A stretch of 58,308 nt of DNA, taken from the NCBI GenBank assembly GCA_902812505.1, contig CADDZQ010000002.1:1-58308 (forward strand). The letters are read 5' to 3'. The position numbers were made by a program, and so were the translations under genes. The DNA comes from an archaeon. GTDB lineage: Archaea > Thermoproteota > Thermoprotei_A > Marsarchaeales > Marsarchaeaceae. The notes beneath the pieces are model-generated. The model was not told the origin of the DNA and searched no databases. It was given only the letters and a program-made list of their open reading frames with translations. This document shows positions 1 to 58,308 of this stretch, piece after piece; position 1 is the stretch's first letter; every line of letters starts with the position of its first letter.

Positions 1-1022
1 TTCTTGAGGTCGCCGTTTTTAGTATAGGTTTTACTTATATACGTATAGAATAGTGAGCCGGTTAGGGGTATATTTACTAGGTATAGTACTAAGCGGGTTA
101 AGAGGTCGGCGGCTGTCGCCACACCCAAAGGTACACCGAGAGCGACATAGGAGGCGATTATGACCGCATCCAAGACGCCCAGCATACCTGGGATGCCTAT
201 TGGTGTTGTGGACACTAGTTCGGCTATCATCATCACTATCATAATACCCCAAATCGACAGCCCATAGTAACCTAGTGAATACATCACTAAGAGAGCCACC
301 ACGGAAACCAGTATCCATCTTAAAGCTATAACAGCGTACGAGGTAAGTAAGCGTACGGGTGAACGTTTAATTCTACGCATCGCAAGAGTGAAGCTGTCGA
401 AAGCACGGTCAACCTCGGAAAGATCCACATCTCTTTTAGACAGCTTTTTTATGACGGGCGAAAGTTTTATTAGTACGCGCTTAACTAAGCCTTTTAGCCA
501 TTTGGCGTATATGCTTAACGCTAGAGCCATCGAGATAAGTATTAGGGTTGATACTATGGCGTAAAACGCGGTTTTAACAAATGGCGAAGTGGAAAAAGCA
601 CTGTAAACAACAAACGTCGCAAAGCTTGCGACGGACACAAACCCTAGCGCGTAAAGCACCCTATGGATTATAACGGAAGCGGTGGGTCCACCGTAGTCCA
701 CCGCATGTTTACGCGTCATGTTTATTCTGACAGCCTCAGCCGCGACACCGCTCGGCGTGGTATAGATAAGGAAAAGACTTCCCATGGTTATCAAATATGC
801 GCGTCTAAAGGAAACGTTAATCCCGCTTGGTTTCAGAATCAAATACCAGGCTAACGTATAGAGGACACCCCCTAATACTTCTGTCGCGGCCGCCAGAACT
901 ATAAGAAGGGGATTAAGGTGTTTCACCTTGCTTAGCACGACCACTGGATTAGTATAGAGAATGATTAATGATATCCCTAGGATACCTATCAGTGGTCCAG
1001 CTAAGCTTCTAGCGCTAACCAT
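1..1022 (-). CDS. Flippase-like multi-spanning membrane protein (LPG_synthase_TM / UPF0104 type), 3' end outside window
   Basis: An uninterrupted reading frame starts at an ATG at 1022 and runs off the left edge, giving about 340 visible residues. It is hydrophobic throughout, with many predicted membrane helices, and ends in the window near the typical basic loop. The layout (N-terminal MVSARSL helix, a PSGVAAEAVR-like motif after helix 3, and GIPGMLGVLDA late in the protein) matches the flippase-like family that includes AglD/AglR-type proteins of archaeal glycolipid and N-glycan pathways. A purine-rich AAGGAG lies 4 nt before the start. It diverges from endA across 45 bp. The function in lipid-linked sugar handling is inferred from family membership and from glycan genes elsewhere in the window. 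Confidence 0.8.
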   Translation of the reverse strand, partial: MVSARSLAGPLIGILGISLIILYTNPVVVLSKVKHLNPLLIVLAAATEVLGGVLYTLAWYLILKPSGINVSFRRAYLITMGSLFLIYTTPSGVAAEAVRINMTRKHAVDYGGPTASVIIHRVLYALGFVSVASFATFVVYSAFSTSPFVKTAFYAIVSTLILISMALALSIYAKWLKGLVKRVLIKLSPVIKKLSKRDVDLSEVDRAFDSFTLAMRRIKRSPVRLLTSYAVIALRWILVSVVALLVMYSLGYYGLSIWGIMIVMMIAELVSTTPIGIPGMLGVLDAVIIASYVALGVPLGVATAADLLTRLVLYLVNIPLTGSLFYTYISKTYTKNGDLK

Positions 1023-1033
1023 TTTCTCCTTAA

Positions 1034-1041
1034 CATATATA
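1034..1041 (+). promoter_or_regulatory. TATA-like box for endA
   Basis: The AT-rich element CATATATA lies about 30 bp upstream of the endA ATG at 1068, the spacing expected for an archaeal promoter with a very short or absent leader. The 45-bp gap is shared with the divergent flippase-like gene. Confidence 0.45.
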
Positions 1042-1067
1042 GCTGCTCCGACACATAACTTTAGTGT

Positions 1068-1586
1068 ATGATTAGAGTCGAAAAGACCGGTGACGCATAC
1101 CTTGTATTTGGCGAAGAAAATGCTGAAATCCTGTATTGGGGTGAGTATTTCGGTCGACCCCTAAATAATTCGAAGCCTAAAATAGGGGATAAGCTCTCAC
1201 CCATGCGCCTATCAAAATATGAAGTTCTTTATCTACTTGAGCAAGGAAGGGTTATTGTGGTAAAAGAAAACAGAAGACTGAACATAGCAAAACCTACTGG
1301 TAACAGTTTAGTAGTTTATATAATATACAAAGATCTCAGATCAAAAGGACTTATTGTCAGATCCGGTTTAAAATTCGGCGCAACATTCGCCGTGTATATT
1401 AAAGGCCCAGGAATCGACCATGCCCCCTTCTTAGTCCAGGTCGTACCAGAAACCTATAGGCTAAGCGGCATAGAGGTGATACGCGCGGGCAGACTCTCCC
1501 ATGGGACAAGAAAAAGATTCGTGTTTGCAACCGTGACGGAGCAAAGAAAACCAATATATATAACTCTAAGCTGGGTTAAAATTTAG
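1068..1586 (+). CDS. endA: tRNA-splicing endonuclease EndA
   Basis: This 172-aa protein cuts BHB motifs at exon-intron junctions of archaeal precursor RNAs. The C-terminal catalytic domain is clear: YKDLRSKGLIVRSGLKFG (about 87-104), then FAVY (107-110), GPGIDH (113-118) and TRKRFV (147-152). The likely catalytic triad is Tyr110, His118 and Lys149, as in the Methanocaldococcus enzyme. Length matches single-domain archaeal subunits, which assemble as homo- or heterotetramers. The ATG at 1068 has a TATA-like element about 30 bp upstream. Its probable substrates in this window are the introns of tRNA-Thr, tRNA-Ile, cbf5 and aIF5B. Identification is secure; subunit composition cannot be told from one gene. 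Confidence 0.95.
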   Translation: MIRVEKTGDAYLVFGEENAEILYWGEYFGRPLNNSKPKIGDKLSPMRLSKYEVLYLLEQGRVIVVKENRRLNIAKPTGNSLVVYIIYKDLRSKGLIVRSGLKFGATFAVYIKGPGIDHAPFLVQVVPETYRLSGIEVIRAGRLSHGTRKRFVFATVTEQRKPIYITLSWVKI

Positions 1587-1648
1587 GTAGATGATGTTGC
1601 TCGAAAGTTCTGAGCACTCGGGTGCTGAACCCACGCAGAGCTGATACC
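1587..1648 (+). ncRNA. Candidate C/D box guide sRNA
   Basis: Directly after the endA stop lies a C/D-like arrangement: a C-like box ATGATGT (1591-1597), a 12-nt spacer, D' box CTGA (1610-1613), 8 nt, a C'-like box GTGCTGA (1622-1628), a 12-nt spacer and D box CTGA (1641-1644). Flanking GGTA (1586-1589) and TACC (1645-1648) can form the terminal stem. Spacer lengths fit archaeal 2'-O-methylation guides. Weak points are one mismatch in each C-type box and no target established by eye. It would share endA transcription. Confidence 0.45.
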
Positions 1649-1655
1649 AATTATA

Positions 1656-1748
1656 AGCCTCGGGCGGGATTTGAACCCGCGACCCACAGCTTACAAGGTT
1701 CAACCGGCTAAAGCCGACTGTTGCTCTACCAGGCTGAGCTACCGAGGC
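1656..1748 (-). tRNA. tRNA-Thr(TGT) with non-canonical intron
   Basis: Read on the minus strand, the acceptor arms GCCTCGG and CCGAGGC pair fully; the D-arm is GCTC/GAGC and the T-arm GCGGG/CCCGC, with discriminator T. After removing the 19-nt intron at 1699-1717 the anticodon arm becomes ACAGC / CTTGTAA / GCTGT, a perfect 5-bp stem with T33 and anticodon TGT. Without splicing there is no normal anticodon arm. The mature body is typical of archaeal tRNA-Thr. Confidence 0.95.
1699..1717 (-). other. tRNA-Thr intron at position 30/31 (BHB)
   Basis: This is a 19-nt intron inside the anticodon stem, not at the usual 37/38 site. On the minus strand the BHB parts in order are: outer GAG, central helix CAAC, bulge AGT cut after AG, intron hairpin CGGC-TTTA-GCCG, central helix GTTG, bulge AAC cut after AA, outer CTT. 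Cutting at these points gives the perfect ACAGC/GCTGT stem. Both 3-nt bulges and the 4-bp central helix are strict. Confidence 0.9.
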
Positions 1749-1909
1749 TCACATGTTCTTATCTTCAACCTTTTTTAAAGGTTTACCCAATGCGTGATGC
1801 CCAAGTTCGAAGATTCAACAACAAGTATACGAGACAAATGTTTGCCCTAAGCGTCATTATGATAGGTAACATATACCGGTACCTATTAGTTAGGTTATAC
1901 CGTGATTAT

Positions 1910-2914
1910 ATGACGAAAATTAGCCAGCTGGGTGAAACACTACTAATAGAGTGGTTGGTTGACAGGTTTAGTGCTAAGGACCCGAACGTGATTGTTGGTA
2001 ACGGAAACGACGCATCCGTGATAAGATTAGCTGGGAATATTAGCTTTAAAGTCGATACGTTCGTGCTACAGGAGCTACCACACCACTTTGATTATTACGA
2101 TGCAGGTTGGAAGGCGGTTATGGCCTGTGCAAGTGATCTCGCAGCTGTTGGGTCAAAACCAAAATACGCCTTGGTTTCCTTTTCATGCCCACGCAACTTA
2201 GAAGTGGAGAGTTTTAAAAGGATTTTCCACGGGATAGAAGATGCGCTTAGGACGCTTAACTCAGTGCTGCTAGGTGGAGACCTTAGCGAAACAAGTGAGG
2301 TGTGTTTAAGTGTCTGCATGTTGGGTGAAGTTAAGGGTAGACCGCTGTTACGCAATCATGCCAGCCCCGGGGACCTAATAGCGGTTTCAAGAGGCTTTGG
2401 ACTTGAGGCACTCGGTCTAAAAATCCTGTTCAAAAAAGTCAAAGCGGAAGCTAGTCTGGCTAGAAAGGCTATTATTAGATTTAAACACCCATACGCAGAA
2501 GTTGAATACGGCGAAAAACTGTCATCTCTAGGCTTCATTAGTTCGTGTTCGGATTCAAGCGACGGCCTAATAATAGCCATCAAACAGTTGATTGATGACA
2601 AGGCTAACGCGATAATAGACAAACTCCCAACCGAAAGAGCCTTAGACAAGTTAAATAGGGAGCTCAGTAAAGAGCTCACGATGTATGGAGGCGAAGAGTA
2701 CGCCTTAGTGTATGCTTATAGCCCACAAATGGATGCAGAGCTCGTTGAAGCCTTAAAAAGTATTAAAAGAAAAAGGATACTAATTGGCCGGGTCGTTGAG
2801 GGTAACGGTGACATATTCCTGCAAACAGGGCACACGCTTAGAAAACTCAAGATAGACGGATGGAGACAATTTCAAAGTCGTCCACTGCGCCACCGTAAAG
2901 CGGATGAAAAATAA
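1910..2914 (+). CDS. thiL: Thiamine-monophosphate kinase
   Basis: ThiL phosphorylates thiamine monophosphate to thiamine diphosphate with ATP. The 334-aa product has the family layout: ISQLGE at 4-9, the GNGNDAS nucleotide/Mg loop at 30-36, SFKVDTFV at 45-52, ACASDLAAVG at 72-81 (metal-binding Asp76), and LGGDLSETS at 121-129. The open frame reaches back to 1721, but that part would overlap tRNA-Thr and lacks family similarity, so the ATG at 1910 directly before the conserved start is chosen. It appears to be a single gene lying between tRNA genes. Confidence 0.93.
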   Translation: MTKISQLGETLLIEWLVDRFSAKDPNVIVGNGNDASVIRLAGNISFKVDTFVLQELPHHFDYYDAGWKAVMACASDLAAVGSKPKYALVSFSCPRNLEVESFKRIFHGIEDALRTLNSVLLGGDLSETSEVCLSVCMLGEVKGRPLLRNHASPGDLIAVSRGFGLEALGLKILFKKVKAEASLARKAIIRFKHPYAEVEYGEKLSSLGFISSCSDSSDGLIIAIKQLIDDKANAIIDKLPTERALDKLNRELSKELTMYGGEEYALVYAYSPQMDAELVEALKSIKRKRILIGRVVEGNGDIFLQTGHTLRKLKIDGWRQFQSRPLRHRKADEK

Positions 2915-2969
2915 CTACACAACTTTACGAATCATGGTTTGCTTTCTTTTGAAAAAGTGATGTGAAATG

Positions 2970-3044
2970 TGGGCTCGCCCGGATTCGAACCGGGGACCTC
3001 CACCGTGTGAGGGTGGCGTCCTAACCAGACTAGACGACGAGCCC
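2970..3044 (-). tRNA. tRNA-Val(CAC)
   Basis: On the minus strand GGGCTCG pairs with CGAGCCC. The anticodon arm is CCACC / CTCACAC / GGTGG with anticodon CAC. The T-arm is CCCGG / TTCGAAT / CCGGG and the discriminator is A. No intron is present. Confidence 0.96.
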
Positions 3045-3178
3045 CTATACAGTGAATATATTATAACTCTAATATTATTGTTTCGAGGCAACAAGTGAAC
3101 ATTATAGATAAAGAGCCGAGAAAATTAACAGTCAAGCGTGAAAACTCAATTATTCGTATAGTATCGCAATAGCAGAGC

Positions 3179-3199
3179 ATCATGAAATTACTTCATGAT
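3179..3199. repeat. Inverted repeat, 8-bp arms
   Basis: ATCATGAA (3179-3186) and TTCATGAT (3192-3199) are exact reverse complements separated by 5 nt. It could be an operator or hairpin; no adjacent gene explains it. Confidence 0.5.
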
Positions 3200-3362
3200 T
3201 AAGTATATACACAATAGCCATACAAATCAGACAGGTATGTCATTGCGAGGCCAACCAGTATGAAATCATAAAGAGAAGTGGCGGTCCCACGGAAACAAAT
3301 GACTGTACGTACAAGTACATTATAGTCAAAACAATCCGAAGGGGTATGTGCGTTGAAAAACC

Positions 3363-3372
3363 TTTTATTTTA
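3363..3372 (+). promoter_or_regulatory. TATA-like box for tRNA-Phe
   Basis: TTTTATTTTA is centred about 26 bp upstream of the tRNA 5' end, the archaeal TATA distance. Confidence 0.55.
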
Positions 3373-3393
3373 CTGTAAAAAGCATATACCATA

Positions 3394-3465
3394 GCCCCTG
3401 TAGCTCAGCGGGAGAGCACCCGGCTGAAGACCGGGTTGTCGTGGGTTCGAACCCCACCGGGGGCA
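3394..3465 (+). tRNA. tRNA-Phe(GAA)
   Basis: Acceptor GCCCCTG pairs with CGGGGGC (one G-T). D-arm is GCTC/GAGC, anticodon arm CCCGG / CTGAAGA / CCGGG with anticodon GAA, T-arm GTGGG/CCCAC, discriminator A. No intron. Confidence 0.96.
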
Positions 3466-4121
3466 CTGAGCTTGTGAATACATCCTCTTCAGACATCTCT
3501 ACGTGAAAATCCCAAAGTAGCTCGGAAAAACCCGATATAATGCGATTCAGGACATTGACAAAGGATTTCCGGTGAACTCGGTGGGAAACAGATTTTAGGC
3601 TAAAATCGTTGTTAAAGAACACTAATACCTTGTAAAGATAAACGTGTTCTGCCTAACAAATCTCGTTATTTTACTTTGGGCGAGCCGACAGCGGATCGTA
3701 GATATATTCGTCGCCATTAGCACTACGACTGCTACGACCATATAGCTGAAAAATATAACTACCAGTATTACCTTCTTCATTAATAAGAGACTCACCTGTT
3801 TGCGCCATCAGAAACACAATCATGTTTATGATGTCTAGAGGATCCTTCTGCAAAGCACACAACCATACCCTCTTCGCATGCATTATACTCACTGGTTCTG
3901 GGCTAGAGACTAGTTTTACGGCACCCAAATGCGGGTCTAAAGGGCTTATTATTATTTAATTATATTTACTTATCTAGTCTTTGAATGTAGAGAATATACA
4001 AAACTTTACATATATGGATTGAGTATTTAGCAAGCGCACCTTTTATCATAAATAGTGCTTATCCGAAAATAGTAAGGAGGCCATCAAAGAATTTTTATGC
4101 GTCATCGTCTAATATACAAAC
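3466..4121. other. Intergenic region, possibly with one small gene
   Basis: About 650 bp after tRNA-Phe. Apart from the weak minus-strand candidate at 3671-3928 no gene is supported. A TATA-like TTTTTATG about 25-30 bp before 4122 probably serves the next gene. Confidence 0.5.
3671..3928 (-). CDS. Possible small hypothetical protein
   Basis: An 85-codon minus-strand frame begins at a TTG (3928) with a TTTAAATAA-like element roughly 25-30 bp upstream, compatible with a leaderless gene. The protein has a hydrophobic stretch (IINMIVFLMA, about 33-42) followed by a polar Gly/Ser/Tyr-rich tail. I do not recognise it. It may be a chance frame or a gene remnant in this gene-poor stretch. Confidence 0.3.
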   Translation of the reverse strand: MGAVKLVSSPEPVSIMHAKRVWLCALQKDPLDIINMIVFLMAQTGESLINEEGNTGSYIFQLYGRSSRSANGDEYIYDPLSARPK

Positions 4122-4949
4122 GTGGAAGAAGCAGAGGTCACAATTCTCTTTGAAAGTAAAGATAAGGTTGAGGTTGAAAGATTTAAAAGGAATTTGCTTG
4201 AACAGATTAGTCCCCACATGGGAATTAGATTCTTAGAACTGTGTTTTGATAAAAGAGAAGACCTCTTAACCAAGGGGCGAGAACTTGCGGAGAAATTTTT
4301 TAATGCGGCAGTGGGTTTGGGCGCAATCATTGCGTCTGAAAGCCAAGAGCGTCAAGAATCATCTGGACTCGCGTTTACACCTGAATGGTTCAGTTCGTCT
4401 TCTAAAACATCGGATGAAAGGACGCTAGCAGAGTGCTACGTATATGCTAAGACGTTTGGATTGAACGATTTTCCCGCAGTGCTTACGAATAAGATAGTGG
4501 TAGCCGCAGGAAGGTTGCCAAGTTTAGAAGAAGTTGCATCCCAACTTAAAATACCTGTACCATCACCCAAGGAGCCTTTAACTCAAAACATTAGACAAGA
4601 AAGGGAAAATATCCCTGTTGTCCCACGAGAGATGGGTACACAGAGCCTTACGCAGATTCAACCTGAACCACTGCATGTTCATTTGGCAGAAGAGCAAACC
4701 GAAACAACAATACTCAACTCTGACATAAGTGGGGAGCGGCAAACAGCAGTAGCAAGTAGCGCCCCAGATATCATGCTGGACGAGCAGACAAAAGCACGTA
4801 TAGTGGAAGTGTTGAAGAGAACTGGTTTTCGTGGACCAGAAGAGTGCACAGGCTGTCTATACTTTATAGAAAACGAAAACAGGTGTGCGTTACTCCATAT
4901 CGCGATCTCTGATGTGAAGAAACCTATCTGCAGGCTAAACTTGGGTTGA
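4122..4949 (+). CDS. Hypothetical protein with possible thioredoxin-like part and C-terminal Cys cluster
   Basis: The 275-aa product starts with GTG; a TATA-like element about 25-30 bp upstream suggests a leaderless transcript. The first half reads as a beta-alpha domain; the segment FPAVLTNKIVVAAGRLPSLE (about 113-132) resembles the cis-proline strand region of thioredoxin-like folds, but no N-terminal CxxC is seen. A Gln/Glu/Thr-rich linker (about 145-220) leads to a C-terminal ECTGC ... RC ... IC pattern (C-x2-C-x9-C-x14-C), likely metal or Fe-S binding. It is convergent with the next gene. No specific function can be given. Confidence 0.75.
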   Translation: MEEAEVTILFESKDKVEVERFKRNLLEQISPHMGIRFLELCFDKREDLLTKGRELAEKFFNAAVGLGAIIASESQERQESSGLAFTPEWFSSSSKTSDERTLAECYVYAKTFGLNDFPAVLTNKIVVAAGRLPSLEEVASQLKIPVPSPKEPLTQNIRQERENIPVVPREMGTQSLTQIQPEPLHVHLAEEQTETTILNSDISGERQTAVASSAPDIMLDEQTKARIVEVLKRTGFRGPEECTGCLYFIENENRCALLHIAISDVKKPICRLNLG

Positions 4950-4951
4950 CG

Positions 4952-6577
4952 CTATTGGTTTACGCCTGATAACTCTATTCTAATTGGAAGCTTATATAGC
5001 GCTAACTTTGACGCAATATATTTAAGTAGCTCGTCCTGTGTGACCTCACCCTTCTTAGCATCTACTTCAACGCTGACGATGGCTCTTTCCTCTGAGAAGG
5101 GGTCTTGGGCCACACTAATCATGCACCTCTTAACGCCTGGATAGGTCAAAAGAATGTTCTCTAAATCGGATTTCCAAACCCTGGAACCACTGGTCACAAT
5201 AGTGTCCTGCGATGTTTTGACAAAGATATAACCCTCTTCCGCGTCTTGTTTGGCATATTCTCCGCTAATGATCCACCCAGTGGAATTCAAAGGACTTTTT
5301 CTTCTTTCTAAGGGGGTTCTGGAGTATATCCCATCAAACTGTGGGCCGCGAACACCCAGCAGTCCTACTTGATTAATTTCAACCGGCAAATCTTTATCCT
5401 CAATATTAAAGATTGCTGCTTCGGTGTCTGGAAGCGTCTCGCCCATTGATCTGGGTTTTGACTCTAAACCAAGTTTCTCAAGATGGGTTATTAACCCTTC
5501 AGGTGTAGCGTAACCAGAAACGATTTTTACCCCACTAATTCGCTGAAAAGCGCCTTTAACTATATCTGGTGGAGGTGTCGGCAAACAAATCGCGGCCCTA
5601 ACAGTCTTAAACAGATCCCGATAATCAGCCAGCGCAATAAAGGCTTGAAACAGGCTCGGCGAGCCTGGAATAACTGTTACTTTATGTTTCCTCAAAGCCT
5701 CTATAAAGTCAGGCAACCTCTCGCCTATCAGTTTAAGCGAGTAGGATGTAATCAGAGGAACAAGTACAGTCTTGGCTCCGCTGAAAAGAGTCGATGTAAA
5801 AGCGGATACTAGCATATAGGGAAGCCAAAGTGGGGGTAAGCCGAGAACAACATCGTTCTCTTCTAACTCCAAGTGTGAGGAATACTGTAGGGAGTTGACC
5901 ACTAGGTTTCTGTGCGATAACTCTATTTGTCGAAGGCTCCCTAATTCACCAATATAGTGTATAACCGCCACGTCGTCAGGATAACTCGAAACCTCAGATG
6001 GTTTTCTACCAAGCTTTTTCCGTGTAGCGGTCAGCCAATCAATGGTGTTCTCCCTTTTTTGGGGTTTAATATCCTTTAAAACACCGAACATGTTAGTTAA
6101 ACTAGACCACGCATCAGTCATACTGGTAGTGATAACATGCTCTATTCTTGTAGAGTCACGTACAGCCTGTATTTTATAATAAGTATCGTAGCCAAACACG
6201 ATGTCTCTGAGCGTAACAACGATTCGAGCATCAGAAGTAACCAGTCTAGCTTGGAGTTCTTTTTCCCCGAGCCAAGGGTCGAGCAACAATACAGTACATC
6301 CCGCCTTCCACACACCAAAAACCGTCATTATAAATTGTGGTATATTAGGGAGCAAAACAGCAATCCTTGAACCCCTGCTAGCCCCCATTTCTGTCAAAAC
6401 ATTAGCAAACCCATTAGAGAAAGCATCAATATACTGCCAACTATATTCATTGCCACCATAGTAAATCGCGTCTTTACGCTTGAACTTAGAAGTATTTTCG
6501 ATCAGTAGTTCATGTAAAGTCGTATTTGGATAGTTCAGAACAGTATTCAACCCCAATTTTCTTTTTTCGATTCCCAT
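4952..6577 (-). CDS. Degenerate ANL-superfamily protein (acyl-CoA synthetase-like)
   Basis: Over its whole 541 aa it follows the AMP-forming acyl-CoA synthetase fold: N-terminal SWQYIDAFSNGFANVL, RIAVLLPNIPQF (71-82), WKAGCTVLLLDP (90-101), PPLWLPYMLVSAF (248-260) and GYATPEG (355-361). The core catalytic motifs are lost. The A3 phosphate loop, normally YTSGTTGxPKG, reads HYIGELGSLRQ (207-217); the A7 TGD is SGE (438-440); the A8 GR-x-KD element reads TSQDTIVTSG; and the final catalytic Lys is absent because the protein ends SGVNQ. A frame extends to a TTG at 6640, but the ATG at 6577 has TTTAAG about 28 bp upstream. Probably not a normal ligase; role unknown. Confidence 0.85.
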   Translation of the reverse strand: MGIEKRKLGLNTVLNYPNTTLHELLIENTSKFKRKDAIYYGGNEYSWQYIDAFSNGFANVLTEMGASRGSRIAVLLPNIPQFIMTVFGVWKAGCTVLLLDPWLGEKELQARLVTSDARIVVTLRDIVFGYDTYYKIQAVRDSTRIEHVITTSMTDAWSSLTNMFGVLKDIKPQKRENTIDWLTATRKKLGRKPSEVSSYPDDVAVIHYIGELGSLRQIELSHRNLVVNSLQYSSHLELEENDVVLGLPPLWLPYMLVSAFTSTLFSGAKTVLVPLITSYSLKLIGERLPDFIEALRKHKVTVIPGSPSLFQAFIALADYRDLFKTVRAAICLPTPPPDIVKGAFQRISGVKIVSGYATPEGLITHLEKLGLESKPRSMGETLPDTEAAIFNIEDKDLPVEINQVGLLGVRGPQFDGIYSRTPLERRKSPLNSTGWIISGEYAKQDAEEGYIFVKTSQDTIVTSGSRVWKSDLENILLTYPGVKRCMISVAQDPFSEERAIVSVEVDAKKGEVTQDELLKYIASKLALYKLPIRIELSGVNQ

Positions 6578-6723
6578 ACCTAACCGGATTATACTACCCA
6601 GACTTAAATTATTTCCTTGCAGAAACCATGTTAATGGCAAATTGAGGAAAAATGTTTCTCGTGATAAAAACTCTCTATTTAGGATACTATTGTTTGAAAA
6701 TTTTGTGCCCTAACAGCCAAATA

Positions 6724-6739
6724 TATGGGTAGACCCATA
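6724..6739. repeat. Inverted repeat, 7-bp arms
   Basis: TATGGGT and ACCCATA are exact reverse complements separated by AG. It lies about 150 bp upstream of the ANL-like start and has the size of a dimeric regulator site, but no regulator can be assigned. Confidence 0.4.
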
Positions 6740-7009
6740 GACAACGATCGCACTTAAACCCCTACACTTAAAGAGGCGTTATTCGGGCAGTATCCAATAT
6801 TTTACCAGCATTTTTAAAAATAAGGTATACTAGACCCGTTTGCATCCAACTATGTTTTAAGATATAGGCTATGGAGTTAAATACAGATCTTCTCTAATAG
6901 TAAACTAGAGACAGCTTTTCTATTTACTTACACGCTCCTTGAATCAAGGACATGGCGACAGGAAATACTGACAGTGTGAAAAAAGAAACGTCATAAACCC
7001 CCCATTAGG

Positions 7010-7018
7010 TTTATTAAA
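7010..7018 (+). promoter_or_regulatory. TATA-like box for tRNA-Gly inside a palindrome
   Basis: TTTATTAAA is centred about 27 bp upstream of the tRNA. It sits within the perfect inverted repeat AGGTTTA-T-TAAACCT at 7007-7021. Confidence 0.5.
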
Positions 7019-7040
7019 CCTGTTTTATTGATGTGTCTTA

Positions 7041-7116
7041 GCGGTCGTCGTCTAGTCTGGTCTAGGACAGCAGCCCTCCAAGCTGCTGATCCCGGGTTCA
7101 AATCCCGGCGACCGCA
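7041..7116 (+). tRNA. tRNA-Gly(TCC) with C33
   Basis: Acceptor GCGGTCG pairs with CGACCGC, discriminator A; T-arm CCGGG/CCCGG; anticodon stem GCAGC/GCTGC. The seven-base loop is CCTCCAA, giving anticodon TCC and C rather than the near-universal T at position 33. No intron is needed to fold it. Confidence 0.92.
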
Positions 7117-7126
7117 ATTATATTTG
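7111..7126. repeat. Direct repeat, copy 1 (tRNA-Gly 3' end)
   Basis: ACCGCAATTATATTTG begins in the last bases of tRNA-Gly and recurs exactly at 7217-7232. Such duplications of a tRNA 3' end can be attachment-site traces, but the match is only 16 nt. Confidence 0.5.
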
Positions 7127-7724
7127 GGAGCTGACGGGGCCGCCGAGCTTCTTCGACGAAGCTGAGTATAGAACTTTTACCGCCACAGTTTCTAGCGAAC
7201 CCTAATGCAATTACACACCGCAATTATATTTGCTGCTTCCAGTAATAGTACTTAGATGAAATATTATAGTGTGTGGCGACCTTAATCATTACACCCATTA
7301 CAAAACAGGTTTCTTAGATAATTTAGTACGTTCAGTTAATCGAGATTATTTTAGAAGTGGCTACTTTTGTTAGGGATTTTGTTTTAGTAGCTATCTTTAA
7401 GACCCATGGTTTAGTATTCAGGTAGAAAAACTTTCTATAGAAATTAATATCTGAATTAGTCCCCTGTTTATGTATAGATCTCGCGTTCATTTCTGCAAGA
7501 CTAACGAACCTAGTGAGCTAAGGTTTGTTTATGGAGCATATACTCTAACTTAGGATTTATAAGCTAGGCTTTTCACGGGTTTAAGCTATATAATCATATT
7601 TGTTGATTTACAGACTTTTTATGTAGGGGGATATAGTATTGGATTAATGTTGCGTATAGTTTAAATGTTTGTTACTGATATAATTAGTGACCAAAACGAG
7701 AAAAGTTATATGTTTTATTGGAAG
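7117..7724. other. Intergenic region between tRNA-Gly and secretion ATPase
   Basis: About 600 bp of mostly AT-rich sequence with no supported gene. It contains a hairpin, AGCTTC (7146-7151) pairing with GAAGCT (7158-7163), and the second copy of the 16-nt repeat. Confidence 0.55.
7217..7232. repeat. Direct repeat, copy 2
   Basis: Exact copy of the 16 nt at 7111-7126, 106 bp downstream. The intervening segment is too small to be an intact element. Confidence 0.5.
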
Positions 7725-9318
7725 GTGAAAAGTCACGAGTAATAGCCTAAAAAATGAAAAATATATTGGAGATGAAATTAAAGGTCCTATAACGGCTCTT
7801 CCTCCTACTGGTTTAATTGAGGAACTTGACCGCTATCCTATACTCGAGCCATTCGTATATACAGTGATTGGCCGCGACTTAGAGACAGGAAAATATTATT
7901 ACTTAATAGATGAGCTCAAGCTGAATGAAGAAGAAATAGGCATTTACAATAGGCTTATAAAAACACTGCAGCTAGAGCTTAAGGTCCCGCGTGGGAACGT
8001 GGACCCACGTATGTATTTTGAAGAGGGCGCGAGAAGTATTGTAGAAAAATATAGAATAAGCATGGGTAGAATGGAAAACGTGGCTTGGTCGAAGATCCTT
8101 TATTATGTAGAACGTGATATCGTTGGCTTCGGACCTCTAGACCCCCTGATGCGCGACCCAGCAATTGAGGATATTAGCATAGACGGTGCTAAGAAGCCCG
8201 TTTACGTCTTTCACTCAAAGTATGAAAGCATGCCAACTAACCTAGTATTTGAAAAAGAGGAAGACCTAGATGATTATGTTGTTCGTTTGGTTCATATTTC
8301 AGGAAAGCACGTTAGCACAGCTTTTCCTGTCGTTGACGCGACGTTGCCAGGTAGACATAGGCTTATGGCAACATTCAGACAGGAAGTAACTCCTTTTGGT
8401 AGCACTGTCACCATTAGGAAGTTTAGAACTGATCCAGTGACTATAATCGATATGTTGAACTATGGTACACTTAACGAAGCAATCGCGGCTTATCTTTGGC
8501 TTATGATGGAGAATCGATTAAGCGCAATAGTTGTGGGAGCCACAGCAGCAGGAAAAACTACCCTCTTAAATGCTCTTGTAAGTATGGTTAGACCGGGATC
8601 TAAAGTAGTTACTATCGAGGAAGTTCAAGAGATGAACTTAGCGATCGAAAACTGGGTGCCCATGGTTAGCAGACCAAGCTATGGTTTGAGCTCGGAAAAA
8701 GTTGGCGAGGTATCCCTTTTCGACTTAGTTAAAGCTTCGTTAAGAATGAGACCAGACGTGCTCGTGGTAGGCGAGGTAAGGGGAGAAGAGGCATATGTAC
8801 TATTCCAAGCTATTTCAACAGGTCACGGAGGGCTATGCACGGTGCATGCTGAGGATGTTAGATCAGCAATAAAGAGGCTCACATCTAAGCCCATGGATGT
8901 TGCTCCTTCGTATATACCATTCCTTGATCTTGCCGTGGTGTCACGTAGAGTCATACTCCCAGGCGGAGATAAACTTAGGAGTGGGAGGAGAATAATTGCG
9001 GTAGAAGAAATAATCGACGTGGACAAACAGATCCCCATATTCGAGTGGGTGAGCAACCAAGATAAATTCATAGAACATCTCCACGATAGCCTAAAGATTA
9101 GAAAACTCGCTGAACTTAGAGGGGCGAGACCGGAGGACATAATATACGAGATAAGAAGACGGGAGCTGGTGTTGAATTGGCTTAAAAAATCCAACGTAAG
9201 ACACTACACTGAGTTACAGAAAATATTCACTGATTATTATTATAACCCTGATACAACAGTTAAGAGGGCATCTGAAGAACTGAGGCAGAGTCTGCCTAAC
9301 CCTGAAGCACAAAACTGA
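7725..9318 (+). CDS. Type II/IV secretion system ATPase (GspE/ArlI/PilT superfamily), N-terminus unresolved
   Basis: The C-terminal motor domain is intact. Counting from GTG 7864: Walker A GATAAGKTT at 225-233, Walker B VLVVGEVRGEE at 299-309 and His box GHGGLCTVHAED at 320-331. Such ATPases power archaeal pili or archaella. The first clean start is GTG 7864, but family-like sequence continues in frame upstream (LPPTGLIEELDRYPILEPFVYTV) to 7732 with no ATG, GTG or TTG. A GTG at 7725 preceded by GGAAG would join this frame if the AAAA at 7728-7731 were one base shorter. Either a single-base indel, a frameshift or an unusual start is involved; the annotated start assumes this. No TadC/ArlJ membrane partner is adjacent. 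Confidence 0.85.
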
Positions 9319-9592
9319 TACTCGAACCGATTAAGACTTAAAACAAAGCGACATTTACTTTCGCTTAGACTTTAAGTGCTGGAATTTAATAATACTACAG
9401 ATGACTGGTAGTGCCCGAATAACCATTTTCTACACTTGGACCCCATTCCCGCTCATTCACTGCCCAGATACTCGTGCCACCTCAGTGTGCTCTAGCTAAG
9501 ACTCTATAAGTACCACTGATACCAGCTATCCGGTTGTTACCCAATGGAACAGGTAAACTTAATACTCAGCATGCTCACATCAAAGTTGAAAA

Positions 9593-10618
9593 ATGCTTCT
9601 TGGTTCTACGGTTGCATTCGTATTCAGCGTATTGGCCACAATCATTGTGTACACTCTACTTAACTTGTTAAGTAACTTTTTCTTAAGGCATGGATATTAC
9701 GGTATTGATATACACAAGCCAAATCAACCAAAAGTCCCTGAGATGGGTGGCATCGCATCATCCATAGTGGTGGCATTGTTGTTAGTTGGTATTTACATTA
9801 TTGTACCCATTTATGCGAAGTTTTATGTTTTCGATGTGCTCTTCCTTTTTATTTATTTCTCTTGCCTTGGTTTAGTTGATGACCTCAAAGGGTTGTCTGG
9901 TAAGTACAAGCTTTCGGGTACTATTCTAGGAGGAAGCTTAACACTTATCATTGCCAAGTTGACAAACACCGACTTTTATGTCCCAAGACCCTTCCTGCCA
10001 TTCATTGGTCAGATACACGGAGTCAATTTCCTATACCCATTTCTTATTGTAGCCGCATTTGCAGTAACATCCAATGCGTTCAATATGTACGACGTCTACA
10101 ACGGCACTTTAACCTTTGCTTCAACGGTGGTCTTCGCCGAATTAGGTCTACTAATACTCTATGCAAATGTGGCTAATTATGCCGCTCTCACCTCTATAAT
10201 TTCATTTATCTTGGCGGGAGCTTCACTCGGGCTATTCCTTGTAAACAGATATCCCTCGAAATTCTTTATCGGCGACACCGGTAGCCTGTCGCTGGGAGCC
10301 GCATACAGCATGATAGCGATTATGGGGCGTGTAGAAGTGGTTGCTGCGGTAGCCATTATACCTATGCTGATAAATGGGTTTCTGTCGTTTAGCAGTGTCG
10401 GTAAAATCTTCGAAAGACATGAAGTAAATGCAAGGCCAGTTTTGGTTGAAAACGGTAGGATACGTGCAAATCCCACCCCAGGAGCACCCATGAGTCTAGC
10501 TAATTTCTTAACTTCGAGCTCCCCGCTGACAGAAAAGCAAATCATATTGCGCTATCATGCCTTGACTTTAATAGGAGCAGTACTCGGCTTTATGACGTTT
10601 TTACTTATACAGTGGTGA
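9593..10618 (+). CDS. Glycosyl-1-phosphate transferase (MraY/Alg7 family, AglH-like)
   Basis: This 341-aa multi-spanning enzyme transfers a sugar-1-phosphate, probably GlcNAc-1-P, from a UDP-sugar to a polyprenyl or dolichyl phosphate, the first step of N-glycan or lipid-linked glycan assembly. Family motifs are present: DIHKP (39-43), PEMGGIAS (49-56), GLVDDLKG (93-100), NAFNMYDVYNG (161-171), FFIGDTGS (224-231) and the HEV loop RHEVNARP. About ten membrane helices alternate with these cytoplasmic loops. CTTAATAC about 30 bp upstream is a likely TATA box. The neighbouring DUF354 protein and the GlmU-like gene fit a sugar-lipid pathway. Sugar specificity is inferred. Confidence 0.88.
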   Translation: MLLGSTVAFVFSVLATIIVYTLLNLLSNFFLRHGYYGIDIHKPNQPKVPEMGGIASSIVVALLLVGIYIIVPIYAKFYVFDVLFLFIYFSCLGLVDDLKGLSGKYKLSGTILGGSLTLIIAKLTNTDFYVPRPFLPFIGQIHGVNFLYPFLIVAAFAVTSNAFNMYDVYNGTLTFASTVVFAELGLLILYANVANYAALTSIISFILAGASLGLFLVNRYPSKFFIGDTGSLSLGAAYSMIAIMGRVEVVAAVAIIPMLINGFLSFSSVGKIFERHEVNARPVLVENGRIRANPTPGAPMSLANFLTSSSPLTEKQIILRYHALTLIGAVLGFMTFLLIQW

Positions 10619-10878
10619 AAGCATTGAAGTTAAGCAAAATCGATCCACTGGTTTCAATAGTATTTTTAATGCTTGCTTTCTGGGGTTCTTTAATGTTAAT
10701 TTTCGCCTTCACAAAAACAGTATTACTACCCTTAGGGTCCACGAAAAGCATGCTTGACCCATTTATTATACATTTTACAAAATCGTTAATATTCCTTGGC
10801 CTCATCGGAATACTGTTTTATGCTTGGTTTAAAATCACTCGAACTTTAAGGGATATGTATCTAAGTAATTATGGATGA
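10615..10878 (+). CDS. Small two-helix membrane protein
   Basis: This 87-aa protein has two hydrophobic segments (about 12-34 and 55-73), basic ends and no recognisable family motif. Its GTG overlaps the TGA of the glycosyl-1-phosphate transferase as GTGA, so the two are probably translationally coupled. It may be an accessory subunit of the transferase, but that rests on position only. A second GTG at 10612 is possible. Its 3' end overlaps the convergent DUF354 gene by 18 nt. Confidence 0.7.
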   Translation: MKALKLSKIDPLVSIVFLMLAFWGSLMLIFAFTKTVLLPLGSTKSMLDPFIIHFTKSLIFLGLIGILFYAWFKITRTLRDMYLSNYG

Positions 10879-11892
10879 AATTAACTCCAAAGGGTCTTGA
10901 AAACTTTGTAGTGTTAATCTCGCCAACTCATTCTGTCTAGCTGAAATTTTTTCGAGGTTACCCAGAATATATCCCAATTTATTATCCAAATTAGATTTTG
11001 TTACATGGGAAAGTAGCCCTATTTTACTTAAGGCTTTCTCAATGTAGAGACTCTTCGGGAAGGCGGAAAGCGTTGGTTTTCCCAGTAATGCGGCCTCCCA
11101 AGTCATTGTTCCTCCAGCACCAATAAACACATCAGAAGAGGCTATTAGGGACAATCCTTCCTCTTGGCTATCTAAAACGACAGCATTTGGTAATTCGTCC
11201 TGCAAGGCTACGCGTTGACTTCTGTAGCGTGGTAGCACCAATAGTGAGAACCTCAGCTTCTTTTGAGCAGCCTTCAGTGCTGGGGCCAAATAAGAAGAGT
11301 TGATAGAGGTTTTAACATAAGATGCCTTAACTTCTTCTGGTCTAAACAGCACGATAGGTCGTCTTAGGCCAAAATCTTTTGGGAAAATCTTTTCACGCTT
11401 TAACCAAATAACCGACTCTATTCCATGGTAGTTGATAAGCGCGGATCTGGCTAAACCTAGTTTGTACCATGCGTTAGCAGGAATGAAGTCTGAACTGATG
11501 AGCTTAGTTGTAAGGGGGACTGTTAGACGTGCTACCGCTTCTGCGTGAGGCGAATCGTTAATATTAATTGTTGGTAAACCCAAACCGAACCCTATCCTTG
11601 TTGCTTCTGGCGAGGCGTGACAGACCACATACTTTATATCAATATTCTCGATGATTTTATAGAGCTCTAGTAAACGTTTGACACTTGCTTCAAACTTTTT
11701 CCTGAGGTCGGAACCCCCATGTTTGCCTACATAAATGGGTCTGAGGGATAAGATCTTTGAAAGAGAAGGAAGTTCATCGTATTCGCGGCTCGTTAAAAGG
11801 AACCGATACCCTTTTCTCAGAGCGACCTGCTCAACGTATTTTGCTATCCTAAGATGCTTTGGTGTCAGAGCGTCAAACCATACAAAGGGCAT
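10861..11892 (-). CDS. DUF354 family protein (GT-B-like glycosyltransferase/epimerase fold)
   Basis: This 343-aa protein matches archaeal DUF354 proteins from the first residues: FDALTPKHLRIAKYVE, TSREYDEL, GKHGG, CHASPEATRIGFGLGLP, INDSPHAEAVARLTVPL, then a C-terminal Rossmann half with VLFRPEE and SDVFIGAGGTMTWEAALLGKP, which resembles UDP-sugar-binding regions of UDP-GlcNAc 2-epimerases and GT-B enzymes. Activity is not established for the family; a role in surface-glycan synthesis is inferred from the adjacent glycosyl-1-phosphate transferase. The start ATG lies about 25 bp from a shared bidirectional TATA element. Confidence 0.85.
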   Translation of the reverse strand: MPFVWFDALTPKHLRIAKYVEQVALRKGYRFLLTSREYDELPSLSKILSLRPIYVGKHGGSDLRKKFEASVKRLLELYKIIENIDIKYVVCHASPEATRIGFGLGLPTININDSPHAEAVARLTVPLTTKLISSDFIPANAWYKLGLARSALINYHGIESVIWLKREKIFPKDFGLRRPIVLFRPEEVKASYVKTSINSSYLAPALKAAQKKLRFSLLVLPRYRSQRVALQDELPNAVVLDSQEEGLSLIASSDVFIGAGGTMTWEAALLGKPTLSAFPKSLYIEKALSKIGLLSHVTKSNLDNKLGYILGNLEKISARQNELARLTLQSFQDPLELISSIIT

Positions 11893-11913
11893 TATTTTTT
11901 ATAATGAGTCAAG

Positions 11914-11921
11914 CCTATAAG
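11914..11921. promoter_or_regulatory. Central TATA-like element shared by divergent genes
   Basis: CCTATAAG, nearly self-complementary, sits in the middle of the 49-bp gap. Its centre is about 25 bp from both the ATG at 11892 (minus) and the GTG at 11942 (plus), fitting leaderless initiation in both directions. Confidence 0.5.
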
Positions 11922-11941
11922 TCTTAAAGGTTCATCAAGAT

Positions 11942-12793
11942 GTGTTGCAGCAGACAACATTAAAAAGACTTGAGAATAATGTGCGATTTTTTTGTAGCAT
12001 AGAACCAAGCGAGGAACTAGCAGAGCTCATTCAGCCTGCCTTAAGATCCGAAAGAGTAGTACTCACATACGATCCATACTCCGAAGCCTACGCTGAATTA
12101 GCTTCATGGCCTCTGATTATGTTTGGAGTTAATGTTTCAATTATTAATTCGCATGATGCATTGTACTACTATGTACCATATACAACCGAAGGAACAAATT
12201 ACATCTATTTTACCGATAACCCGGAAGGCCAGCTGGGTATTCAATTAGAATCAGCACTTAGGGTGATGGGCTATAATCGATACATTTTATCTTGGTATAA
12301 GACAAAAAATGATGAAGTGTTTACTTTCTCAAGCGGTAGCGATGGAAAATCAGTCTTACGAGGTGCCAAGAATGTGGCTTATGCCTTTACTAAGGCACTC
12401 TATAAGGTGAATTCAAACAATAGACTGACTCGGGTTTTAAACAACTTCCTAGTTGATCACTCAGAGCTACTCGATTATATTAATAAAGCAATAAGCTATA
12501 CGGAAAGTTGTACGGCTACCACGATAGCATCACAAGGACCACTCTTATCTATCGCAAAACTAGTCGAGTTACTTAACCCCCAAATAAACGCTATTCCAAT
12601 AATTCAACTTCTCACTAAGTCTAAAAATAAAGATGTTGAAGTTTGGGGACTCGATGTTGACTCAGAATTAATAGCGAGAGTAAGGTTTGAAAGAGGACCG
12701 CTTAGCCGTGTTATCCATTTCGGGTTGGATCCCCTATCATCTGTTTTAGTGAGCGCATATGCAGTTACCTATGCGGAGACTTTCAGTGCGTAA
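11942..12793 (+). CDS. Hypothetical protein, weakly SIS-domain-like
   Basis: This 283-aa soluble protein has a GTG start at the correct distance from the shared TATA element. Its rhythm (VLTYDPYSEAYAELASW, NYIYFTDNPEGQ, YNRYILSWYKT, then AYAFTKALYKVN) recalls two alternating beta-alpha sugar-isomerase (SIS) halves, but the Ser/Thr phosphosugar-binding loops are not convincing. Sitting between DUF354 and a Trm112-like gene, it could work on sugar phosphates, but no function should be assigned. Confidence 0.7.
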   Translation: MLQQTTLKRLENNVRFFCSIEPSEELAELIQPALRSERVVLTYDPYSEAYAELASWPLIMFGVNVSIINSHDALYYYVPYTTEGTNYIYFTDNPEGQLGIQLESALRVMGYNRYILSWYKTKNDEVFTFSSGSDGKSVLRGAKNVAYAFTKALYKVNSNNRLTRVLNNFLVDHSELLDYINKAISYTESCTATTIASQGPLLSIAKLVELLNPQINAIPIIQLLTKSKNKDVEVWGLDVDSELIARVRFERGPLSRVIHFGLDPLSSVLVSAYAVTYAETFSA

Positions 12794-12841
12794 TCACAAA
12801 GAAAAATTAAAGGTTAAGGTAGAAACAATGGGTTGTTACCT

Positions 12842-13129
12842 ATGAAACAATGGTTGATGGATATTTTACAATGCCCCATTTGCCGAAATGATAAATTATC
12901 GCTTAAAACCATTGAAGTTAATGGGGACGAAATTGTGTGGGGAGTTATTCTTTGTGATGCCTGCAAAAGGTGGTTCCCAATAATTAACAGTATACCCCAT
13001 ATGTTACCCGACGAGTTTAGAAAAAACGAAGATAAAGAGTTCGCAGAGCGCGTATCTAAGCTTTTGGAGGGGATAACACTTGAGCTTCGACCGCCTAGAT
13101 ATAAAATTGGCGAAGATATTGTTCGATAA
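12842..13129 (+). CDS. Trm112-like zinc-binding protein
   Basis: This 95-aa protein begins MKQWLMDILQCPIC, with a CxxC pair (Cys11, Cys14), a second pair in LCDACKRWFPI, and then NSIPHMLPDE, the signature of the Trm112 family. Trm112 is a small activator subunit for several tRNA and release-factor methyltransferases. It is longer than most archaeal versions because of an acidic C-terminal helix and basic tail. The frame opens at TTG 12833, but the ATG at 12842 gives the standard N-terminus. Confidence 0.8.
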   Translation: MKQWLMDILQCPICRNDKLSLKTIEVNGDEIVWGVILCDACKRWFPIINSIPHMLPDEFRKNEDKEFAERVSKLLEGITLELRPPRYKIGEDIVR

Positions 13130-13178
13130 GTTAGCCCACTTCTTATAAGTGGGTGTATAATATGGAGGTTGTAAAACA

Positions 13179-14747
13179 ATGATGCGCTCAGTTATGGCGT
13201 TGATGCTTATCGCTATCTTGGGAATCTCGCTTTTTATGATACAAGATACACACGCTACACAGCTCAGTTCTGCGATAATTTCCGTCGATAGGAAAACCAC
13301 TATTTATCCGAATTACGCAGTGAGCCTAGATACAATAAAAGTTTTGAATGGCTCTTTGACGTCAATAATCGCACAGTTTCCATCAAATACCACAATATTG
13401 AACGTGAGTGGACCCGACATACTCTACGCCTATCAACTAAGCTCCTCCCCTGCACGTGAGGTTATAGTCTTTAAAAACCCTGTTGCTACCGGGGCCTCAA
13501 CTAAAATAATATATATTTATACTGGTTTCATAAATTCAGGCCAGCTAGAGGTGGCTTTTCAAGCAGGTTACTCGGTAGCCAGTGTTAACGACACGGCAAC
13601 CTATTATTATGGCATTGAGAACTGGGGTATAACACTCCAGATATTTTATAACAACCACTACCTAAATGTTACCCAAGGTGAGTTATTTACATTCAATAGT
13701 ACAACAAGCCCAAACTCATTTGTTGTGGCCACAAATCCCCCCACTTTGAGTATGCCCACTCTTTATCAGAGTTATCTGCAAGCCCTTAATAGCCAAATAG
13801 TTTACAGCAATGGGGTCTTCCACATCAATGATCAGGCGATTTTTGTCTGGGCTTCTTCGAGCGAATCAAATCAGCTATATCTTCTTATGCCTAATAGCGT
13901 AGTAAATAAATCTGTCTCTGTAAGTTATTTCTATGGCAATGTATCCTCGACAATAAAGCATAACGCATACCCTGGTTATGCGCTACTTGTAATTGACTCT
14001 CCAGTTCAACTCGCACGCAACCAAATGGTGGGTTTACAAATAGATTACTCGGTTAAAGCGCCAGAACTCAACTTATCATCTATTGGATTATACGGGATGT
14101 TTTGTGAAACGTACGAAGTAGAAGTGGCTAACATTATACCCATCTCTGGTAGCTGGAGTAAAATAAATAAAGACTACTTCGCCGCGTTTAGAGAGGTAAC
14201 TCCTACAGAGATTAGCGGGTATTCAGTAAAGGGTACAAGCGTATTAGATCTAACAAGTGGTGCTAGTTTGGCAGTCTTGATTGTCGGCCTTTTCGCTGTT
14301 GCCTCATCATATACCTACGCACAAACAAAATCCAAAAAGGCATCAAAACGAGGTGTGCCTCAAAAAATTATCGTGACTCTGAACTCAGCCTCCCCTTCAA
14401 TTGATTTGGCTCATGAAACCATCAAAAAATTCCTTGAAGGTAGAATCCGAGCTTCTGCTGCAAATGCTGCTCTTGCTACATTCGATGACTTAGAGAGAAA
14501 AGTCTTGAGAGAAATAAACGAAAGTGTAGGTAACAATGAGATAGACACGGAAACTGCCAGAAGATTGACTGAAAGTCTAAAAGAGATAAGAACTTCATTT
14601 GCAGACCTGATTGACCTGCAGACCCAATTTAACCAGAAGAAAATCCGACAAAACATCTACGGCGACTTAAGATCAAAGTACCAAAGAAACCTACAGCGAG
14701 CTATAAACAGCTTTAAAGAAACAACTAATGACTTGAGACAAAGCTAA
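13179..14747 (+). CDS. Secreted, membrane-anchored protein with cytoplasmic coiled-coil tail
   Basis: Unrecognised 522-aa protein. An N-terminal signal segment (about 1-27, hydrophobic MALMLIAILGISLFMI) precedes a Ser/Thr/Asn-rich beta-type ectodomain of about 330 residues with about nine N-X-S/T sequons (for example Asn57, 75, 137, 163, 173, 243, 254). A single membrane helix at about 358-381 is followed by Lys-rich QTKSKKASKR and a roughly 130-residue charged helical tail likely to form a coiled coil. This is the architecture of a surface receptor or adhesin coupled to a cytoplasmic scaffold. The sequons fit the glycan genes nearby. Confidence 0.8.
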   Translation: MMRSVMALMLIAILGISLFMIQDTHATQLSSAIISVDRKTTIYPNYAVSLDTIKVLNGSLTSIIAQFPSNTTILNVSGPDILYAYQLSSSPAREVIVFKNPVATGASTKIIYIYTGFINSGQLEVAFQAGYSVASVNDTATYYYGIENWGITLQIFYNNHYLNVTQGELFTFNSTTSPNSFVVATNPPTLSMPTLYQSYLQALNSQIVYSNGVFHINDQAIFVWASSSESNQLYLLMPNSVVNKSVSVSYFYGNVSSTIKHNAYPGYALLVIDSPVQLARNQMVGLQIDYSVKAPELNLSSIGLYGMFCETYEVEVANIIPISGSWSKINKDYFAAFREVTPTEISGYSVKGTSVLDLTSGASLAVLIVGLFAVASSYTYAQTKSKKASKRGVPQKIIVTLNSASPSIDLAHETIKKFLEGRIRASAANAALATFDDLERKVLREINESVGNNEIDTETARRLTESLKEIRTSFADLIDLQTQFNQKKIRQNIYGDLRSKYQRNLQRAINSFKETTNDLRQS

Positions 14748-14750
14748 GTA

Positions 14751-15113
14751 CTATTGGGTTTGAATGAACCTCCTTTTTTGCGCTCTATATACCTGCCTTA
14801 ACTGCTCCACATAGATTTTACCTTCACTTCTCGATTCTAGAGAACGAATTAAACCCCGTATGCTTCCAGAGACCACAAGGGTATATAGGTCACCAGGCGT
14901 ACCATAAATTACAGTAGCAGACCTTACATATGGCAGGCACATATGACTAACCCTTAACACAAACCAAGTTTTTTCTTCGTATATAACCTTAAACGAACAT
15001 TTAGACATTATAATCTCGCCGAAAGTTTGCTTAAAAAATAGAGCATAAGAATGAGCGTTAATTTTATTATTATACTTTACTATGAACACGTAACGTCTTT
15101 TATCATGTTTCAT
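14751..15113 (-). CDS. rnp2: RNase P protein component 2 (Pop5)
   Basis: Pop5 forms a core complex with Rpp30 that activates the RNase P catalytic RNA for 5' processing of precursor tRNAs. The 120-aa product shows the Pop5 pattern RRYVFIVKY near the start, a central FVLRVSHMCLPYVRSA strand-helix element and the C-terminal VVSGSIRGLIRS. It is the last gene of a COG1325-rpp30-pop5 operon, a standard archaeal arrangement. The ATG at 15113 follows GGTGA and overlaps the rpp30 stop by 11 nt; a longer TTG start at 15125 exists. Similarity is moderate; context strengthens it. Confidence 0.75.
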   Translation of the reverse strand: MKHDKRRYVFIVKYNNKINAHSYALFFKQTFGEIIMSKCSFKVIYEEKTWFVLRVSHMCLPYVRSATVIYGTPGDLYTLVVSGSIRGLIRSLESRSEGKIYVEQLRQVYRAQKRRFIQTQ

Positions 15114-15636
15114 ATAATTCACCAACCAGTTGGCTTGAGTTGGCTTTGATGAGTTCGTCGAATTCCATTGGTTTGTAATCCAAAATGAGCGCAGCAGCAG
15201 CCAACAGGTCGCGCATAGACGGAGGCTTTTCTAACACACTTGAAAAAACCACTTTGTCGATGCCGAAAGCCTGTACGATATTTTTTAGCCATAATAGGGT
15301 ATTCTTAGACGAATAAGCAGACTTGATTATCTCTGGTGTGAGCTCAAGCCACCATTCCTTATTTACTATTAGAGGGGCATTAACTCTTGGTCGGATTATT
15401 TTCATAAAGCCATGTTGAGCAAGTAGATAGTTTCGATGGAAATACTCTTTTAATGCCTCCCCTTCGTCTGTGTTAGGACCTCTAGGAATCCATTTTAAAC
15501 CTCTAATAGAGTGTGCAATACTTGTGACGTCTTTTCTTGACACATTTAGTGCAAAGAATTTTAACTCTAAATAATGTGGATGGATGGATTCAAGTACTTT
15601 TATGTTCATACAGAAATCAAAGTATGATCTACGCAT
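15103..15636 (-). CDS. rnp3: RNase P protein component 3 (Rpp30), divergent and short
   Basis: The 177-aa product is shorter than typical archaeal Rpp30 (about 210-240). The C-terminal part KVVFSSVLEKPPSMRDLLAA followed by a short Leu-rich helix matches the Rpp30 signature (a serine-rich strand, then LRSPRDLAAL-like helix and a final Ala/Leu helix). The N-terminal TIM-barrel strands are weakly conserved and some appear missing. It pairs with Pop5 in RNase P. It overlaps COG1325 upstream by 8 nt and pop5 downstream. The family call relies on the C-terminus and on operon position. Confidence 0.72.
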   Translation of the reverse strand: MRRSYFDFCMNIKVLESIHPHYLELKFFALNVSRKDVTSIAHSIRGLKWIPRGPNTDEGEALKEYFHRNYLLAQHGFMKIIRPRVNAPLIVNKEWWLELTPEIIKSAYSSKNTLLWLKNIVQAFGIDKVVFSSVLEKPPSMRDLLAAAALILDYKPMEFDELIKANSSQLVGELYET

Positions 15637-16099
15637 ACTTTTCCCCTATAAGACCAGCTTCTTTAAGAATGTCGTCATAGCTCTTTCCTTTAAGATAGCC
15701 ACCAAATCCAACAACCAACTTAATAGCATCACCCCCCCTTGCCAAAATAATTCTGCCAAAGTATGCATCAAATTTTGAAAAGCGGAGAAACAGTTTTGAC
15801 CCATCAAACCTTAACTCGGCACTATTCAATATTGTTCTAATCGCCTCTTGGTCAAGATGTGAAAATATCCTTTTAGCGCAAGCCTCCGCCTCCTGATCCT
15901 TAAGATTAATACTCAGAATACTTATCTCATCGCCATAATGGCCTTCTGCTTTAAGCGTAGAGAGCTTAGTACTATAATGCAATATGCCTAGAAATGTACC
16001 AAGACTTTTAACAACTTTAGTCAAGTCTTCTGTTGCATAACACATCACGCTTAGATTAACGCTTTTAACACGAACCACGGTATATAGAACACGTAGCAT
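15629..16099 (-). CDS. COG1325-type RNA-binding protein (exosome-associated, predicted)
   Basis: The 156-aa protein has the family pattern: CYATEDLTKVVKSLGTFLG, then LKAEGHYGDEISIL, a helix with CAKRIFSHLD, and the closing SKLFLRFSKFDAYFGRIIL followed by GDAIKLVV. Members are predicted RNA-binding proteins usually encoded beside Rpp30 and Pop5 in archaea, as here. It is first in the operon. Molecular function is not established, although a link to the exosome or RNase P has been proposed. Confidence 0.78.
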   Translation of the reverse strand: MLRVLYTVVRVKSVNLSVMCYATEDLTKVVKSLGTFLGILHYSTKLSTLKAEGHYGDEISILSINLKDQEAEACAKRIFSHLDQEAIRTILNSAELRFDGSKLFLRFSKFDAYFGRIILARGGDAIKLVVGFGGYLKGKSYDDILKEAGLIGEKYA

Positions 16100-16300
16100 A
16101 AAAATAAGTGTTGAAAATAGTATCGACCAGATTAAGGTTTCGAAAAGCGCCTACACTAACACAGAAAATCATTATCTGGAGCATTTCTTGACGCTGCAGG
16201 GTATAACGTTCTTGAGAGAGATAAAGCGCTAGCCGTTATCCGAAAACTGTCAAGTTCTTTGCGAAAGGAATATAGGTCTACGATTATTATAATTTACCAA

Positions 16301-16723
16301 ATGGTATCAATTAGCCGTCTAAAATCACGTTCATGGAAAGCAATGGTGGGCATAAGGGGCAATACTGCCTATGTTACAGCCTATCGGAATAGATTGGCTT
16401 CATGGAGAAAGCAGAATACCATAGTAAGGGTTGACAAACCAACGAGAATAGAGAGAGCCCGAAGCTTGGGGTTTAAAGAGAACAATAAGTCGATTGTTGT
16501 CCGTGTAAGGGTAAGAAAGGGTAATCCCTACAAACCTAGACCTAAGGCTGGTAGAAGACCGAAGAGGATGGGTGTCAAGCAATGGACATATAAACTCAGT
16601 GATAAGCGAATAGCTGAGGGAAGAGCCCGCGCAAAATACTCCAATATGCGCGTTAGCGGAAGCTACCTTGTGGGAGAAGATGGGCTATACAAATGGTACG
16701 AAGTAATTCTTCTAAGGGAATGA
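16301..16723 (+). CDS. rpl15e: 50S ribosomal protein L15e
   Basis: Structural protein of the large subunit. The core is unmistakable: SWRKQNTIVRVDKPTRIERA, VVRVRVRKGN, GRRPKRMGVK, and GSYLVGEDGLYKWYEVILL. At about 140 aa it lacks the C-terminal extension found in Crenarchaeota and Euryarchaeota (about 190 aa or more) and ends directly after the WYEVIL strand, with two consecutive stops. I recall short L15e forms in Thaumarchaeota. The frame opens at TTG 16259; the ATG at 16301 gives a more usual N-terminus. It diverges from the RNase P operon, with which it is co-directional in many archaea. Confidence 0.93.
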   Translation: MVSISRLKSRSWKAMVGIRGNTAYVTAYRNRLASWRKQNTIVRVDKPTRIERARSLGFKENNKSIVVRVRVRKGNPYKPRPKAGRRPKRMGVKQWTYKLSDKRIAEGRARAKYSNMRVSGSYLVGEDGLYKWYEVILLRE

Positions 16724-16818
16724 TAAGTGGACGTCAGGCTGGGACGGCGGCATCATCGGCGGCTACCTCATGTCGTCGCGAGAACATCATTCGTCCATAA
16801 TAAGCTTATTCACAATCG

Positions 16819-16826
16819 TATAAAAG
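16819..16826 (+). promoter_or_regulatory. TATA box for YchF-like GTPase
   Basis: TATAAAAG is centred about 26 bp upstream of the TTG start at 16848, indicating a leaderless mRNA and supporting that unusual start. Confidence 0.65.
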
Positions 16827-16847
16827 CCTAACCGACGGTTAGATAAA

Positions 16848-18026
16848 TTGTTAATTGGATTAGTAGGAAAAACAAATGTGGGGAAATCTACCTTTTTTGC
16901 CGCCGCTACCCTCCTCAACGTTGAAAGAGCTAACAGGCCGTTCACAACGATAAAGCCTAACAGAGGTATTGGATTTATTCGAGCAAAATGCGTACACGAT
17001 GTCTTCAACGTTAACGATAAAATATGTATAGATGGCATCAGATTTATACCCGTTGAGCTACTAGATGTAGCTGGACTTGTTCCAGGGGCGCACACTGGTA
17101 GAGGTTTGGGTAACAAATTCTTAGATGATTTACGGCAAGCCGATGTTTTTATTCATATCGTTGATGCCAGTGGTTCGACGGATAGTGAAGGTAGACCAAC
17201 TGGACCAGGAACTAACGACCCACTGAATGATATACAATTTCTAGAGAATGAGCTCGATGAATGGATGTATGGGATAATATACAAAGATTGGGATAAATTC
17301 AGTAGAACAATTGACCAGCGTGCTATTGACATAGCTACTGCGCTTAGTGAAAGAATATCAGGCTTGGGCTACACTAAAGGAATAATTGAGAAAACACTTA
17401 TTGAACTGGGATTGGAAGGAAAGAAGGCAGTTAACTGGAAAGAAGAGGATATTAGAGAATTTACTAAGCTTGTGAGGCGTAAGGGAAAGCCTGAAATTAT
17501 TGCAGCAAACAAAGCCGACATATCAACTGCCCCAGATAACATAAAGCGAATAGCCGAGGAGGTTAAGGTACCAGTTATCCCAGTTATCGCTGAAGCTGAA
17601 TTGGCTTTACGCAGGGCTGCCCAAAAGAATATAATTAAATACAGACCGGGGGACTCTGACTTCACCGTTCTCTCAACCAATTTACCAACTGCTCAGCTTG
17701 AGGCGTTAAAGAGGCTAAAAGATATATTATCGGAATTTGGGGGAACTGGTGTTCAACTATGTCTGGACAAAGCAGTCTACGAAGCGTATGGTGGTATCGT
17801 TGTTTACCCTGTGGAAGATATGGGAAGGCTAAGTGACAAAAAAGGAAATGTGCTCCCAGATGCGATCATCCTGAAAGCAGGCTCAACCCCAGTTGAGTTA
17901 GCTAAAAAAATTCACTCAGAATTAGCCGAACGATTCCAGTATGCTATTGATGTACGTTCAAAGCAAAGACTAGGCTCCGATTATACACTTAAAAATTTGG
18001 ATGTTATTAAAATAGTCTCATCCTGA
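16848..18026 (+). CDS. YchF/OLA1-type NTPase with TGS domain
   Basis: A 392-aa TRAFAC-class P-loop NTPase. G1 is [12 protein letters not shown] (4-15), G3 is [11 protein letters not shown] (about 70-80) with [18 protein letters not shown] following, and NKAD (about 223-226) forms the G4 motif. The C-terminal TGS domain ends with [28 protein letters not shown]. Family members bind ribosomes and act in translation or stress responses; the exact role is unclear. It starts with TTG, supported by the TATA box 26 bp upstream. Its end overlaps glmU by 9 nt, convergently. Confidence 0.93.
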
Positions 18027-19241
18027 ATTACACGTGTAAAATTCGTTATCTAAAACATCCCGTGTGACAACACATCCAGGATAGATTCTTGCACCAGCTC
18101 CTATCTTAACACCGGGATTTATTGTCACGTTTACACCGGTCTTTACGTCAGGCCCAATAAAGCATCCCAATTTAACAAGTCCCGTATTAATGGACTTATC
18201 TGCCACATGAACATTAATAGGCTTCTCATCAAATCTTAAATTTGCGGTTATAGTTCCTGCCCCAAGATTAGTGTTCTCAGCTATAACACTATCCCCAACA
18301 TAGGAAAGATGTGATATGTGTACACCCGCATATATAACTGAATTCTTAACCTCACAGGCATTACCAATTTTTGAGTTATCTGCAATGCTTGTAAATGGAC
18401 GAAGATATGCATTAGGGCCAATTGTTACGTCTCTTCCCACCCAAACAGGTCCCTCAATATAGCTTCCAGATTTAATCACGGAACCGGTTCCTAGGGAAAC
18501 AACACCATTAATATGAACACTGCTCTGTATTTCCCCCTCTACCTTAGTTTGTAAATCCTGCATTAGTACATTATTAATTCTTAAAATATCCCAAGGATAT
18601 GTAAGATCATACCACTCATTATCATTTAGTATGACTACGTTTATATCGCTTTTCACAGCCGCGCTGTTTAGCGCATCCGTTAGTTCTAATTCGCCTCGCG
18701 GTGAAAGCGTCACATTTTCTAAATACTGGTTGAAGTCGGGTTCAAAAATATACACTCCTGCCAAAACAAGGTTATGTATCGGATTATATGGTTTTTCGGT
18801 CACTTTAACTAAGTTTCCTTCTTTACTAATCTCAACTACCCCATACTTTGTGGGGTCTGCCACACGTAAAACCCCCACGGTGGCTACTTGACCCCTGTGG
18901 GCTTCCGATAATCGCCGGACAGCGCTGGATAACACGAGGTTATCACCATATTGAACAAGAAGAGGTTTTCCTGAGGCTTGAAGTGCTATTCTCGCAGCAT
19001 CAGCCGTGCCTAGTGGCTTATCTTGGGTTAATAAGTCAAAATTTAGGAAATAATTTTTAAAAAGATCTTTAAAGGTTGGGCTTATGACGATATATTTTGG
19101 ATCGACTTCGGCTTCTTGATGCTGTTCGATTAAATGTGTTAAAAATGGTTTACCTATAAATTGTAAAAAAGGTTTAGGAGTCCTGTGCGTTATGGGTTTT
19201 AACCGTGTGGATAGTCCTGCGGCAAGGAACGCTGAATTCAT
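18018..19241 (-). CDS. glmU: Bifunctional GlmU-like sugar nucleotidyltransferase/acetyltransferase
   Basis: This 407-aa protein combines an N-terminal nucleotidyltransferase domain (FLAAGLSTRLKPIT at 5-18, RTPKPFLQF at 20-28, DKPLGTADAA near 78-87, YGDN near 100) with a C-terminal left-handed beta-helix of hexapeptide repeats (for example VWVGRDVTIGPNAYLRPFTS and the run from GCFIGPDVKTGVNVTINPG). In archaea such enzymes make UDP-GlcNAc from GlcN-1-P, feeding N-glycan precursors; other NDP-sugars are possible. It forms an ATGA overlap with the S3Ae gene upstream. Confidence 0.88.
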   Translation of the reverse strand: MNSAFLAAGLSTRLKPITHRTPKPFLQFIGKPFLTHLIEQHQEAEVDPKYIVISPTFKDLFKNYFLNFDLLTQDKPLGTADAARIALQASGKPLLVQYGDNLVLSSAVRRLSEAHRGQVATVGVLRVADPTKYGVVEISKEGNLVKVTEKPYNPIHNLVLAGVYIFEPDFNQYLENVTLSPRGELELTDALNSAAVKSDINVVILNDNEWYDLTYPWDILRINNVLMQDLQTKVEGEIQSSVHINGVVSLGTGSVIKSGSYIEGPVWVGRDVTIGPNAYLRPFTSIADNSKIGNACEVKNSVIYAGVHISHLSYVGDSVIAENTNLGAGTITANLRFDEKPINVHVADKSINTGLVKLGCFIGPDVKTGVNVTINPGVKIGAGARIYPGCVVTRDVLDNEFYTCNSG

Positions 19242-19840
19242 TGGTTATTCTCTACCGTACCCTGGCTTATCTGCTCTGTATTAGGTGGTGAGAGAACCTT
19301 TACTTTTCTTATTTCTAGAGCGTTTACAGAAACGATTTTTCTAGCGGCTGAGAAAATCTCTGCCGATGCTTTACCCAAAACTATTTCTTGAACGAATTCA
19401 TCAAAACTGCTGTTGGTAGCTTTTTCGATTAGAATTCGGTTACCAGCTTTTCTGACTGCAGTGCGCTTTGAGCGATGAACCTTACCCTTTGAGATAACGA
19501 TTGTAAAGACCCGCAGCCTTGCGCCATCCCGCGTTTCAACGTCAGTTATCACCTCAGTTTTAGTGGTACCCCTCCTTACCATGCCTCTTACATACTCCCT
19601 AGCTAGCTCTAATTGGTCGAAGCGCGTTTTAGCTATCCCTCCTTCTACACCCACAATTCTAAACTTCAAGAATACTTGTATTTGACGAATGTCTCCAGTC
19701 AAATCCGATAGAGAGACAGTTATTCTTCTGTTAAGTACTGCTTCATTAGATTGAGCAAGAACACGCGGTAGGTCAACTTGATTAAAAGACATTGGCGCCT
19801 TTACTGATACCCAAGTTTTCTGTAATTTGGAAGCAGACAT
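19238..19840 (-). CDS. rps3ae: 30S ribosomal protein S3Ae (S1e)
   Basis: The 200-aa protein has the S3Ae pattern: KTWVSVKAPMSFN near the N-terminus, RITVSLSDLTGDIRQIQVFL, the VRGMVRRGTTKTEVITDVET segment, and a C-terminal DEFVQEIVLGKASAEIFSAA helix. It is a small-subunit structural protein. It ends in an ATGA overlap with glmU and follows pcc1, a common archaeal gene neighbour. Confidence 0.95.
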   Translation of the reverse strand: MSASKLQKTWVSVKAPMSFNQVDLPRVLAQSNEAVLNRRITVSLSDLTGDIRQIQVFLKFRIVGVEGGIAKTRFDQLELAREYVRGMVRRGTTKTEVITDVETRDGARLRVFTIVISKGKVHRSKRTAVRKAGNRILIEKATNSSFDEFVQEIVLGKASAEIFSAARKIVSVNALEIRKVKVLSPPNTEQISQGTVENNQ

Positions 19841-19880
19841 CTTATCTTAGAGTATTTGTGACGAGATAATTATAAGTGTT

Positions 19881-20135
19881 TTACTGAGTAGCGCGTTCAA
19901 GTCGAATTAGGAGGTCGCAGTGTGCTAATACTTCGTCAATTGTTGACCTAAGCCTTCTGTAATTCACGTCGCACACAGTTACCTCTAGAGTGTTCAACTC
20001 AACACGTTGGCTGAATACCAAGTCCCGTGGTGTCTCAACTAAGTCAGGGAGAAGCACTTTGTGCAGGTAACCTGCTTCAGAAATACTTGAAACACGTAGC
20101 GATACCCTCAGGGTCCACTTAACCATGTTAACCAC
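19881..20135 (-). CDS. pcc1: KEOPS complex subunit Pcc1
   Basis: Pcc1 is the dimerisation subunit of KEOPS, which makes the universal t6A37 modification on ANN-decoding tRNAs. The 84-aa product has the small alpha/beta fold: WTLRVSLRVSS, a helix with YLHKVLLPDL, strands RVELNTLEVTVCDVNYRRLR, and the final helix STIDEVLAHCDLLIRLE. Placement between the DHH gene (8-nt overlap) and S3Ae is typical for archaeal Pcc1. Kae1 and Bud32 lie nearby at 22570-24206. The second Met (20126) is an alternative start. Confidence 0.82.
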   Translation of the reverse strand: MVNMVKWTLRVSLRVSSISEAGYLHKVLLPDLVETPRDLVFSQRVELNTLEVTVCDVNYRRLRSTIDEVLAHCDLLIRLERATQ

Positions 20136-21492
20136 TTAGTCTTACGTCTACGTCATCGAAAAATGATTCAACGTATGGTGTAGGGACATAAGCTATTGCT
20201 TGAAGTGAAGAGCCATACCCTACACCCTTAGAGCGCTCGGCTGCAACTTTAAAAGTATTTCCTAAGTCAATCGTGGAACTATTTTGCGGATTTACCACCC
20301 CTACTATCTGTGACCACTGATTTATAGGAGAAACCATTATCACTGGTTTAAAGTAAAACGCCCTATTCTGTGAGATAACTTTAACAGTTCTTAAAGCTAA
20401 GCCCCTTTGCGTTTTAGGAGGAGCAAATATATATAGTGCATTCTGCGTTTCCCTAAAGTACTCCTGTGTCTGAGTTATTTGCTTGGTTAACGACGCAATC
20501 ATGGTGGAATAGTTCTGCATCATCTCAAGTACTTGTCTGTATTCCTCCTTTTTACCGTGCAAAAATACCTTATATATAGATGTGTGAGACTGCAAACTTA
20601 TGCAAGCCTCGAGAGCTAATGCGGCACCAATAATATTCCTTAGAGGAGAATCAGCGGGGTGCCTTCGATCTATATATATAGAGCCTAAAAGTGTTTTTTC
20701 ATCAAGCTCTTTAAATCCACTTTGTGACCTAATTTTAGATAATTCATCGAATAGAACCCTTGCATCCGTACCAGTCACCAAACCGATTTGTTTGCTCAAC
20801 TGCTTCTTTTTAATCAATTCTTGAACTACAAGCGTACTACCTTTTTGGTCACCGCTAACTCCTAAAACAAAGGGGTCTAGCATTAGCGATAACGCGAGAG
20901 ATAAATCTAGCCCTTCCGCCATTGGTATCTTTAGACCGTTAGATGATTCGAGCAAGCTATTTCGCTCTAAATCGGAGAGAACCACTCTATTAAGGCCATC
21001 GAGCTTTTCGGGATCCAGCTCTGACTGTGAAGCTAGTATGCCGCCCATTACAATCGAGGCCAAGTCAGTCGTAGTATACCCCAGCTCTTTTAGCAAAAGA
21101 TAAGTTAGTGTCGTTGTCGAGCTAATAAGTATCCCATTTAATCCAAACAAGTGCGGATTTAAGACCTCTTCACCTGAAGGTGGGTCAGAGTAGTATGAGA
21201 TCTCAAACGATGGGTATGATTTCTGATGCTGCAGACCGGTATAGCCTAGAAAAAACGTTATTCCCCGTGGAGGTCTCACTAGCTTGTTTACAGATAAAAA
21301 AGGGTCAACGAATCTTACTGTAAAAGGTTTATTACGAGATATTAAGTATGTGGAGAGTAAAAGTGAAGCTGCGATAGGATCGGGTGATGTCTCTACCACC
21401 AAGTTGATATATCCGCCTAAATTCTCCACTGCTTTGAATTTCGATGATTCTTCTAATATTGCCTTTTTCAAGTTTTCGATTTGACTGGACAT
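20128..21492 (-). CDS. Catalytically degenerate RecJ/GAN-like DHH protein (Cdc45-like)
   Basis: The 454-aa protein keeps the DHH-family skeleton, including VLNPHLFGLNGILISS (110-125) and KLDGLNRVVLSDL, but the metal ligands are gone. Motif I, usually H-x-DADG-x-xS, is ETSPDPIAAS (34-43); the DHH motif is SDPPS (102-106); the IGD-like third motif is ILASQ (152-156); and the C-terminal GGGH loop reads GVGYGSS. In archaea this gene, between S15 and Pcc1, encodes the GINS-associated nuclease or its inactive form in the CMG replicative helicase; eukaryotic Cdc45 is likewise an inactive RecJ relative. Its role as Cdc45 is therefore inferred. Confidence 0.82.
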   Translation of the reverse strand: MSSQIENLKKAILEESSKFKAVENLGGYINLVVETSPDPIAASLLLSTYLISRNKPFTVRFVDPFLSVNKLVRPPRGITFFLGYTGLQHQKSYPSFEISYYSDPPSGEEVLNPHLFGLNGILISSTTTLTYLLLKELGYTTTDLASIVMGGILASQSELDPEKLDGLNRVVLSDLERNSLLESSNGLKIPMAEGLDLSLALSLMLDPFVLGVSGDQKGSTLVVQELIKKKQLSKQIGLVTGTDARVLFDELSKIRSQSGFKELDEKTLLGSIYIDRRHPADSPLRNIIGAALALEACISLQSHTSIYKVFLHGKKEEYRQVLEMMQNYSTMIASLTKQITQTQEYFRETQNALYIFAPPKTQRGLALRTVKVISQNRAFYFKPVIMVSPINQWSQIVGVVNPQNSSTIDLGNTFKVAAERSKGVGYGSSLQAIAYVPTPYVESFFDDVDVRLSG

Positions 21493-21538
21493 ACTTGGAT
21501 TAGCATATTATTCATACGTGGGTTAAAAAATTCTTTTA

Positions 21539-21985
21539 TTATGTAAATGAGGCTGCTCGTGGCTTATACTTCCAATCCTGTGGTAGAACTCCCTGCCGTC
21601 GATAGTATTTTGACAACCTAAGGATTTTCGACTCAGTTATCTCAAGTCCTCTAAGCGAAAACATGTCTTTTGGATGTTGCTCTAAGTGAGCTATAGTTCT
21701 TGACGCATGCTGTAGTAATGCCTGGAGATCATCGGGTATTTGTGGCTGAACATTATTACCAACCAAAATCTTCGTAAGCTTCTTACCCAAGAAGCCTTTT
21801 ACAAGTGGGATACCATATTGGTCTCTTAGTATTTGACCTATCATGGGCTTTGTGTACCCTTTTTTTGCTAGGTTTACAATAATCTTTTCAACTTCTTCAG
21901 GGGTCATCTTAACCCATTCTGGTACTTCTAAAGTCACCGGTCTTTTCGAGTGAGATTTGCCTCTGGGGGTTCCCTTACGCATCAA
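21539..21985 (-). CDS. rps15: 30S ribosomal protein S15 (S13e/uS15)
   Basis: 148 aa, archaeal/eukaryotic length with the N-terminal extension GTPRGKSHSKRPV. The conserved KKGYTKPMIGQILRDQYGIP and the C-terminal DMFSLRGLEITESKILRLSK region are present. It heads the S15-DHH-Pcc1-S3Ae cluster. Two adjacent Met codons (21985, 21982) are possible starts. Confidence 0.95.
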   Translation of the reverse strand: MMRKGTPRGKSHSKRPVTLEVPEWVKMTPEEVEKIIVNLAKKGYTKPMIGQILRDQYGIPLVKGFLGKKLTKILVGNNVQPQIPDDLQALLQHASRTIAHLEQHPKDMFSLRGLEITESKILRLSKYYRRQGVLPQDWKYKPRAASFT

Positions 21986-22007
21986 TAAGTGAGCCTTTTA
22001 CCTCTAT

Positions 22008-22595
22008 TTAAGTGTAATTTACAGTGTTTGTATACCACTTCGAGAATGCGATGAATGCCCGTGCTCTATGGGACAATTTGTTCTTTTGACGTATTGACAT
22101 TTGAGCGAAACTCTTCGGAAATGATGCTTTCGGCGAAAAAATCGGATCAAACCCAAACCCATTTTTACCCACAGGCTTATCCAAAATAAATCCATCTACT
22201 CGTCCACTGAATATTCTAAGCTCCACACCGTCAAAATACGCAACAATAGCTTCGAAAAAGGCAGACCTGTCTTTTTCTCCCTTTGTTAAGGCAATTAACC
22301 CATTAATCCCAATTGTTGTAAAGGCATATGAGGAGTAGACACCAGGAAAGCCGTTTAGAGCTTTCACGAATAAACCAGCATCTTCAACTATTAGAGGCTT
22401 GTGTAGGTGTTCATAGGCTTCTAGTGCGGCGTAAGTGGCCACCTCTTGGATTGTTGAGGCTTGTATCTCCATTTTATTTAGAGGCGCCATTATGAGATTA
22501 ATGCCTATCCTATCAAGTAAACCAGAGGCTTCTATAAATTTGTGTTTGTTTTGTGTGATAAACGCGACCTCAGTTTTTTTCACGTCTTTCATCAA
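22008..22595 (-). CDS. Non-canonical purine NTP pyrophosphatase (HAM1/RdgB)
   Basis: HAM1-family enzymes hydrolyse dITP and XTP to the monophosphates and clean the nucleotide pool. The 195-aa product shows FITQNKHKFIEA (N-terminal SxNxxK element, with Thr in place of Ser), LIVEDAGLFVKALNGFPGVYS (substrate and Mg region), GKNGFGFDPIF and the closing KNKLSHRARAF. It overlaps bud32 by 26 nt and is commonly next to it in archaea. Confidence 0.93.
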   Translation of the reverse strand: MMKDVKKTEVAFITQNKHKFIEASGLLDRIGINLIMAPLNKMEIQASTIQEVATYAALEAYEHLHKPLIVEDAGLFVKALNGFPGVYSSYAFTTIGINGLIALTKGEKDRSAFFEAIVAYFDGVELRIFSGRVDGFILDKPVGKNGFGFDPIFSPKASFPKSFAQMSIRQKNKLSHRARAFIAFSKWYTNTVNYT

Positions 22596-23229
22596 CGTAC
22601 CTACCTCTCATTCTAATCTGCTTAACTCGGTCAAGAACCTGTTCACCTTGCTTTGGACCCAAGATTTTAAAGTAGTTCTCTTTAAACCTAGCCAAAATAT
22701 CGCCGTATATATTTGGTCTAAGTGCTTGACAGACCTTAAGAAAAAGATTAACATCAACCGCTCTGTGTTCTGTATCATAGCTGAACTCACCTAAACCAAA
22801 GTCTATAAAAAATATGTCATCGTTTGAGATGATGATGTTTGCTAAAGTTGGATCACCGTGCACTATCCCGTTTTTGTGTAAGACACCGATATCAGATGCA
22901 ATAGTAGGCACATAAGTAAGTAGATTATTCTCGTCAATCTTAAGGAGGTTAACTCCCTCAATATACTCCATTAATATGCTTGCGTGAACCTTACTCACAG
23001 CGAACACGGTCGGCGCGTTAATCCCAGCTAGGCAAGCCCTTGTGATTAGTCTAGCTTCTAGAATAGTCCTCTCGGATCTTATTTTCGTGTCCAGTACTCT
23101 ATCCCTATATTGCTTTGGTTTCCTATACTTCAAGATAGCCTTTTGACCGAAGAAATTCACTAGATAAATGTAGGCTTCAGCGCCCTTTACCAAAGTCGAA
23201 ATTACCTCTAGTCCAAACGTGTCCTCCAT
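22570..23229 (-). CDS. bud32: KEOPS kinase/ATPase subunit Bud32
   Basis: Bud32 is the small atypical kinase that stimulates Kae1 in t6A synthesis. The 219-aa protein has AILKYRKPKQYR with the catalytic Lys, IRSERTILEARLI, SILMEYIEGVNLL, the catalytic loop IVHGDPTLANIII and the metal-binding FIDFGLGEFS. The frame extends to 23256, but the ATG at 23229 gives the usual N-terminus and a shorter overlap (22 nt) with kae1. In some archaea the two are fused; here they are separate and overlapping. Confidence 0.93.
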   Translation of the reverse strand: MEDTFGLEVISTLVKGAEAYIYLVNFFGQKAILKYRKPKQYRDRVLDTKIRSERTILEARLITRACLAGINAPTVFAVSKVHASILMEYIEGVNLLKIDENNLLTYVPTIASDIGVLHKNGIVHGDPTLANIIISNDDIFFIDFGLGEFSYDTEHRAVDVNLFLKVCQALRPNIYGDILARFKENYFKILGPKQGEQVLDRVKQIRMRGRYVDERREKN

Positions 23230-24206
23230 GGTATTTCCACATCTTCTATTCTCCAACGGGGAAAAACCGCACTTTCTTCAATTCGGAGATACCTTTCTGA
23301 ACGGTAAAGCATCGAACCTACGTACGCAATCATCGCGCCATTATCACCAGCCAAATTAGATGGTACAACAGTAAAATGACTTTCATGTTCCTTGCAAACA
23401 GCTTCGAGCATTTGGGCTAGACGCCTAGCTCTTGCGACCCCCCCAGTTAACGTCACTTCTCGTTTACCCGTCAACACTAGCACTCGTTCTGTTGCTTCTG
23501 CAAGCATGGAAAAAGCGGTTTCTACCACACTATATGATAAATCGGCTGGATCCACTCCAACCTTTAATAGGCGCCTTGCGGCTGTAAGTAAGCCTGAAAA
23601 ACTCATGTCTTGACCCTTAACGGAATAAGGAACATTTAGATATCTTGAAGCTGTATCGGCCAACTCCAAAACTTTCGGTGTTCCAGGAAATCCGAAACCT
23701 AAGTCTCTGGCTAATACATCTAAAAGATTTCCAACGGAAATGTCCAGTGTTTCCCCAAGTACCACGTATCTCTTTGACGCATAGTCAACAATTGCTGTGT
23801 TACCACCCGAAACGAAGAGTGTTATGGGGTCTTTTGTAACGGAAAATTTCCTTGCAATCTCTATGTGTGCTACTGAGTGGTTAACTCCAATTATAGGAAT
23901 ACCAAATTTGAGTGAGATGGCTCGAGCAGCCACCCCCCCTATACGTAGACATGGACCTAGACCTGGACCTTGCGAAAAGGCCACGGCCACAAGTTTATGC
24001 CTGTTCCCCTCAATATACTTAAAGGCATCGTGAATAAGTGAAGATGCGTATTCTTCGTGATGTTGAGCAGCCTCACGGGGGTGGATACCGCCCTCTCTTG
24101 TTGTGTATGTGTGCGATAAATTAAATAAGATGTCGCCGTCGAGAGAACACACGCCAACCCCGAAAGTATGGGCCGTGCTCTCCAGACCTAACACAATACT
24201 ACTCAT
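23208..24206 (-). CDS. kae1: tRNA N6-adenosine threonylcarbamoyltransferase Kae1
   Basis: Kae1 transfers the threonylcarbamoyl group to A37 of tRNAs. The 332-aa protein has the ASKHA signature [26 protein letters not shown], the metal-binding [30 protein letters not shown], and the C-terminal [13 protein letters not shown]. It is followed by bud32 and overlaps the S27e-type gene upstream by 8 nt. Sequence appears intact. Confidence 0.96.
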
Positions 24207-24375
24207 TTGACTTCTGCTTTACAAACTCCGTATAGCCGCATTTACCACAGCTCCAACGCGCCCCGCCAACCGTGTGATAAGCCATGTTAGAACCACATCT
24301 GGGACATTTTTTCCTGAGGCTTTTGATCGACATATTCTTATAGTCGTATTCATACATTTTACTTATATCCGACAT
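24199..24375 (-). CDS. rps27ae: 30S ribosomal protein S27ae
   Basis: A short gene encoding 58 aa: a charged N-terminus, then CPRCG (Cys24, Cys27), [18 protein letters not shown] (Cys43, Cys46) and a Lys-rich tail. The four cysteines form the expected zinc ribbon of S27ae. The neighbours S24e and Kae1 are the usual archaeal ones. The ATG at 24375 lies 24 bp after the S24e stop, and the 3' end overlaps kae1. Confidence 0.92.
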
Positions 24376-24399
24376 AGGTTTTAAACCTCGAATTACTAT

Positions 24400-24744
24400 T
24401 TACGCTTTTTGCTCTTGTTGCGCTGTCTGAGAATTGGACTCGTTCTTCTGCTTTTTAATACCTTGATCTCTGTTTAGTAAGTAATCTCTTTCAAACGCTA
24501 AGATTTTATCAGAAGAGTCATATATATTTGCATCAACAGTTATAATGTTTGTACCATAATCTGGTTTAACTTTAATGATCACTATTAATTCTGGGTTGAT
24601 TCCTAAAACTGCGCCTATCTGCTGTTTTAATTGTTTTCTCGAAGGTGTGGGTTGCCCAGAAGGATTACTAATTTGGATTCTTACCTCTCTCCGCCTCGCA
24701 AGCAGATTCCTGTTATCGTGGAGTACTACATTTGATTCAGCCAT
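24400..24744 (-). CDS. rps24e: 30S ribosomal protein S24e
   Basis: 114-aa small-subunit protein. The S24e core is visible: NRNLLARRREVRIQI, PTPSRKQLKQQIGAVLGI, PELIVIIKVKPDYGTNI, with a Gln/Lys/Asn-rich C-terminal tail (about 95-114) longer than in many homologues. It overlaps the dephospho-CoA kinase gene by 8 nt in the conserved spt4-DUF359-S24e-S27ae block. Confidence 0.93.
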   Translation of the reverse strand: MAESNVVLHDNRNLLARRREVRIQISNPSGQPTPSRKQLKQQIGAVLGINPELIVIIKVKPDYGTNIITVDANIYDSSDKILAFERDYLLNRDQGIKKQKNESNSQTAQQEQKA

Positions 24745-25261
24745 AACTTTTAACCACCATCTCGTTAAATATGTTTAACGCTTCTAATCTTTTAGCTTTA
24801 TTGACATTCACACAAACCACACCCCTTTCCGGTTGGCCATAGAATACTGAGTAGCCACTGGGGGATAATATAATTGCCACCAAGGTTAGCAGATCTTCCT
24901 CACCGTCAACAAGTATTAACGAGTAATCTTTTTTATCCAGCGCGGTCGAGAAAACAATAAACGAATCAAGGCTAATCATCCCTGCAGGGTTCCACACGTT
25001 TATAGGGTTAAGACTCTTCCAATCATAAGCAAATTCTTTCCGTTTAGTTTTTTGGTCAACAATCATTATTCTTGGTCTATATCCACTAGAAAAAGCAGTA
25101 CTACTAACCACGTCGCCTACAGTGATAACCTTAGATAGGTCTCTTTTTGAGAGAAGAGAGAGGTATTCCTTATCGCTATAAACCCTACCCATAGGCTTTG
25201 AAAGGAGAGTTCTAAGCCTAGACGAGATAACCCACGCAATTTTAGTATAATTCGAGGGCAT
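24737..25261 (-). CDS. GTP-dependent dephospho-CoA kinase (DUF359)
   Basis: This family performs the last step of coenzyme A synthesis in archaea, using GTP. The 174-aa protein carries the diagnostic ITVGDVVSSTAFSSGYRP, IMIVDQKTKRKEF, VDGEEDLLTL and VFYGQPERGVVCV motifs. Its position between spt4 and S24e is the standard archaeal one, and it overlaps spt4 by 20 nt. Confidence 0.93.
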   Translation of the reverse strand: MPSNYTKIAWVISSRLRTLLSKPMGRVYSDKEYLSLLSKRDLSKVITVGDVVSSTAFSSGYRPRIMIVDQKTKRKEFAYDWKSLNPINVWNPAGMISLDSFIVFSTALDKKDYSLILVDGEEDLLTLVAIILSPSGYSVFYGQPERGVVCVNVNKAKRLEALNIFNEMVVKSYG

Positions 25262-25448
25262 ATTTCCCGCGCTTCGCTATATTAAGCGTCCTTGCTATTT
25301 GAGAATTATCGGGATCATATATTATGATTAGCCCACTCCACGCCTCAGAAAACTTTTGAGCGCCACAATTCTCACATGCCACAGCCTTTAGAGGATTCAG
25401 GAACTTACAAACCTTGCACGCCTTGAGGCTAGATGATTTTGAGGGCAA
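25242..25448 (-). CDS. spt4: Transcription elongation factor Spt4 (RpoE'')
   Basis: 68-aa zinc protein that binds Spt5 and promotes RNA polymerase processivity. Cys11, Cys14, Cys25 and Cys28 make the zinc ribbon (ACKVCKFLNP ... CENCGA), followed by FSEAWSGLIIIYDPDNSQIA, the Spt5-binding surface. It lies 9 bp downstream of the Rpo7 gene, as in most archaea. Confidence 0.94.
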   Translation of the reverse strand: MPSKSSSLKACKVCKFLNPLKAVACENCGAQKFSEAWSGLIIIYDPDNSQIARTLNIAKRGKYALELY

Positions 25449-25457
25449 TGTTATCCC

Positions 25458-26018
25458 CTATTGAGAAGGCTTTAATTCTTGATGCCTGATCCACTCGATT
25501 TTTCCGAGGCCTGGTTGTCTGCAGGTCAGCATGAGCCTACTCTCTCTTGCCTCATTTCGTGTGCTTATGCTCGTTATTCTGACCCGAACCATATCATTTA
25601 TCTGCAAGACTTTCTGAGTGTTTTTTCCAATTAGCGCTCCTCGTTTAGAATCATAAACAGCATAATCACCGTCGAATACTTGGGAAATATGAAGCACACC
25701 TGTCATCGGACCTACCCTTATTTTTGCCCCAGCCTCAGTTATCTCTTCCACCAAACCATCACTAATATCCCCTGGATAAGGGATGTATGATATTAAGTCA
25801 GCAACTACTCGAACCCGCACACCCCCATCGCCAGGTATTAAGAAACCCTCATCATCTATCTCTGGAGCATCTAAAACAGTCACTATATACCCGAGTTCTT
25901 TATCATAAACTCCCACATATTTCTCTCTTAGTGTCTCTAAAATCGCTTGTTTAAGCGGGATGTTAAATTTAAATGGGTCGACCCTGACATACTCTTCGAG
26001 CTTTACAAGGTAAAACAT
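25458..26018 (-). CDS. rpo7: RNA polymerase subunit Rpo7 (E')
   Basis: Rpo7 forms the polymerase stalk with Rpo4. The 186-aa protein has the N-terminal RNP-like FYLVKLEEYVRVDPFKFN and a C-terminal S1/OB domain with GLVEEITEAGAKIRVGPMTG and VRVRITSISTRNEARESRL. The frame opens at 26033, but the ATG at 26018 (MFYLVKL) is preferred: it matches family N-termini and has ATATTTAA centred about 25 bp upstream. Confidence 0.95.
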   Translation of the reverse strand: MFYLVKLEEYVRVDPFKFNIPLKQAILETLREKYVGVYDKELGYIVTVLDAPEIDDEGFLIPGDGGVRVRVVADLISYIPYPGDISDGLVEEITEAGAKIRVGPMTGVLHISQVFDGDYAVYDSKRGALIGKNTQKVLQINDMVRVRITSISTRNEARESRLMLTCRQPGLGKIEWIRHQELKPSQ

Positions 26019-26038
26019 AAAGTTATTCCTCAATAACC

Positions 26039-26046
26039 ATATTTAA
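26039..26046 (-). promoter_or_regulatory. TATA box for the rpo7-spt4 operon
   Basis: Minus-strand TTAAATAT is centred about 25 bp upstream of the Rpo7 ATG at 26018, implying a leaderless transcript starting a new unit within the gene cluster. Confidence 0.6.
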
Positions 26047-26116
26047 GAGTTCCTCTACTACAACTATTAACGACGTACATATAGGGTAAATCAAGGACCA
26101 TATTTTATTAATATAC

Positions 26117-26527
26117 TTAAGGACTGAAGATTAGTCTATTATCATTTGTTATAATAATCGCAGGAACACCATGTTCTGAAAGACGGCGTCTTAATCCAGA
26201 ATCGCATGTGAAAACTACCCCGTCATGCTTTAAAGAAGCTTCAAGAAGTGAATCATCTGCAATCACGGTTTGTGTATCTATAATCGTACACTTTTCACAA
26301 AGCTTTAGTGAGAGAGCTGCAAATAACCTAGTTTTTCCAGTACCTGTTGCAGATAATTTTTTAAGCTCGTCTAAAACTGCTTTTGTTATGCAGATTTTAT
26401 ACGGGGAAGCAAACAGTATGTCAAACCATGAAATAATGTCTATCCTTCTTGAAAGAGCGTGGATCAACCCGCTTGAATCAAGGAGTATCAAAGGGATTTT
26501 ATCGTGCCGTAACCTGTAAGTCTCCAT
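26117..26527 (-). CDS. PIN-domain ribonuclease-like protein (UPF0129 type)
   Basis: 136-aa PIN domain, related to Fcf1/Utp24-type and Nob1-like nucleases. Acidic residues of the metal site are seen at ILLDSSGLI (Asp17), AVLDELKKL (Glu after Asp), ADDSLLEAS and FTCDSGLRRRL. The gene lies in the conserved aIF2-gamma to Rpo7 interval. The ATG at 26527 overlaps the aIF2-gamma end by 40 nt; no closer start is obvious. A role in rRNA maturation is inference. Confidence 0.85.
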   Translation of the reverse strand: METYRLRHDKIPLILLDSSGLIHALSRRIDIISWFDILFASPYKICITKAVLDELKKLSATGTGKTRLFAALSLKLCEKCTIIDTQTVIADDSLLEASLKHDGVVFTCDSGLRRRLSEHGVPAIIITNDNRLIFSP

Positions 26528-27702
26528 TTATCTTGAACCCTCCTAGCTAAAGCTATACGGGCCCCAATCTCTGCTACAACCGGCCTTGAAAACCTTATTT
26601 CAGCGCGATCCTTCTTAATTTGCTTTACGACAGCAGTGACGATAGCAGGACCAACCGCGACCACCACTTGCTCGCCTGACTTTATTGGTTCTAGCGCCCT
26701 CATTTCCTTAGTCCCTATAACTCTTTGGAACACGTGAATTTCGGCATCTATCTCATAGGTTGGATTAGGAACCATGCCAACCTTGCCAACAACATTACCG
26801 ACCAGATTATCCGCTTTTGTTAAGCTTGGATCTAGATCCGTTTGAACACCTATCAGGCCACCTGGGTCAGCTGAGCTTAACTCTATATCTCCGCTCTTTA
26901 AGCCCGTAACTTGCGCTATAAGTGGCTCAATAGAACCGTCAAGTTTAGCCCCAGGTAATATCTGTATTTCATCTCCCACTTTTATCAAACCGCTCACAAC
27001 AGATCCGCCAATAACGCCGCCTCTAAACTCTCGTGGTGGTGTTCCAGGCCTATTGGTATCAAACGACCTGATAACGTACATCTTTAAAGGCGCCGAGGGG
27101 TCTCTTGCAGGCACGGGAATATACTCTATTAATGCCCTTATGAGCTCCGATAGATTAGCACCTCTTAATGCAGAGACAGGTATGATTGGTGCTCTCTCCG
27201 CCCAAGTCCCTGACACCATTTGCTTAATTTCCTTGTAATTTTGTTTGGCAGCCTCGGGGTCAACCACATCAACCTTGTTTTGCACGATGACGAGATTACG
27301 AACACCAATTATTTCCAACGCTGCAAAGTGTTCTCTTGTCTGAGGCTGGGGGCATGGTTCGTTTGCCGCAATCACCAAAATAGCCCCATCCATTATTGCC
27401 GCACCACTGAGCATCCTAGCCATAAGTACCTCATGACCAGGCGAATCCACAAATGAAACAGCACGAATGAATTGCGTGACATTACCACAATATGGGCATC
27501 TATCTGAAGAACTATATTTTCCACAGGCGGGGCATTTATAAAAAGCAGCGTTAGCAAACCCTAACTTTATAGTCATACCACGCTTAATCTCTTCGCTATG
27601 TTTAGCAGTCCATACACCTGTAAGCGCTTTAACTAGAGTTGATTTACCATGGTCTACGTGTCCTACCACACCTATATTTAATACAGGCTTAAGATTCTGC
27701 AT
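26488..27702 (-). CDS. aif2g: Translation initiation factor aIF2 subunit gamma
   Basis: The GTP-binding subunit of aIF2 delivers initiator tRNA. The 404-aa protein has G1 GHVDHGKST (14-22), the Zn knuckle CPAC/CPYC (Cys57, 60, 69, 72), G3 DSPGHE, G4 NKVD, and beta-barrel domains II and III ending with WRLTGYG. It is co-directional with S6e upstream (8-bp gap) and the PIN gene downstream. No interruption is apparent, unlike in aIF5B. Confidence 0.97.
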   Translation of the reverse strand: MQNLKPVLNIGVVGHVDHGKSTLVKALTGVWTAKHSEEIKRGMTIKLGFANAAFYKCPACGKYSSSDRCPYCGNVTQFIRAVSFVDSPGHEVLMARMLSGAAIMDGAILVIAANEPCPQPQTREHFAALEIIGVRNLVIVQNKVDVVDPEAAKQNYKEIKQMVSGTWAERAPIIPVSALRGANLSELIRALIEYIPVPARDPSAPLKMYVIRSFDTNRPGTPPREFRGGVIGGSVVSGLIKVGDEIQILPGAKLDGSIEPLIAQVTGLKSGDIELSSADPGGLIGVQTDLDPSLTKADNLVGNVVGKVGMVPNPTYEIDAEIHVFQRVIGTKEMRALEPIKSGEQVVVAVGPAIVTAVVKQIKKDRAEIRFSRPVVAEIGARIALARRVQDKWRLTGYGTIKSL

Positions 27703-27710
27703 TCAATAAC

Positions 27711-28037
27711 TCAGCCCTTTTTAACTGCAGCAGTGTTTATCTGAACAACGGATTCAGTTATCATCGAACCCCTCCTCAGGACTCTTTTACGAATACCTTT
27801 TTTGTCCTTTAATAAAACTCGTACAAGCCCACCGCCCTGAATGTTCTTCAACATCGGAAACCCAGCAGAATCGCTTCCACCAGTTATAACTAACTCGTAC
27901 TCAGGTTTACCCACTAGCGAACCATCAACCTTATCCCCTATTCTCAAACCGATGAAATTAGAAGCATTCTGGCCGCTAACACTCACAGTCTCCGTCTTCC
28001 CATCTTTATATGAGACCACAACCTTGAATTCGACCAT
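27711..28037 (-). CDS. rps6e: 30S ribosomal protein S6e
   Basis: 108 aa: MVEFKVVVSYKDGKTETV, FIGLRIGDKVDGSLVG, ELVITGGSDSAGFPM, LRRGSMITESVVQIN, all S6e signatures. The open frame extends to 28232, but the ATG at 28037 begins the conserved protein and has TTTAAA centred about 27 bp upstream. Confidence 0.95.
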   Translation of the reverse strand: MVEFKVVVSYKDGKTETVSVSGQNASNFIGLRIGDKVDGSLVGKPEYELVITGGSDSAGFPMLKNIQGGGLVRVLLKDKKGIRKRVLRRGSMITESVVQINTAAVKKG

Positions 28038-28061
28038 ATTATAGTCTTCAGCATCACCCCC

Positions 28062-28067
28062 TTTAAA
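28062..28067 (-). promoter_or_regulatory. TATA box for S6e-aIF2-gamma operon
   Basis: TTTAAA, about 27 bp before the S6e ATG, fits leaderless initiation. The rest of the approximately 297-bp gap up to 28334 shows no gene. Confidence 0.6.
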
Positions 28068-28334
28068 TTTTACTAATAAGTCGCCGTCTAACCTACACAT
28101 ATCCACGTTTCTTAGGTTTAAGCAAACTATCTGTGGTGGATTAGATGAGCCGAAGTAGCAACAAGCATGGCAAACGAACTTTGAATGCGAGACTATGTGC
28201 ATACTTAGGGAGCAAAAATGATGAACTAACAACGAAAATCTGCTGCATACGTGAGAGTTCTCCGAGCGAGCGCTTATTATACTTGATACCGGCGCCTCGG
28301 GTAACGTCGCCCAAATACTATCCAGAACTAAGAA

Positions 28335-30119
28335 TTACTTGCCCAATATGATTCCTGCATACTCGTCAAGTATGTTTCTTTCATCATCTGATAGAAACTC
28401 ATGATACTTTGTTTTGAGCAATGCGAAATGTTCGAATGGAACCGCCACATACAATATCTCACCCTCTTTCAATTGTCTTCCAAACGTAATGTCGCCCTTT
28501 ATAGACACAGCAACGCTCTGCCCTTTTACAGCTTGGTTAACTGGTTGACCATTGTATTGAATTTGCATTATTTCACCCAATTTAACCCCCCTTTCTGACA
28601 CAAGAGAGTAACCCGATTTTATTGAACCACCCAAGACTTCTACGCCAATTATTACAGGGTTACTCCTCCTGAACACATAACCGGGGATAACCTTTATTTT
28701 ACCAGGTTTTACTATGGTATCCAACTCTAATTTAAGGAGGCGGTTCTTTTCCTCCTCCAACCACTTAAGATATCCATCTATTAGCTCATATATTATTTGG
28801 CTTTTGAATACTGGTATATTAAGAGCCTTTGCCTCTTCCTCTATTCCTTGGAGGAATTTCACGTTAAACGCTAGAATGACGCCATAGAGTGGGTTCTCCC
28901 TCCTGCTAATTGACGCCTCTAATAGATCTCGCTTCGAAACACTTCCAATATCAGCTATACGTATTGGAATACCATTTTTCTTAAGTGAGTCAACAAGCGC
29001 TTCAAGTGTTCCCAACGTGTCTGCCTTAACCACAACACCTTCGCTATCGGTCTTTATCTTTATCGATTCAATTTCTTGTAGCACTTTCAATTTTGCTTCA
29101 TTAATTTGGGTGGGGTTGTTGACAACATAAATGGGGGATCCAGCTATTACTCCTTCTAAGTCTGCCGCAACAATTTTAACACCAATGGCTGCAGGGGCCT
29201 CCATGATCTCAGTGAACTTTTCGGTAGAACCCCCGGGAATCGGTTGACGCGGTAGTAAGAGGGCTTTGACTTTTGTGATAATCGGTTCATTTATCCCCAT
29301 GACAATAATATTATCATTCTTTCGTAAAATGCCGTCATATATTATAGCGTCAAGCGTATATCCCAATCCTTGCTCTTCTTTTACTTCTAATACAACACCC
29401 TTTGTGTCATCAGGGTTCACTTGTAGGCGCTTTCTTAGAAACACTTGGCATAAGCCTGCAGTAACAAGTAGTAATTCAGGAATGCCTTCGCTAGTGACTG
29501 CACTCACGGGTACAATAGTTAAAACGCTACGGAAATCCTTGACCCTATCAAACCTCTCAGCAGTGAAACCGAGTTGATTTAAATCGTTCACCAATCTATA
29601 AAACAGTGTATCAAACATTGTTTTGACCTTAGCAGTTTGTCTATCAATACTACTCACAACATCCAGTTCGGGATGTGAGACCCATCCAGGGATTCTATCA
29701 ATTTTATTCATAGCGACCAAGAAAGGAGTCTTCCTTTCTTTTAATATTTTAATACTTTCTACTGTTTGGTTTTCTATTCCTTTTTCAGCATCTACAACGA
29801 CTATGGCTATATCAGCTATACTTCCGCCTCTTTTTCGAAGATTAACAAATGCTTCATGCCCAGGCGTATCAATAAAGAGCAAACCCGGTACTTCTAGCCT
29901 AACACCATATTTAGCCATTAACCGCCCAGAGATGTTTTGAATTGCTTCTGCATGAATGAAACTCGCTCCGATATGTTGCGTTTGGCATCAGGGGATCATG
30001 CCCGCAACTTCTCGGAGCTGGACCGTTGTACCTCTAATTTTATCAAGAAGAGAAGTTTTACCTGCATCAACATGACCTAACATGGTAATTATCGGTTGTC
30101 GAAGGCTAATCACACTCAC
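28335..30119 (-). CDS. infB: Translation initiation factor aIF5B, interrupted by a 15-nt BHB intron
   Basis: Ribosomal subunit-joining GTPase. Read through 30119-29997 joined to 29981-28335 it gives 589 aa, the normal length. Exon 1 (41 codons, GTG start) holds [20 protein letters not shown] with the P-loop at 15-22; exon 2 begins TQHIGASF, then [14 protein letters not shown], and domains II-IV. Unspliced, an in-frame TGA follows residue 44 and stops translation. Removing 29982-29996 restores EVAGMTQHIGAS with the switch I Thr42. Without splicing only an N-terminally truncated protein from an internal start (about 29918), lacking the P-loop, could be made. It ends the L7Ae-S28e-L24e-Ndk-aIF5B operon. 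An alternative GTG lies at 30113. Confidence 0.93.
29982..29996 (-). other. 15-nt BHB intron in aIF5B mRNA
   Basis: Minus-strand parts in order: outer helix GTTGCG, central helix GGCA, bulge TGA cut after TG, loop TCCCCTGA, central helix TGCC, bulge AAA cut after AA, outer helix CGCAAC. Both helices pair perfectly (6 bp and 4 bp) and both bulges are 3 nt. Splicing is phase 0 between codons 41 and 42 and removes an in-frame TGA. The exact cut could slide by one base by sequence alone; the BHB rule fixes it. Confidence 0.9.
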
Positions 30120-30176
30120 CCCCGATTGTAATCATAATAAGGAGATTTAGGTGTTTCCGGGTGGGAACTACTTACC

Positions 30177-30578
30177 TTAAAAAAGGAGACCTATCTCATA
30201 TTCGGCGGACGAAACAGAGTCGGATGCATGAACAACATTTTCTTGGACAGAGTTCGCAAAGTCCCCACGGATAGTACCTGGTGGTGCTTCACTAGCATTT
30301 GTTGGACCTATAAGTCTTCTTACAACCCCAACAGCCGACTCCCCCTCCACTACTAATGCCACAACTTCACCCGATGTTATAAAATTAACAAGGTCCTCGA
30401 AGAAGGGTTTTGATTTATGCACAGCATAGAATTTCTCAGCTAAGTTCCTATCGAACTTAAACTTCTTTATAGCCGATATGCGAAGACCCTTCATCTCGAT
30501 TCTTTTTATTACTTCCCCCGTAAGACGCGCCTTGACGCCATCGGGTTTAATCATTAAAAGTGTCTTTTCATGCGCCAT
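30177..30578 (-). CDS. ndk: Nucleoside diphosphate kinase
   Basis: 133 aa; exchanges gamma-phosphates between NTPs and NDPs through a phospho-His. TLLMIKPDGVKARLTGEVI near the start, the catalytic NVVHASDS with His117 and GPTNASEAPPGTIRGDF are all canonical. It sits between L24e and aIF5B, a standard archaeal order. Confidence 0.97.
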   Translation of the reverse strand: MAHEKTLLMIKPDGVKARLTGEVIKRIEMKGLRISAIKKFKFDRNLAEKFYAVHKSKPFFEDLVNFITSGEVVALVVEGESAVGVVRRLIGPTNASEAPPGTIRGDFANSVQENVVHASDSVSSAEYEIGLLF

Positions 30579-30589
30579 ATTCCAACTAC

Positions 30590-30778
30590 TTACCCCTTAA
30601 TTTTAATGTATTTATTTGTCCATTTGAGTTTTTGTGGCCTCCTTTTCAGATACAGCATGTTGTGCTTACATTTTCTACTGCAAAATCTAAGTATCGTGCC
30701 ATCCGTCCTCACATATAGCAATAGTGAACCAGGATTTATTTTTTTACCACAAAAACTGCATTCCACTATTCTAACCAT
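30590..30778 (-). CDS. rpl24e: 50S ribosomal protein L24e
   Basis: 62 aa with the zinc site Cys7, Cys10, Cys33 and Cys37 (VECSFCGKKINPG ... RFCSRKC), followed by a basic tail with LKRRPQKLKWTN. Second gene downstream of L7Ae in the operon. Confidence 0.95.
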   Translation of the reverse strand: MVRIVECSFCGKKINPGSLLLYVRTDGTILRFCSRKCKHNMLYLKRRPQKLKWTNKYIKIKG

Positions 30779-30780
30779 GC

Positions 30781-31005
30781 TTATCGCCTCGTTGATATCT
30801 TTCTTGCCTCTCTCTCTGTTTCTCTAAGCATGAGAATGTCGCCTAAGCGTACTGGTCCCAACACGTTCCTAGTTATTGTCCTACCCTTCATAGAACCCGA
30901 AAGAACCCTGACCCTGACTTGTGTAACCTCGCCTGCCACACCCGTTCTCCCTACAATGGAGACAACTTCCGCGGGGAAGGCATCTTCGGTAGATTGGCTA
31001 CTCAT
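30781..31005 (-). CDS. rps28e: 30S ribosomal protein S28e
   Basis: 74 aa; [20 protein letters not shown] and the C-terminal [19 protein letters not shown] are the S28e OB-fold signatures. Two bp before L24e and 17 bp after L7Ae. Confidence 0.95.
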
Positions 31006-31022
31006 GCAAACTTACGCCTCAA

Positions 31023-31400
31023 CTATTTCTTTTGTTGTTTTAGCGATGAAATGGTGTTTGTGATTTCTGCTAGTAAATCTTTTTCTTGGGTTTCCACTAC
31101 GCAGGCGGCTGCTGCGCTCACCTCGAGTCCAGCCGCTTGACCGATCTTCTGCTTAGACGTCACGAACACATATGGCACTTTTCTCTCTTCACATAGCAGT
31201 GGTAAATGCGCTACAACTTCAGGCGGTTGAACATCGGTTGCCAAAACCACAAGCTTGGCTAACCCTCTTTCCACAGCTTTTGTTGTTTCATTTGTACCCT
31301 TTCTTACCTTTCCGTTTTCATGAGCCTTCTTCAATAGCTGTAACGCCTTCTCCTCAAGCTCAGGTGTTGTTTGATAAGTCACATAAAATGGGGTCGACAT
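31023..31400 (-). CDS. rpl7ae: 50S ribosomal protein L7Ae
   Basis: 125-aa kink-turn-binding protein; part of the large subunit, of C/D and H/ACA guide RNPs and of archaeal RNase P. Motifs: VRKGTNETTKAVERG, VVLATDVQPPEVVAHLP, VPYVFVTSKQKIGQAAGL. First gene of the L7Ae-S28e-L24e-Ndk-aIF5B operon. A GCTTTAAAA element is about 60 bp upstream, allowing a short leader. Confidence 0.96.
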   Translation of the reverse strand: MSTPFYVTYQTTPELEEKALQLLKKAHENGKVRKGTNETTKAVERGLAKLVVLATDVQPPEVVAHLPLLCEERKVPYVFVTSKQKIGQAAGLEVSAAAACVVETQEKDLLAEITNTISSLKQQKK

Positions 31401-31586
31401 GTTTATTCACGAGCCATCATTGGCAGATAATGGGATAGCCAAAGCGGTTTTAAAGCTTTATGGATATAACCCACAAATCAACAAACTAGCTAAGCCATGA
31501 ACGTTAGAATAACCACCACGCCACGGGCCACACAACAGACTGAGCAGTTATGCTCACGTGCACATTATCCAAGTAGAAACACTAAA

Positions 31587-33371
31587 TTAATCATGCGTGA
31601 ATATGACCCTTATGCTGCCATTATTAGATTCGCGACTCGCATCTATTCTGGCATACCCTATCCTGACCATTTGAATCACGCTCCCAACTGGCTCATGGGT
31701 TATCGATGACTCTATTATTCCTGTATGTTTCTCTAGATTTAGGCCAACAGCTTTATACATCACCATATTAACAGAGTCCATTGTGGGGACCCATTGAATA
31801 ATCGGGTACCTGTTTCTTTTTGCTTCCTCCACTTCTTTAGATTTATAATATCCAACCGCGCCGCTCTCAGAAAGTCTTTGAATCTCAATATTGAAAAGGT
31901 CCATCAACCTTACGGTTTTTGGTAAGCCTTCTAGGTCCGATTTCGCAACCATGATAGATGCACAACCATCTCGAATCGGTAGTTCTATCTTTCTCTCACC
32001 CAATTCTGGGCGGCTGGGGTGAACCTTTATCCTAGCGCTTATAAACGGATTCTCAGTTGGTACACCTTTAACAATTAGGTTTTGAGGGTTGAGAACAGCG
32101 AAAAATCTTTTGGCTATGGGCTCTATTATACGTCGATTAATTGCGGCTAGATTATCCCAGCTTATAGAAGCATCGATTGGCTTTGGTCCTACTTCTAGCA
32201 TTAACTCAACGAGAGCTTGGGGCTGAATGCCTCGCCTCCGCAAACTCATTATAGTTGCCAACCTTGGATCGTCCCACCCATCACTCGTAGTCGGCCAATC
32301 CGAGAGAAATTCATGAGAACGAAGTGAATTTTTGATCTTAGATTTACTAAGAATGTAGCCTTCAAGATTAAGCCTGCCAAACTCCACTGACATCGGTTTT
32401 TTTAAGCCGAGTTTTTCCTGAATTTTCCCTTGAATGATACTATTTGTCAAATGCTCTTTTCCACGGAGGATAAGCGTTATACCCATTAGCGAGTCATCGA
32501 TTGCTGCAGAAAAATTGTATAGTGGAAAGACCCTATACTTAGCGCCAACACGTGGGTGGGGGGTTATATTGGTGTTAACTATACGTAATAAGGGAGGATC
32601 CCGCAGGGCTGGATTTGGATCCTCCATCGAGGTCTTTAATCTTAAGACCGCCTTACCCTCTTCTACAAGGCCTGAAATCATCTTCTGTAAGAGGGAAACG
32701 GAGTCTGTCCGCGTCCGGTGTGGGCAGCTCTTACCTAGCAGCTTGTATGATTTGAACTCTTCGGGAGAACACTCACACACATACGCATCACCTTTGTCAG
32801 TTAACTTTAAGGCATAATCATAGTACAATTCGATCCTATCAGACTGAATATAGAATTCATCCCAATCTAAACCGAGCCATATTAAATCTTGTTTTATCCA
32901 CTCGTATGCACTTAGCATAGGTGGTTTCACTTTCGGGTCAGTGTCTTCTAGTCTAAGAATAAATTTTCCTTTATACATTCTAGCATAACTGTAGCTAAGA
33001 ACTGCTGCCCTAAGGTTCCCAATGTGGATGGGCCCGTCTGGATTGGGTGCAAACCTTGTGACAATAACGGGGGGGCGGTTAGGTAGTTCGGGAAGAACAT
33101 TGCTCTTTTCGTCTACGTTTGGTTTAAAATCAAGGATATAATCAGAGTATTTTTCATATTCTCTTTGCTGCTGCTCCACAGATAGAGTTAGAACGTATTT
33201 TACAGTGTCATCGATTAACATTTTAATTGCCGATATATTGGCTTTTAACTGCGGATGATTAGCTATTATTTTACCAAGTATCGCTTGTGATGATGGTTTT
33301 CCCTCGTGTTCTAATGCATTTTTAAGAGTATACGCAAGAATCTCCGATTTAACATCTTCAGTTAAGCTCAT
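31587..33371 (-). CDS. gltX: Glutamyl-tRNA synthetase (archaeal type)
   Basis: 594-aa class I synthetase charging tRNA-Glu (and tRNA-Gln where a GatDE amidotransferase is used). The non-catalytic N-terminal region is followed by RFAPNPDGPIHIGN (HIGH motif at 116-119), LRLEDTDP, LRGKEHLTN, and the KMSKS equivalent LSKSK at 341-345. The C-terminal beta-barrel anticodon domain is of archaeal/GlnRS type. It precedes idsA? no: it lies 12 bp downstream of the GGPP synthase gene, so the two may be co-transcribed. Confidence 0.96.
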   Translation of the reverse strand: MSLTEDVKSEILAYTLKNALEHEGKPSSQAILGKIIANHPQLKANISAIKMLIDDTVKYVLTLSVEQQQREYEKYSDYILDFKPNVDEKSNVLPELPNRPPVIVTRFAPNPDGPIHIGNLRAAVLSYSYARMYKGKFILRLEDTDPKVKPPMLSAYEWIKQDLIWLGLDWDEFYIQSDRIELYYDYALKLTDKGDAYVCECSPEEFKSYKLLGKSCPHRTRTDSVSLLQKMISGLVEEGKAVLRLKTSMEDPNPALRDPPLLRIVNTNITPHPRVGAKYRVFPLYNFSAAIDDSLMGITLILRGKEHLTNSIIQGKIQEKLGLKKPMSVEFGRLNLEGYILSKSKIKNSLRSHEFLSDWPTTSDGWDDPRLATIMSLRRRGIQPQALVELMLEVGPKPIDASISWDNLAAINRRIIEPIAKRFFAVLNPQNLIVKGVPTENPFISARIKVHPSRPELGERKIELPIRDGCASIMVAKSDLEGLPKTVRLMDLFNIEIQRLSESGAVGYYKSKEVEEAKRNRYPIIQWVPTMDSVNMVMYKAVGLNLEKHTGIIESSITHEPVGSVIQMVRIGYARIDASRESNNGSIRVIFTHD

Positions 33372-33383
33372 TAAGTATCTACC

Positions 33384-34397
33384 TTAATGTTCTCTCTTCC
33401 ACGCATAGTTTACCAAATCAATGAGGAGTTTTCTTTGCTCATTATCAGGGAAGACTGAAAGTGCGTCGAGAGCTTTCAACCCAAAACTACTAGCCAAATC
33501 CATGCATTTGGAATCTATCCCTTTTCTTTTTAAGCCTTCAACCACCTCAATTAAGACTGAATCATCAACTTTATCCTGATTTGATATTGTACTCATTAGA
33601 TGAAGTGTTTTATCGTCGGCAAACTTCGAAGCCAGTATTGTGACCGCTGTTCTTTTACCACGCCTAATATCGTTCCCAACGGCTTTACCTGTTTTTTTAG
33701 GGTCTCCAAAGATGCCCAGATAGTCATCCCGTATTTGGAAGCACAATCCTAAGTTTTTTCCATATTCGGCCAGAGCGGTAAGTTCTTCATCTTCCTTCAT
33801 CGTTGCGTGAGTGAGAAGTCCACCAATAACAGCTGCGGCCTCATATAGAACCCCAGTTTTTAAAGTGACCATTTCGAGATATTGCTCCATTCCTATGTTT
33901 CCCTTATTTTCAAAGCTTACGTCTAAGAATTGTCCTTCGTCAAGTTTTATAGCTGCATTAACCAGTTGCTGCGCAACACCCTTACTACCACTCAGTTTTT
34001 CGGCCAAGATGACGGCTTCAAAGGCTTTTGCAAACAGTAGATCGCCTGTGAGAATTGCGATTGGCTCACCATAAACTTTATGCACAGTTGGGTGTCCTCG
34101 TCTATAATCATCACGATCGATTATGTCGTCATGAACAAGCGTAAAGTTATGGAGCAACTCAACGCCTAAAGCGGAAAGATAAAGAGGCTCCTCCGTTGCT
34201 CCCAACATTCTGCCGCAGGTAATAGTCACGAAAGGCCTTAGCCTTTTACCGCCCAAACTAGGAAGATATTTAGCCGAATTATAGAGCCCCTCTGGACTTC
34301 CATCTAAGTATTTGGTGAGTAAGTGATTAATCTTGTCAGCTTCTATTTTTATAGCTTCAGATAACTGAGCGGTGATACCGCTTTCATTCACAGACAT
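33384..34397 (-). CDS. idsA: Geranylgeranyl/farnesyl diphosphate synthase
   Basis: 337-aa trans-prenyltransferase that elongates isoprenoid diphosphates for archaeal lipids. The first aspartate-rich motif is HDDIIDRDD (89-97) and the second QIRDDYLGIFGD (221-232); GGKRLRP at 49-55 binds IPP. It lies downstream of the IPK gene across 290 bp, so it likely has its own promoter. Confidence 0.95.
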   Translation of the reverse strand: MSVNESGITAQLSEAIKIEADKINHLLTKYLDGSPEGLYNSAKYLPSLGGKRLRPFVTITCGRMLGATEEPLYLSALGVELLHNFTLVHDDIIDRDDYRRGHPTVHKVYGEPIAILTGDLLFAKAFEAVILAEKLSGSKGVAQQLVNAAIKLDEGQFLDVSFENKGNIGMEQYLEMVTLKTGVLYEAAAVIGGLLTHATMKEDEELTALAEYGKNLGLCFQIRDDYLGIFGDPKKTGKAVGNDIRRGKRTAVTILASKFADDKTLHLMSTISNQDKVDDSVLIEVVEGLKRKGIDSKCMDLASSFGLKALDALSVFPDNEQRKLLIDLVNYAWKREH

Positions 34398-34687
34398 TTA
34401 ACCCCTCTTAAAAAAGTCCCACAAATATTTTAGTTTGTCCAAAACACAAACAAAGTACTTACTGTTAGGAAGCCGAGCCAAGATGCTCCCTAATGCATGG
34501 ACCCAACTAGTTCGGTACATCTACACATGAATAAAGTAGCTATTTAGTTTAAAAATAATTAACAAACCTTGCCTCCCAACTCAATGTTAATAATAACCTT
34601 CTAATATATATTAGTTAACTAAAAAGAAAATTTAAGTGCGGCATTTCGTTAGTTATTGAAAGCTTGTATTTCAAGTTCCTACTCACT
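34398..34687. other. Intergenic region between IPK and idsA
   Basis: 290 bp, strongly AT-rich around 34540-34650; likely holds the idsA promoter. No gene seen. Confidence 0.5.
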
Positions 34688-35443
34688 CTATTCCCATACA
34701 ATTTTAGTGCACAGGATCTTTTGACCAGAAATTGCAGCTTTCATGATACCAGGCTTGGATGCATTAATAATTAAAGTCTCTATGCCCGCCCTAGCCGCTC
34801 TTAGCCCTTGTTTTACTTTATATTGTATTCCACCTGTAACATCAGTCGTCACGGAGAAGAATTTTGTGGAGCGATTGACCTCGCGGAGAATTCGATTATC
34901 ATCTAAATTTGGAAACACGCCGTCAACGTTTGTACCAAAAACTAGCCTCTTTGCTTGTAAGACAATAGCCAACTCGGCCGCAAGAAAATCACCAGAGAGT
35001 ATTTTAAACCCTGTTTTCTGATCTAAAATCACATCACCAAATGTCACAGGAATAAATCCCTCGTTCAAAGCAAGATTGAATAATTTCTTCTGATAAACTC
35101 TGAATCTTCCTTGACCACTTAATATTGCGTGCGGAGGGAAGCTAAAAGGGGATAAACCTTTTTCAATCATAGTGTCCATAATTATACTGTTTAAATGCAT
35201 CATACTGACCATAACCTTAGAAGCAGCGTATGTGGATGAATATTGCTTTCCTTTGTGAACAGAGTATTTTTTGGCTAATGTATGGCCGAAGGTACCACCA
35301 CCATGGACAAGTACCAAGTTTAATTTGGTTGAAGATAGCTCATCTATTATGCGTCTTAGTTCACTTGTGTTTACCTTTAGAGACCCAGTGTTCTTATCGG
35401 TGATAACACTACCGCCAATTTTTACTATAACGGTCGGCTTCAT
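34688..35443 (-). CDS. Isopentenyl phosphate kinase
   Basis: 251-aa amino-acid-kinase-fold enzyme phosphorylating isopentenyl phosphate to IPP in the archaeal mevalonate pathway. Motifs: VIVKIGGSVITDK at the start, VHGGGTFGHTLAKKY with the catalytic His in GTFGH, TNVDGVFP and TDVTGGIQYK. It overlaps the mevalonate-kinase-like gene by 4 nt (ATGA). Confidence 0.95.
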   Translation of the reverse strand: MKPTVIVKIGGSVITDKNTGSLKVNTSELRRIIDELSSTKLNLVLVHGGGTFGHTLAKKYSVHKGKQYSSTYAASKVMVSMMHLNSIIMDTMIEKGLSPFSFPPHAILSGQGRFRVYQKKLFNLALNEGFIPVTFGDVILDQKTGFKILSGDFLAAELAIVLQAKRLVFGTNVDGVFPNLDDNRILREVNRSTKFFSVTTDVTGGIQYKVKQGLRAARAGIETLIINASKPGIMKAAISGQKILCTKIVWE

Positions 35444-36141
35444 AGCTTAACAAGAATTTTCCAAGATGGGATATAAGCACATCCTTTATAGCCTTTTTTA
35501 TGGGTAGACGTTATATATTGGTTCAGTTTCAAAAGGTTTTCGTCCCATTCGAATGAAGCTAAAAGTAGCCCTGAGAAGCAATTTAAGACAGCAGCCAAAG
35601 CGCTGGTGTTCCTTTTCCTTAAGGCTTCAGCGGCCTCAACTGATAATCTACCCACAGCATGACTCACGACATCTGTAACATAGCTAGATAAACGCGTTTT
35701 TTTGAGACAGTCTAGCTCTATGTATTCATCATGCAATTTAAGCAATCTCCTTTTAAAGACTATTACAGGGTCTTCGGATTTTTTCGCTGCAATACAATAA
35801 CCAGTATAGCTCGCATAAACCAATGGCAGTGAGAGCTGCCACTTACGGCCAAATATAGGTTTCAATTCTTTTGATACGAGTGCGCTTGAGATACCGTCGC
35901 CATGCTTAATCTTTAGCGCCGCTGCCAAATATAGACACTCTTTTTGGTCTTGGGAGAGATTGGGTAGGCGTAGTTTATTGGTTTCTATTATTCTATTGTA
36001 CAAATCTTGAATTGACCGTAAACCTTCTTCGTCGCATACTACAGTCAATTCTTTTCCAGCCGCTATAATAAATGGTTCTGACGGAAATATAGTTGGATCG
36101 CCAAGTAAAGGCACAGGAACGCTGATGCTTACACGCTTCAT
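35440..36141 (-). CDS. Degenerate GHMP-kinase (mevalonate kinase-like) protein
   Basis: 233 aa, shorter than mevalonate kinases (about 310). Location between MEMO and IPK is where archaeal mevalonate kinase is encoded. The N-terminus (VPLLGDPTIFPSEPFIIAA) aligns with the family's ILFGEHAVVYGxPAIA element, and GYKGCAYIPS near the end recalls the C-terminal glycine-rich motif 3. But GEH is lost, the ATP loop GxGLGSSAA is not present (GDGISSALVSK at 81-91 is the closest), and the GxPSGxD element is missing. Probably inactive or altered in activity; another mevalonate kinase would then have to exist elsewhere. Confidence 0.7.
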   Translation of the reverse strand: MKRVSISVPVPLLGDPTIFPSEPFIIAAGKELTVVCDEEGLRSIQDLYNRIIETNKLRLPNLSQDQKECLYLAAALKIKHGDGISSALVSKELKPIFGRKWQLSLPLVYASYTGYCIAAKKSEDPVIVFKRRLLKLHDEYIELDCLKKTRLSSYVTDVVSHAVGRLSVEAAEALRKRNTSALAAVLNCFSGLLLASFEWDENLLKLNQYITSTHKKGYKGCAYIPSWKILVKL

Positions 36142-36142
36142 T

Positions 36143-36985
36143 TTAGTAGAACACTATCGAGGCATATCCTACCACGCTTTCGTAGTTGCCAGTAACATCC
36201 CCGCTAGTCGCATATTTGAGCACCTGAGCTTTTCCAACGCCTAAAATCTTTAACGCATGTATAACTGTAACTATAGGCCCTAAACCACATGCGTTAACGT
36301 CTAAGTTGTCAGCTATACTTAAAACCTTTTCCTCATCCATATCGAGGATTGCTTGGATAAGTGCGCGGTCATTCTGCTCTGCAATGGTCTGAGGAACATA
36401 ATGTGAGAAATCCGAGCTAGCTAATAGGACAATAGGGCGGTCACTTACTGCGTTAGCTATGGCGTCACCAAGTGCAATTGAAGTTTGCAGTGATTGATCT
36501 AATACACATACCGGAACAATTTTTACATCGACCCCATATATAAACTGAATAAAAGGTAATTGAACTTCGATAGAATGCTCAAATAGGTGGGACGATTGGT
36601 CAAAATCTGGAAATGTCTCCAGTAACTTTTCTGAAATTTTTTCATCTACCTGTAAGGCTCCTAATGGGGTTTCCCATACACCTTTAGGCCAGACGCTCAC
36701 AGGTGTACCATAACCCGTATGGTTCGGGCCAACTATTATAACGCTTCGCGGTTTTATCCTTGATTTAAGGAAGCCATATGAATATGATGCAATGCTTCCA
36801 GAATATGTGTACCCAGCATGGGGCACGATCGCGCCCGCAATTGGCAGCTGCTCACTTGAATCTATGTGTTCGCCGTATCCCAAACTAAATGATCTCTCTA
36901 ACTCTTTTTGCAACAAACCGGGGTCTCGGGGGTAAAACCCGCCGGCAACGGCGAACTTCCTAATATAGCTTTTTGGCGAACTCAT
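36143..36985 (-). CDS. MEMO family protein
   Basis: 280 aa, related to the non-haem-dioxygenase fold MEMO1/AmmeMemoRadiSam family. Motifs: AGGFYPRDPGLLQ, VPHAGYTYSG, VGPNHTGYG, HSIEVQLPF, ASSDFSHYVPQ and NACGLGPIV. The His and Asp/Cys residues around NH and SDFSHY form the putative active site. Function in archaea is not established, but the S2-MEMO-MVK-IPK-idsA neighbourhood is conserved and points to isoprenoid metabolism. It overlaps S2 by 4 nt. Confidence 0.92.
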   Translation of the reverse strand: MSSPKSYIRKFAVAGGFYPRDPGLLQKELERSFSLGYGEHIDSSEQLPIAGAIVPHAGYTYSGSIASYSYGFLKSRIKPRSVIIVGPNHTGYGTPVSVWPKGVWETPLGALQVDEKISEKLLETFPDFDQSSHLFEHSIEVQLPFIQFIYGVDVKIVPVCVLDQSLQTSIALGDAIANAVSDRPIVLLASSDFSHYVPQTIAEQNDRALIQAILDMDEEKVLSIADNLDVNACGLGPIVTVIHALKILGVGKAQVLKYATSGDVTGNYESVVGYASIVFY

Positions 36986-37596
36986 AGAACTTTCTCAAAG
37001 TCTTCTGGTTTTACACTCCACTCATCGACGTTGAGGAGTTCACCGCGTATTCTAAGTATTTCCCTTGCTAGCAACCAATAGACCAGTGCGAGAGACTTTC
37101 TCCCTCTATTGTTCGCAGGTATAACATAGTCAACATACTCTACTGGAGAATCGGTATCACACACAGCGATGATGGGAATACCCATTTCAGCCGCTTCCAT
37201 TACTGGTTGGTTCTCATTTAGTGGATCGGAAATGAGGACGGCGTCTGGTTCAATGTAGGATGGAAGGAGTGGGTTTGTAAATGTGCCAGCAACGAAGCTT
37301 TCGACAAGTGGGGTTGACTTTGTGTTAGCGGCGAATTTGAGAACTGGTGCATACGCGTTTCTTCTTAAGCCTACAGCGACGACTTTTTCAGGCTGAAACT
37401 GCGCCAAAAAAGCACTCGCATATCTTATTCTTTCATTTATTTGATAAACATTAAAAAGGTATATACCGTCAGACTGAATTCCTTGAATAAACCTTGACAT
37501 TAATTTGGCTTTGCGGTTAGTGCCTATGTTAACGTTGTTGGCCTTATAGAGATCTTCGGGCACGAGTAATTCAGCTTTCTCCGCCAATCTTCTCAC
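36982..37596 (-). CDS. rps2: 30S ribosomal protein S2
   Basis: 204 aa; [53 protein letters not shown] and the [20 protein letters not shown] end are S2 signatures. GTG start at 37596 inside the end of the Rpo10 gene (26-nt overlap). Confidence 0.95.
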
Positions 37597-37807
37597 CTAT
37601 GTTTTCAGCCTTATAAACAGTGAATTTAAGGACTTCGTCCATGATCTCGACGTATGATATAAACATTCTTCTACAACAATAGCGTTTAACCCCAAGATCA
37701 TCCAATATTTTTGAAGGAGGCTCACCAGCATCCACTCTTTTTTTATATTCATCCCATTTATCTCCCAATACCTTACCACATGTAAAGCATCTGATTGGAA
37801 AAAGCAA
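37571..37807 (-). CDS. rpo10: RNA polymerase subunit Rpo10 (N)
   Basis: 78-aa zinc-bundle subunit. The atypical CX2C...CC site is at Cys7, Cys10, Cys44 and Cys45 ([10 protein letters not shown] ... KRYCCRRMF). It starts with TTG, preceded by AGGTGAT at ribosome-binding distance; a nearby ATG is out of frame. Follows S9 in the L18e-L13-S9-Rpo10-S2 block. Confidence 0.95.
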
Positions 37808-37813
37808 CCCATA

Positions 37814-38221
37814 TCACCTGTAAGATTTCTGGAATCTCCTTCTTGCTCCAGGTCCACCAAATTTTTTGGGTTCCTTTCTACGTGGGTCACCACTCAGAAT
37901 AGTCCTATCATATTCCGTTAGAATCCTTTTTATCTCATCTGACCCAGTGTATTTAACTAGACCCAGACCAATAGCCATTCTAGCCGCATCAGCTTGACCC
38001 ATAAAACCACCACCATGGGCATTTATGAATATGTCAACCTGGTTTCTAAGCTTTTCAGGAATTATGTTGAGGGGCTCCATTATCCTTTGCTTTGCTTGCT
38101 CATTGGGGTACGCTTCTATAGGATAACCGTTATAGACAACCCGGCCGACACCCTCCCTTATTATTGCCCGAGCCACTGCGGTCTTTCTCTTACCCGAAAC
38201 TATCACATCAACCATTTGCAT
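37814..38221 (-). CDS. rps9: 30S ribosomal protein S9
   Basis: 135 aa with VSGKRKTAVARAIIREG, GGGFMGQADAARMAIGLGLV and the basic C-terminal end RRKEPKKFGGPGARRRFQKS, which reaches the P-site tRNA. Overlaps L13 by 14 nt. Confidence 0.96.
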   Translation of the reverse strand: MQMVDVIVSGKRKTAVARAIIREGVGRVVYNGYPIEAYPNEQAKQRIMEPLNIIPEKLRNQVDIFINAHGGGFMGQADAARMAIGLGLVKYTGSDEIKRILTEYDRTILSGDPRRKEPKKFGGPGARRRFQKSYR

Positions 38222-38681
38222 TCTCGACCTCTTTCCACCCGAATCTTACAGCGACCTTGGATAGAGTAACATAATGCTTACCCGAACCACCATAAGTATC
38301 TTTGTAATTTATGAATTCGACGTTTTCGAGGTGTTTTGGAACACCTATATAGATACGCAACCCACGTAACGCCTGTTTACCCTTAGGTTTTCTCCAAGGT
38401 AGCATACCCCTGACAACTCTTCTAAAATACATGTCTGGCCTAACATATCGCTTGGGTGAATATCTAAATGGATTTATTGCGGATTTAAGCTCAAATCTAG
38501 ATTGCCATTCCTTCTCCACGGATGACCAACTACCCTTTAGCACAATCTTTTCTGCGTTAACAACCACCACTTGGTTACCTCTAAGTAAGTTTTTAGCCAC
38601 TACTGAGGCGAGCCTTCCCAAAACTTGGCCCTCACCATTCAAATAAATAGTCATCGCCTTGCTTTTAGAGGTCGAACTCAT
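38208..38681 (-). CDS. rpl13: 50S ribosomal protein L13
   Basis: 157 aa; LGRLASVVAKNLLRGNQVVV, MYFRRVVRGMLPWRKPKGK and ALRGLRIYIGVPKHLE are the conserved blocks. ATGA overlap with L18e upstream. Confidence 0.96.
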   Translation of the reverse strand: MSSTSKSKAMTIYLNGEGQVLGRLASVVAKNLLRGNQVVVVNAEKIVLKGSWSSVEKEWQSRFELKSAINPFRYSPKRYVRPDMYFRRVVRGMLPWRKPKGKQALRGLRIYIGVPKHLENVEFINYKDTYGGSGKHYVTLSKVAVRFGWKEVENANG

Positions 38682-39040
38682 CTTAGAATAATCACTCCTT
38701 TACCTTTAGGGTTCTGCTCCAATAACTCATCGAGTGTCAGCACCTGACCACCCGCCTCAATAATCTTTCTTTTAGCAGTAGCGCTAAATCTATACGCTGC
38801 GATTTTAACTGGCTTACTAAGCCGGCCAGAGCCCAATACGCTACCAGGAACAATAACCGTTAATCCTTCAGTAGTACTCCTTTCTATAAGCGATAGATTG
38901 ACCGCTACTCTTTGCCTCGATGGTTTTAGAAGATCTGTCGCAATACGTCTCCAGACCTTACATTTATAAATATTTGAATATTTTATTAGCCTTGATGCTA
39001 AAAGCCTTAACCAAATATTTGTGGGACCAGTTCTACGCAT
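38678..39040 (-). CDS. rpl18e: 50S ribosomal protein L18e
   Basis: 120 aa; TGPTNIWLRLLASRLIKYS, RVAVNLSLIERSTTEG, VIVPGSVLGSGRLSKPV and the ending NPKGKGVIILR are typical. Lies between Rpo3 and L13. Confidence 0.95.
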   Translation of the reverse strand: MRRTGPTNIWLRLLASRLIKYSNIYKCKVWRRIATDLLKPSRQRVAVNLSLIERSTTEGLTVIVPGSVLGSGRLSKPVKIAAYRFSATAKRKIIEAGGQVLTLDELLEQNPKGKGVIILR

Positions 39041-39053
39041 TATTATCTACCTC

Positions 39054-39881
39054 TTAAGCTACAACTTTCTCGGAAACCAGCTTAAACTTCTTGAGTAAAA
39101 TAAGGATCGCAGTTTTAAGTATTACCTTTGGAGGTAAACTACCTGTTGCCTCTATAGTTAGACGAGCAACACTCTCATCCCACATAATCTTTGTCGCACC
39201 AGTTTTACATGCTTTTTCACATGCACGGCATAATATACAGTCCCAAGGGTTCGTAAACACAAGCTCACCATGCTTATACTCTAAACAGTTAGTCGGGCAT
39301 ACGCTTACATGCTGATCGCATGGCTCATCTTTGGTTTTATCGAAAATCAAAACAGGTTTGTAAGTATACACTACTGGGCTCACAGGACTGAATTTCGCGT
39401 GCTGCTTACCCAAACCATACCTAGCGGTAGCCTGAAGTTCGACAACTTGATTCTGGCCGAGCTTAAACAACTGAATATTGTCATACACTGGCCTAGCCTC
39501 TTCGACACCAAGAGGTTTCAACATATCCGAGGATACAGTGAGCGGTTGGCCTAGCTGTGGTGGGCATTCAGCACGCAACTGATATTCAACTCTCATGTTA
39601 GGAGGGTTACCACCTTGGATGTCAATGGAAATCTGAGAAAGGATTTCAGGGTCATCCGGTGTCTTAATCGGCACCATTCCCAGCCTGTGTGCGATATACT
39701 CTCCATAAATAGGCGACGAATTTTCTGTAAAAAGGACTTCATCTATTGCAAGTGTAGGTACCTCAGCAAGTATTGTTCTCCGAATACCGTTTAAGACCTC
39801 GCGTCTTAAATTTGAAAACTCAACAGTTAATAAGCCTGGCTTATCTTCTATGACCTTTACTGATAACTCGACTTGTGACAA
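39054..39881 (-). CDS. rpo3: RNA polymerase subunit Rpo3 (D) with ferredoxin-like Cys cluster
   Basis: 275-aa alpha-like assembly subunit. The conserved FSNLRREVLNGIRRTILAEV is at 22-41. A ferredoxin-like insert is retained: Cys188, Cys195, Cys199 and Cys215, Cys218, Cys221, Cys225 (the last four spaced CX2CX2CX3C), consistent with at least one [4Fe-4S] cluster. Several archaeal lineages have lost this insert. Sits between S11 and L18e. Confidence 0.96.
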   Translation of the reverse strand: MSQVELSVKVIEDKPGLLTVEFSNLRREVLNGIRRTILAEVPTLAIDEVLFTENSSPIYGEYIAHRLGMVPIKTPDDPEILSQISIDIQGGNPPNMRVEYQLRAECPPQLGQPLTVSSDMLKPLGVEEARPVYDNIQLFKLGQNQVVELQATARYGLGKQHAKFSPVSPVVYTYKPVLIFDKTKDEPCDQHVSVCPTNCLEYKHGELVFTNPWDCILCRACEKACKTGATKIMWDESVARLTIEATGSLPPKVILKTAILILLKKFKLVSEKVVA

Positions 39882-39884
39882 AAC

Positions 39885-40280
39885 CTACACCCTTCTACCC
39901 CGCCTGCCTCCAGGGCGACGTGTTGAGTCTGTTGGAAGAGGCGTGACATCTGTAATCTTACCGATCATGAATCCAGCACGAGATAACGCTCTGATAGCGG
40001 ATTGTGCACCCGGCCCAGGCGTTTTCGGTCCATGACCCCCTGGAGCCCTAACGTAGACCACCAGCGCGTTTATCCCCTTCGCTGATGCCTGCTGCGCGGC
40101 CTGCGAAGCTGAAAGCATAGCTGCGTATGGAGAAGCCTTTTCTCTATCAGCTTTTACTACCCTACCACCAGAGCTAACACCAACGGTTTCAGCGCCTGAC
40201 AGGTCAGTAATATGAACTATGGTGTTGTTATAGGAACTAAAAATATGAGCCAACCCCCATCGTAAATCTAGTTGCGACAT
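39885..40280 (-). CDS. rps11: 30S ribosomal protein S11
   Basis: 131 aa; [53 protein letters not shown] and the [14 protein letters not shown] end are canonical and uninterrupted. Confidence 0.97.
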
Positions 40281-40286
40281 TATGCT

Positions 40287-40826
40287 TCATCCCTCCACTT
40301 TCTGCGCAGTGTTTTCGTTAATCTTATGCTGGTAACGTGAATAGAATACACTCTTGGAAGATATGCTTACCTTTTCCTCCTCGTCCAAATTAACAAGATA
40401 ACCAGGAATATCAACTATACGACCATTAACGGTTACGTGCCTGTGAACAACCATTTGTCTCGCAGCGTGTATAGTTGGAGCTAAGCCCTTCCTAAAAACT
40501 ATTGTCTGCAGTCTTCTCTCTAAGACATCTTTTGCCGTTAAGGAAAGCACAGCATCAGCAGTAGCATCCTGATATTTTATAAGCCCCTTCCTATATAACC
40601 TTAGAATAAGAGGCCGTTCCTGAATTAATCGCTCATTTTCGGGTAAAGCCAAGACCTCTCGTGCCATCTTTCTGTAACGCCTCGCAATAGTTTGCGCTTT
40701 AAAGAGCTCTTTCTTATTTCTTAACCCGTATTCGCCTATTAAGCTAAGACCCTCGTATAGGTCCTCTCGTCTCCAAGGATGTCGTGGGCCTTCCCAAACA
40801 CGTTTAATACGCCGAGGATCACCCAT
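40287..40826 (-). CDS. rps4: 30S ribosomal protein S4
   Basis: 179 aa of archaeal/eukaryotic S9e type: [17 protein letters not shown], an S4 domain with [20 protein letters not shown] and [20 protein letters not shown]. Directly abuts S13. Confidence 0.96.
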
Positions 40827-41318
40827 CTACTTACTCGCCTCAGTTTTTTGCTGTTGAGCCTGAGCAATTTCCTTCTTTCTTTTCACTCCCACTGTTTGCC
40901 CAAGTCTACCAGTTGTCTTTGTCTTCTGGCCACGCACCTTTAAACCTAAGGAATGACGAACACCTTTCCAACTCCTAGTCTTTATCATTGTCTCAACATC
41001 TCTTCTAAGAGCCATAAGCAGATCTGGACCTATAACATGGAGGTTCTGACCACTAATAGGATCTCTCTGTCTATTGAATAACCATGACGGGATCCCATAC
41101 TGCGCGGGATTCCGCAAAACGCTTTCAAGGTCAGATATATGCTTATCAGTCAAGACACCAATTGGGGAGTTAGGATCTATTCCCAACACGCGCAGAGCCG
41201 CGCTTGCAAACGACGTGCCAACACCTCGTATCCTAGGTAAGGCGTATCCTACCTTCAAATTACCAGGAAGGTCAACCCCCATCAACCTTACAATCGCCCT
41301 ATACGACGTAGCCGACAA
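40827..41318 (-). CDS. rps13: 30S ribosomal protein S13
   Basis: 163 aa; GVDLPGNLKVGYALPRIRGV, YGIPSWLFNRQRDP, TRSWKGVRHSLGLKVRGQ and TGRLGQTVGVKRKK are conserved. It starts with TTG at 41318, preceded by AGGTGGAG at Shine-Dalgarno distance. A CTTAAATAA element about 40 bp upstream, between tRNA-Ser and S13, may give it a separate promoter. Confidence 0.95.
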   Translation of the reverse strand: MSATSYRAIVRLMGVDLPGNLKVGYALPRIRGVGTSFASAALRVLGIDPNSPIGVLTDKHISDLESVLRNPAQYGIPSWLFNRQRDPISGQNLHVIGPDLLMALRRDVETMIKTRSWKGVRHSLGLKVRGQKTKTTGRLGQTVGVKRKKEIAQAQQQKTEASK

Positions 41319-41399
41319 TCAATACTCCACCTAGACTATATTCAAAGAAAATAGAAGTTATTTAAGTTTCTCTTATTAACCCAAGCGTAGAACATTCGA

Positions 41400-41484
41400 C
41401 GCCGGGGGCGGGATTTGAACCCGCGCGGCCACAAGGACCACGGGCTCTCCAGGCCCGCTCCCTGCCAGGCTAGGAGACCCCGGC
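41400..41484 (-). tRNA. tRNA-Ser(GGA), overlapping the end of cbf5
   Basis: Acceptor GCCGGGG pairs with CCCCGGC, discriminator G as expected for Ser. The anticodon arm is CGGGC / CTGGAGA / GCCCG with anticodon GGA; a long variable arm and a GCGGG/CCCGC T-arm complete a class II tRNA. Its first 15 bases are also the last five codons of cbf5 including the TAG. Confidence 0.95.
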
Positions 41485-42473
41485 ACCAGCATTTATTGGT
41501 TCGAGCACCCTTATTGGTGTTGCTACTATACCACTTTCTATACCAAGCAAGTCTTCAGCGTTCCTCAAACAGCGTACCACTTCTATAAGCTCTCCGTTTT
41601 CGGAGCAGACAAAGGCTTCGCCTCCACTTTTTATGTCATTCGATATACAAATCACGCCACGAACGCTGAGCGAAGCTCCCGTATAGAGGTTTTTCTTGGC
41701 CGATTCCCTTACGATGATTAAGGGCTTATCTACCAGTATTTCTTCTATCGGGTTAAGTAGCTTAGTTAGCTCTGATGATTCTCCCGTCTCTTTGTAAACC
41801 GACGTATAGTATGCTAGCTGATTGAGTGTCACAGTACTTGACTCAACAAATACGCCGCTCCTTATCCGTCTGAGTTCAATCATATTTATTCCCACACCGA
41901 GGGCTTCACCCACATCGAAGCATAGTTTTCGGATGTATGTTCCGGATTCAACATGAGCCTTAAACAAGACATAGTTACTATCTGATTCAAGTGGAATAAA
42001 TGAATATATACGACGCTTTCTTATGCTACGCTTAACCGCTGATTTCATTGGCGGCGTCTGATAAATTACCGTTTCAAACTCTTTCATTATATTATAGACT
42101 TCTTTAATATCGATAGTTTCATGCAACTTCATTATCCCGACATACACCTTATCCGTGTTCATAAGCCATTTAAGCAAGCGATTGGCGGAATTCAAAGTAA
42201 CAGTTAAAACGCCACTAACAGGGGGATTTCCCCGTATTCCACTAGGGTCCCCCCGTGGCCAATCTTTTTCACATCCAATAGACGACCAACCCACGCAGTT
42301 ACTTCATGGCTACTGGGTCCACGTGGCTTATCAACATTAATAAAGCTCCTCGTTAGCAGAGAGTTGACATTAGGATATAATTCGCGGGGATTCTTATAAT
42401 TCCATCTAACATCCTCCCTTAACACCAAAAACTTATCCCTATTTCTTTGAATAGGAAGAAACACCTCTATCAT
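41470..42473 (-). CDS. cbf5: rRNA pseudouridine synthase Cbf5, interrupted by a 14-nt BHB intron
   Basis: Catalytic subunit of H/ACA RNPs; also acts on tRNA. The two frames 42473-42242 and 42227-41470 join into 329 aa, the normal size. Exon 1 contains RSFINVDKPRGPSSHEVTAW and KKIGHGGTL; exon 2 begins with the rest of the Asp codon, PPVSGVLTVTL, and holds the core VESGTYIRKLCFDVG and a PUA domain. Joined, the active-site motif reads GGTLDPPVSG with catalytic Asp78, whose codon is split G|AT by the intron. Unspliced, the frame shifts and ends after about 90 codons. ATGA overlap with cmk; stop codon lies inside tRNA-Ser. Other archaeal cbf5 genes also carry introns near this site. Confidence 0.94.
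42228..42241 (-). other. 14-nt BHB intron in cbf5 mRNA
   Basis: Minus-strand parts in order: outer helix GGGGGA, central helix CCCT, bulge AGT cut after AG, loop GGAATAC, central helix GGGG, bulge AAA cut after AA, outer helix TCCCCC. The outer helix is 6 perfect bp; the central helix is 3 GC pairs plus one G-U. The cut positions are unique because neighbouring bases differ. Intron phase is 1. Confidence 0.92.
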
Positions 42474-43018
42474 TGCACGATCACACCTTTAATAGGTTTC
42501 GATTTTAAAATCGCACTGATTACCACATCTAGTAGATCTTGGAGGTCATAAAGCGACGTGTTGATAACCAAGTCAAAATTGCTTAGCAAATCCAAATTAA
42601 ACCCATAAATCTTTTTGAACCGTTCCTTCTCACTGGTCTCCCGTTGCACGGTTTCTTTTATTGCCTTATCTATATTTATAGACTCCCTCTCGGCGATGCG
42701 TTTGGCCCTCACGTCTAAGGGAGCATTAAGGTAGACCTTAAGGTCAGCATCTCTTACAATCCACCCAGTTAAATGACCCTCTATTATAACATTGCCCTTC
42801 TCTGCCTCAAGAATAGACCTAGCGTCCACTTGTCTATCGATAGAGAAGTCCTGCTCTGCCTGCTTATTTAGACCAACCACATCGATGCCTTTCGATTGAG
42901 CTATCTCTCTAAACAACTGGCCTGCAGATACAAAACGCAACCCAAGCAGGTCGGCTATTCGCTTTGCGACGGTAGATTTACCACTACCCGGTGGGCCACT
43001 AACGGTGATTACAACCAT
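42470..43018 (-). CDS. cmk: Cytidylate kinase
   Basis: 182-aa nucleoside monophosphate kinase for CMP/dCMP. P-loop GPPGSGKST at 8-16, FVSAGQLFREIA, IIEGHLTGWIVRDADLKVYL, and the lid helix RIAERESINIDKA. The archaeal order adk-(L34e)-cmk-(L14e)-cbf5 is preserved except that both ribosomal genes in brackets are absent. Confidence 0.94.
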   Translation of the reverse strand: MVVITVSGPPGSGKSTVAKRIADLLGLRFVSAGQLFREIAQSKGIDVVGLNKQAEQDFSIDRQVDARSILEAEKGNVIIEGHLTGWIVRDADLKVYLNAPLDVRAKRIAERESINIDKAIKETVQRETSEKERFKKIYGFNLDLLSNFDLVINTSLYDLQDLLDVVISAILKSKPIKGVIVQ

Positions 43019-43024
43019 GTTAAA

Positions 43025-43642
43025 CTATGCATTATCAGGTGTGAAAAGTTTAACGATCTTTGAAGCCGCTTGCGTAGCATCGCCCTCGACATTTCTGACT
43101 ATGAGGACACTTGCACCAACAAAGACTGCTGACGAGATAGCCGCACTTCTATTTAATTCCAGAAAGAGTTTTATTTCTTCTACAGTTGACTGATCATCCC
43201 GTACCCTCATAGTGTCGTTTAGTCTGCGTTTAAGTATTTCCTCAGGCAAAGCTTCAACCAAAACAATGACGTCTGGTTGCAGGGTTTCTATAACCCACTT
43301 GGGGAGCCCTGGTAGAAAACCGTTCTTAGTAGTTATCAGGGCATGTGTGTCAACAACCACATTCCCATGTCGCGCTTGGTCAAATAACTTTTCAGCCGCC
43401 TCCTCTTGCAAAAGAAGTTGCCTACTAAGGGGCAATTTTCTTAAATCATCACGGCCTCCTACCCACCCATTCCTTTTGGCAATGTCAAGCATAACATCGC
43501 CGTAATTAAATACGTTAACTTTCAAATCTTGTGGTAATAGTTTGAGCATCGTGTTAAGAACGGTTGTTTTGCCGACGCCGTTTATCCCTGCGACTATCAC
43601 CAGCTTACCACTTCTAACTAGACGTGTATTGTCAGTATGCAT
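43025..43642 (-). CDS. adkA: Adenylate kinase (archaeal AdkA type)
   Basis: 205 aa; AGINGVGKTT at 18-27, FNYGDVMLDIAKRNG, DDLRKLPLSRQ, VVVDTHALITTKNGFLPGLP and ILKRRLNDTMRVRD are archaeal adenylate kinase motifs. Six bp after secY. Confidence 0.94.
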   Translation of the reverse strand: MHTDNTRLVRSGKLVIVAGINGVGKTTVLNTMLKLLPQDLKVNVFNYGDVMLDIAKRNGWVGGRDDLRKLPLSRQLLLQEEAAEKLFDQARHGNVVVDTHALITTKNGFLPGLPKWVIETLQPDVIVLVEALPEEILKRRLNDTMRVRDDQSTVEEIKLFLELNRSAAISSAVFVGASVLIVRNVEGDATQAASKIVKLFTPDNA

Positions 43643-43648
43643 TTACCC

Positions 43649-45091
43649 TCACTCTAGCAGACGAGCTATGCCCGGATATAGTTCTTCTATTTGTTCCTGA
43701 ACCAATATCTGGTATATCTGATATGTTATAGATACGGCAAGAAGTAAACCAATACCTGTACCATATGCACCCAAGAGATCTGCCAGTCCAGCTATTAAAC
43801 CAGCAGCAAGTGCACTTAGAAACGTTAACGCGTAAATCGGTTTACGTAAAACCGCCTCAATTATACCAACGGAGCTACGGAAGCCCGCTATTTGAAGACC
43901 ACTAGCCGATAATTGCTCTGCTTGATCGCGTGGACCTAGACCTGCTATCTCAACCCACATATAGGAAAACACAACCGAAAGAACGACAAGTAACGCTACA
44001 AACACCAAACTTCTAATAGGTTGTTCAATTGTTGCCCCGAGTCCACCAGGATTCTGCAAGTACCAAGCTATACCACCAGCTGGTTGGATGCCACTCGCGG
44101 TTCGTGTGTAGGTGCCTAAGAAATTAAGGTACCAAACATTATTATTCGGGTCAAATCTTGACCATATAATTTGCGTGAAGAAAATATAATCCGAAAACAG
44201 TATCCCCGCCAACAGAACAGGGACGTTTGAAACATACAGAAATTGAAGTGGGATTTTGCTTTTGTAGCCCTGCGCTTTCTGATAAACCACAGGTATTTCA
44301 ACCTTCATCCCCTGCATGTACGCTAAGATCAATACGAAAACAATAGTTGCAACCAATCCAACGAGATCAGGGGGAGGAATAGACCCGGCTACTGCGGGGT
44401 AACGAATAACACTAGATAGAAAATGTCCATTTAGTGCAGCTTGTATAGCTGCGACGATAGCACCATAGGCGTAAACTGGTTTTACACCCGTAGGGTTATA
44501 CGGTTGGAACGAAAAAGCTGAATTCACAACTTGGAAGGCGACGCCAGCTAGTATAAAAAGACTTATACCGCTCCCTATACCCCACCCCTTCTGTAGCATC
44601 TCATCTAGAAGTATAACGAGAAGGGTAGCGAAAACCAGTTGTAAGAAGACCAGTACTTCTTGCGATAGAGTTAGGCTTCCAAATATTCCCGCCCCCACAT
44701 AGGCGGCTGCCTCTATAAACGTAAATATGACAGCAAAACTCTTCTGAGCCTCAGTGAAATCTATTCTACCCTGAGTGTCTGAAAGGTCAACATCAAGAAT
44801 TTTTGAGCCAACCAATATCTGCATAATCATACCGGCTGTGACTATAGGACCTATACCCAGCTGCATAAGTGTTCCCTGTCTTGATGCAAATATCAGGTTT
44901 TGAATGTCGAACTGATTGCTTAATTGTGAAGGTATTCCATAGAGTGGTGTGCTTGCCATAACCAGAAAAGCCAGTAGCGCCAAGCCAGTCCACGCAAACT
45001 TCTCCCTTAATGAAGGTTTTTGTGAAGGCTTAGAGGCTGCAGGGAGAAATTTGGCAACCCCAGCTAGAGCAGATATAAATCTACTGGCCAT
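43649..45091 (-). CDS. secY: Preprotein translocase subunit SecY
   Basis: 480-aa, about ten membrane helices forming the protein-conducting channel. The plug region (TPLYGIPSQ), helix 2 with GIGPIVTAGMIMQILVGSKI, and the cytoplasmic loop GPRDQAEQL are visible. It lies downstream of L15 as in nearly all archaea. Confidence 0.96.
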   Translation of the reverse strand: MASRFISALAGVAKFLPAASKPSQKPSLREKFAWTGLALLAFLVMASTPLYGIPSQLSNQFDIQNLIFASRQGTLMQLGIGPIVTAGMIMQILVGSKILDVDLSDTQGRIDFTEAQKSFAVIFTFIEAAAYVGAGIFGSLTLSQEVLVFLQLVFATLLVILLDEMLQKGWGIGSGISLFILAGVAFQVVNSAFSFQPYNPTGVKPVYAYGAIVAAIQAALNGHFLSSVIRYPAVAGSIPPPDLVGLVATIVFVLILAYMQGMKVEIPVVYQKAQGYKSKIPLQFLYVSNVPVLLAGILFSDYIFFTQIIWSRFDPNNNVWYLNFLGTYTRTASGIQPAGGIAWYLQNPGGLGATIEQPIRSLVFVALLVVLSVVFSYMWVEIAGLGPRDQAEQLSASGLQIAGFRSSVGIIEAVLRKPIYALTFLSALAAGLIAGLADLLGAYGTGIGLLLAVSITYQIYQILVQEQIEELYPGIARLLE

Positions 45092-45096
45092 GACGT

Positions 45097-45513
45097 TTAA
45101 CCCATATCTGAGATTATCACTTCGCCACCGGCATTCTTAATCTTTTCTATTGCGGACTTAGAGGCTGCTGGCACACTCACCTTTATTTCTGTATTGATAA
45201 CACCCTTCCCAAGTAGTTTTGTGTAACCCAACTCTGCTAGGTCTATTTCAGTCCTGTTCAGTTTGGCAATCAACTCAACTAGACGCTCAATATTAATCTC
45301 TCTTTCTTTGCGTTTGATCCACGCACGCTTGAATCCGTGTTTCCCGAATGCATCCTTCCCATATTTAACGGTCCAACTCCATTTATGTTTATGTAAGCCA
45401 GCCTTGCCGACGCCACCCTTCGATCCAGCTTTTCTATGCTGACCGATTCTTCCCCAACCCACAGACCTAGTGCCTCTGTACTTTCTTGACCTTTTCTCTC
45501 TACGTACTGACAA
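45097..45513 (-). CDS. rpl15: 50S ribosomal protein L15
   Basis: 138 aa; SRKYRGTRSVGWGRIGQHRK, GSKGGVGKAGLHKHKW and a C-terminal KVSVPAASKSAIEKIKNAGG are typical of archaeal L15 (L27a type). Between L30 and SecY. Confidence 0.95.
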   Translation of the reverse strand: MSVRREKRSRKYRGTRSVGWGRIGQHRKAGSKGGVGKAGLHKHKWSWTVKYGKDAFGKHGFKRAWIKRKEREINIERLVELIAKLNRTEIDLAELGYTKLLGKGVINTEIKVSVPAASKSAIEKIKNAGGEVIISDMG

Positions 45514-45516
45514 TTC

Positions 45517-45996
45517 CTACACCATCCTTGTTATTAACTTTGAAATACTCTTCCCATGATACCCAAACACCCCGCCGCCTGAAAAAGGCTTGTTGAGTTC
45601 CCCTTCAAAGCCTTTGCTTGGAGGGGTCATGTTAAAGCTTCGTACTAACCCCCTTCTTATATATTCATTCAACCTACCCTGCATTATTGCTTCAGCCAAT
45701 TCGATATGCGACTGACAATCAAGTTTTCGTAGCGATTCAACGTTTAACTTTACTCCACCCCTCATCTTCCCCCTTTTTTCAAGTAACATGGCGAGAGTAG
45801 CACTATCAACCTCCCCCCAAGCTATGTATTTCTCCACTTTCTTCAACATTCCCCGAATGGCGGGCGAATCATAGAATAAGGATAGGCTATTTCTTTTATT
45901 TAGGCAAAGCCGTGAGAGGGTCTCCTCGTCCTCTTTTGAAACATTCACCTTCCCTCTGATCCTGATTATTCCTAGAAGCGTAGCCATAAGTCCCAC
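45517..45996 (-). CDS. rpl30: 50S ribosomal protein L30
   Basis: 159 aa of archaeal (L7e-like) length; LLGIIRIRGKVNVSKEDEET and RRGLVRSFNMTPPSKGFEG are conserved. Adjacent to S5 without spacing; an internal Met at codon 4 could be the start. Confidence 0.94.
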   Translation of the reverse strand: MGLMATLLGIIRIRGKVNVSKEDEETLSRLCLNKRNSLSLFYDSPAIRGMLKKVEKYIAWGEVDSATLAMLLEKRGKMRGGVKLNVESLRKLDCQSHIELAEAIMQGRLNEYIRRGLVRSFNMTPPSKGFEGELNKPFSGGGVFGYHGKSISKLITRMV

Positions 45997-46617
45997 TTAT
46001 CGTGACCAATCCACTGGTTTTTTAAATCTAAGGCCGCGTCTGAGCGCATTAAGCGTAGCGTAAGCTGTATTAACATGATTGCGAGTTTCCCCAAAACTCT
46101 GAACCCATACGTCAAGAACACCCGCCAAGGCCAAGACTTGCTGAGCGATTTCTGAGGCCACTATACCTGTACCCTTTGGAGCCGGCATAAGAAGAACGCC
46201 TACGCTACCCGCCTTCCCATATACTTTATAGGGTACACTGTGTTGTGTACCACATCTACACTCCCATGCGCCACAGCCACGCTCAACATACGTTATATTA
46301 AGTTTGGCATCAATCAAAGCTTTTTCCTGCGCCTCATTCAACTGTCGAGACTTACCTGACCCAATACCTACAAACCCATCCTTGTTTCCAATAACAGTTA
46401 CAATCTTAAAACTATTCACCTCACCTGCGTCAGTTTGCCTTTGAACAACCCCACTATAGATGATTTTCGATTCTAAATTAGGTAATAATAGATCAACTAT
46501 TTGATGCTCCCTAATCGGCATATTGTATTCTATCACATCCTTTATAGAGCTCACTTTACCCTCTTTGACCAACTTACCCAACTTTGTTTTTGGGACCCAT
46601 TCATTTTGGACGGACAT
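45997..46617 (-). CDS. rps5: 30S ribosomal protein S5
   Basis: 206 aa; WVPKTKLGKLVKEGKVSS, KIVTVIGNKDGFVGIGSGK, RGCGAWECRCGTQHSVPYKV and LRRGLRFKKPVDWS. Cys residues in the CGAWECRCG stretch are typical of archaeal S5. Confidence 0.96.
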   Translation of the reverse strand: MSVQNEWVPKTKLGKLVKEGKVSSIKDVIEYNMPIREHQIVDLLLPNLESKIIYSGVVQRQTDAGEVNSFKIVTVIGNKDGFVGIGSGKSRQLNEAQEKALIDAKLNITYVERGCGAWECRCGTQHSVPYKVYGKAGSVGVLLMPAPKGTGIVASEIAQQVLALAGVLDVWVQSFGETRNHVNTAYATLNALRRGLRFKKPVDWSR

Positions 46618-47208
46618 CTATTTCTCACCCTCGCTCATTATTTTTCGCTTGACTTCGTTAAAAACATCTACGAGATTCTCTGGCTGAACGTTTGCGGATA
46701 TAAACTGAGAGAATTGCTTAGCGTATTTTTCCTGATTATTGGCCTTAAGGAGCTTTGCATATTCAGCTATATGCCCACCGCTAATCCTAAACTCTTCAGG
46801 TAAAACCTCCTCCGAACATGGTATTTCCAAACCTCCATCCCTACATCCCTTAACGAAGGCATAGAGATTGCTTTTGGCAACATGGTGAATCAACCCCATA
46901 TCAAGTATCGCTTCTTTGAAGCCTAATTTTAAGACCCGCTTAGCCATAAGCAAACCGGTTAAATAACACGCGGGTGCAGATGTCAAACCCGCTGGATAGC
47001 CAAATCTGGTAAGCTCTTTACTCGACACCGATGTAAACGTCTTATCACTCCTTTGCGAGAAAACCAGCTGTGCGTAAATATAGCGATTAGACCTCCGTAG
47101 CACTAAGCGCGGCTTACCTGAAAGTAGCAATTTCAGCCTTAATCTGTAATCTGTGAGCCCTAATCTTCTCCTCTTAAAGTTTAACCTGTACCTTGGACCA
47201 TACGACAT
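46618..47208 (-). CDS. rpl18: 50S ribosomal protein L18
   Basis: 196 aa; YRLNFKRRRLGLTDYRLRL, LVLRRSNRYIYAQLV, AILDMGLIHHVAKSN. Archaeal L5e-type length. Abuts S5. Confidence 0.95.
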   Translation of the reverse strand: MSYGPRYRLNFKRRRLGLTDYRLRLKLLLSGKPRLVLRRSNRYIYAQLVFSQRSDKTFTSVSSKELTRFGYPAGLTSAPACYLTGLLMAKRVLKLGFKEAILDMGLIHHVAKSNLYAFVKGCRDGGLEIPCSEEVLPEEFRISGGHIAEYAKLLKANNQEKYAKQFSQFISANVQPENLVDVFNEVKRKIMSEGEK

Positions 47209-47222
47209 TTACCATACTCACC

Positions 47223-47657
47223 CTACTTCCCAACATAGTTCTTCAAGGAGGCCAGAGAAGTAAAAACTCCTCCCTTTATTTTAAGGTAGAGAGCCCTGTA
47301 GGTCTTAGCATCGATCACACCGTCCGCGCGGAGTTTCCTTAAATATTGCCTTTGTTTTCTAACGCGGAGTACCCACTCCCTCTCTGGCTGCCTTCTAACA
47401 CCCATTCCTCCCTTCCTAGATCCAGCAGCCTTCCTTTTACCCTTCGCCTTCTTTATCCTAACAAGTCTTTTCCTCCCCCTCGTTGGAGTTGATGGAGGAC
47501 GAATATCGATTAAACCTGTTTTTATGAGGGAGCGTACATCATCCCTAGTTATAGCTTGCGAAACGTCTTCCAAGTGCTCTGGCGCCACGTAGATTCTTGA
47601 TGCACCAACTCCAAGTATTTTAGCAGCCAACTTTTTCTGGATACGCACATTGGACAT
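47223..47657 (-). CDS. rpl19e: 50S ribosomal protein L19e
   Basis: 144 aa; KLAAKILGVGASRIYVAPE, STPTRGRKRLVRIKKAKGKR, WVLRVRKQRQYLRKLRADG. Typical archaeal length. Confidence 0.96.
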   Translation of the reverse strand: MSNVRIQKKLAAKILGVGASRIYVAPEHLEDVSQAITRDDVRSLIKTGLIDIRPPSTPTRGRKRLVRIKKAKGKRKAAGSRKGGMGVRRQPEREWVLRVRKQRQYLRKLRADGVIDAKTYRALYLKIKGGVFTSLASLKNYVGK

Positions 47658-48062
47658 TTATTCCCCCTCCTTATTCACGTTATCTTGGTCTTGCTTTTTC
47701 TGTTTTCCGTTGACAACGTAGACCCCCCTTTGACTTGCGGCTGCTTCTATTCGGGCGAATTTCTGCGCACCTACATTTGAAGCTATAATAACACACTGCT
47801 TTGAGGGGTCCACTAGTTCAAGTTCCGCCATACTAGAAACGCGTGTGGGTATCAGCCCACGCGGATGCAAACCACGCATTTGTCGAGGTGTCCTATACCC
47901 TATGTTAACGGTGGGAGGGTATCCTTTAAATGCATGTCTAAGTTTATTGTCTATGCCTCGCGGTTTTCGCCAAGAGTCACCAAGTCTCACCCTAACCCAA
48001 TGGTAAGGTCTAGGAAACCTGGGTATATCTGTTTTAAGTTTTCTAACTTTATTAGCTGCCAC
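47658..48062 (-). CDS. rpl32e: 50S ribosomal protein L32e
   Basis: 134 aa; FPRPYHWVRVRLGDSWRKPR, NIGYRTPRQMRGLHPRGL and CVIIASNVGAQKFARIEAA are the L32e core. A short Lys/Gln/Asp tail follows. Confidence 0.95.
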   Translation of the reverse strand: MAANKVRKLKTDIPRFPRPYHWVRVRLGDSWRKPRGIDNKLRHAFKGYPPTVNIGYRTPRQMRGLHPRGLIPTRVSSMAELELVDPSKQCVIIASNVGAQKFARIEAAASQRGVYVVNGKQKKQDQDNVNKEGE

Positions 48063-48068
48063 TCCTAA

Positions 48069-48602
48069 TCACTCCCTCGCATACACATAAATACCATCAG
48101 AGAAAACACGAGGATCATAGTCTCTGATCTTAGTAGCCCTTTGAATATTAGCAGCACTTTGAGAAACCTTTTCCTTATCAAGCCCGGAAACGACTATATC
48201 TTTATCTTCAACGCTTATGCTCACCCCATCAAATATTTTAGCAACTCTTGGCGCCCTCTCACCAATGAAGTTTTCAATTCTCACAATATTGCCTTCCACC
48301 TTTATATTAACCGGGAAGTGAGCATAAATCATCTTTAATCTATACTTATAACCCTTCGTAACACCCACTATCATGTTTCTCACATGGGCCTCGGCGGTGC
48401 CAAGAAGGCTGACTTCCTTCTTCTTTATGTTGCTTAATGCGATCACCAATTTTTTACCTTCTAGTGAAAAGCTAAGAGGAGTGGTCTCGAAACTGTGTGA
48501 AACCTGACCTAACGGGCCTTTTACAATAAGTGTTTGACCTTTAATTTCAATCTGAACGTTGTCGGGTATCTCTAAACTCCTAGAAATATATGGTATATTC
48601 AT
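48069..48602 (-). CDS. rpl6: 50S ribosomal protein L6
   Basis: 177 aa, two L6 domains: IKGQTLIVKGPLGQVSHSFE, and VRNMIVGVTKGYKYRLKMIY followed by AHFPVNI; ends QSAANIQRATKIRDYDPRVF. Confidence 0.96.
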   Translation of the reverse strand: MNIPYISRSLEIPDNVQIEIKGQTLIVKGPLGQVSHSFETTPLSFSLEGKKLVIALSNIKKKEVSLLGTAEAHVRNMIVGVTKGYKYRLKMIYAHFPVNIKVEGNIVRIENFIGERAPRVAKIFDGVSISVEDKDIVVSGLDKEKVSQSAANIQRATKIRDYDPRVFSDGIYVYARE

Positions 48603-48614
48603 GCCCTTTCACCC

Positions 48615-49007
48615 TTAATAAACATAAGCGACAGCCACGCCTCCTGCTTTCTTTTCTCTTGCTTCAAGATGGGACATAACACCTTTAGACGAGGAAATTA
48701 CCAGTACGCCTATATCTTTCGATGGCAGATAACGAGTTGCCAGTTGGTCTATTTGGGCTGAACCAACACTAACACGGGGTACAATTACACCACAATCATT
48801 AACCCTACCCAATAATTGAATCTTTAGCTTTCCACCACGCCCATCATCTATAAACTCGAACTCACCTATGTATCCAGACTTCTGGATTACGGCAAGAACT
48901 CTACCAATAAACTTAGAGGTACCTTCAACTACACAGCTCTTTTTCCCGCGTTGCTCGGAGAGTTTGATGGCGTTCATCAGGTTGGACAGCAAATTTTTAG
49001 AAGGCAT
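48615..49007 (-). CDS. rps8: 30S ribosomal protein S8
   Basis: 130 aa; NLLSNLMNAIKLSEQRGKKS, FEFIDDGRGGKLKIQLLGR and the C-terminal VLVISSSKGVMSHLEAREK with GGVAVAYVY. Between S14 and L6. Confidence 0.96.
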   Translation of the reverse strand: MPSKNLLSNLMNAIKLSEQRGKKSCVVEGTSKFIGRVLAVIQKSGYIGEFEFIDDGRGGKLKIQLLGRVNDCGVIVPRVSVGSAQIDQLATRYLPSKDIGVLVISSSKGVMSHLEAREKKAGGVAVAYVY

Positions 49008-49018
49008 TGTACAATCAC

Positions 49019-49183
49019 CTAGTCATATTTTTTAAACCCAATTTTAACCGCTACTTCTCTAAAACACTGCCGACATAAATTTAAGCCATATCTTCGTATT
49101 AGGTTTCCTTGCGACCCACACCTTACACAGCTACGTGAACCTCGACCAAATCTTCTTTGCTTCGGAACAGATTGTTTACCCAT
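49019..49183 (-). CDS. rps14: 30S ribosomal protein S14 (zinc type)
   Basis: 54 aa starting [15 protein letters not shown]; the zinc site is Cys19, Cys22, Cys37 and Cys40 (SCVRCG ... LCRQCF) and the protein ends [11 protein letters not shown]. The ATG follows directly on the L5 stop and the gene is followed by S8 after an 11-bp gap, the universal spc order. Confidence 0.94.
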
Positions 49184-49723
49184 CTATATCACCCTGACAC
49201 CGAATTTCTCCGTAACATAGCGCACCGCTTCTTCAGGGCTCACAATATGGTTTTTACCTACCCTATGTGGCCTTAACTTTCTTAGAGAAACGCGAGCGCC
49301 TCTCCTAACCAATCTTACGCACACATCAAGGCCAAAGATACCTAATTCTGGATCATATTTTATACCTGGAATAAATATGTGTTCTGTTACTCCAAAGCTG
49401 AAATTACCCATACTATCTATTGAACTGCGCTTTAATGTATTACCGACAGCTTCAAAAGCCTTTCTTAAAAAGGCTTCCGCTTTAGGGCCTCGTAAAGTCA
49501 CCTTACAACCTATTTCTTCACCTTTTCTGACAGAGAATTCACGAATAGACTTGTGCGCCGTAGTATAGACAGGTTTGACTCCTGTTATGCGCTCCAGAAC
49601 GGTTGCGGCTTTCTTTACCCTCTCACCCGCTTCGCCGACACCTATGTTAACAACAACTTTCTCGACGAGTATTTCACGCATAGGGTTCTGCTCCACAGGG
49701 GACTTTGCTACTTCTTGCGCCAA
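49184..49723 (-). CDS. rpl5: 50S ribosomal protein L5
   Basis: 179 aa; NPMREILVEKVVVNIGVGEA, TAHKSIREFSVRKGEEIGCK, GNFSFGVTEHIFIPGIKYDP. Abuts S14 downstream, one bp after S4e. Confidence 0.96.
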   Translation of the reverse strand: MAQEVAKSPVEQNPMREILVEKVVVNIGVGEAGERVKKAATVLERITGVKPVYTTAHKSIREFSVRKGEEIGCKVTLRGPKAEAFLRKAFEAVGNTLKRSSIDSMGNFSFGVTEHIFIPGIKYDPELGIFGLDVCVRLVRRGARVSLRKLRPHRVGKNHIVSPEEAVRYVTEKFGVRVI

Positions 49724-49724
49724 A

Positions 49725-50474
49725 TCACTCCACTCCTTGGAATGTTATAATAGGCTCCTCCCTTCCCACCACATATACATAATCCAATATTGTCTCTATT
49801 ATGCCCCCATCAGAAGCTTTAATCCTAACAAGCGACCTTCGCCGTTTGAAGGCTGGCACGATCTCTTGAAGTACGCCGTGACTCCCACTGTTTTTACCAC
49901 TTATAACTAAAACATATGAGCCAAGATCGAGCTTCAAATGGTCTAATATCTGTTTGCCCCTAAGGTCAGTTTTCAGCGAATCAAGCGTACTGTAAACATT
50001 ATTTTTAGCATCCTGCGGGTCTTTAAGGTCTAAAAGAATATTTACCCCCCCACTTAGATTTAGCTGTAACTTAAGCCCTTTAACTATAGTTTTATTCTCG
50101 ACCCTTAGTAGGCGGAATAGCTCTGAATCTTGAATGCGGTGTGCCGCAAACGAGCCATTATAAGGCAACACCCTATAGTGAGCCCCCATATCTGGTATGC
50201 TCAGTATATCCATTACACCAATCGGAAAATCGGGTCTTCTAACAACTTTCCCATTTACCATAATCTTTGACTCATTCAGTATTGTTCTCGTCTCATGAAG
50301 GTTTCGGGTAATCCCCATCAAATCTCGTAACACTAGCAGCAAAGGTAGACTAGTCGAAGAAGAATGAGGCCCAGGTGAGGGCTTAACAACCCACGCACGT
50401 TCTTTCCTAAGCACAGGCCACCAAGACGGCGCCGAATATCTCTTAAGAGTCCTGTTTCCACCCATCTTAGCCAT
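49725..50474 (-). CDS. rps4e: 30S ribosomal protein S4e
   Basis: 249 aa; LKRYSAPSWWPVLRKERAWV, PGPHSSSTSLPLLLVLRDLM, an S4 domain with MVNGKVVRRPDFPIGVMDIL and a KOW motif (LVISGKNSGSHGVLQEI). Confidence 0.96.
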   Translation of the reverse strand: MAKMGGNRTLKRYSAPSWWPVLRKERAWVVKPSPGPHSSSTSLPLLLVLRDLMGITRNLHETRTILNESKIMVNGKVVRRPDFPIGVMDILSIPDMGAHYRVLPYNGSFAAHRIQDSELFRLLRVENKTIVKGLKLQLNLSGGVNILLDLKDPQDAKNNVYSTLDSLKTDLRGKQILDHLKLDLGSYVLVISGKNSGSHGVLQEIVPAFKRRRSLVRIKASDGGIIETILDYVYVVGREEPIITFQGVE

Positions 50475-50477
50475 ATC

Positions 50478-51017
50478 TCAACTACCTCCCTCAGGCTCTT
50501 TCTTTTCTTCCGTAGGTTTCCCCCCAACCGCTTCAGTTTTCGCTACTGTTTCGCCAGAGCTAGTAGCCTCTGATTTTACGCTTTCAGTGTCTGGTTCACC
50601 AGCCCCCGGCGCTTCAACTACACCAAACTCTGGCTCCTTCTCTAACAACTCGGGTGATACCCCTTTACGTTGTAAAATAAGCTTTCTATATTTATCAGAT
50701 AGGTCAAGCCTCGTTAGCAACAAATTTGATACATGAATACCAACAAGCTTGGTTTTACCTTTTTGAGCCTTACCGGTGATGCCCTCCACATAGACCAGTC
50801 TCCTCTTAACATCTGTGCGGGCCACTTTTCCTGAGCGCCCTTTGAACCCCCCTGAAACAATCTTTACAGTATCATTTGCGCGAACCGGTATAGACTTTAT
50901 TTTTAAGCGCGCTTTCAGATCCTTGCTCAGAGGAACGCTCATAAGTTTTATCGCAGAACTCCAACTAGCGTTATACAGCCTTTTTCTTTGTTTATACCTA
51001 TTGGAACTAAAACTCAT
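50478..51017 (-). CDS. rpl24: 50S ribosomal protein L24 with acidic tail
   Basis: 179 aa; MSVPLSKDLKARLKIKSIPV and a KOW motif with DTVKIVSGGFKGRSGKV. After about residue 135 an extra Glu/Thr/Ser/Gly-rich tail of about 45 residues (from APGAGEPDTES) is present, longer than usual. Similar low-complexity tails occur on S3 and S24e here. Confidence 0.95.
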   Translation of the reverse strand: MSFSSNRYKQRKRLYNASWSSAIKLMSVPLSKDLKARLKIKSIPVRANDTVKIVSGGFKGRSGKVARTDVKRRLVYVEGITGKAQKGKTKLVGIHVSNLLLTRLDLSDKYRKLILQRKGVSPELLEKEPEFGVVEAPGAGEPDTESVKSEATSSGETVAKTEAVGGKPTEEKKEPEGGS

Positions 51018-51035
51018 GCCATAAACCTCCTTTTT

Positions 51036-51461
51036 TCAGACCACGATACTCGCTAAGCTTCCAAGCTTAGGAAAACGTTCTACCGCTTCTCTAGCAACTG
51101 GGCCACGGACTTCAGTCCCCTTTAACTCGCCTTCTGGCGTGACTATAACGGCCGCGTTATCTTCGAACTGGATTCGCACCCCATCTGGTCTTCTAAACGG
51201 CATGCGCTGCCTTATGATAACGGCTCGCACTATCTGTTTACGCATCTGAGGGTTGCCACGTTTTACCGAGGCAACAATTATGTCGCCCACAGCAGCTGCA
51301 GGTATTCGTCTAGCTCTACCCTTAAAACCTAAAAGCATTACCATTTGAAGCGTTTTAGCACCAGTGTTATCCGCGCAAACCATTTCAGCTTCATTCGGCA
51401 AGCCAGCGCTTATATTAGGTCTAAACGTAGCGCCACTCTTTCTTCCACCACGCTTTACCAT
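51036..51461 (-). CDS. rpl14: 50S ribosomal protein L14
   Basis: 141 aa; ADNTGAKTLQMVMLLGFKGR, AAVGDIIVASVKRGNPQMRK and RGPVAREAVERFPKLGSLAS are canonical. Confidence 0.97.
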   Translation of the reverse strand: MVKRGGRKSGATFRPNISAGLPNEAEMVCADNTGAKTLQMVMLLGFKGRARRIPAAAVGDIIVASVKRGNPQMRKQIVRAVIIRQRMPFRRPDGVRIQFEDNAAVIVTPEGELKGTEVRGPVAREAVERFPKLGSLASIVV

Positions 51462-51462
51462 A

Positions 51463-51795
51463 CTAAAGTCTCCTCCCTAAAACTACAAATGAAACAGACT
51501 TCGCAATAGGTCTGCTTTCACCGATCAAAACAACATCACCTGTATTCACATCGACACATGGCGGCAAATGAGCGTGAATTCTGGATCTACGCCTCTCATA
51601 CCTTTGATATTTTTTATTATAGAATGTGTACTCACGCTCCACAACCACCATGTTCTTAGAACGCATCTGATAGACTTTAGATTCCAGAATTATTCCTCTC
51701 ACCTTTAAATGCCCATGATAGGGGCAATTAGCATCATTACACGACTTTACTGGCGCTAATACTCCAGTTATACCAATGTTTTTGGCCGCCACCAC
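51463..51795 (-). CDS. rps17: 30S ribosomal protein S17
   Basis: 110 aa; CNDANCPYHGHLKVRGIILE, KNMVVVEREYTFYNKKYQRY, RRSRIHAHLPPCVDVNTGD and VLIGESRPIAKSVSFVVL. Confidence 0.96.
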   Translation of the reverse strand: MVAAKNIGITGVLAPVKSCNDANCPYHGHLKVRGIILESKVYQMRSKNMVVVEREYTFYNKKYQRYERRRSRIHAHLPPCVDVNTGDVVLIGESRPIAKSVSFVVLGRRL

Positions 51796-51797
51796 GA

Positions 51798-52022
51798 TTA
51801 CCTCTTTAACCTATTCCACGCTAACCCTAGAAGGTGTAATCCTTTAACCTTAGATTCATTTAGGATTAACGTTGATTCCTTCTTAGGGAAGGAAACAGAC
51901 TTGTCGCCCACTTTAAGCTTGACCATATTACGTGTCTCCTGAAAAACTATACCTCTGATTAGCACCTGATTATAATGCACCACGACTTCTAACCCTATGA
52001 GGCTACCAATGGTTTTGCTCAT
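51798..52022 (-). CDS. rnp1: RNase P protein component 1 (Rpp29)
   Basis: 74 aa, short but complete Sm-like barrel of Rpp29: SLIGLEVVVHYNQVLIRGIV, VFQETRNMVKLKVGDKSVSF and FPKKESTLILNE. Encoded between L29 and S17 as in most archaea. With Pop5, Rpp30 and L7Ae, also in the window, it completes four RNase P proteins. Confidence 0.9.
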   Translation of the reverse strand: MSKTIGSLIGLEVVVHYNQVLIRGIVFQETRNMVKLKVGDKSVSFPKKESTLILNESKVKGLHLLGLAWNRLKR

Positions 52023-52207
52023 TAATCTCTACTTTCCAATAGGGTTATGACTTGTGCTATACTCTTTCTTATAGTGCGGATAGCCTTGGTATTCTTTGAA
52101 CCACCTTTGGTAACAACTGTGGCTCTTTCCTTGAACAACTCAGATTTAAACTCGTAGAGTTTCTTTAATAACTCCTCTTTGGATTCCTTAGCACGTGCTT
52201 GACTCAT
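52022..52207 (-). CDS. rpl29: 50S ribosomal protein L29
   Basis: 61 aa, helical hairpin: KESKEELLKKLYEFKSELFK and NTKAIRTIRKSIAQVITLL. Overlaps S3 by 4 nt and Rpp29 by 1 nt. Confidence 0.94.
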   Translation of the reverse strand: MSQARAKESKEELLKKLYEFKSELFKERATVVTKGGSKNTKAIRTIRKSIAQVITLLESRD

Positions 52208-52941
52208 TGCTCAGGCACCTTCCCGTTTTGCTGTAAAAGTTGTTGTTCAACAGTCTGCCCAGATGCTTCGCTCTTTACCTGATCTACAACACTTTCTTGT
52301 GGTTTTTCTTCTTCAAGTTGCTTTTTCAAGTTGTTTAGCAGAGATTGGTCAACCTGCTTAAACACGACTTGAGGTGTGTACATATTAGGTAAAGCTATCT
52401 TTACCTTTATACCAATTATTCCAGGCTTTAGGAGAACACTTGTAACTGCCTTATCCACCAAGTTAGCAGGCTCTCCTGACTGGTGTATTTGGCCTTTTCT
52501 TAGCTTAATAAACCTTGAACGATCAGTGGTGAATTTACCTCGCAAAGAAACTTCAGCACCCATAGCGCCTGCCTTCAATATAGAATCCAACGAAGCAAAA
52601 GCCACCCTTTTCTGCCTTGCACCATGCTCTAAATAGGAACGCAGCCGCCCAGCCATAATTCTGGCGTTGAGCTCTGGTACATCTACTCCTTTTACATCTA
52701 TTTGAGGGTCCTCCAACTGATACTCTTGTTTTAACAGTAAAGCCAAATCCCTTATCGAATAACCCTTGCGGCCTATTATTATACCAGGTCTTTCAGCTTG
52801 GATTAACACTTGATGACCAAGTGGCATTTTTGTTATAACCACCCCGGCGTAACCAGCTTTTCTAAACATCGATTCCAATCTTTCATCGATCATGAGCTTC
52901 TTCTTGTTCTCCGCAATAAACTGTTTAACAGGGGTAACCAT
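52204..52941 (-). CDS. rps3: 30S ribosomal protein S3
   Basis: 245 aa; KQFIAENKKKLMIDERLESM, the KH domain with RPGIIIGRKGYSIRDLALLL, and GAEVSLRGKFTTDRSRFIKL. A Gln/Glu/Ser-rich C-terminal tail of about 45 residues follows. The frame opens at 52959, but the ATG at 52941 follows GGAGTGA at a good ribosome-binding distance and avoids overlap with L22. Confidence 0.95.
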   Translation of the reverse strand: MVTPVKQFIAENKKKLMIDERLESMFRKAGYAGVVITKMPLGHQVLIQAERPGIIIGRKGYSIRDLALLLKQEYQLEDPQIDVKGVDVPELNARIMAGRLRSYLEHGARQKRVAFASLDSILKAGAMGAEVSLRGKFTTDRSRFIKLRKGQIHQSGEPANLVDKAVTSVLLKPGIIGIKVKIALPNMYTPQVVFKQVDQSLLNNLKKQLEEEKPQESVVDQVKSEASGQTVEQQLLQQNGKVPEQ

Positions 52942-52948
52942 AACCAAC

Positions 52949-53452
52949 TCACTCCTCAATCTGCTTTAAACCTATCTCAACATGGGTGAGAACCCTATGT
53001 TTAATATCGATCCTACCAAATGCTCGAGGATAAACCCTTGGTATGAAACCTGCTTTTTGAGCCGCCGCATGATAAACCACAAGACGAGAAGTATCCAAAC
53101 CTTTTTTCGACGCGTTGTTCTCCGCGTTCTCCAAGACTTTTAAAACCGCCTTAGCAGAGAGGACGGGGTAGCGTCCAGCGGCACCGCTGACTCCTCCAAG
53201 AGACCTTTTATGGCCCACTTTCTTCCTATATTTTGTAAATGCCACAGGCATCTTTTCTTGGGCTACCCCCCTTAAAAACTCCTTTGCCACCTCTAAACGC
53301 ATACCCTTAATAGCCCTGCACACATTCACCGTCTTCTTAAAGGATACACGTAGATCCCTACCTGACGCCAAAGCCATTGTTGTTGGGTCGTAGTTCTCTA
53401 TAGAATACCCGCTTTTTGTCAACTTTAATAACCCTCTACTTAAGTGGAACAT
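52949..53452 (-). CDS. rpl22: 50S ribosomal protein L22
   Basis: 167 aa; [34 protein letters not shown] and [20 protein letters not shown]. Archaeal L17e-type length. Overlaps S19 by 17 nt. Confidence 0.95.
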
Positions 53453-53852
53453 ACATACTTGACCGCGTCGCCCTTATACCGGGTTCGCCATGAACTACTC
53501 TCTTAGTGGTTATCGCATACTCCCCTAAATAGTGGCCTAGCATCTCTGGTTTAATCTCTATCGGCACAAACTCTTTCCCATTATGCACATGTATTGTCAA
53601 CCCAACCATCTCAGGTAGCACAATCAAATCCCTGCAATGCGTCCTTAACTTAATGTTTTGAGAGCCCCGACCATCCCTCTTAATCTTTCTTATCTTTTCT
53701 ATTAGAGGCGCTTGCTCAGGTTTAATACCTCTCTTAAGGCTGCGTCTCACTCTCGCTGGAAAAAGTTTTATTAGATCCTCCATATTCATCTCGGCTAGCG
53801 CATTGATGTCATACCCTTTATATTGTAATCTTAAACTTTCTGCTTCAGACAT
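53436..53852 (-). CDS. rps19: 30S ribosomal protein S19
   Basis: 138 aa; [60 protein letters not shown] and [18 protein letters not shown]. The ATG at 53852 has CTTTATTAA about 29 bp upstream, so it probably begins a leaderless transcript for the rest of the superoperon. Confidence 0.96.
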
Positions 53853-54168
53853 ATATTCTAGTTTTGAGCTGAGGGGTTAATAAAGGGTTGTGCCTTTCAC
53901 CTGGTGCCACCTAGGCAGCGCTTTACATGCGGAGTTGGGGGGTAATGATTAGGGTGGTCCGCCCGGGCTAAATCCACGAAAACGAGATACATTAGTACAA
54001 GTTATAGACATCCCATATTATTTTCACTTCTTTACATGTTACTTGGGCAGCATTCCGTCTAATATTGACAGCACAATAAGTGGTCTACGTGTTCGATACA
54101 TATATTCTTTTATAACATTTTTCATTATTTGCGGTGTTCAAGGTCGCAAAATTGGAAAAATTTTACCA
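53853..54168. other. 316-bp gap interrupting the ribosomal operon between L2 and S19
   Basis: Most archaea have no such gap here. At its left end TTAATAAAG (53877-53885) reads as a TATA box in both directions. A GC-rich block (about 53886-53972) follows, containing the stem GCGGA (53929-53933) / TCCGC (53958-53962) and a G-run GGGGGG. The remainder is AT-rich. No coding frame is convincing; a small RNA on the plus strand or simply a promoter region is possible. Confidence 0.5.
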
Positions 54169-54870
54169 CTAAAGCCTGCCTGACCGCCTTGCAGAGATAT
54201 GCCCAACCTTTTTCCCTGGAGGTAATCGCCGGCTAATAGTAGTGGATCTACTCACAGAAGGATGGTTTCCTCCACCATGTGGATGACTTACAATGTTCAT
54301 AGCTACTCCTCTAACCCTAGGATACTTTGTTGGCTTCGTCTTCATTAAATGATATTTGGCACCAGCCCTCAGGAATGGCTTCTCTATTCTTCCACCAGCA
54401 GCAGCAACCCCTATGGTGGCCCGACAACGTGAATCTAGTACCTTAGATGTACCAGACGGTAAAGTCAATATAGCTTTACCTTCACTATGAGAAACAACGG
54501 TGCAGTATGTGCCTGAAGCCCTAGCCATTGAACCACCATCGCCAAACTTGAGCTCAACATTGAACACCTTGGCACCGTCGGGTACAGCCGAGAGAGGAAG
54601 AATGTTACCGTTAAGTGGGGGAGCGTCTTGGCCTAATTCTACTTCTTGCCCCACCCAACACCCTTCCCAAGCAACTGTAAAGAAATGGTTTCCACCATAT
54701 TTGATTTTCGCAATTGGAACGCCTCTTCCAGGATCATGTAGCAGCTCTACGACAACGCCTTTTAACCGTTCTACTAGCGGGTACTTTGCAGCGCCAACCC
54801 TTTTCCAAGTTGGACTACGAAAAACAGAGGTGCCTCTACCAGCCCTCCTAACCAAAATACGTTTACCCAT
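54169..54870 (-). CDS. rpl2: 50S ribosomal protein L2
   Basis: 233 aa; GRGTSVFRSPTWKRVGAAKY, DPGRGVPIAKIKYGG, GDGGSMARASGTYCTVVSH and the peptidyl-transferase proximal loop AMNIVSHPHGGGNHPSVSRS with the conserved His. Confidence 0.97.
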   Translation of the reverse strand: MGKRILVRRAGRGTSVFRSPTWKRVGAAKYPLVERLKGVVVELLHDPGRGVPIAKIKYGGNHFFTVAWEGCWVGQEVELGQDAPPLNGNILPLSAVPDGAKVFNVELKFGDGGSMARASGTYCTVVSHSEGKAILTLPSGTSKVLDSRCRATIGVAAAGGRIEKPFLRAGAKYHLMKTKPTKYPRVRGVAMNIVSHPHGGGNHPSVSRSTTISRRLPPGKKVGHISARRSGRL

Positions 54871-54887
54871 TCTCTAACTCACCCAAA

Positions 54888-55217
54888 CTAGAGTATACCA
54901 AGCCGTGTCGCGATTTCCTGTGCTTTGTATTCTGGTTTAAGCCTGACGAACGCTTTCTTCTTATTGTCAACTGTGTTTATTGTTCTAACACGTTCAATTT
55001 TAACACCATAAAGACTCTGAACAGCGGCCTTTATATCTGATTTAGTAGAACGTGGGTCAACGACGAATGTAAGCGTGTTGAATCGCTCAATCATTGATAT
55101 GCTTTTCTCGGTTACATGGGGGGCGAGTAACACATTCAACGCTTGAATTTTCTTAGTGATATCCTCCTTCTCAGACTCGTCTTTTTTCTTTTTTTCTTTC
55201 TTACTCAAAGCGACCAC
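54888..55217 (-). CDS. rpl23: 50S ribosomal protein L23
   Basis: 109 aa; a Lys/Glu-rich N-terminal extension (about 1-26) then LLAPHVTEKSISMIERFNTL, STKSDIKAAVQSLYGVKIER, VRTINTVDNKKKAFVRL. Overlaps L4 by 13 nt. Confidence 0.95.
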   Translation of the reverse strand: MVALSKKEKKKKDESEKEDITKKIQALNVLLAPHVTEKSISMIERFNTLTFVVDPRSTKSDIKAAVQSLYGVKIERVRTINTVDNKKKAFVRLKPEYKAQEIATRLGIL

Positions 55218-55981
55218 CCGCTTATAGACATTAACGCCTTCTTACTCCAAATAGTGAGCCTCCCAGGCACACCACCAGGCGCAACTAACCCAATGTTTAG
55301 ACCTTCAACGCTAACAGCGTCCACTCCAGCAATGTTTCTGAAGGCCTTAATAGCCGGTGCTGTTCCTGACGAGAAGATAATCAATGGGCCCACCTTCCTC
55401 TTAAGTCTTCTACCACGAAGTTTGCCTTTTCCGGCACGGATTTTAACGCCATCCTTAACTCTTTCAACATCCATGTAAACACCAAGCTTCTGAAGAAGGA
55501 AAACCGCCTCTCTAGTATGTGCTAGTTTTTCGACATCATCAACTAGAACAATAGGGAGTTTTTTTAATGTAGCCTTATCAAAGCTGTGACCGCGTTTAAC
55601 CACCGATTCATAATCAGCAGTCGACGCGATCGCGGATAAAAGCGCAAGCCTTTTCTCCTTACTATTAATTCTCTCCTTAATCTTTTTATTCACGCGTGGT
55701 GGATGAGGCCTATAACCTCCCCGTGTCATGGGAGCAAATCCTCCACGCCCACTTGAATGCCTTGGTATGCGCGCCATCTCTCTACCCGTACCAAAACTTT
55801 CGACTGAAACCTTCTTTCCAGCTAATGGATCCCTCCCCTGTGGTTGTTTTTGCGAGGTAAAATATGCTAAAAACGCTCTTCTAACAATGTCGATACGTGG
55901 CGTTAAGTTAAAGAGTGTTGGGAGCTCGACTTCCCCTGTTGCTTCCCCGTCTAACGAATACACGTGCACTTTTCTACTCAT
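55205..55981 (-). CDS. rpl4: 50S ribosomal protein L4
   Basis: 258 aa of archaeal type; VELPTLFNLTPRIDIVRRAF, RIPRHSSGRGGFAPMTRGGY, then APGGVPGRLTIWSKKALM near the end. The extended loop around RHSSGRGG lines the exit tunnel. Confidence 0.96.
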   Translation of the reverse strand: MSRKVHVYSLDGEATGEVELPTLFNLTPRIDIVRRAFLAYFTSQKQPQGRDPLAGKKVSVESFGTGREMARIPRHSSGRGGFAPMTRGGYRPHPPRVNKKIKERINSKEKRLALLSAIASTADYESVVKRGHSFDKATLKKLPIVLVDDVEKLAHTREAVFLLQKLGVYMDVERVKDGVKIRAGKGKLRGRRLKRKVGPLIIFSSGTAPAIKAFRNIAGVDAVSVEGLNIGLVAPGGVPGRLTIWSKKALMSISGWSL

Positions 55982-56011
55982 CTCTTGGGTAAGAATACAT
56001 GATCACCCCTT

Positions 56012-56992
56012 CTATACACTTGAAACATACTGTATCTCTGGCGCCTCCTTTAAAGGTTTAAAGTAACTACGCACAGCATTTCTCAAAATAACCAATCTCT
56101 TAGAGGCACCAGGCACAGAGCCCTGTAAAAGCACCACAGATGAGCGTGGCAACCCATAGTGCCTGAATCCACTCTTAGGCGTTATTTTAGAAGGATCCAT
56201 TTCTATCGATACAATCATCTTATTTAAATCAACCCTGTTATGAAAACCGTGCTGCCCAGCGCGTGGTACAGTGGACATGACAGCGCCAGGTGTCATAGGA
56301 GAATCCGATCCTGGTCCACGCTTAGTTTTCTTGGCTTTTTTACGCTGAATTATTTTTATTCCAAACCTCGCAACAGGACCCTCATAGCCCTTACCTTTTG
56401 ATACGGCTATAGCATCCACTATAGCGGTTGGTGAAAAAACCTCGTTTACACTTATTTCTGAACCGAGTGACTCGAGGTACCTAAGTTGCTCATTGAGTTC
56501 GCCTCCTAACGGTATCTCGATGATCTCGGGCTTCTTCTTCGGTAAACCTGCTTTCCAGGGCTGAGTTACGACTAAGGCGCGCACAAAATGGGCGCTAGAC
56601 TTGAATCGCTCTACATCGACCGAGCTGTCCTTTTTAGGGATGGAAATAACCTTACCTACTTCCTTAGGAAGATTCTTTGCCCATACCTCCCCAATCGTTC
56701 TCAGAACTCTTTTTTCATCTATGATGTAGAATCTAAGACCTGCTAAAATTACTGGGGGGGCCTCAAGAACGGTCAACGCGCGAAAAACCTCTTTACCAAA
56801 CGTAGGACTATACTGGTAATTATCCTTAACAATAGCGTGGATCATACCTACCTTATAAGCTGGATAACCCAAAAGTTTTGGACCTGCTGACTTAGGCCAA
56901 CTTCTAACATGCGGCCTAATAGACTTCGCTCTTTTCCTAGGCCTAAAAGCCAAAGAGCCGTGTCTCGGAGCGCTGAGTTTTCTATGGCCCAT
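56012..56992 (-). CDS. rpl3: 50S ribosomal protein L3
   Basis: 326 aa; SAPRHGSLAFRPRKRAKSIR, LGYPAYKVGMIHAIV, GKGYEGPVARFGIKIIQRKK and RAGQHGFHNRVDLNKM. First gene of the superoperon that runs leftward. Upstream ATTTAAAAGGTG near 57010 may combine promoter and ribosome-binding roles. Confidence 0.97.
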   Translation of the reverse strand: MGHRKLSAPRHGSLAFRPRKRAKSIRPHVRSWPKSAGPKLLGYPAYKVGMIHAIVKDNYQYSPTFGKEVFRALTVLEAPPVILAGLRFYIIDEKRVLRTIGEVWAKNLPKEVGKVISIPKKDSSVDVERFKSSAHFVRALVVTQPWKAGLPKKKPEIIEIPLGGELNEQLRYLESLGSEISVNEVFSPTAIVDAIAVSKGKGYEGPVARFGIKIIQRKKAKKTKRGPGSDSPMTPGAVMSTVPRAGQHGFHNRVDLNKMIVSIEMDPSKITPKSGFRHYGLPRSSVVLLQGSVPGASKRLVILRNAVRSYFKPLKEAPEIQYVSSV

Positions 56993-57096
56993 TGTTCACA
57001 CCTTTTAAATCAGATGTAACATTCTTCAGTCAAGACAAAAATAAGTCTTCCGAATCAACACAGCACTCAAGTCAACAAAACTTCACTTAGCCAAGA

Positions 57097-57184
57097 TGGG
57101 CTCGGAGGGATTTGAACCCTCGACCTCCCGGTACCCAAGTACCACTTATCAGCCGAGCGCTCTACCAAACTGAGCTACGAGCCC
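57097..57184 (-). tRNA. tRNA-Ile(GAT) with canonical intron
   Basis: Acceptor GGGCTCG pairs with CGAGCCC, discriminator A; D-arm GCTC/GAGC; T-arm GAGGG/CCCTC. After removing the 14-nt intron the anticodon arm is CTCGG / CTGATAA / CCGGG with anticodon GAT. A CTTAAATC element about 30 bp upstream (57208-57218) is a likely TATA box. Confidence 0.94.
57133..57146 (-). other. tRNA-Ile intron at position 37/38 (BHB)
   Basis: 14 nt. Minus-strand parts: outer stem CTCGG, central helix CTGA, bulge TAA cut after TA, loop GTGGTAC, central helix TTGG, bulge GTA cut after GT, outer stem CCGGG. The central helix includes two G-U pairs. Loop and total length equal those of the cbf5 mRNA intron. Confidence 0.85.
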
Positions 57185-57507
57185 ACACCCACAAACATTC
57201 CATTAGGAAGATTTAAGCATTCATAATAACAATCAGCGGGCGAACCCGGAAAAACAGAATTCAGCAACCACACACAGCATCTGGCTTACAAGCAAACTAT
57301 ATTAGGTGAACACAAAACTAAACCCTAAAGAATACCTCGATAAGCGCGAACCACATATTCAGTCGTCTATTAAATGATGCAAAAGGTTAAAATTGTGTAA
57401 CTAAGCTATTATAATCATACGACCAGCCTAAGTTTGGTTCCGTTTAAATCTTGGTGTGCAGGTGTGTATGCAGGGTGCGCATTACTTCCGACAACCCATC
57501 AACCAAG
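57185..57507. other. Intergenic region between tRNA-Ile and the GT2 gene
   Basis: About 320 bp. Contains the tRNA-Ile promoter on the left and GTTTAAATC (57442-57450), a likely TATA box for the glycosyltransferase, on the right. No gene is seen. Confidence 0.5.
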
Positions 57508-58212
57508 ATGATTGGCTATAATGAACCACTTGTCTCTATAGTTATCCCTACTTATAATGAAAAAGAAAATGTAGTTCCCATTATTCATAACCTGCATTCA
57601 GTAATGCAGAAAATTAATTACAGAATTATTTTTGTGGACGATTCAAGTCCTGACGGCACAGCCGGAGTAATTCGCATGATGGCTAACAGCTATCCTGTTG
57701 AATTAATCATCAGGCCTAGAAAAATGGGTTTAGGCTCTGCCGTAATCACAGGCGTAAATAGTACCCAATCGCCCTTTATAGTGGTCATGGATGCGGATTT
57801 ACAGCATGACCCAAAACTCGTAAGCATAATGGTGGAGAAGCTAACCGCAGGGTTTGATTTGGTTATCGCCTCTCGTAAAGTGCAGGGAGGTAGAGTGGTT
57901 GGCTGGAGCCCAGAGAGGAAAATCATCTCCGACTTTGCTACTTATTTGGCACATTTATTTGTGCCAAGGGCTAAAAACATAAAGGACCCACTCTCTGGAT
58001 TCTTCGCCTTCAAAAGGAATATTCTGTGGGGCGTTAGCTTGGAGTCTAGGGGGTTCAAATTGCTACTAGAAATACTTGCTAAGGCACACTACAAGAGGGT
58101 GTGTGAAGTCCCACTGGTGTTTCGGGAAAGGAGAACTGGAAAGAGTAAGCTCAACTTAAACGAGTACCTACTCTTTATATCGCTTCTAATTAGCTTGGCA
58201 AAATACAGATAA
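57508..58212 (+). CDS. Dolichol-phosphate mannosyltransferase-like GT2 glycosyltransferase
   Basis: 234-aa GT-A enzyme making a polyprenyl-phosphate sugar (Dol-P-Man or Dol-P-Glc) for glycosylation. Motifs: VIPTYNE (12-18), VDDSSPDG (43-50), RKMGLGSAVITG (71-82), the DxD-type MDADLQHDP (94-102) and the C-terminal FRERRTGKSKLN. It lacks the C-terminal membrane helices of larger members, like Dpm1. The frame opens at TTG 57451, but the ATG at 57508 gives the family N-terminus; TTTAAA at about 57443-57448 would imply a leader of roughly 35 nt. Confidence 0.88.
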   Translation: MIGYNEPLVSIVIPTYNEKENVVPIIHNLHSVMQKINYRIIFVDDSSPDGTAGVIRMMANSYPVELIIRPRKMGLGSAVITGVNSTQSPFIVVMDADLQHDPKLVSIMVEKLTAGFDLVIASRKVQGGRVVGWSPERKIISDFATYLAHLFVPRAKNIKDPLSGFFAFKRNILWGVSLESRGFKLLLEILAKAHYKRVCEVPLVFRERRTGKSKLNLNEYLLFISLLISLAKYR

Positions 58213-58227
58213 TGGGGAGGAGACCTA

Positions 58228-58300
58228 TGGACTGGGCGGGATTTGAACCCGCGACCTCCCACGTGCAAGGCGGGCGCTCTGCCAACTGAGCTACCAGCCC
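58228..58300 (-). tRNA. tRNA-Ala(TGC)
   Basis: Acceptor GGGCTGG pairs with CCAGTCC, including the G3-U70 wobble that identifies tRNA-Ala. Anticodon arm CCCGC / CTTGCAC / GTGGG with anticodon TGC; T-arm GCGGG/CCCGC; discriminator A. No intron. Confidence 0.96.
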
Positions 58301-58308
58301 TTAAAGTA

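Follow-up and report, generated by a model that had tools for sequence, protein, structure and literature searches.

We identified a 14-nt insertion in cbf5, the gene of an essential RNA-modifying enzyme, that is very probably (about 95%) a genuine, very small archaeal pre-mRNA intron and a short form of the known bulge-helix-bulge (BHB) intron of this gene. The window, the whole stretch of 58,308 nt that was analyzed, comes from a hot-spring archaeon related to Marsarchaeota; its ribosomal protein S13 is 98% identical to that of Candidatus Marsarchaeota G2 archaeon ECH_B_1 (NEXG01000001.1). The assembly that holds the window (G000) is a metagenome-type draft of 114 contigs and 78.7% completeness. 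The inserted sequence, the two reading frames, the potential to fold, conservation in a related genome and the presence of endA are all read directly from the DNA, with the gene laid out as follows.

42242 to 42473 (-): cbf5 exon 1, the first 77 codons and the G of the Asp codon (frame reading; DKCLD domain)
42228 to 42241 (-): the 14-nt intron TGGAATACGGGGAA (sequence; identical in G001 at locus L107, described below)
41470 to 42227 (-): cbf5 exon 2, from the AT of the Asp codon to the stop codon (TruB_N, TruB_C_2 and PUA domains)

The upstream frame, 42473-42204 (-), reads ...KKIGHGGTL|VEYGEIPLLVAF-stop, and the downstream frame reads ...IRGNPP|VSGVLTV. The sequence-only reading had proposed that the two join on removal of 14 nt, and both its coordinates and its sequence proved exact: excision of 42228-42241 (-) yields a single 329-aa Cbf5 ORF without a stop codon, containing GHGGTLDPPVSGVL. 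Excision restores G|AT, the codon of Asp78, with the junction between codon bases 1 and 2; by inspection, sliding the 14-nt excision by one base places Val or Asn there instead. The spliced product contains the Pfam domains DKCLD, TruB_N, TruB_C_2 and PUA, and its TruB_N score is 3e-22 compared to 8e-11 in the unspliced second frame. Solved Cbf5 proteins in the PDB match it over almost its whole length (residues 13-317 covered in the alignment with M. jannaschii Cbf5), and GHGGTLDP falls on GHGGTLDP, so that the restored codon is in register with the Asp of GGTLDP, as had been claimed. The catalytic role of this aspartate is established for the TruB/Cbf5 family. The aspartate at the published cbf5 intron site has likewise been described as the catalytic residue (PMC2738675).

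The junction coincides with a BHB. Its central helix, bulges and loop agree with the earlier drawing, in which the outer helix had been given 6 bp; it has 9 bp including one G-U (ACGGGGGGA/UCCCCCUGU). The central helix has 4 bp with a terminal U-G pair, and the bulge borders coincide with the frame junction. Listed 5′ to 3′ along the transcript, the elements are the following.

42248 to 42256 (-): outer helix, 5′ strand ACGGGGGGA (pairing)
42244 to 42247 (-): central helix, 5′ strand CCCU (pairing)
42241 to 42243 (-): 5′ bulge AG|U, predicted cleavage after G 42242 (sequence and fold)
42234 to 42240 (-): 7-nt loop GGAAUAC, without a long inner helix (sequence and fold)
42230 to 42233 (-): central helix, 3′ strand GGGG (pairing)
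42227 to 42229 (-): 3′ bulge AA|A, predicted cleavage after A 42228 (sequence and fold)
42218 to 42226 (-): outer helix, 3′ strand UCCCCCUGU, coding for the end of Asp, Pro, Pro and the start of Val (pairing)

The probability of such a structure arising by chance was estimated from 200,000 draws with synonymous exon codons and random 14-mers as the intron. Under this null, an outer helix of at least 9 bp occurred in 0.5% of draws, and together with the central helix at a rate of 6e-5. With both strands counted, the 58-kb window contains six strict BHBs of equal strength with a loop of 4-12 nt, and one of them lies exactly at the cbf5 junction. The preferred fold at 37 °C (-24.5 kcal/mol) has an inner stem of 3 bp, GUG/UAC, which reduces the 5′ bulge to 1 nt; with the loop open, this fold has -23.4 kcal/mol, and the strict drawing with 9 bp has -20.2 kcal/mol by itself. 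When the temperature is set to 75 °C, the form with the open loop ranks first. In the 37 °C model, the 5′ site may hence correspond to a relaxed BHB instead of a strict one; a BHB or relaxed BHB lies at the intron borders, with both predicted cuts after the second bulge base.

In the proposed mechanism, the exons around the catalytic Asp codon would pair with each other in the transcript through the 9-bp outer helix, and CCCU of exon 1 would pair with GGGG at the intron's 3′ end, which would leave the two bulges exposed. In each bulge, the host's EndA would cut behind the second base; ligation of the exons, most likely by RtcB, would then restore GAT for Asp78 and the reading frame. With a 7-nt loop and no long inner helix, stability probably comes from the exon-encoded outer helix. 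We infer that the transcript is cleaved and ligated and that the spliced mRNA is translated. Two further features of the window bear on this machinery.

1068 to 1586 (+): endA, encoding the catalytic subunit of the splicing endonuclease, which has Tyr/His/Lys and, as K36, the Lys of the crenarchaeal loop (matches to structural relatives; alignment)
57133 to 57146 (-): 14-nt intron AGTGGTACTTGGGT of tRNA-Ile(GAU), with the 1+7+4+2 layout of the cbf5 intron (borders assigned by hand)

The best solved relatives of this EndA are enzymes of the crenarchaeal type, among them 3p1z and 3ajv from A. pernix; 2zyz is from Pyrobaculum. Lys 36 of the query aligns with chain position 44, the loop K44 that confers broad specificity on A. 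pernix EndA, and on this alignment the same window encodes an EndA with the crenarchaeal loop lysine. A second (beta) EndA subunit and RtcB were not found in the 78.7%-complete assembly; RtcB is present in the same-genus genome and in most of the order. The tRNA-Ile(GAU) gene at 57097-57184 holds its intron at 37/38, and because this intron has the same size and layout, the host by analogy plausibly handles such small substrates routinely. It also offers a natural comparison substrate for the cbf5 intron.

The crenarchaeal cbf5 pre-mRNA intron is known (Watanabe 2002; Yokobori 2009, PMC2738675), with published sizes of 16-44 nt and spliced cDNA reported at the same site for Sulfolobales and Desulfurococcales (PMC2738675). 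The insertion described here interrupts the catalytic Asp codon of the same gene after its first base, the same site to the base, which bears out the earlier association with that intron, and it shares the BHB motif and the expected EndA-type excision. It differs in its length of 14 nt, in its Marsarchaeota-relative host rather than Sulfolobales or Desulfurococcales, and in having essentially no inner helix beside an outer helix of 9 bp that the exons encode. The introns of archaeal tRNAs, for which PMC2738675 quotes 11-175 nt, follow the same BHB logic, as the 14-nt tRNA-Ile intron illustrates; however, the cbf5 intron lies in a protein-coding mRNA, and its outer helix is formed by codons, not by an anticodon stem. 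A search limited to open-access papers found no literature on an intron in Marsarchaeota.

The comparison of intron size and position across archaea that the sequence-only reading had recommended covered 207 cbf5 genes read in detail, with 36 families read automatically. The intron was present in 162 genes, at the same site in the 161 besides the window's own, with sizes of 13-67 nt, and was absent from 45. In the window's class, every inserted cbf5 found carries the intron at the same base; genomes of the same family have introns of 14, 14, 16, 19, 28 and 28 nt, and those of another family of the order have 17 and 17 nt. All four central-helix pairs form in 158 of the 162 intron-bearing genes, with changes on both sides of the helix (CCCT/GGGG, CTCT/AGAG, CTCT/GGAG, CACT/GGTG and CCTT/AAGG). 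Introns of 14 nt occur in families f1, f28, f30 and f40, and introns of 13 nt in six families besides that of the window (f14, f21, f28, f37, f40 and f41). The unusually small size noted earlier thus holds against the published 16-44 nt but not against these, and we rejected a claim to the smallest intron on record. The suggestion that 14 nt approaches the lower limit for EndA substrates has to be softened, given tRNA introns down to 11 nt and the 14-nt tRNA-Ile intron. No intron below 13 nt encoding Cbf5 was found with patterns that admitted lengths from 4 nt and that, phylum-wide, covered the codon pairs ACC-CTN and ACT-CTN. The longest intron has 67 nt (L023 in G012). Family f14 (L088, L092, L114, L116, L109 and L128) includes cbf5 without an intron and with introns of 13, 17 and 25 nt, and so provides a natural series for shrinkage and loss. 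The 13-67 nt range as a whole forms a natural substrate series for the minimal needs of EndA.

A function as an off-switch, in which regulated retention of a real intron silences Cbf5, would be compatible with the small spliced intron and would add a role to it. Regulated splicing has been proposed for longer cbf5 introns (PMC2738675), and the intron is widely kept in the single codon at which failure to remove it always destroys catalytic activity; however, 18 sampled families have intronless members, so the intron is dispensable, and we regard this role as unlikely.

The remaining readings deny that the insertion is an intron. Against them stands the same-genus genome (G001, Ca. Marsarchaeota G2 ECH_B_1, 93% complete; cbf5 locus L107), in which the intron and flanking BHB strands are letter-for-letter identical. 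The two cbf5 genes are 95% identical, and their differences at 46 of 1004 bases fall 13/7/26 over the codon positions, most at the third, without an internal stop, which shows a gene under constraint. A decayed cbf5 with a functional copy elsewhere might be supposed from the broken genomic frame and the incomplete genome; we rejected it as very improbable on this codon-position pattern and because no second intact cbf5 was found in the 78.7%-complete or the 93%-complete genome. Programmed ribosomal frameshifting could arithmetically join the frames by a -1 shift, but the product would be dead because the unspliced reading has Val (GTG) in place of the catalytic Asp and extra residues in the catalytic loop. 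As the inserts of relatives at the same base also cover every length modulo 3, frameshifting was rejected as having hardly any likelihood. An assembly error, named by the sequence-only reading as fatal to the intron and conceivable in a metagenome-type draft, is just as remote, since a separate genome has the same 14 nt in a gene differing at 46 bases, relatives bear introns of other lengths at the same site, and a BHB is located at the junction.

In 2009, cbf5 introns were reported only from Desulfurococcales and Sulfolobales, with an origin in their ancestor (PMC2738675), and a 2020 paper still calls the intron crenarchaeal (PMC7714728). We found it in 39 sampled families, 36 automatically and three by eye (f38, f41 and f65), a count that is no frequency because families were partly chosen for matching. 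As 26 of the 39 lie outside the window's class, within which we infer Sulfolobales and Desulfurococcales to fall from matching intron sizes and intronless families, the intron seems to be much older, or more widely distributed, than was proposed in 2009. Families are coherent in the Cbf5 tree, where the 46 groups need 45 changes, the lowest possible number; this speaks against rampant cbf5 transfer. As to common descent, the shared site and the covarying central helix stand beside the 17 changes that intron presence or absence needs on the unrooted tree; the natural reading, though not a proven one, is that the intron arose early and was lost many times. Taken alone, the Marsarchaeota-relative case adds a new host and a smaller size to a known intron, and the wider distribution is the more interesting outcome than the size. 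The best-documented archaeal mRNA intron now occurs in many lineages for which we found no report, reopening its time of origin, and many genomes may have their cbf5 annotated in two pieces.

On the Cbf5 tree, an intron length of 14 nt or less requires 6 changes. Within the tree set, an outer duplex of -15 kcal/mol or lower was present in 19 of 19 introns of 13-14 nt versus 33 of 83 longer ones, and the Lys after Asp-Pro was missing in 19 of 19 versus 27 of 83. AAR at this position breaks pairing with the Gly-Gly codons, and codons for Pro, Ala, Gly or Leu can extend the outer helix. The loss of Lys need not be caused by the intron, because intronless f14 members have Gly there. Intron length correlates with the strength of the outer helix, with a Spearman coefficient of 0.52 among 162 genes and of 0.49 among 36 families (p=0.003). 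These data suggest, as a hypothesis only, that a strong outer helix compensates for shortness, because the independent-pairs test on the tree could form just 5 pairs and had no power; part of the signal may come from lineage history or G+C content. A joint reading, which we advance tentatively at somewhat less than even odds, is that the intron stems from the phylum ancestor or near it rather than being an invention of Desulfurococcales and Sulfolobales, that it shrank independently several times to a 13-nt floor, and that on shrinkage the exons flanking the catalytic Asp kept or evolved a longer outer helix, even replacing the Lys after Asp-Pro. If so, an RNA splicing structure would constrain the protein sequence of an essential active site.

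Two further tRNA genes were also observed. The cbf5 stop codon lies inside a tRNA-Ser(GGA) gene at 41398-41485 (-), on the same strand as cbf5 (41470-42473), the last 16 nt of cbf5 being the first 16 nt of the tRNA; 5′ maturation of tRNA-Ser would therefore cut the cbf5 mRNA before its stop codon. The overlap is kept in L107, with tRNA-Ser at 4834-4921. Beside endA lies a probable tRNA-Thr(UGU) at 1656-1748 (-), to which ARAGORN gave no name; its intron of ~19 nt has a non-canonical position, within the 5′ anticodon stem.
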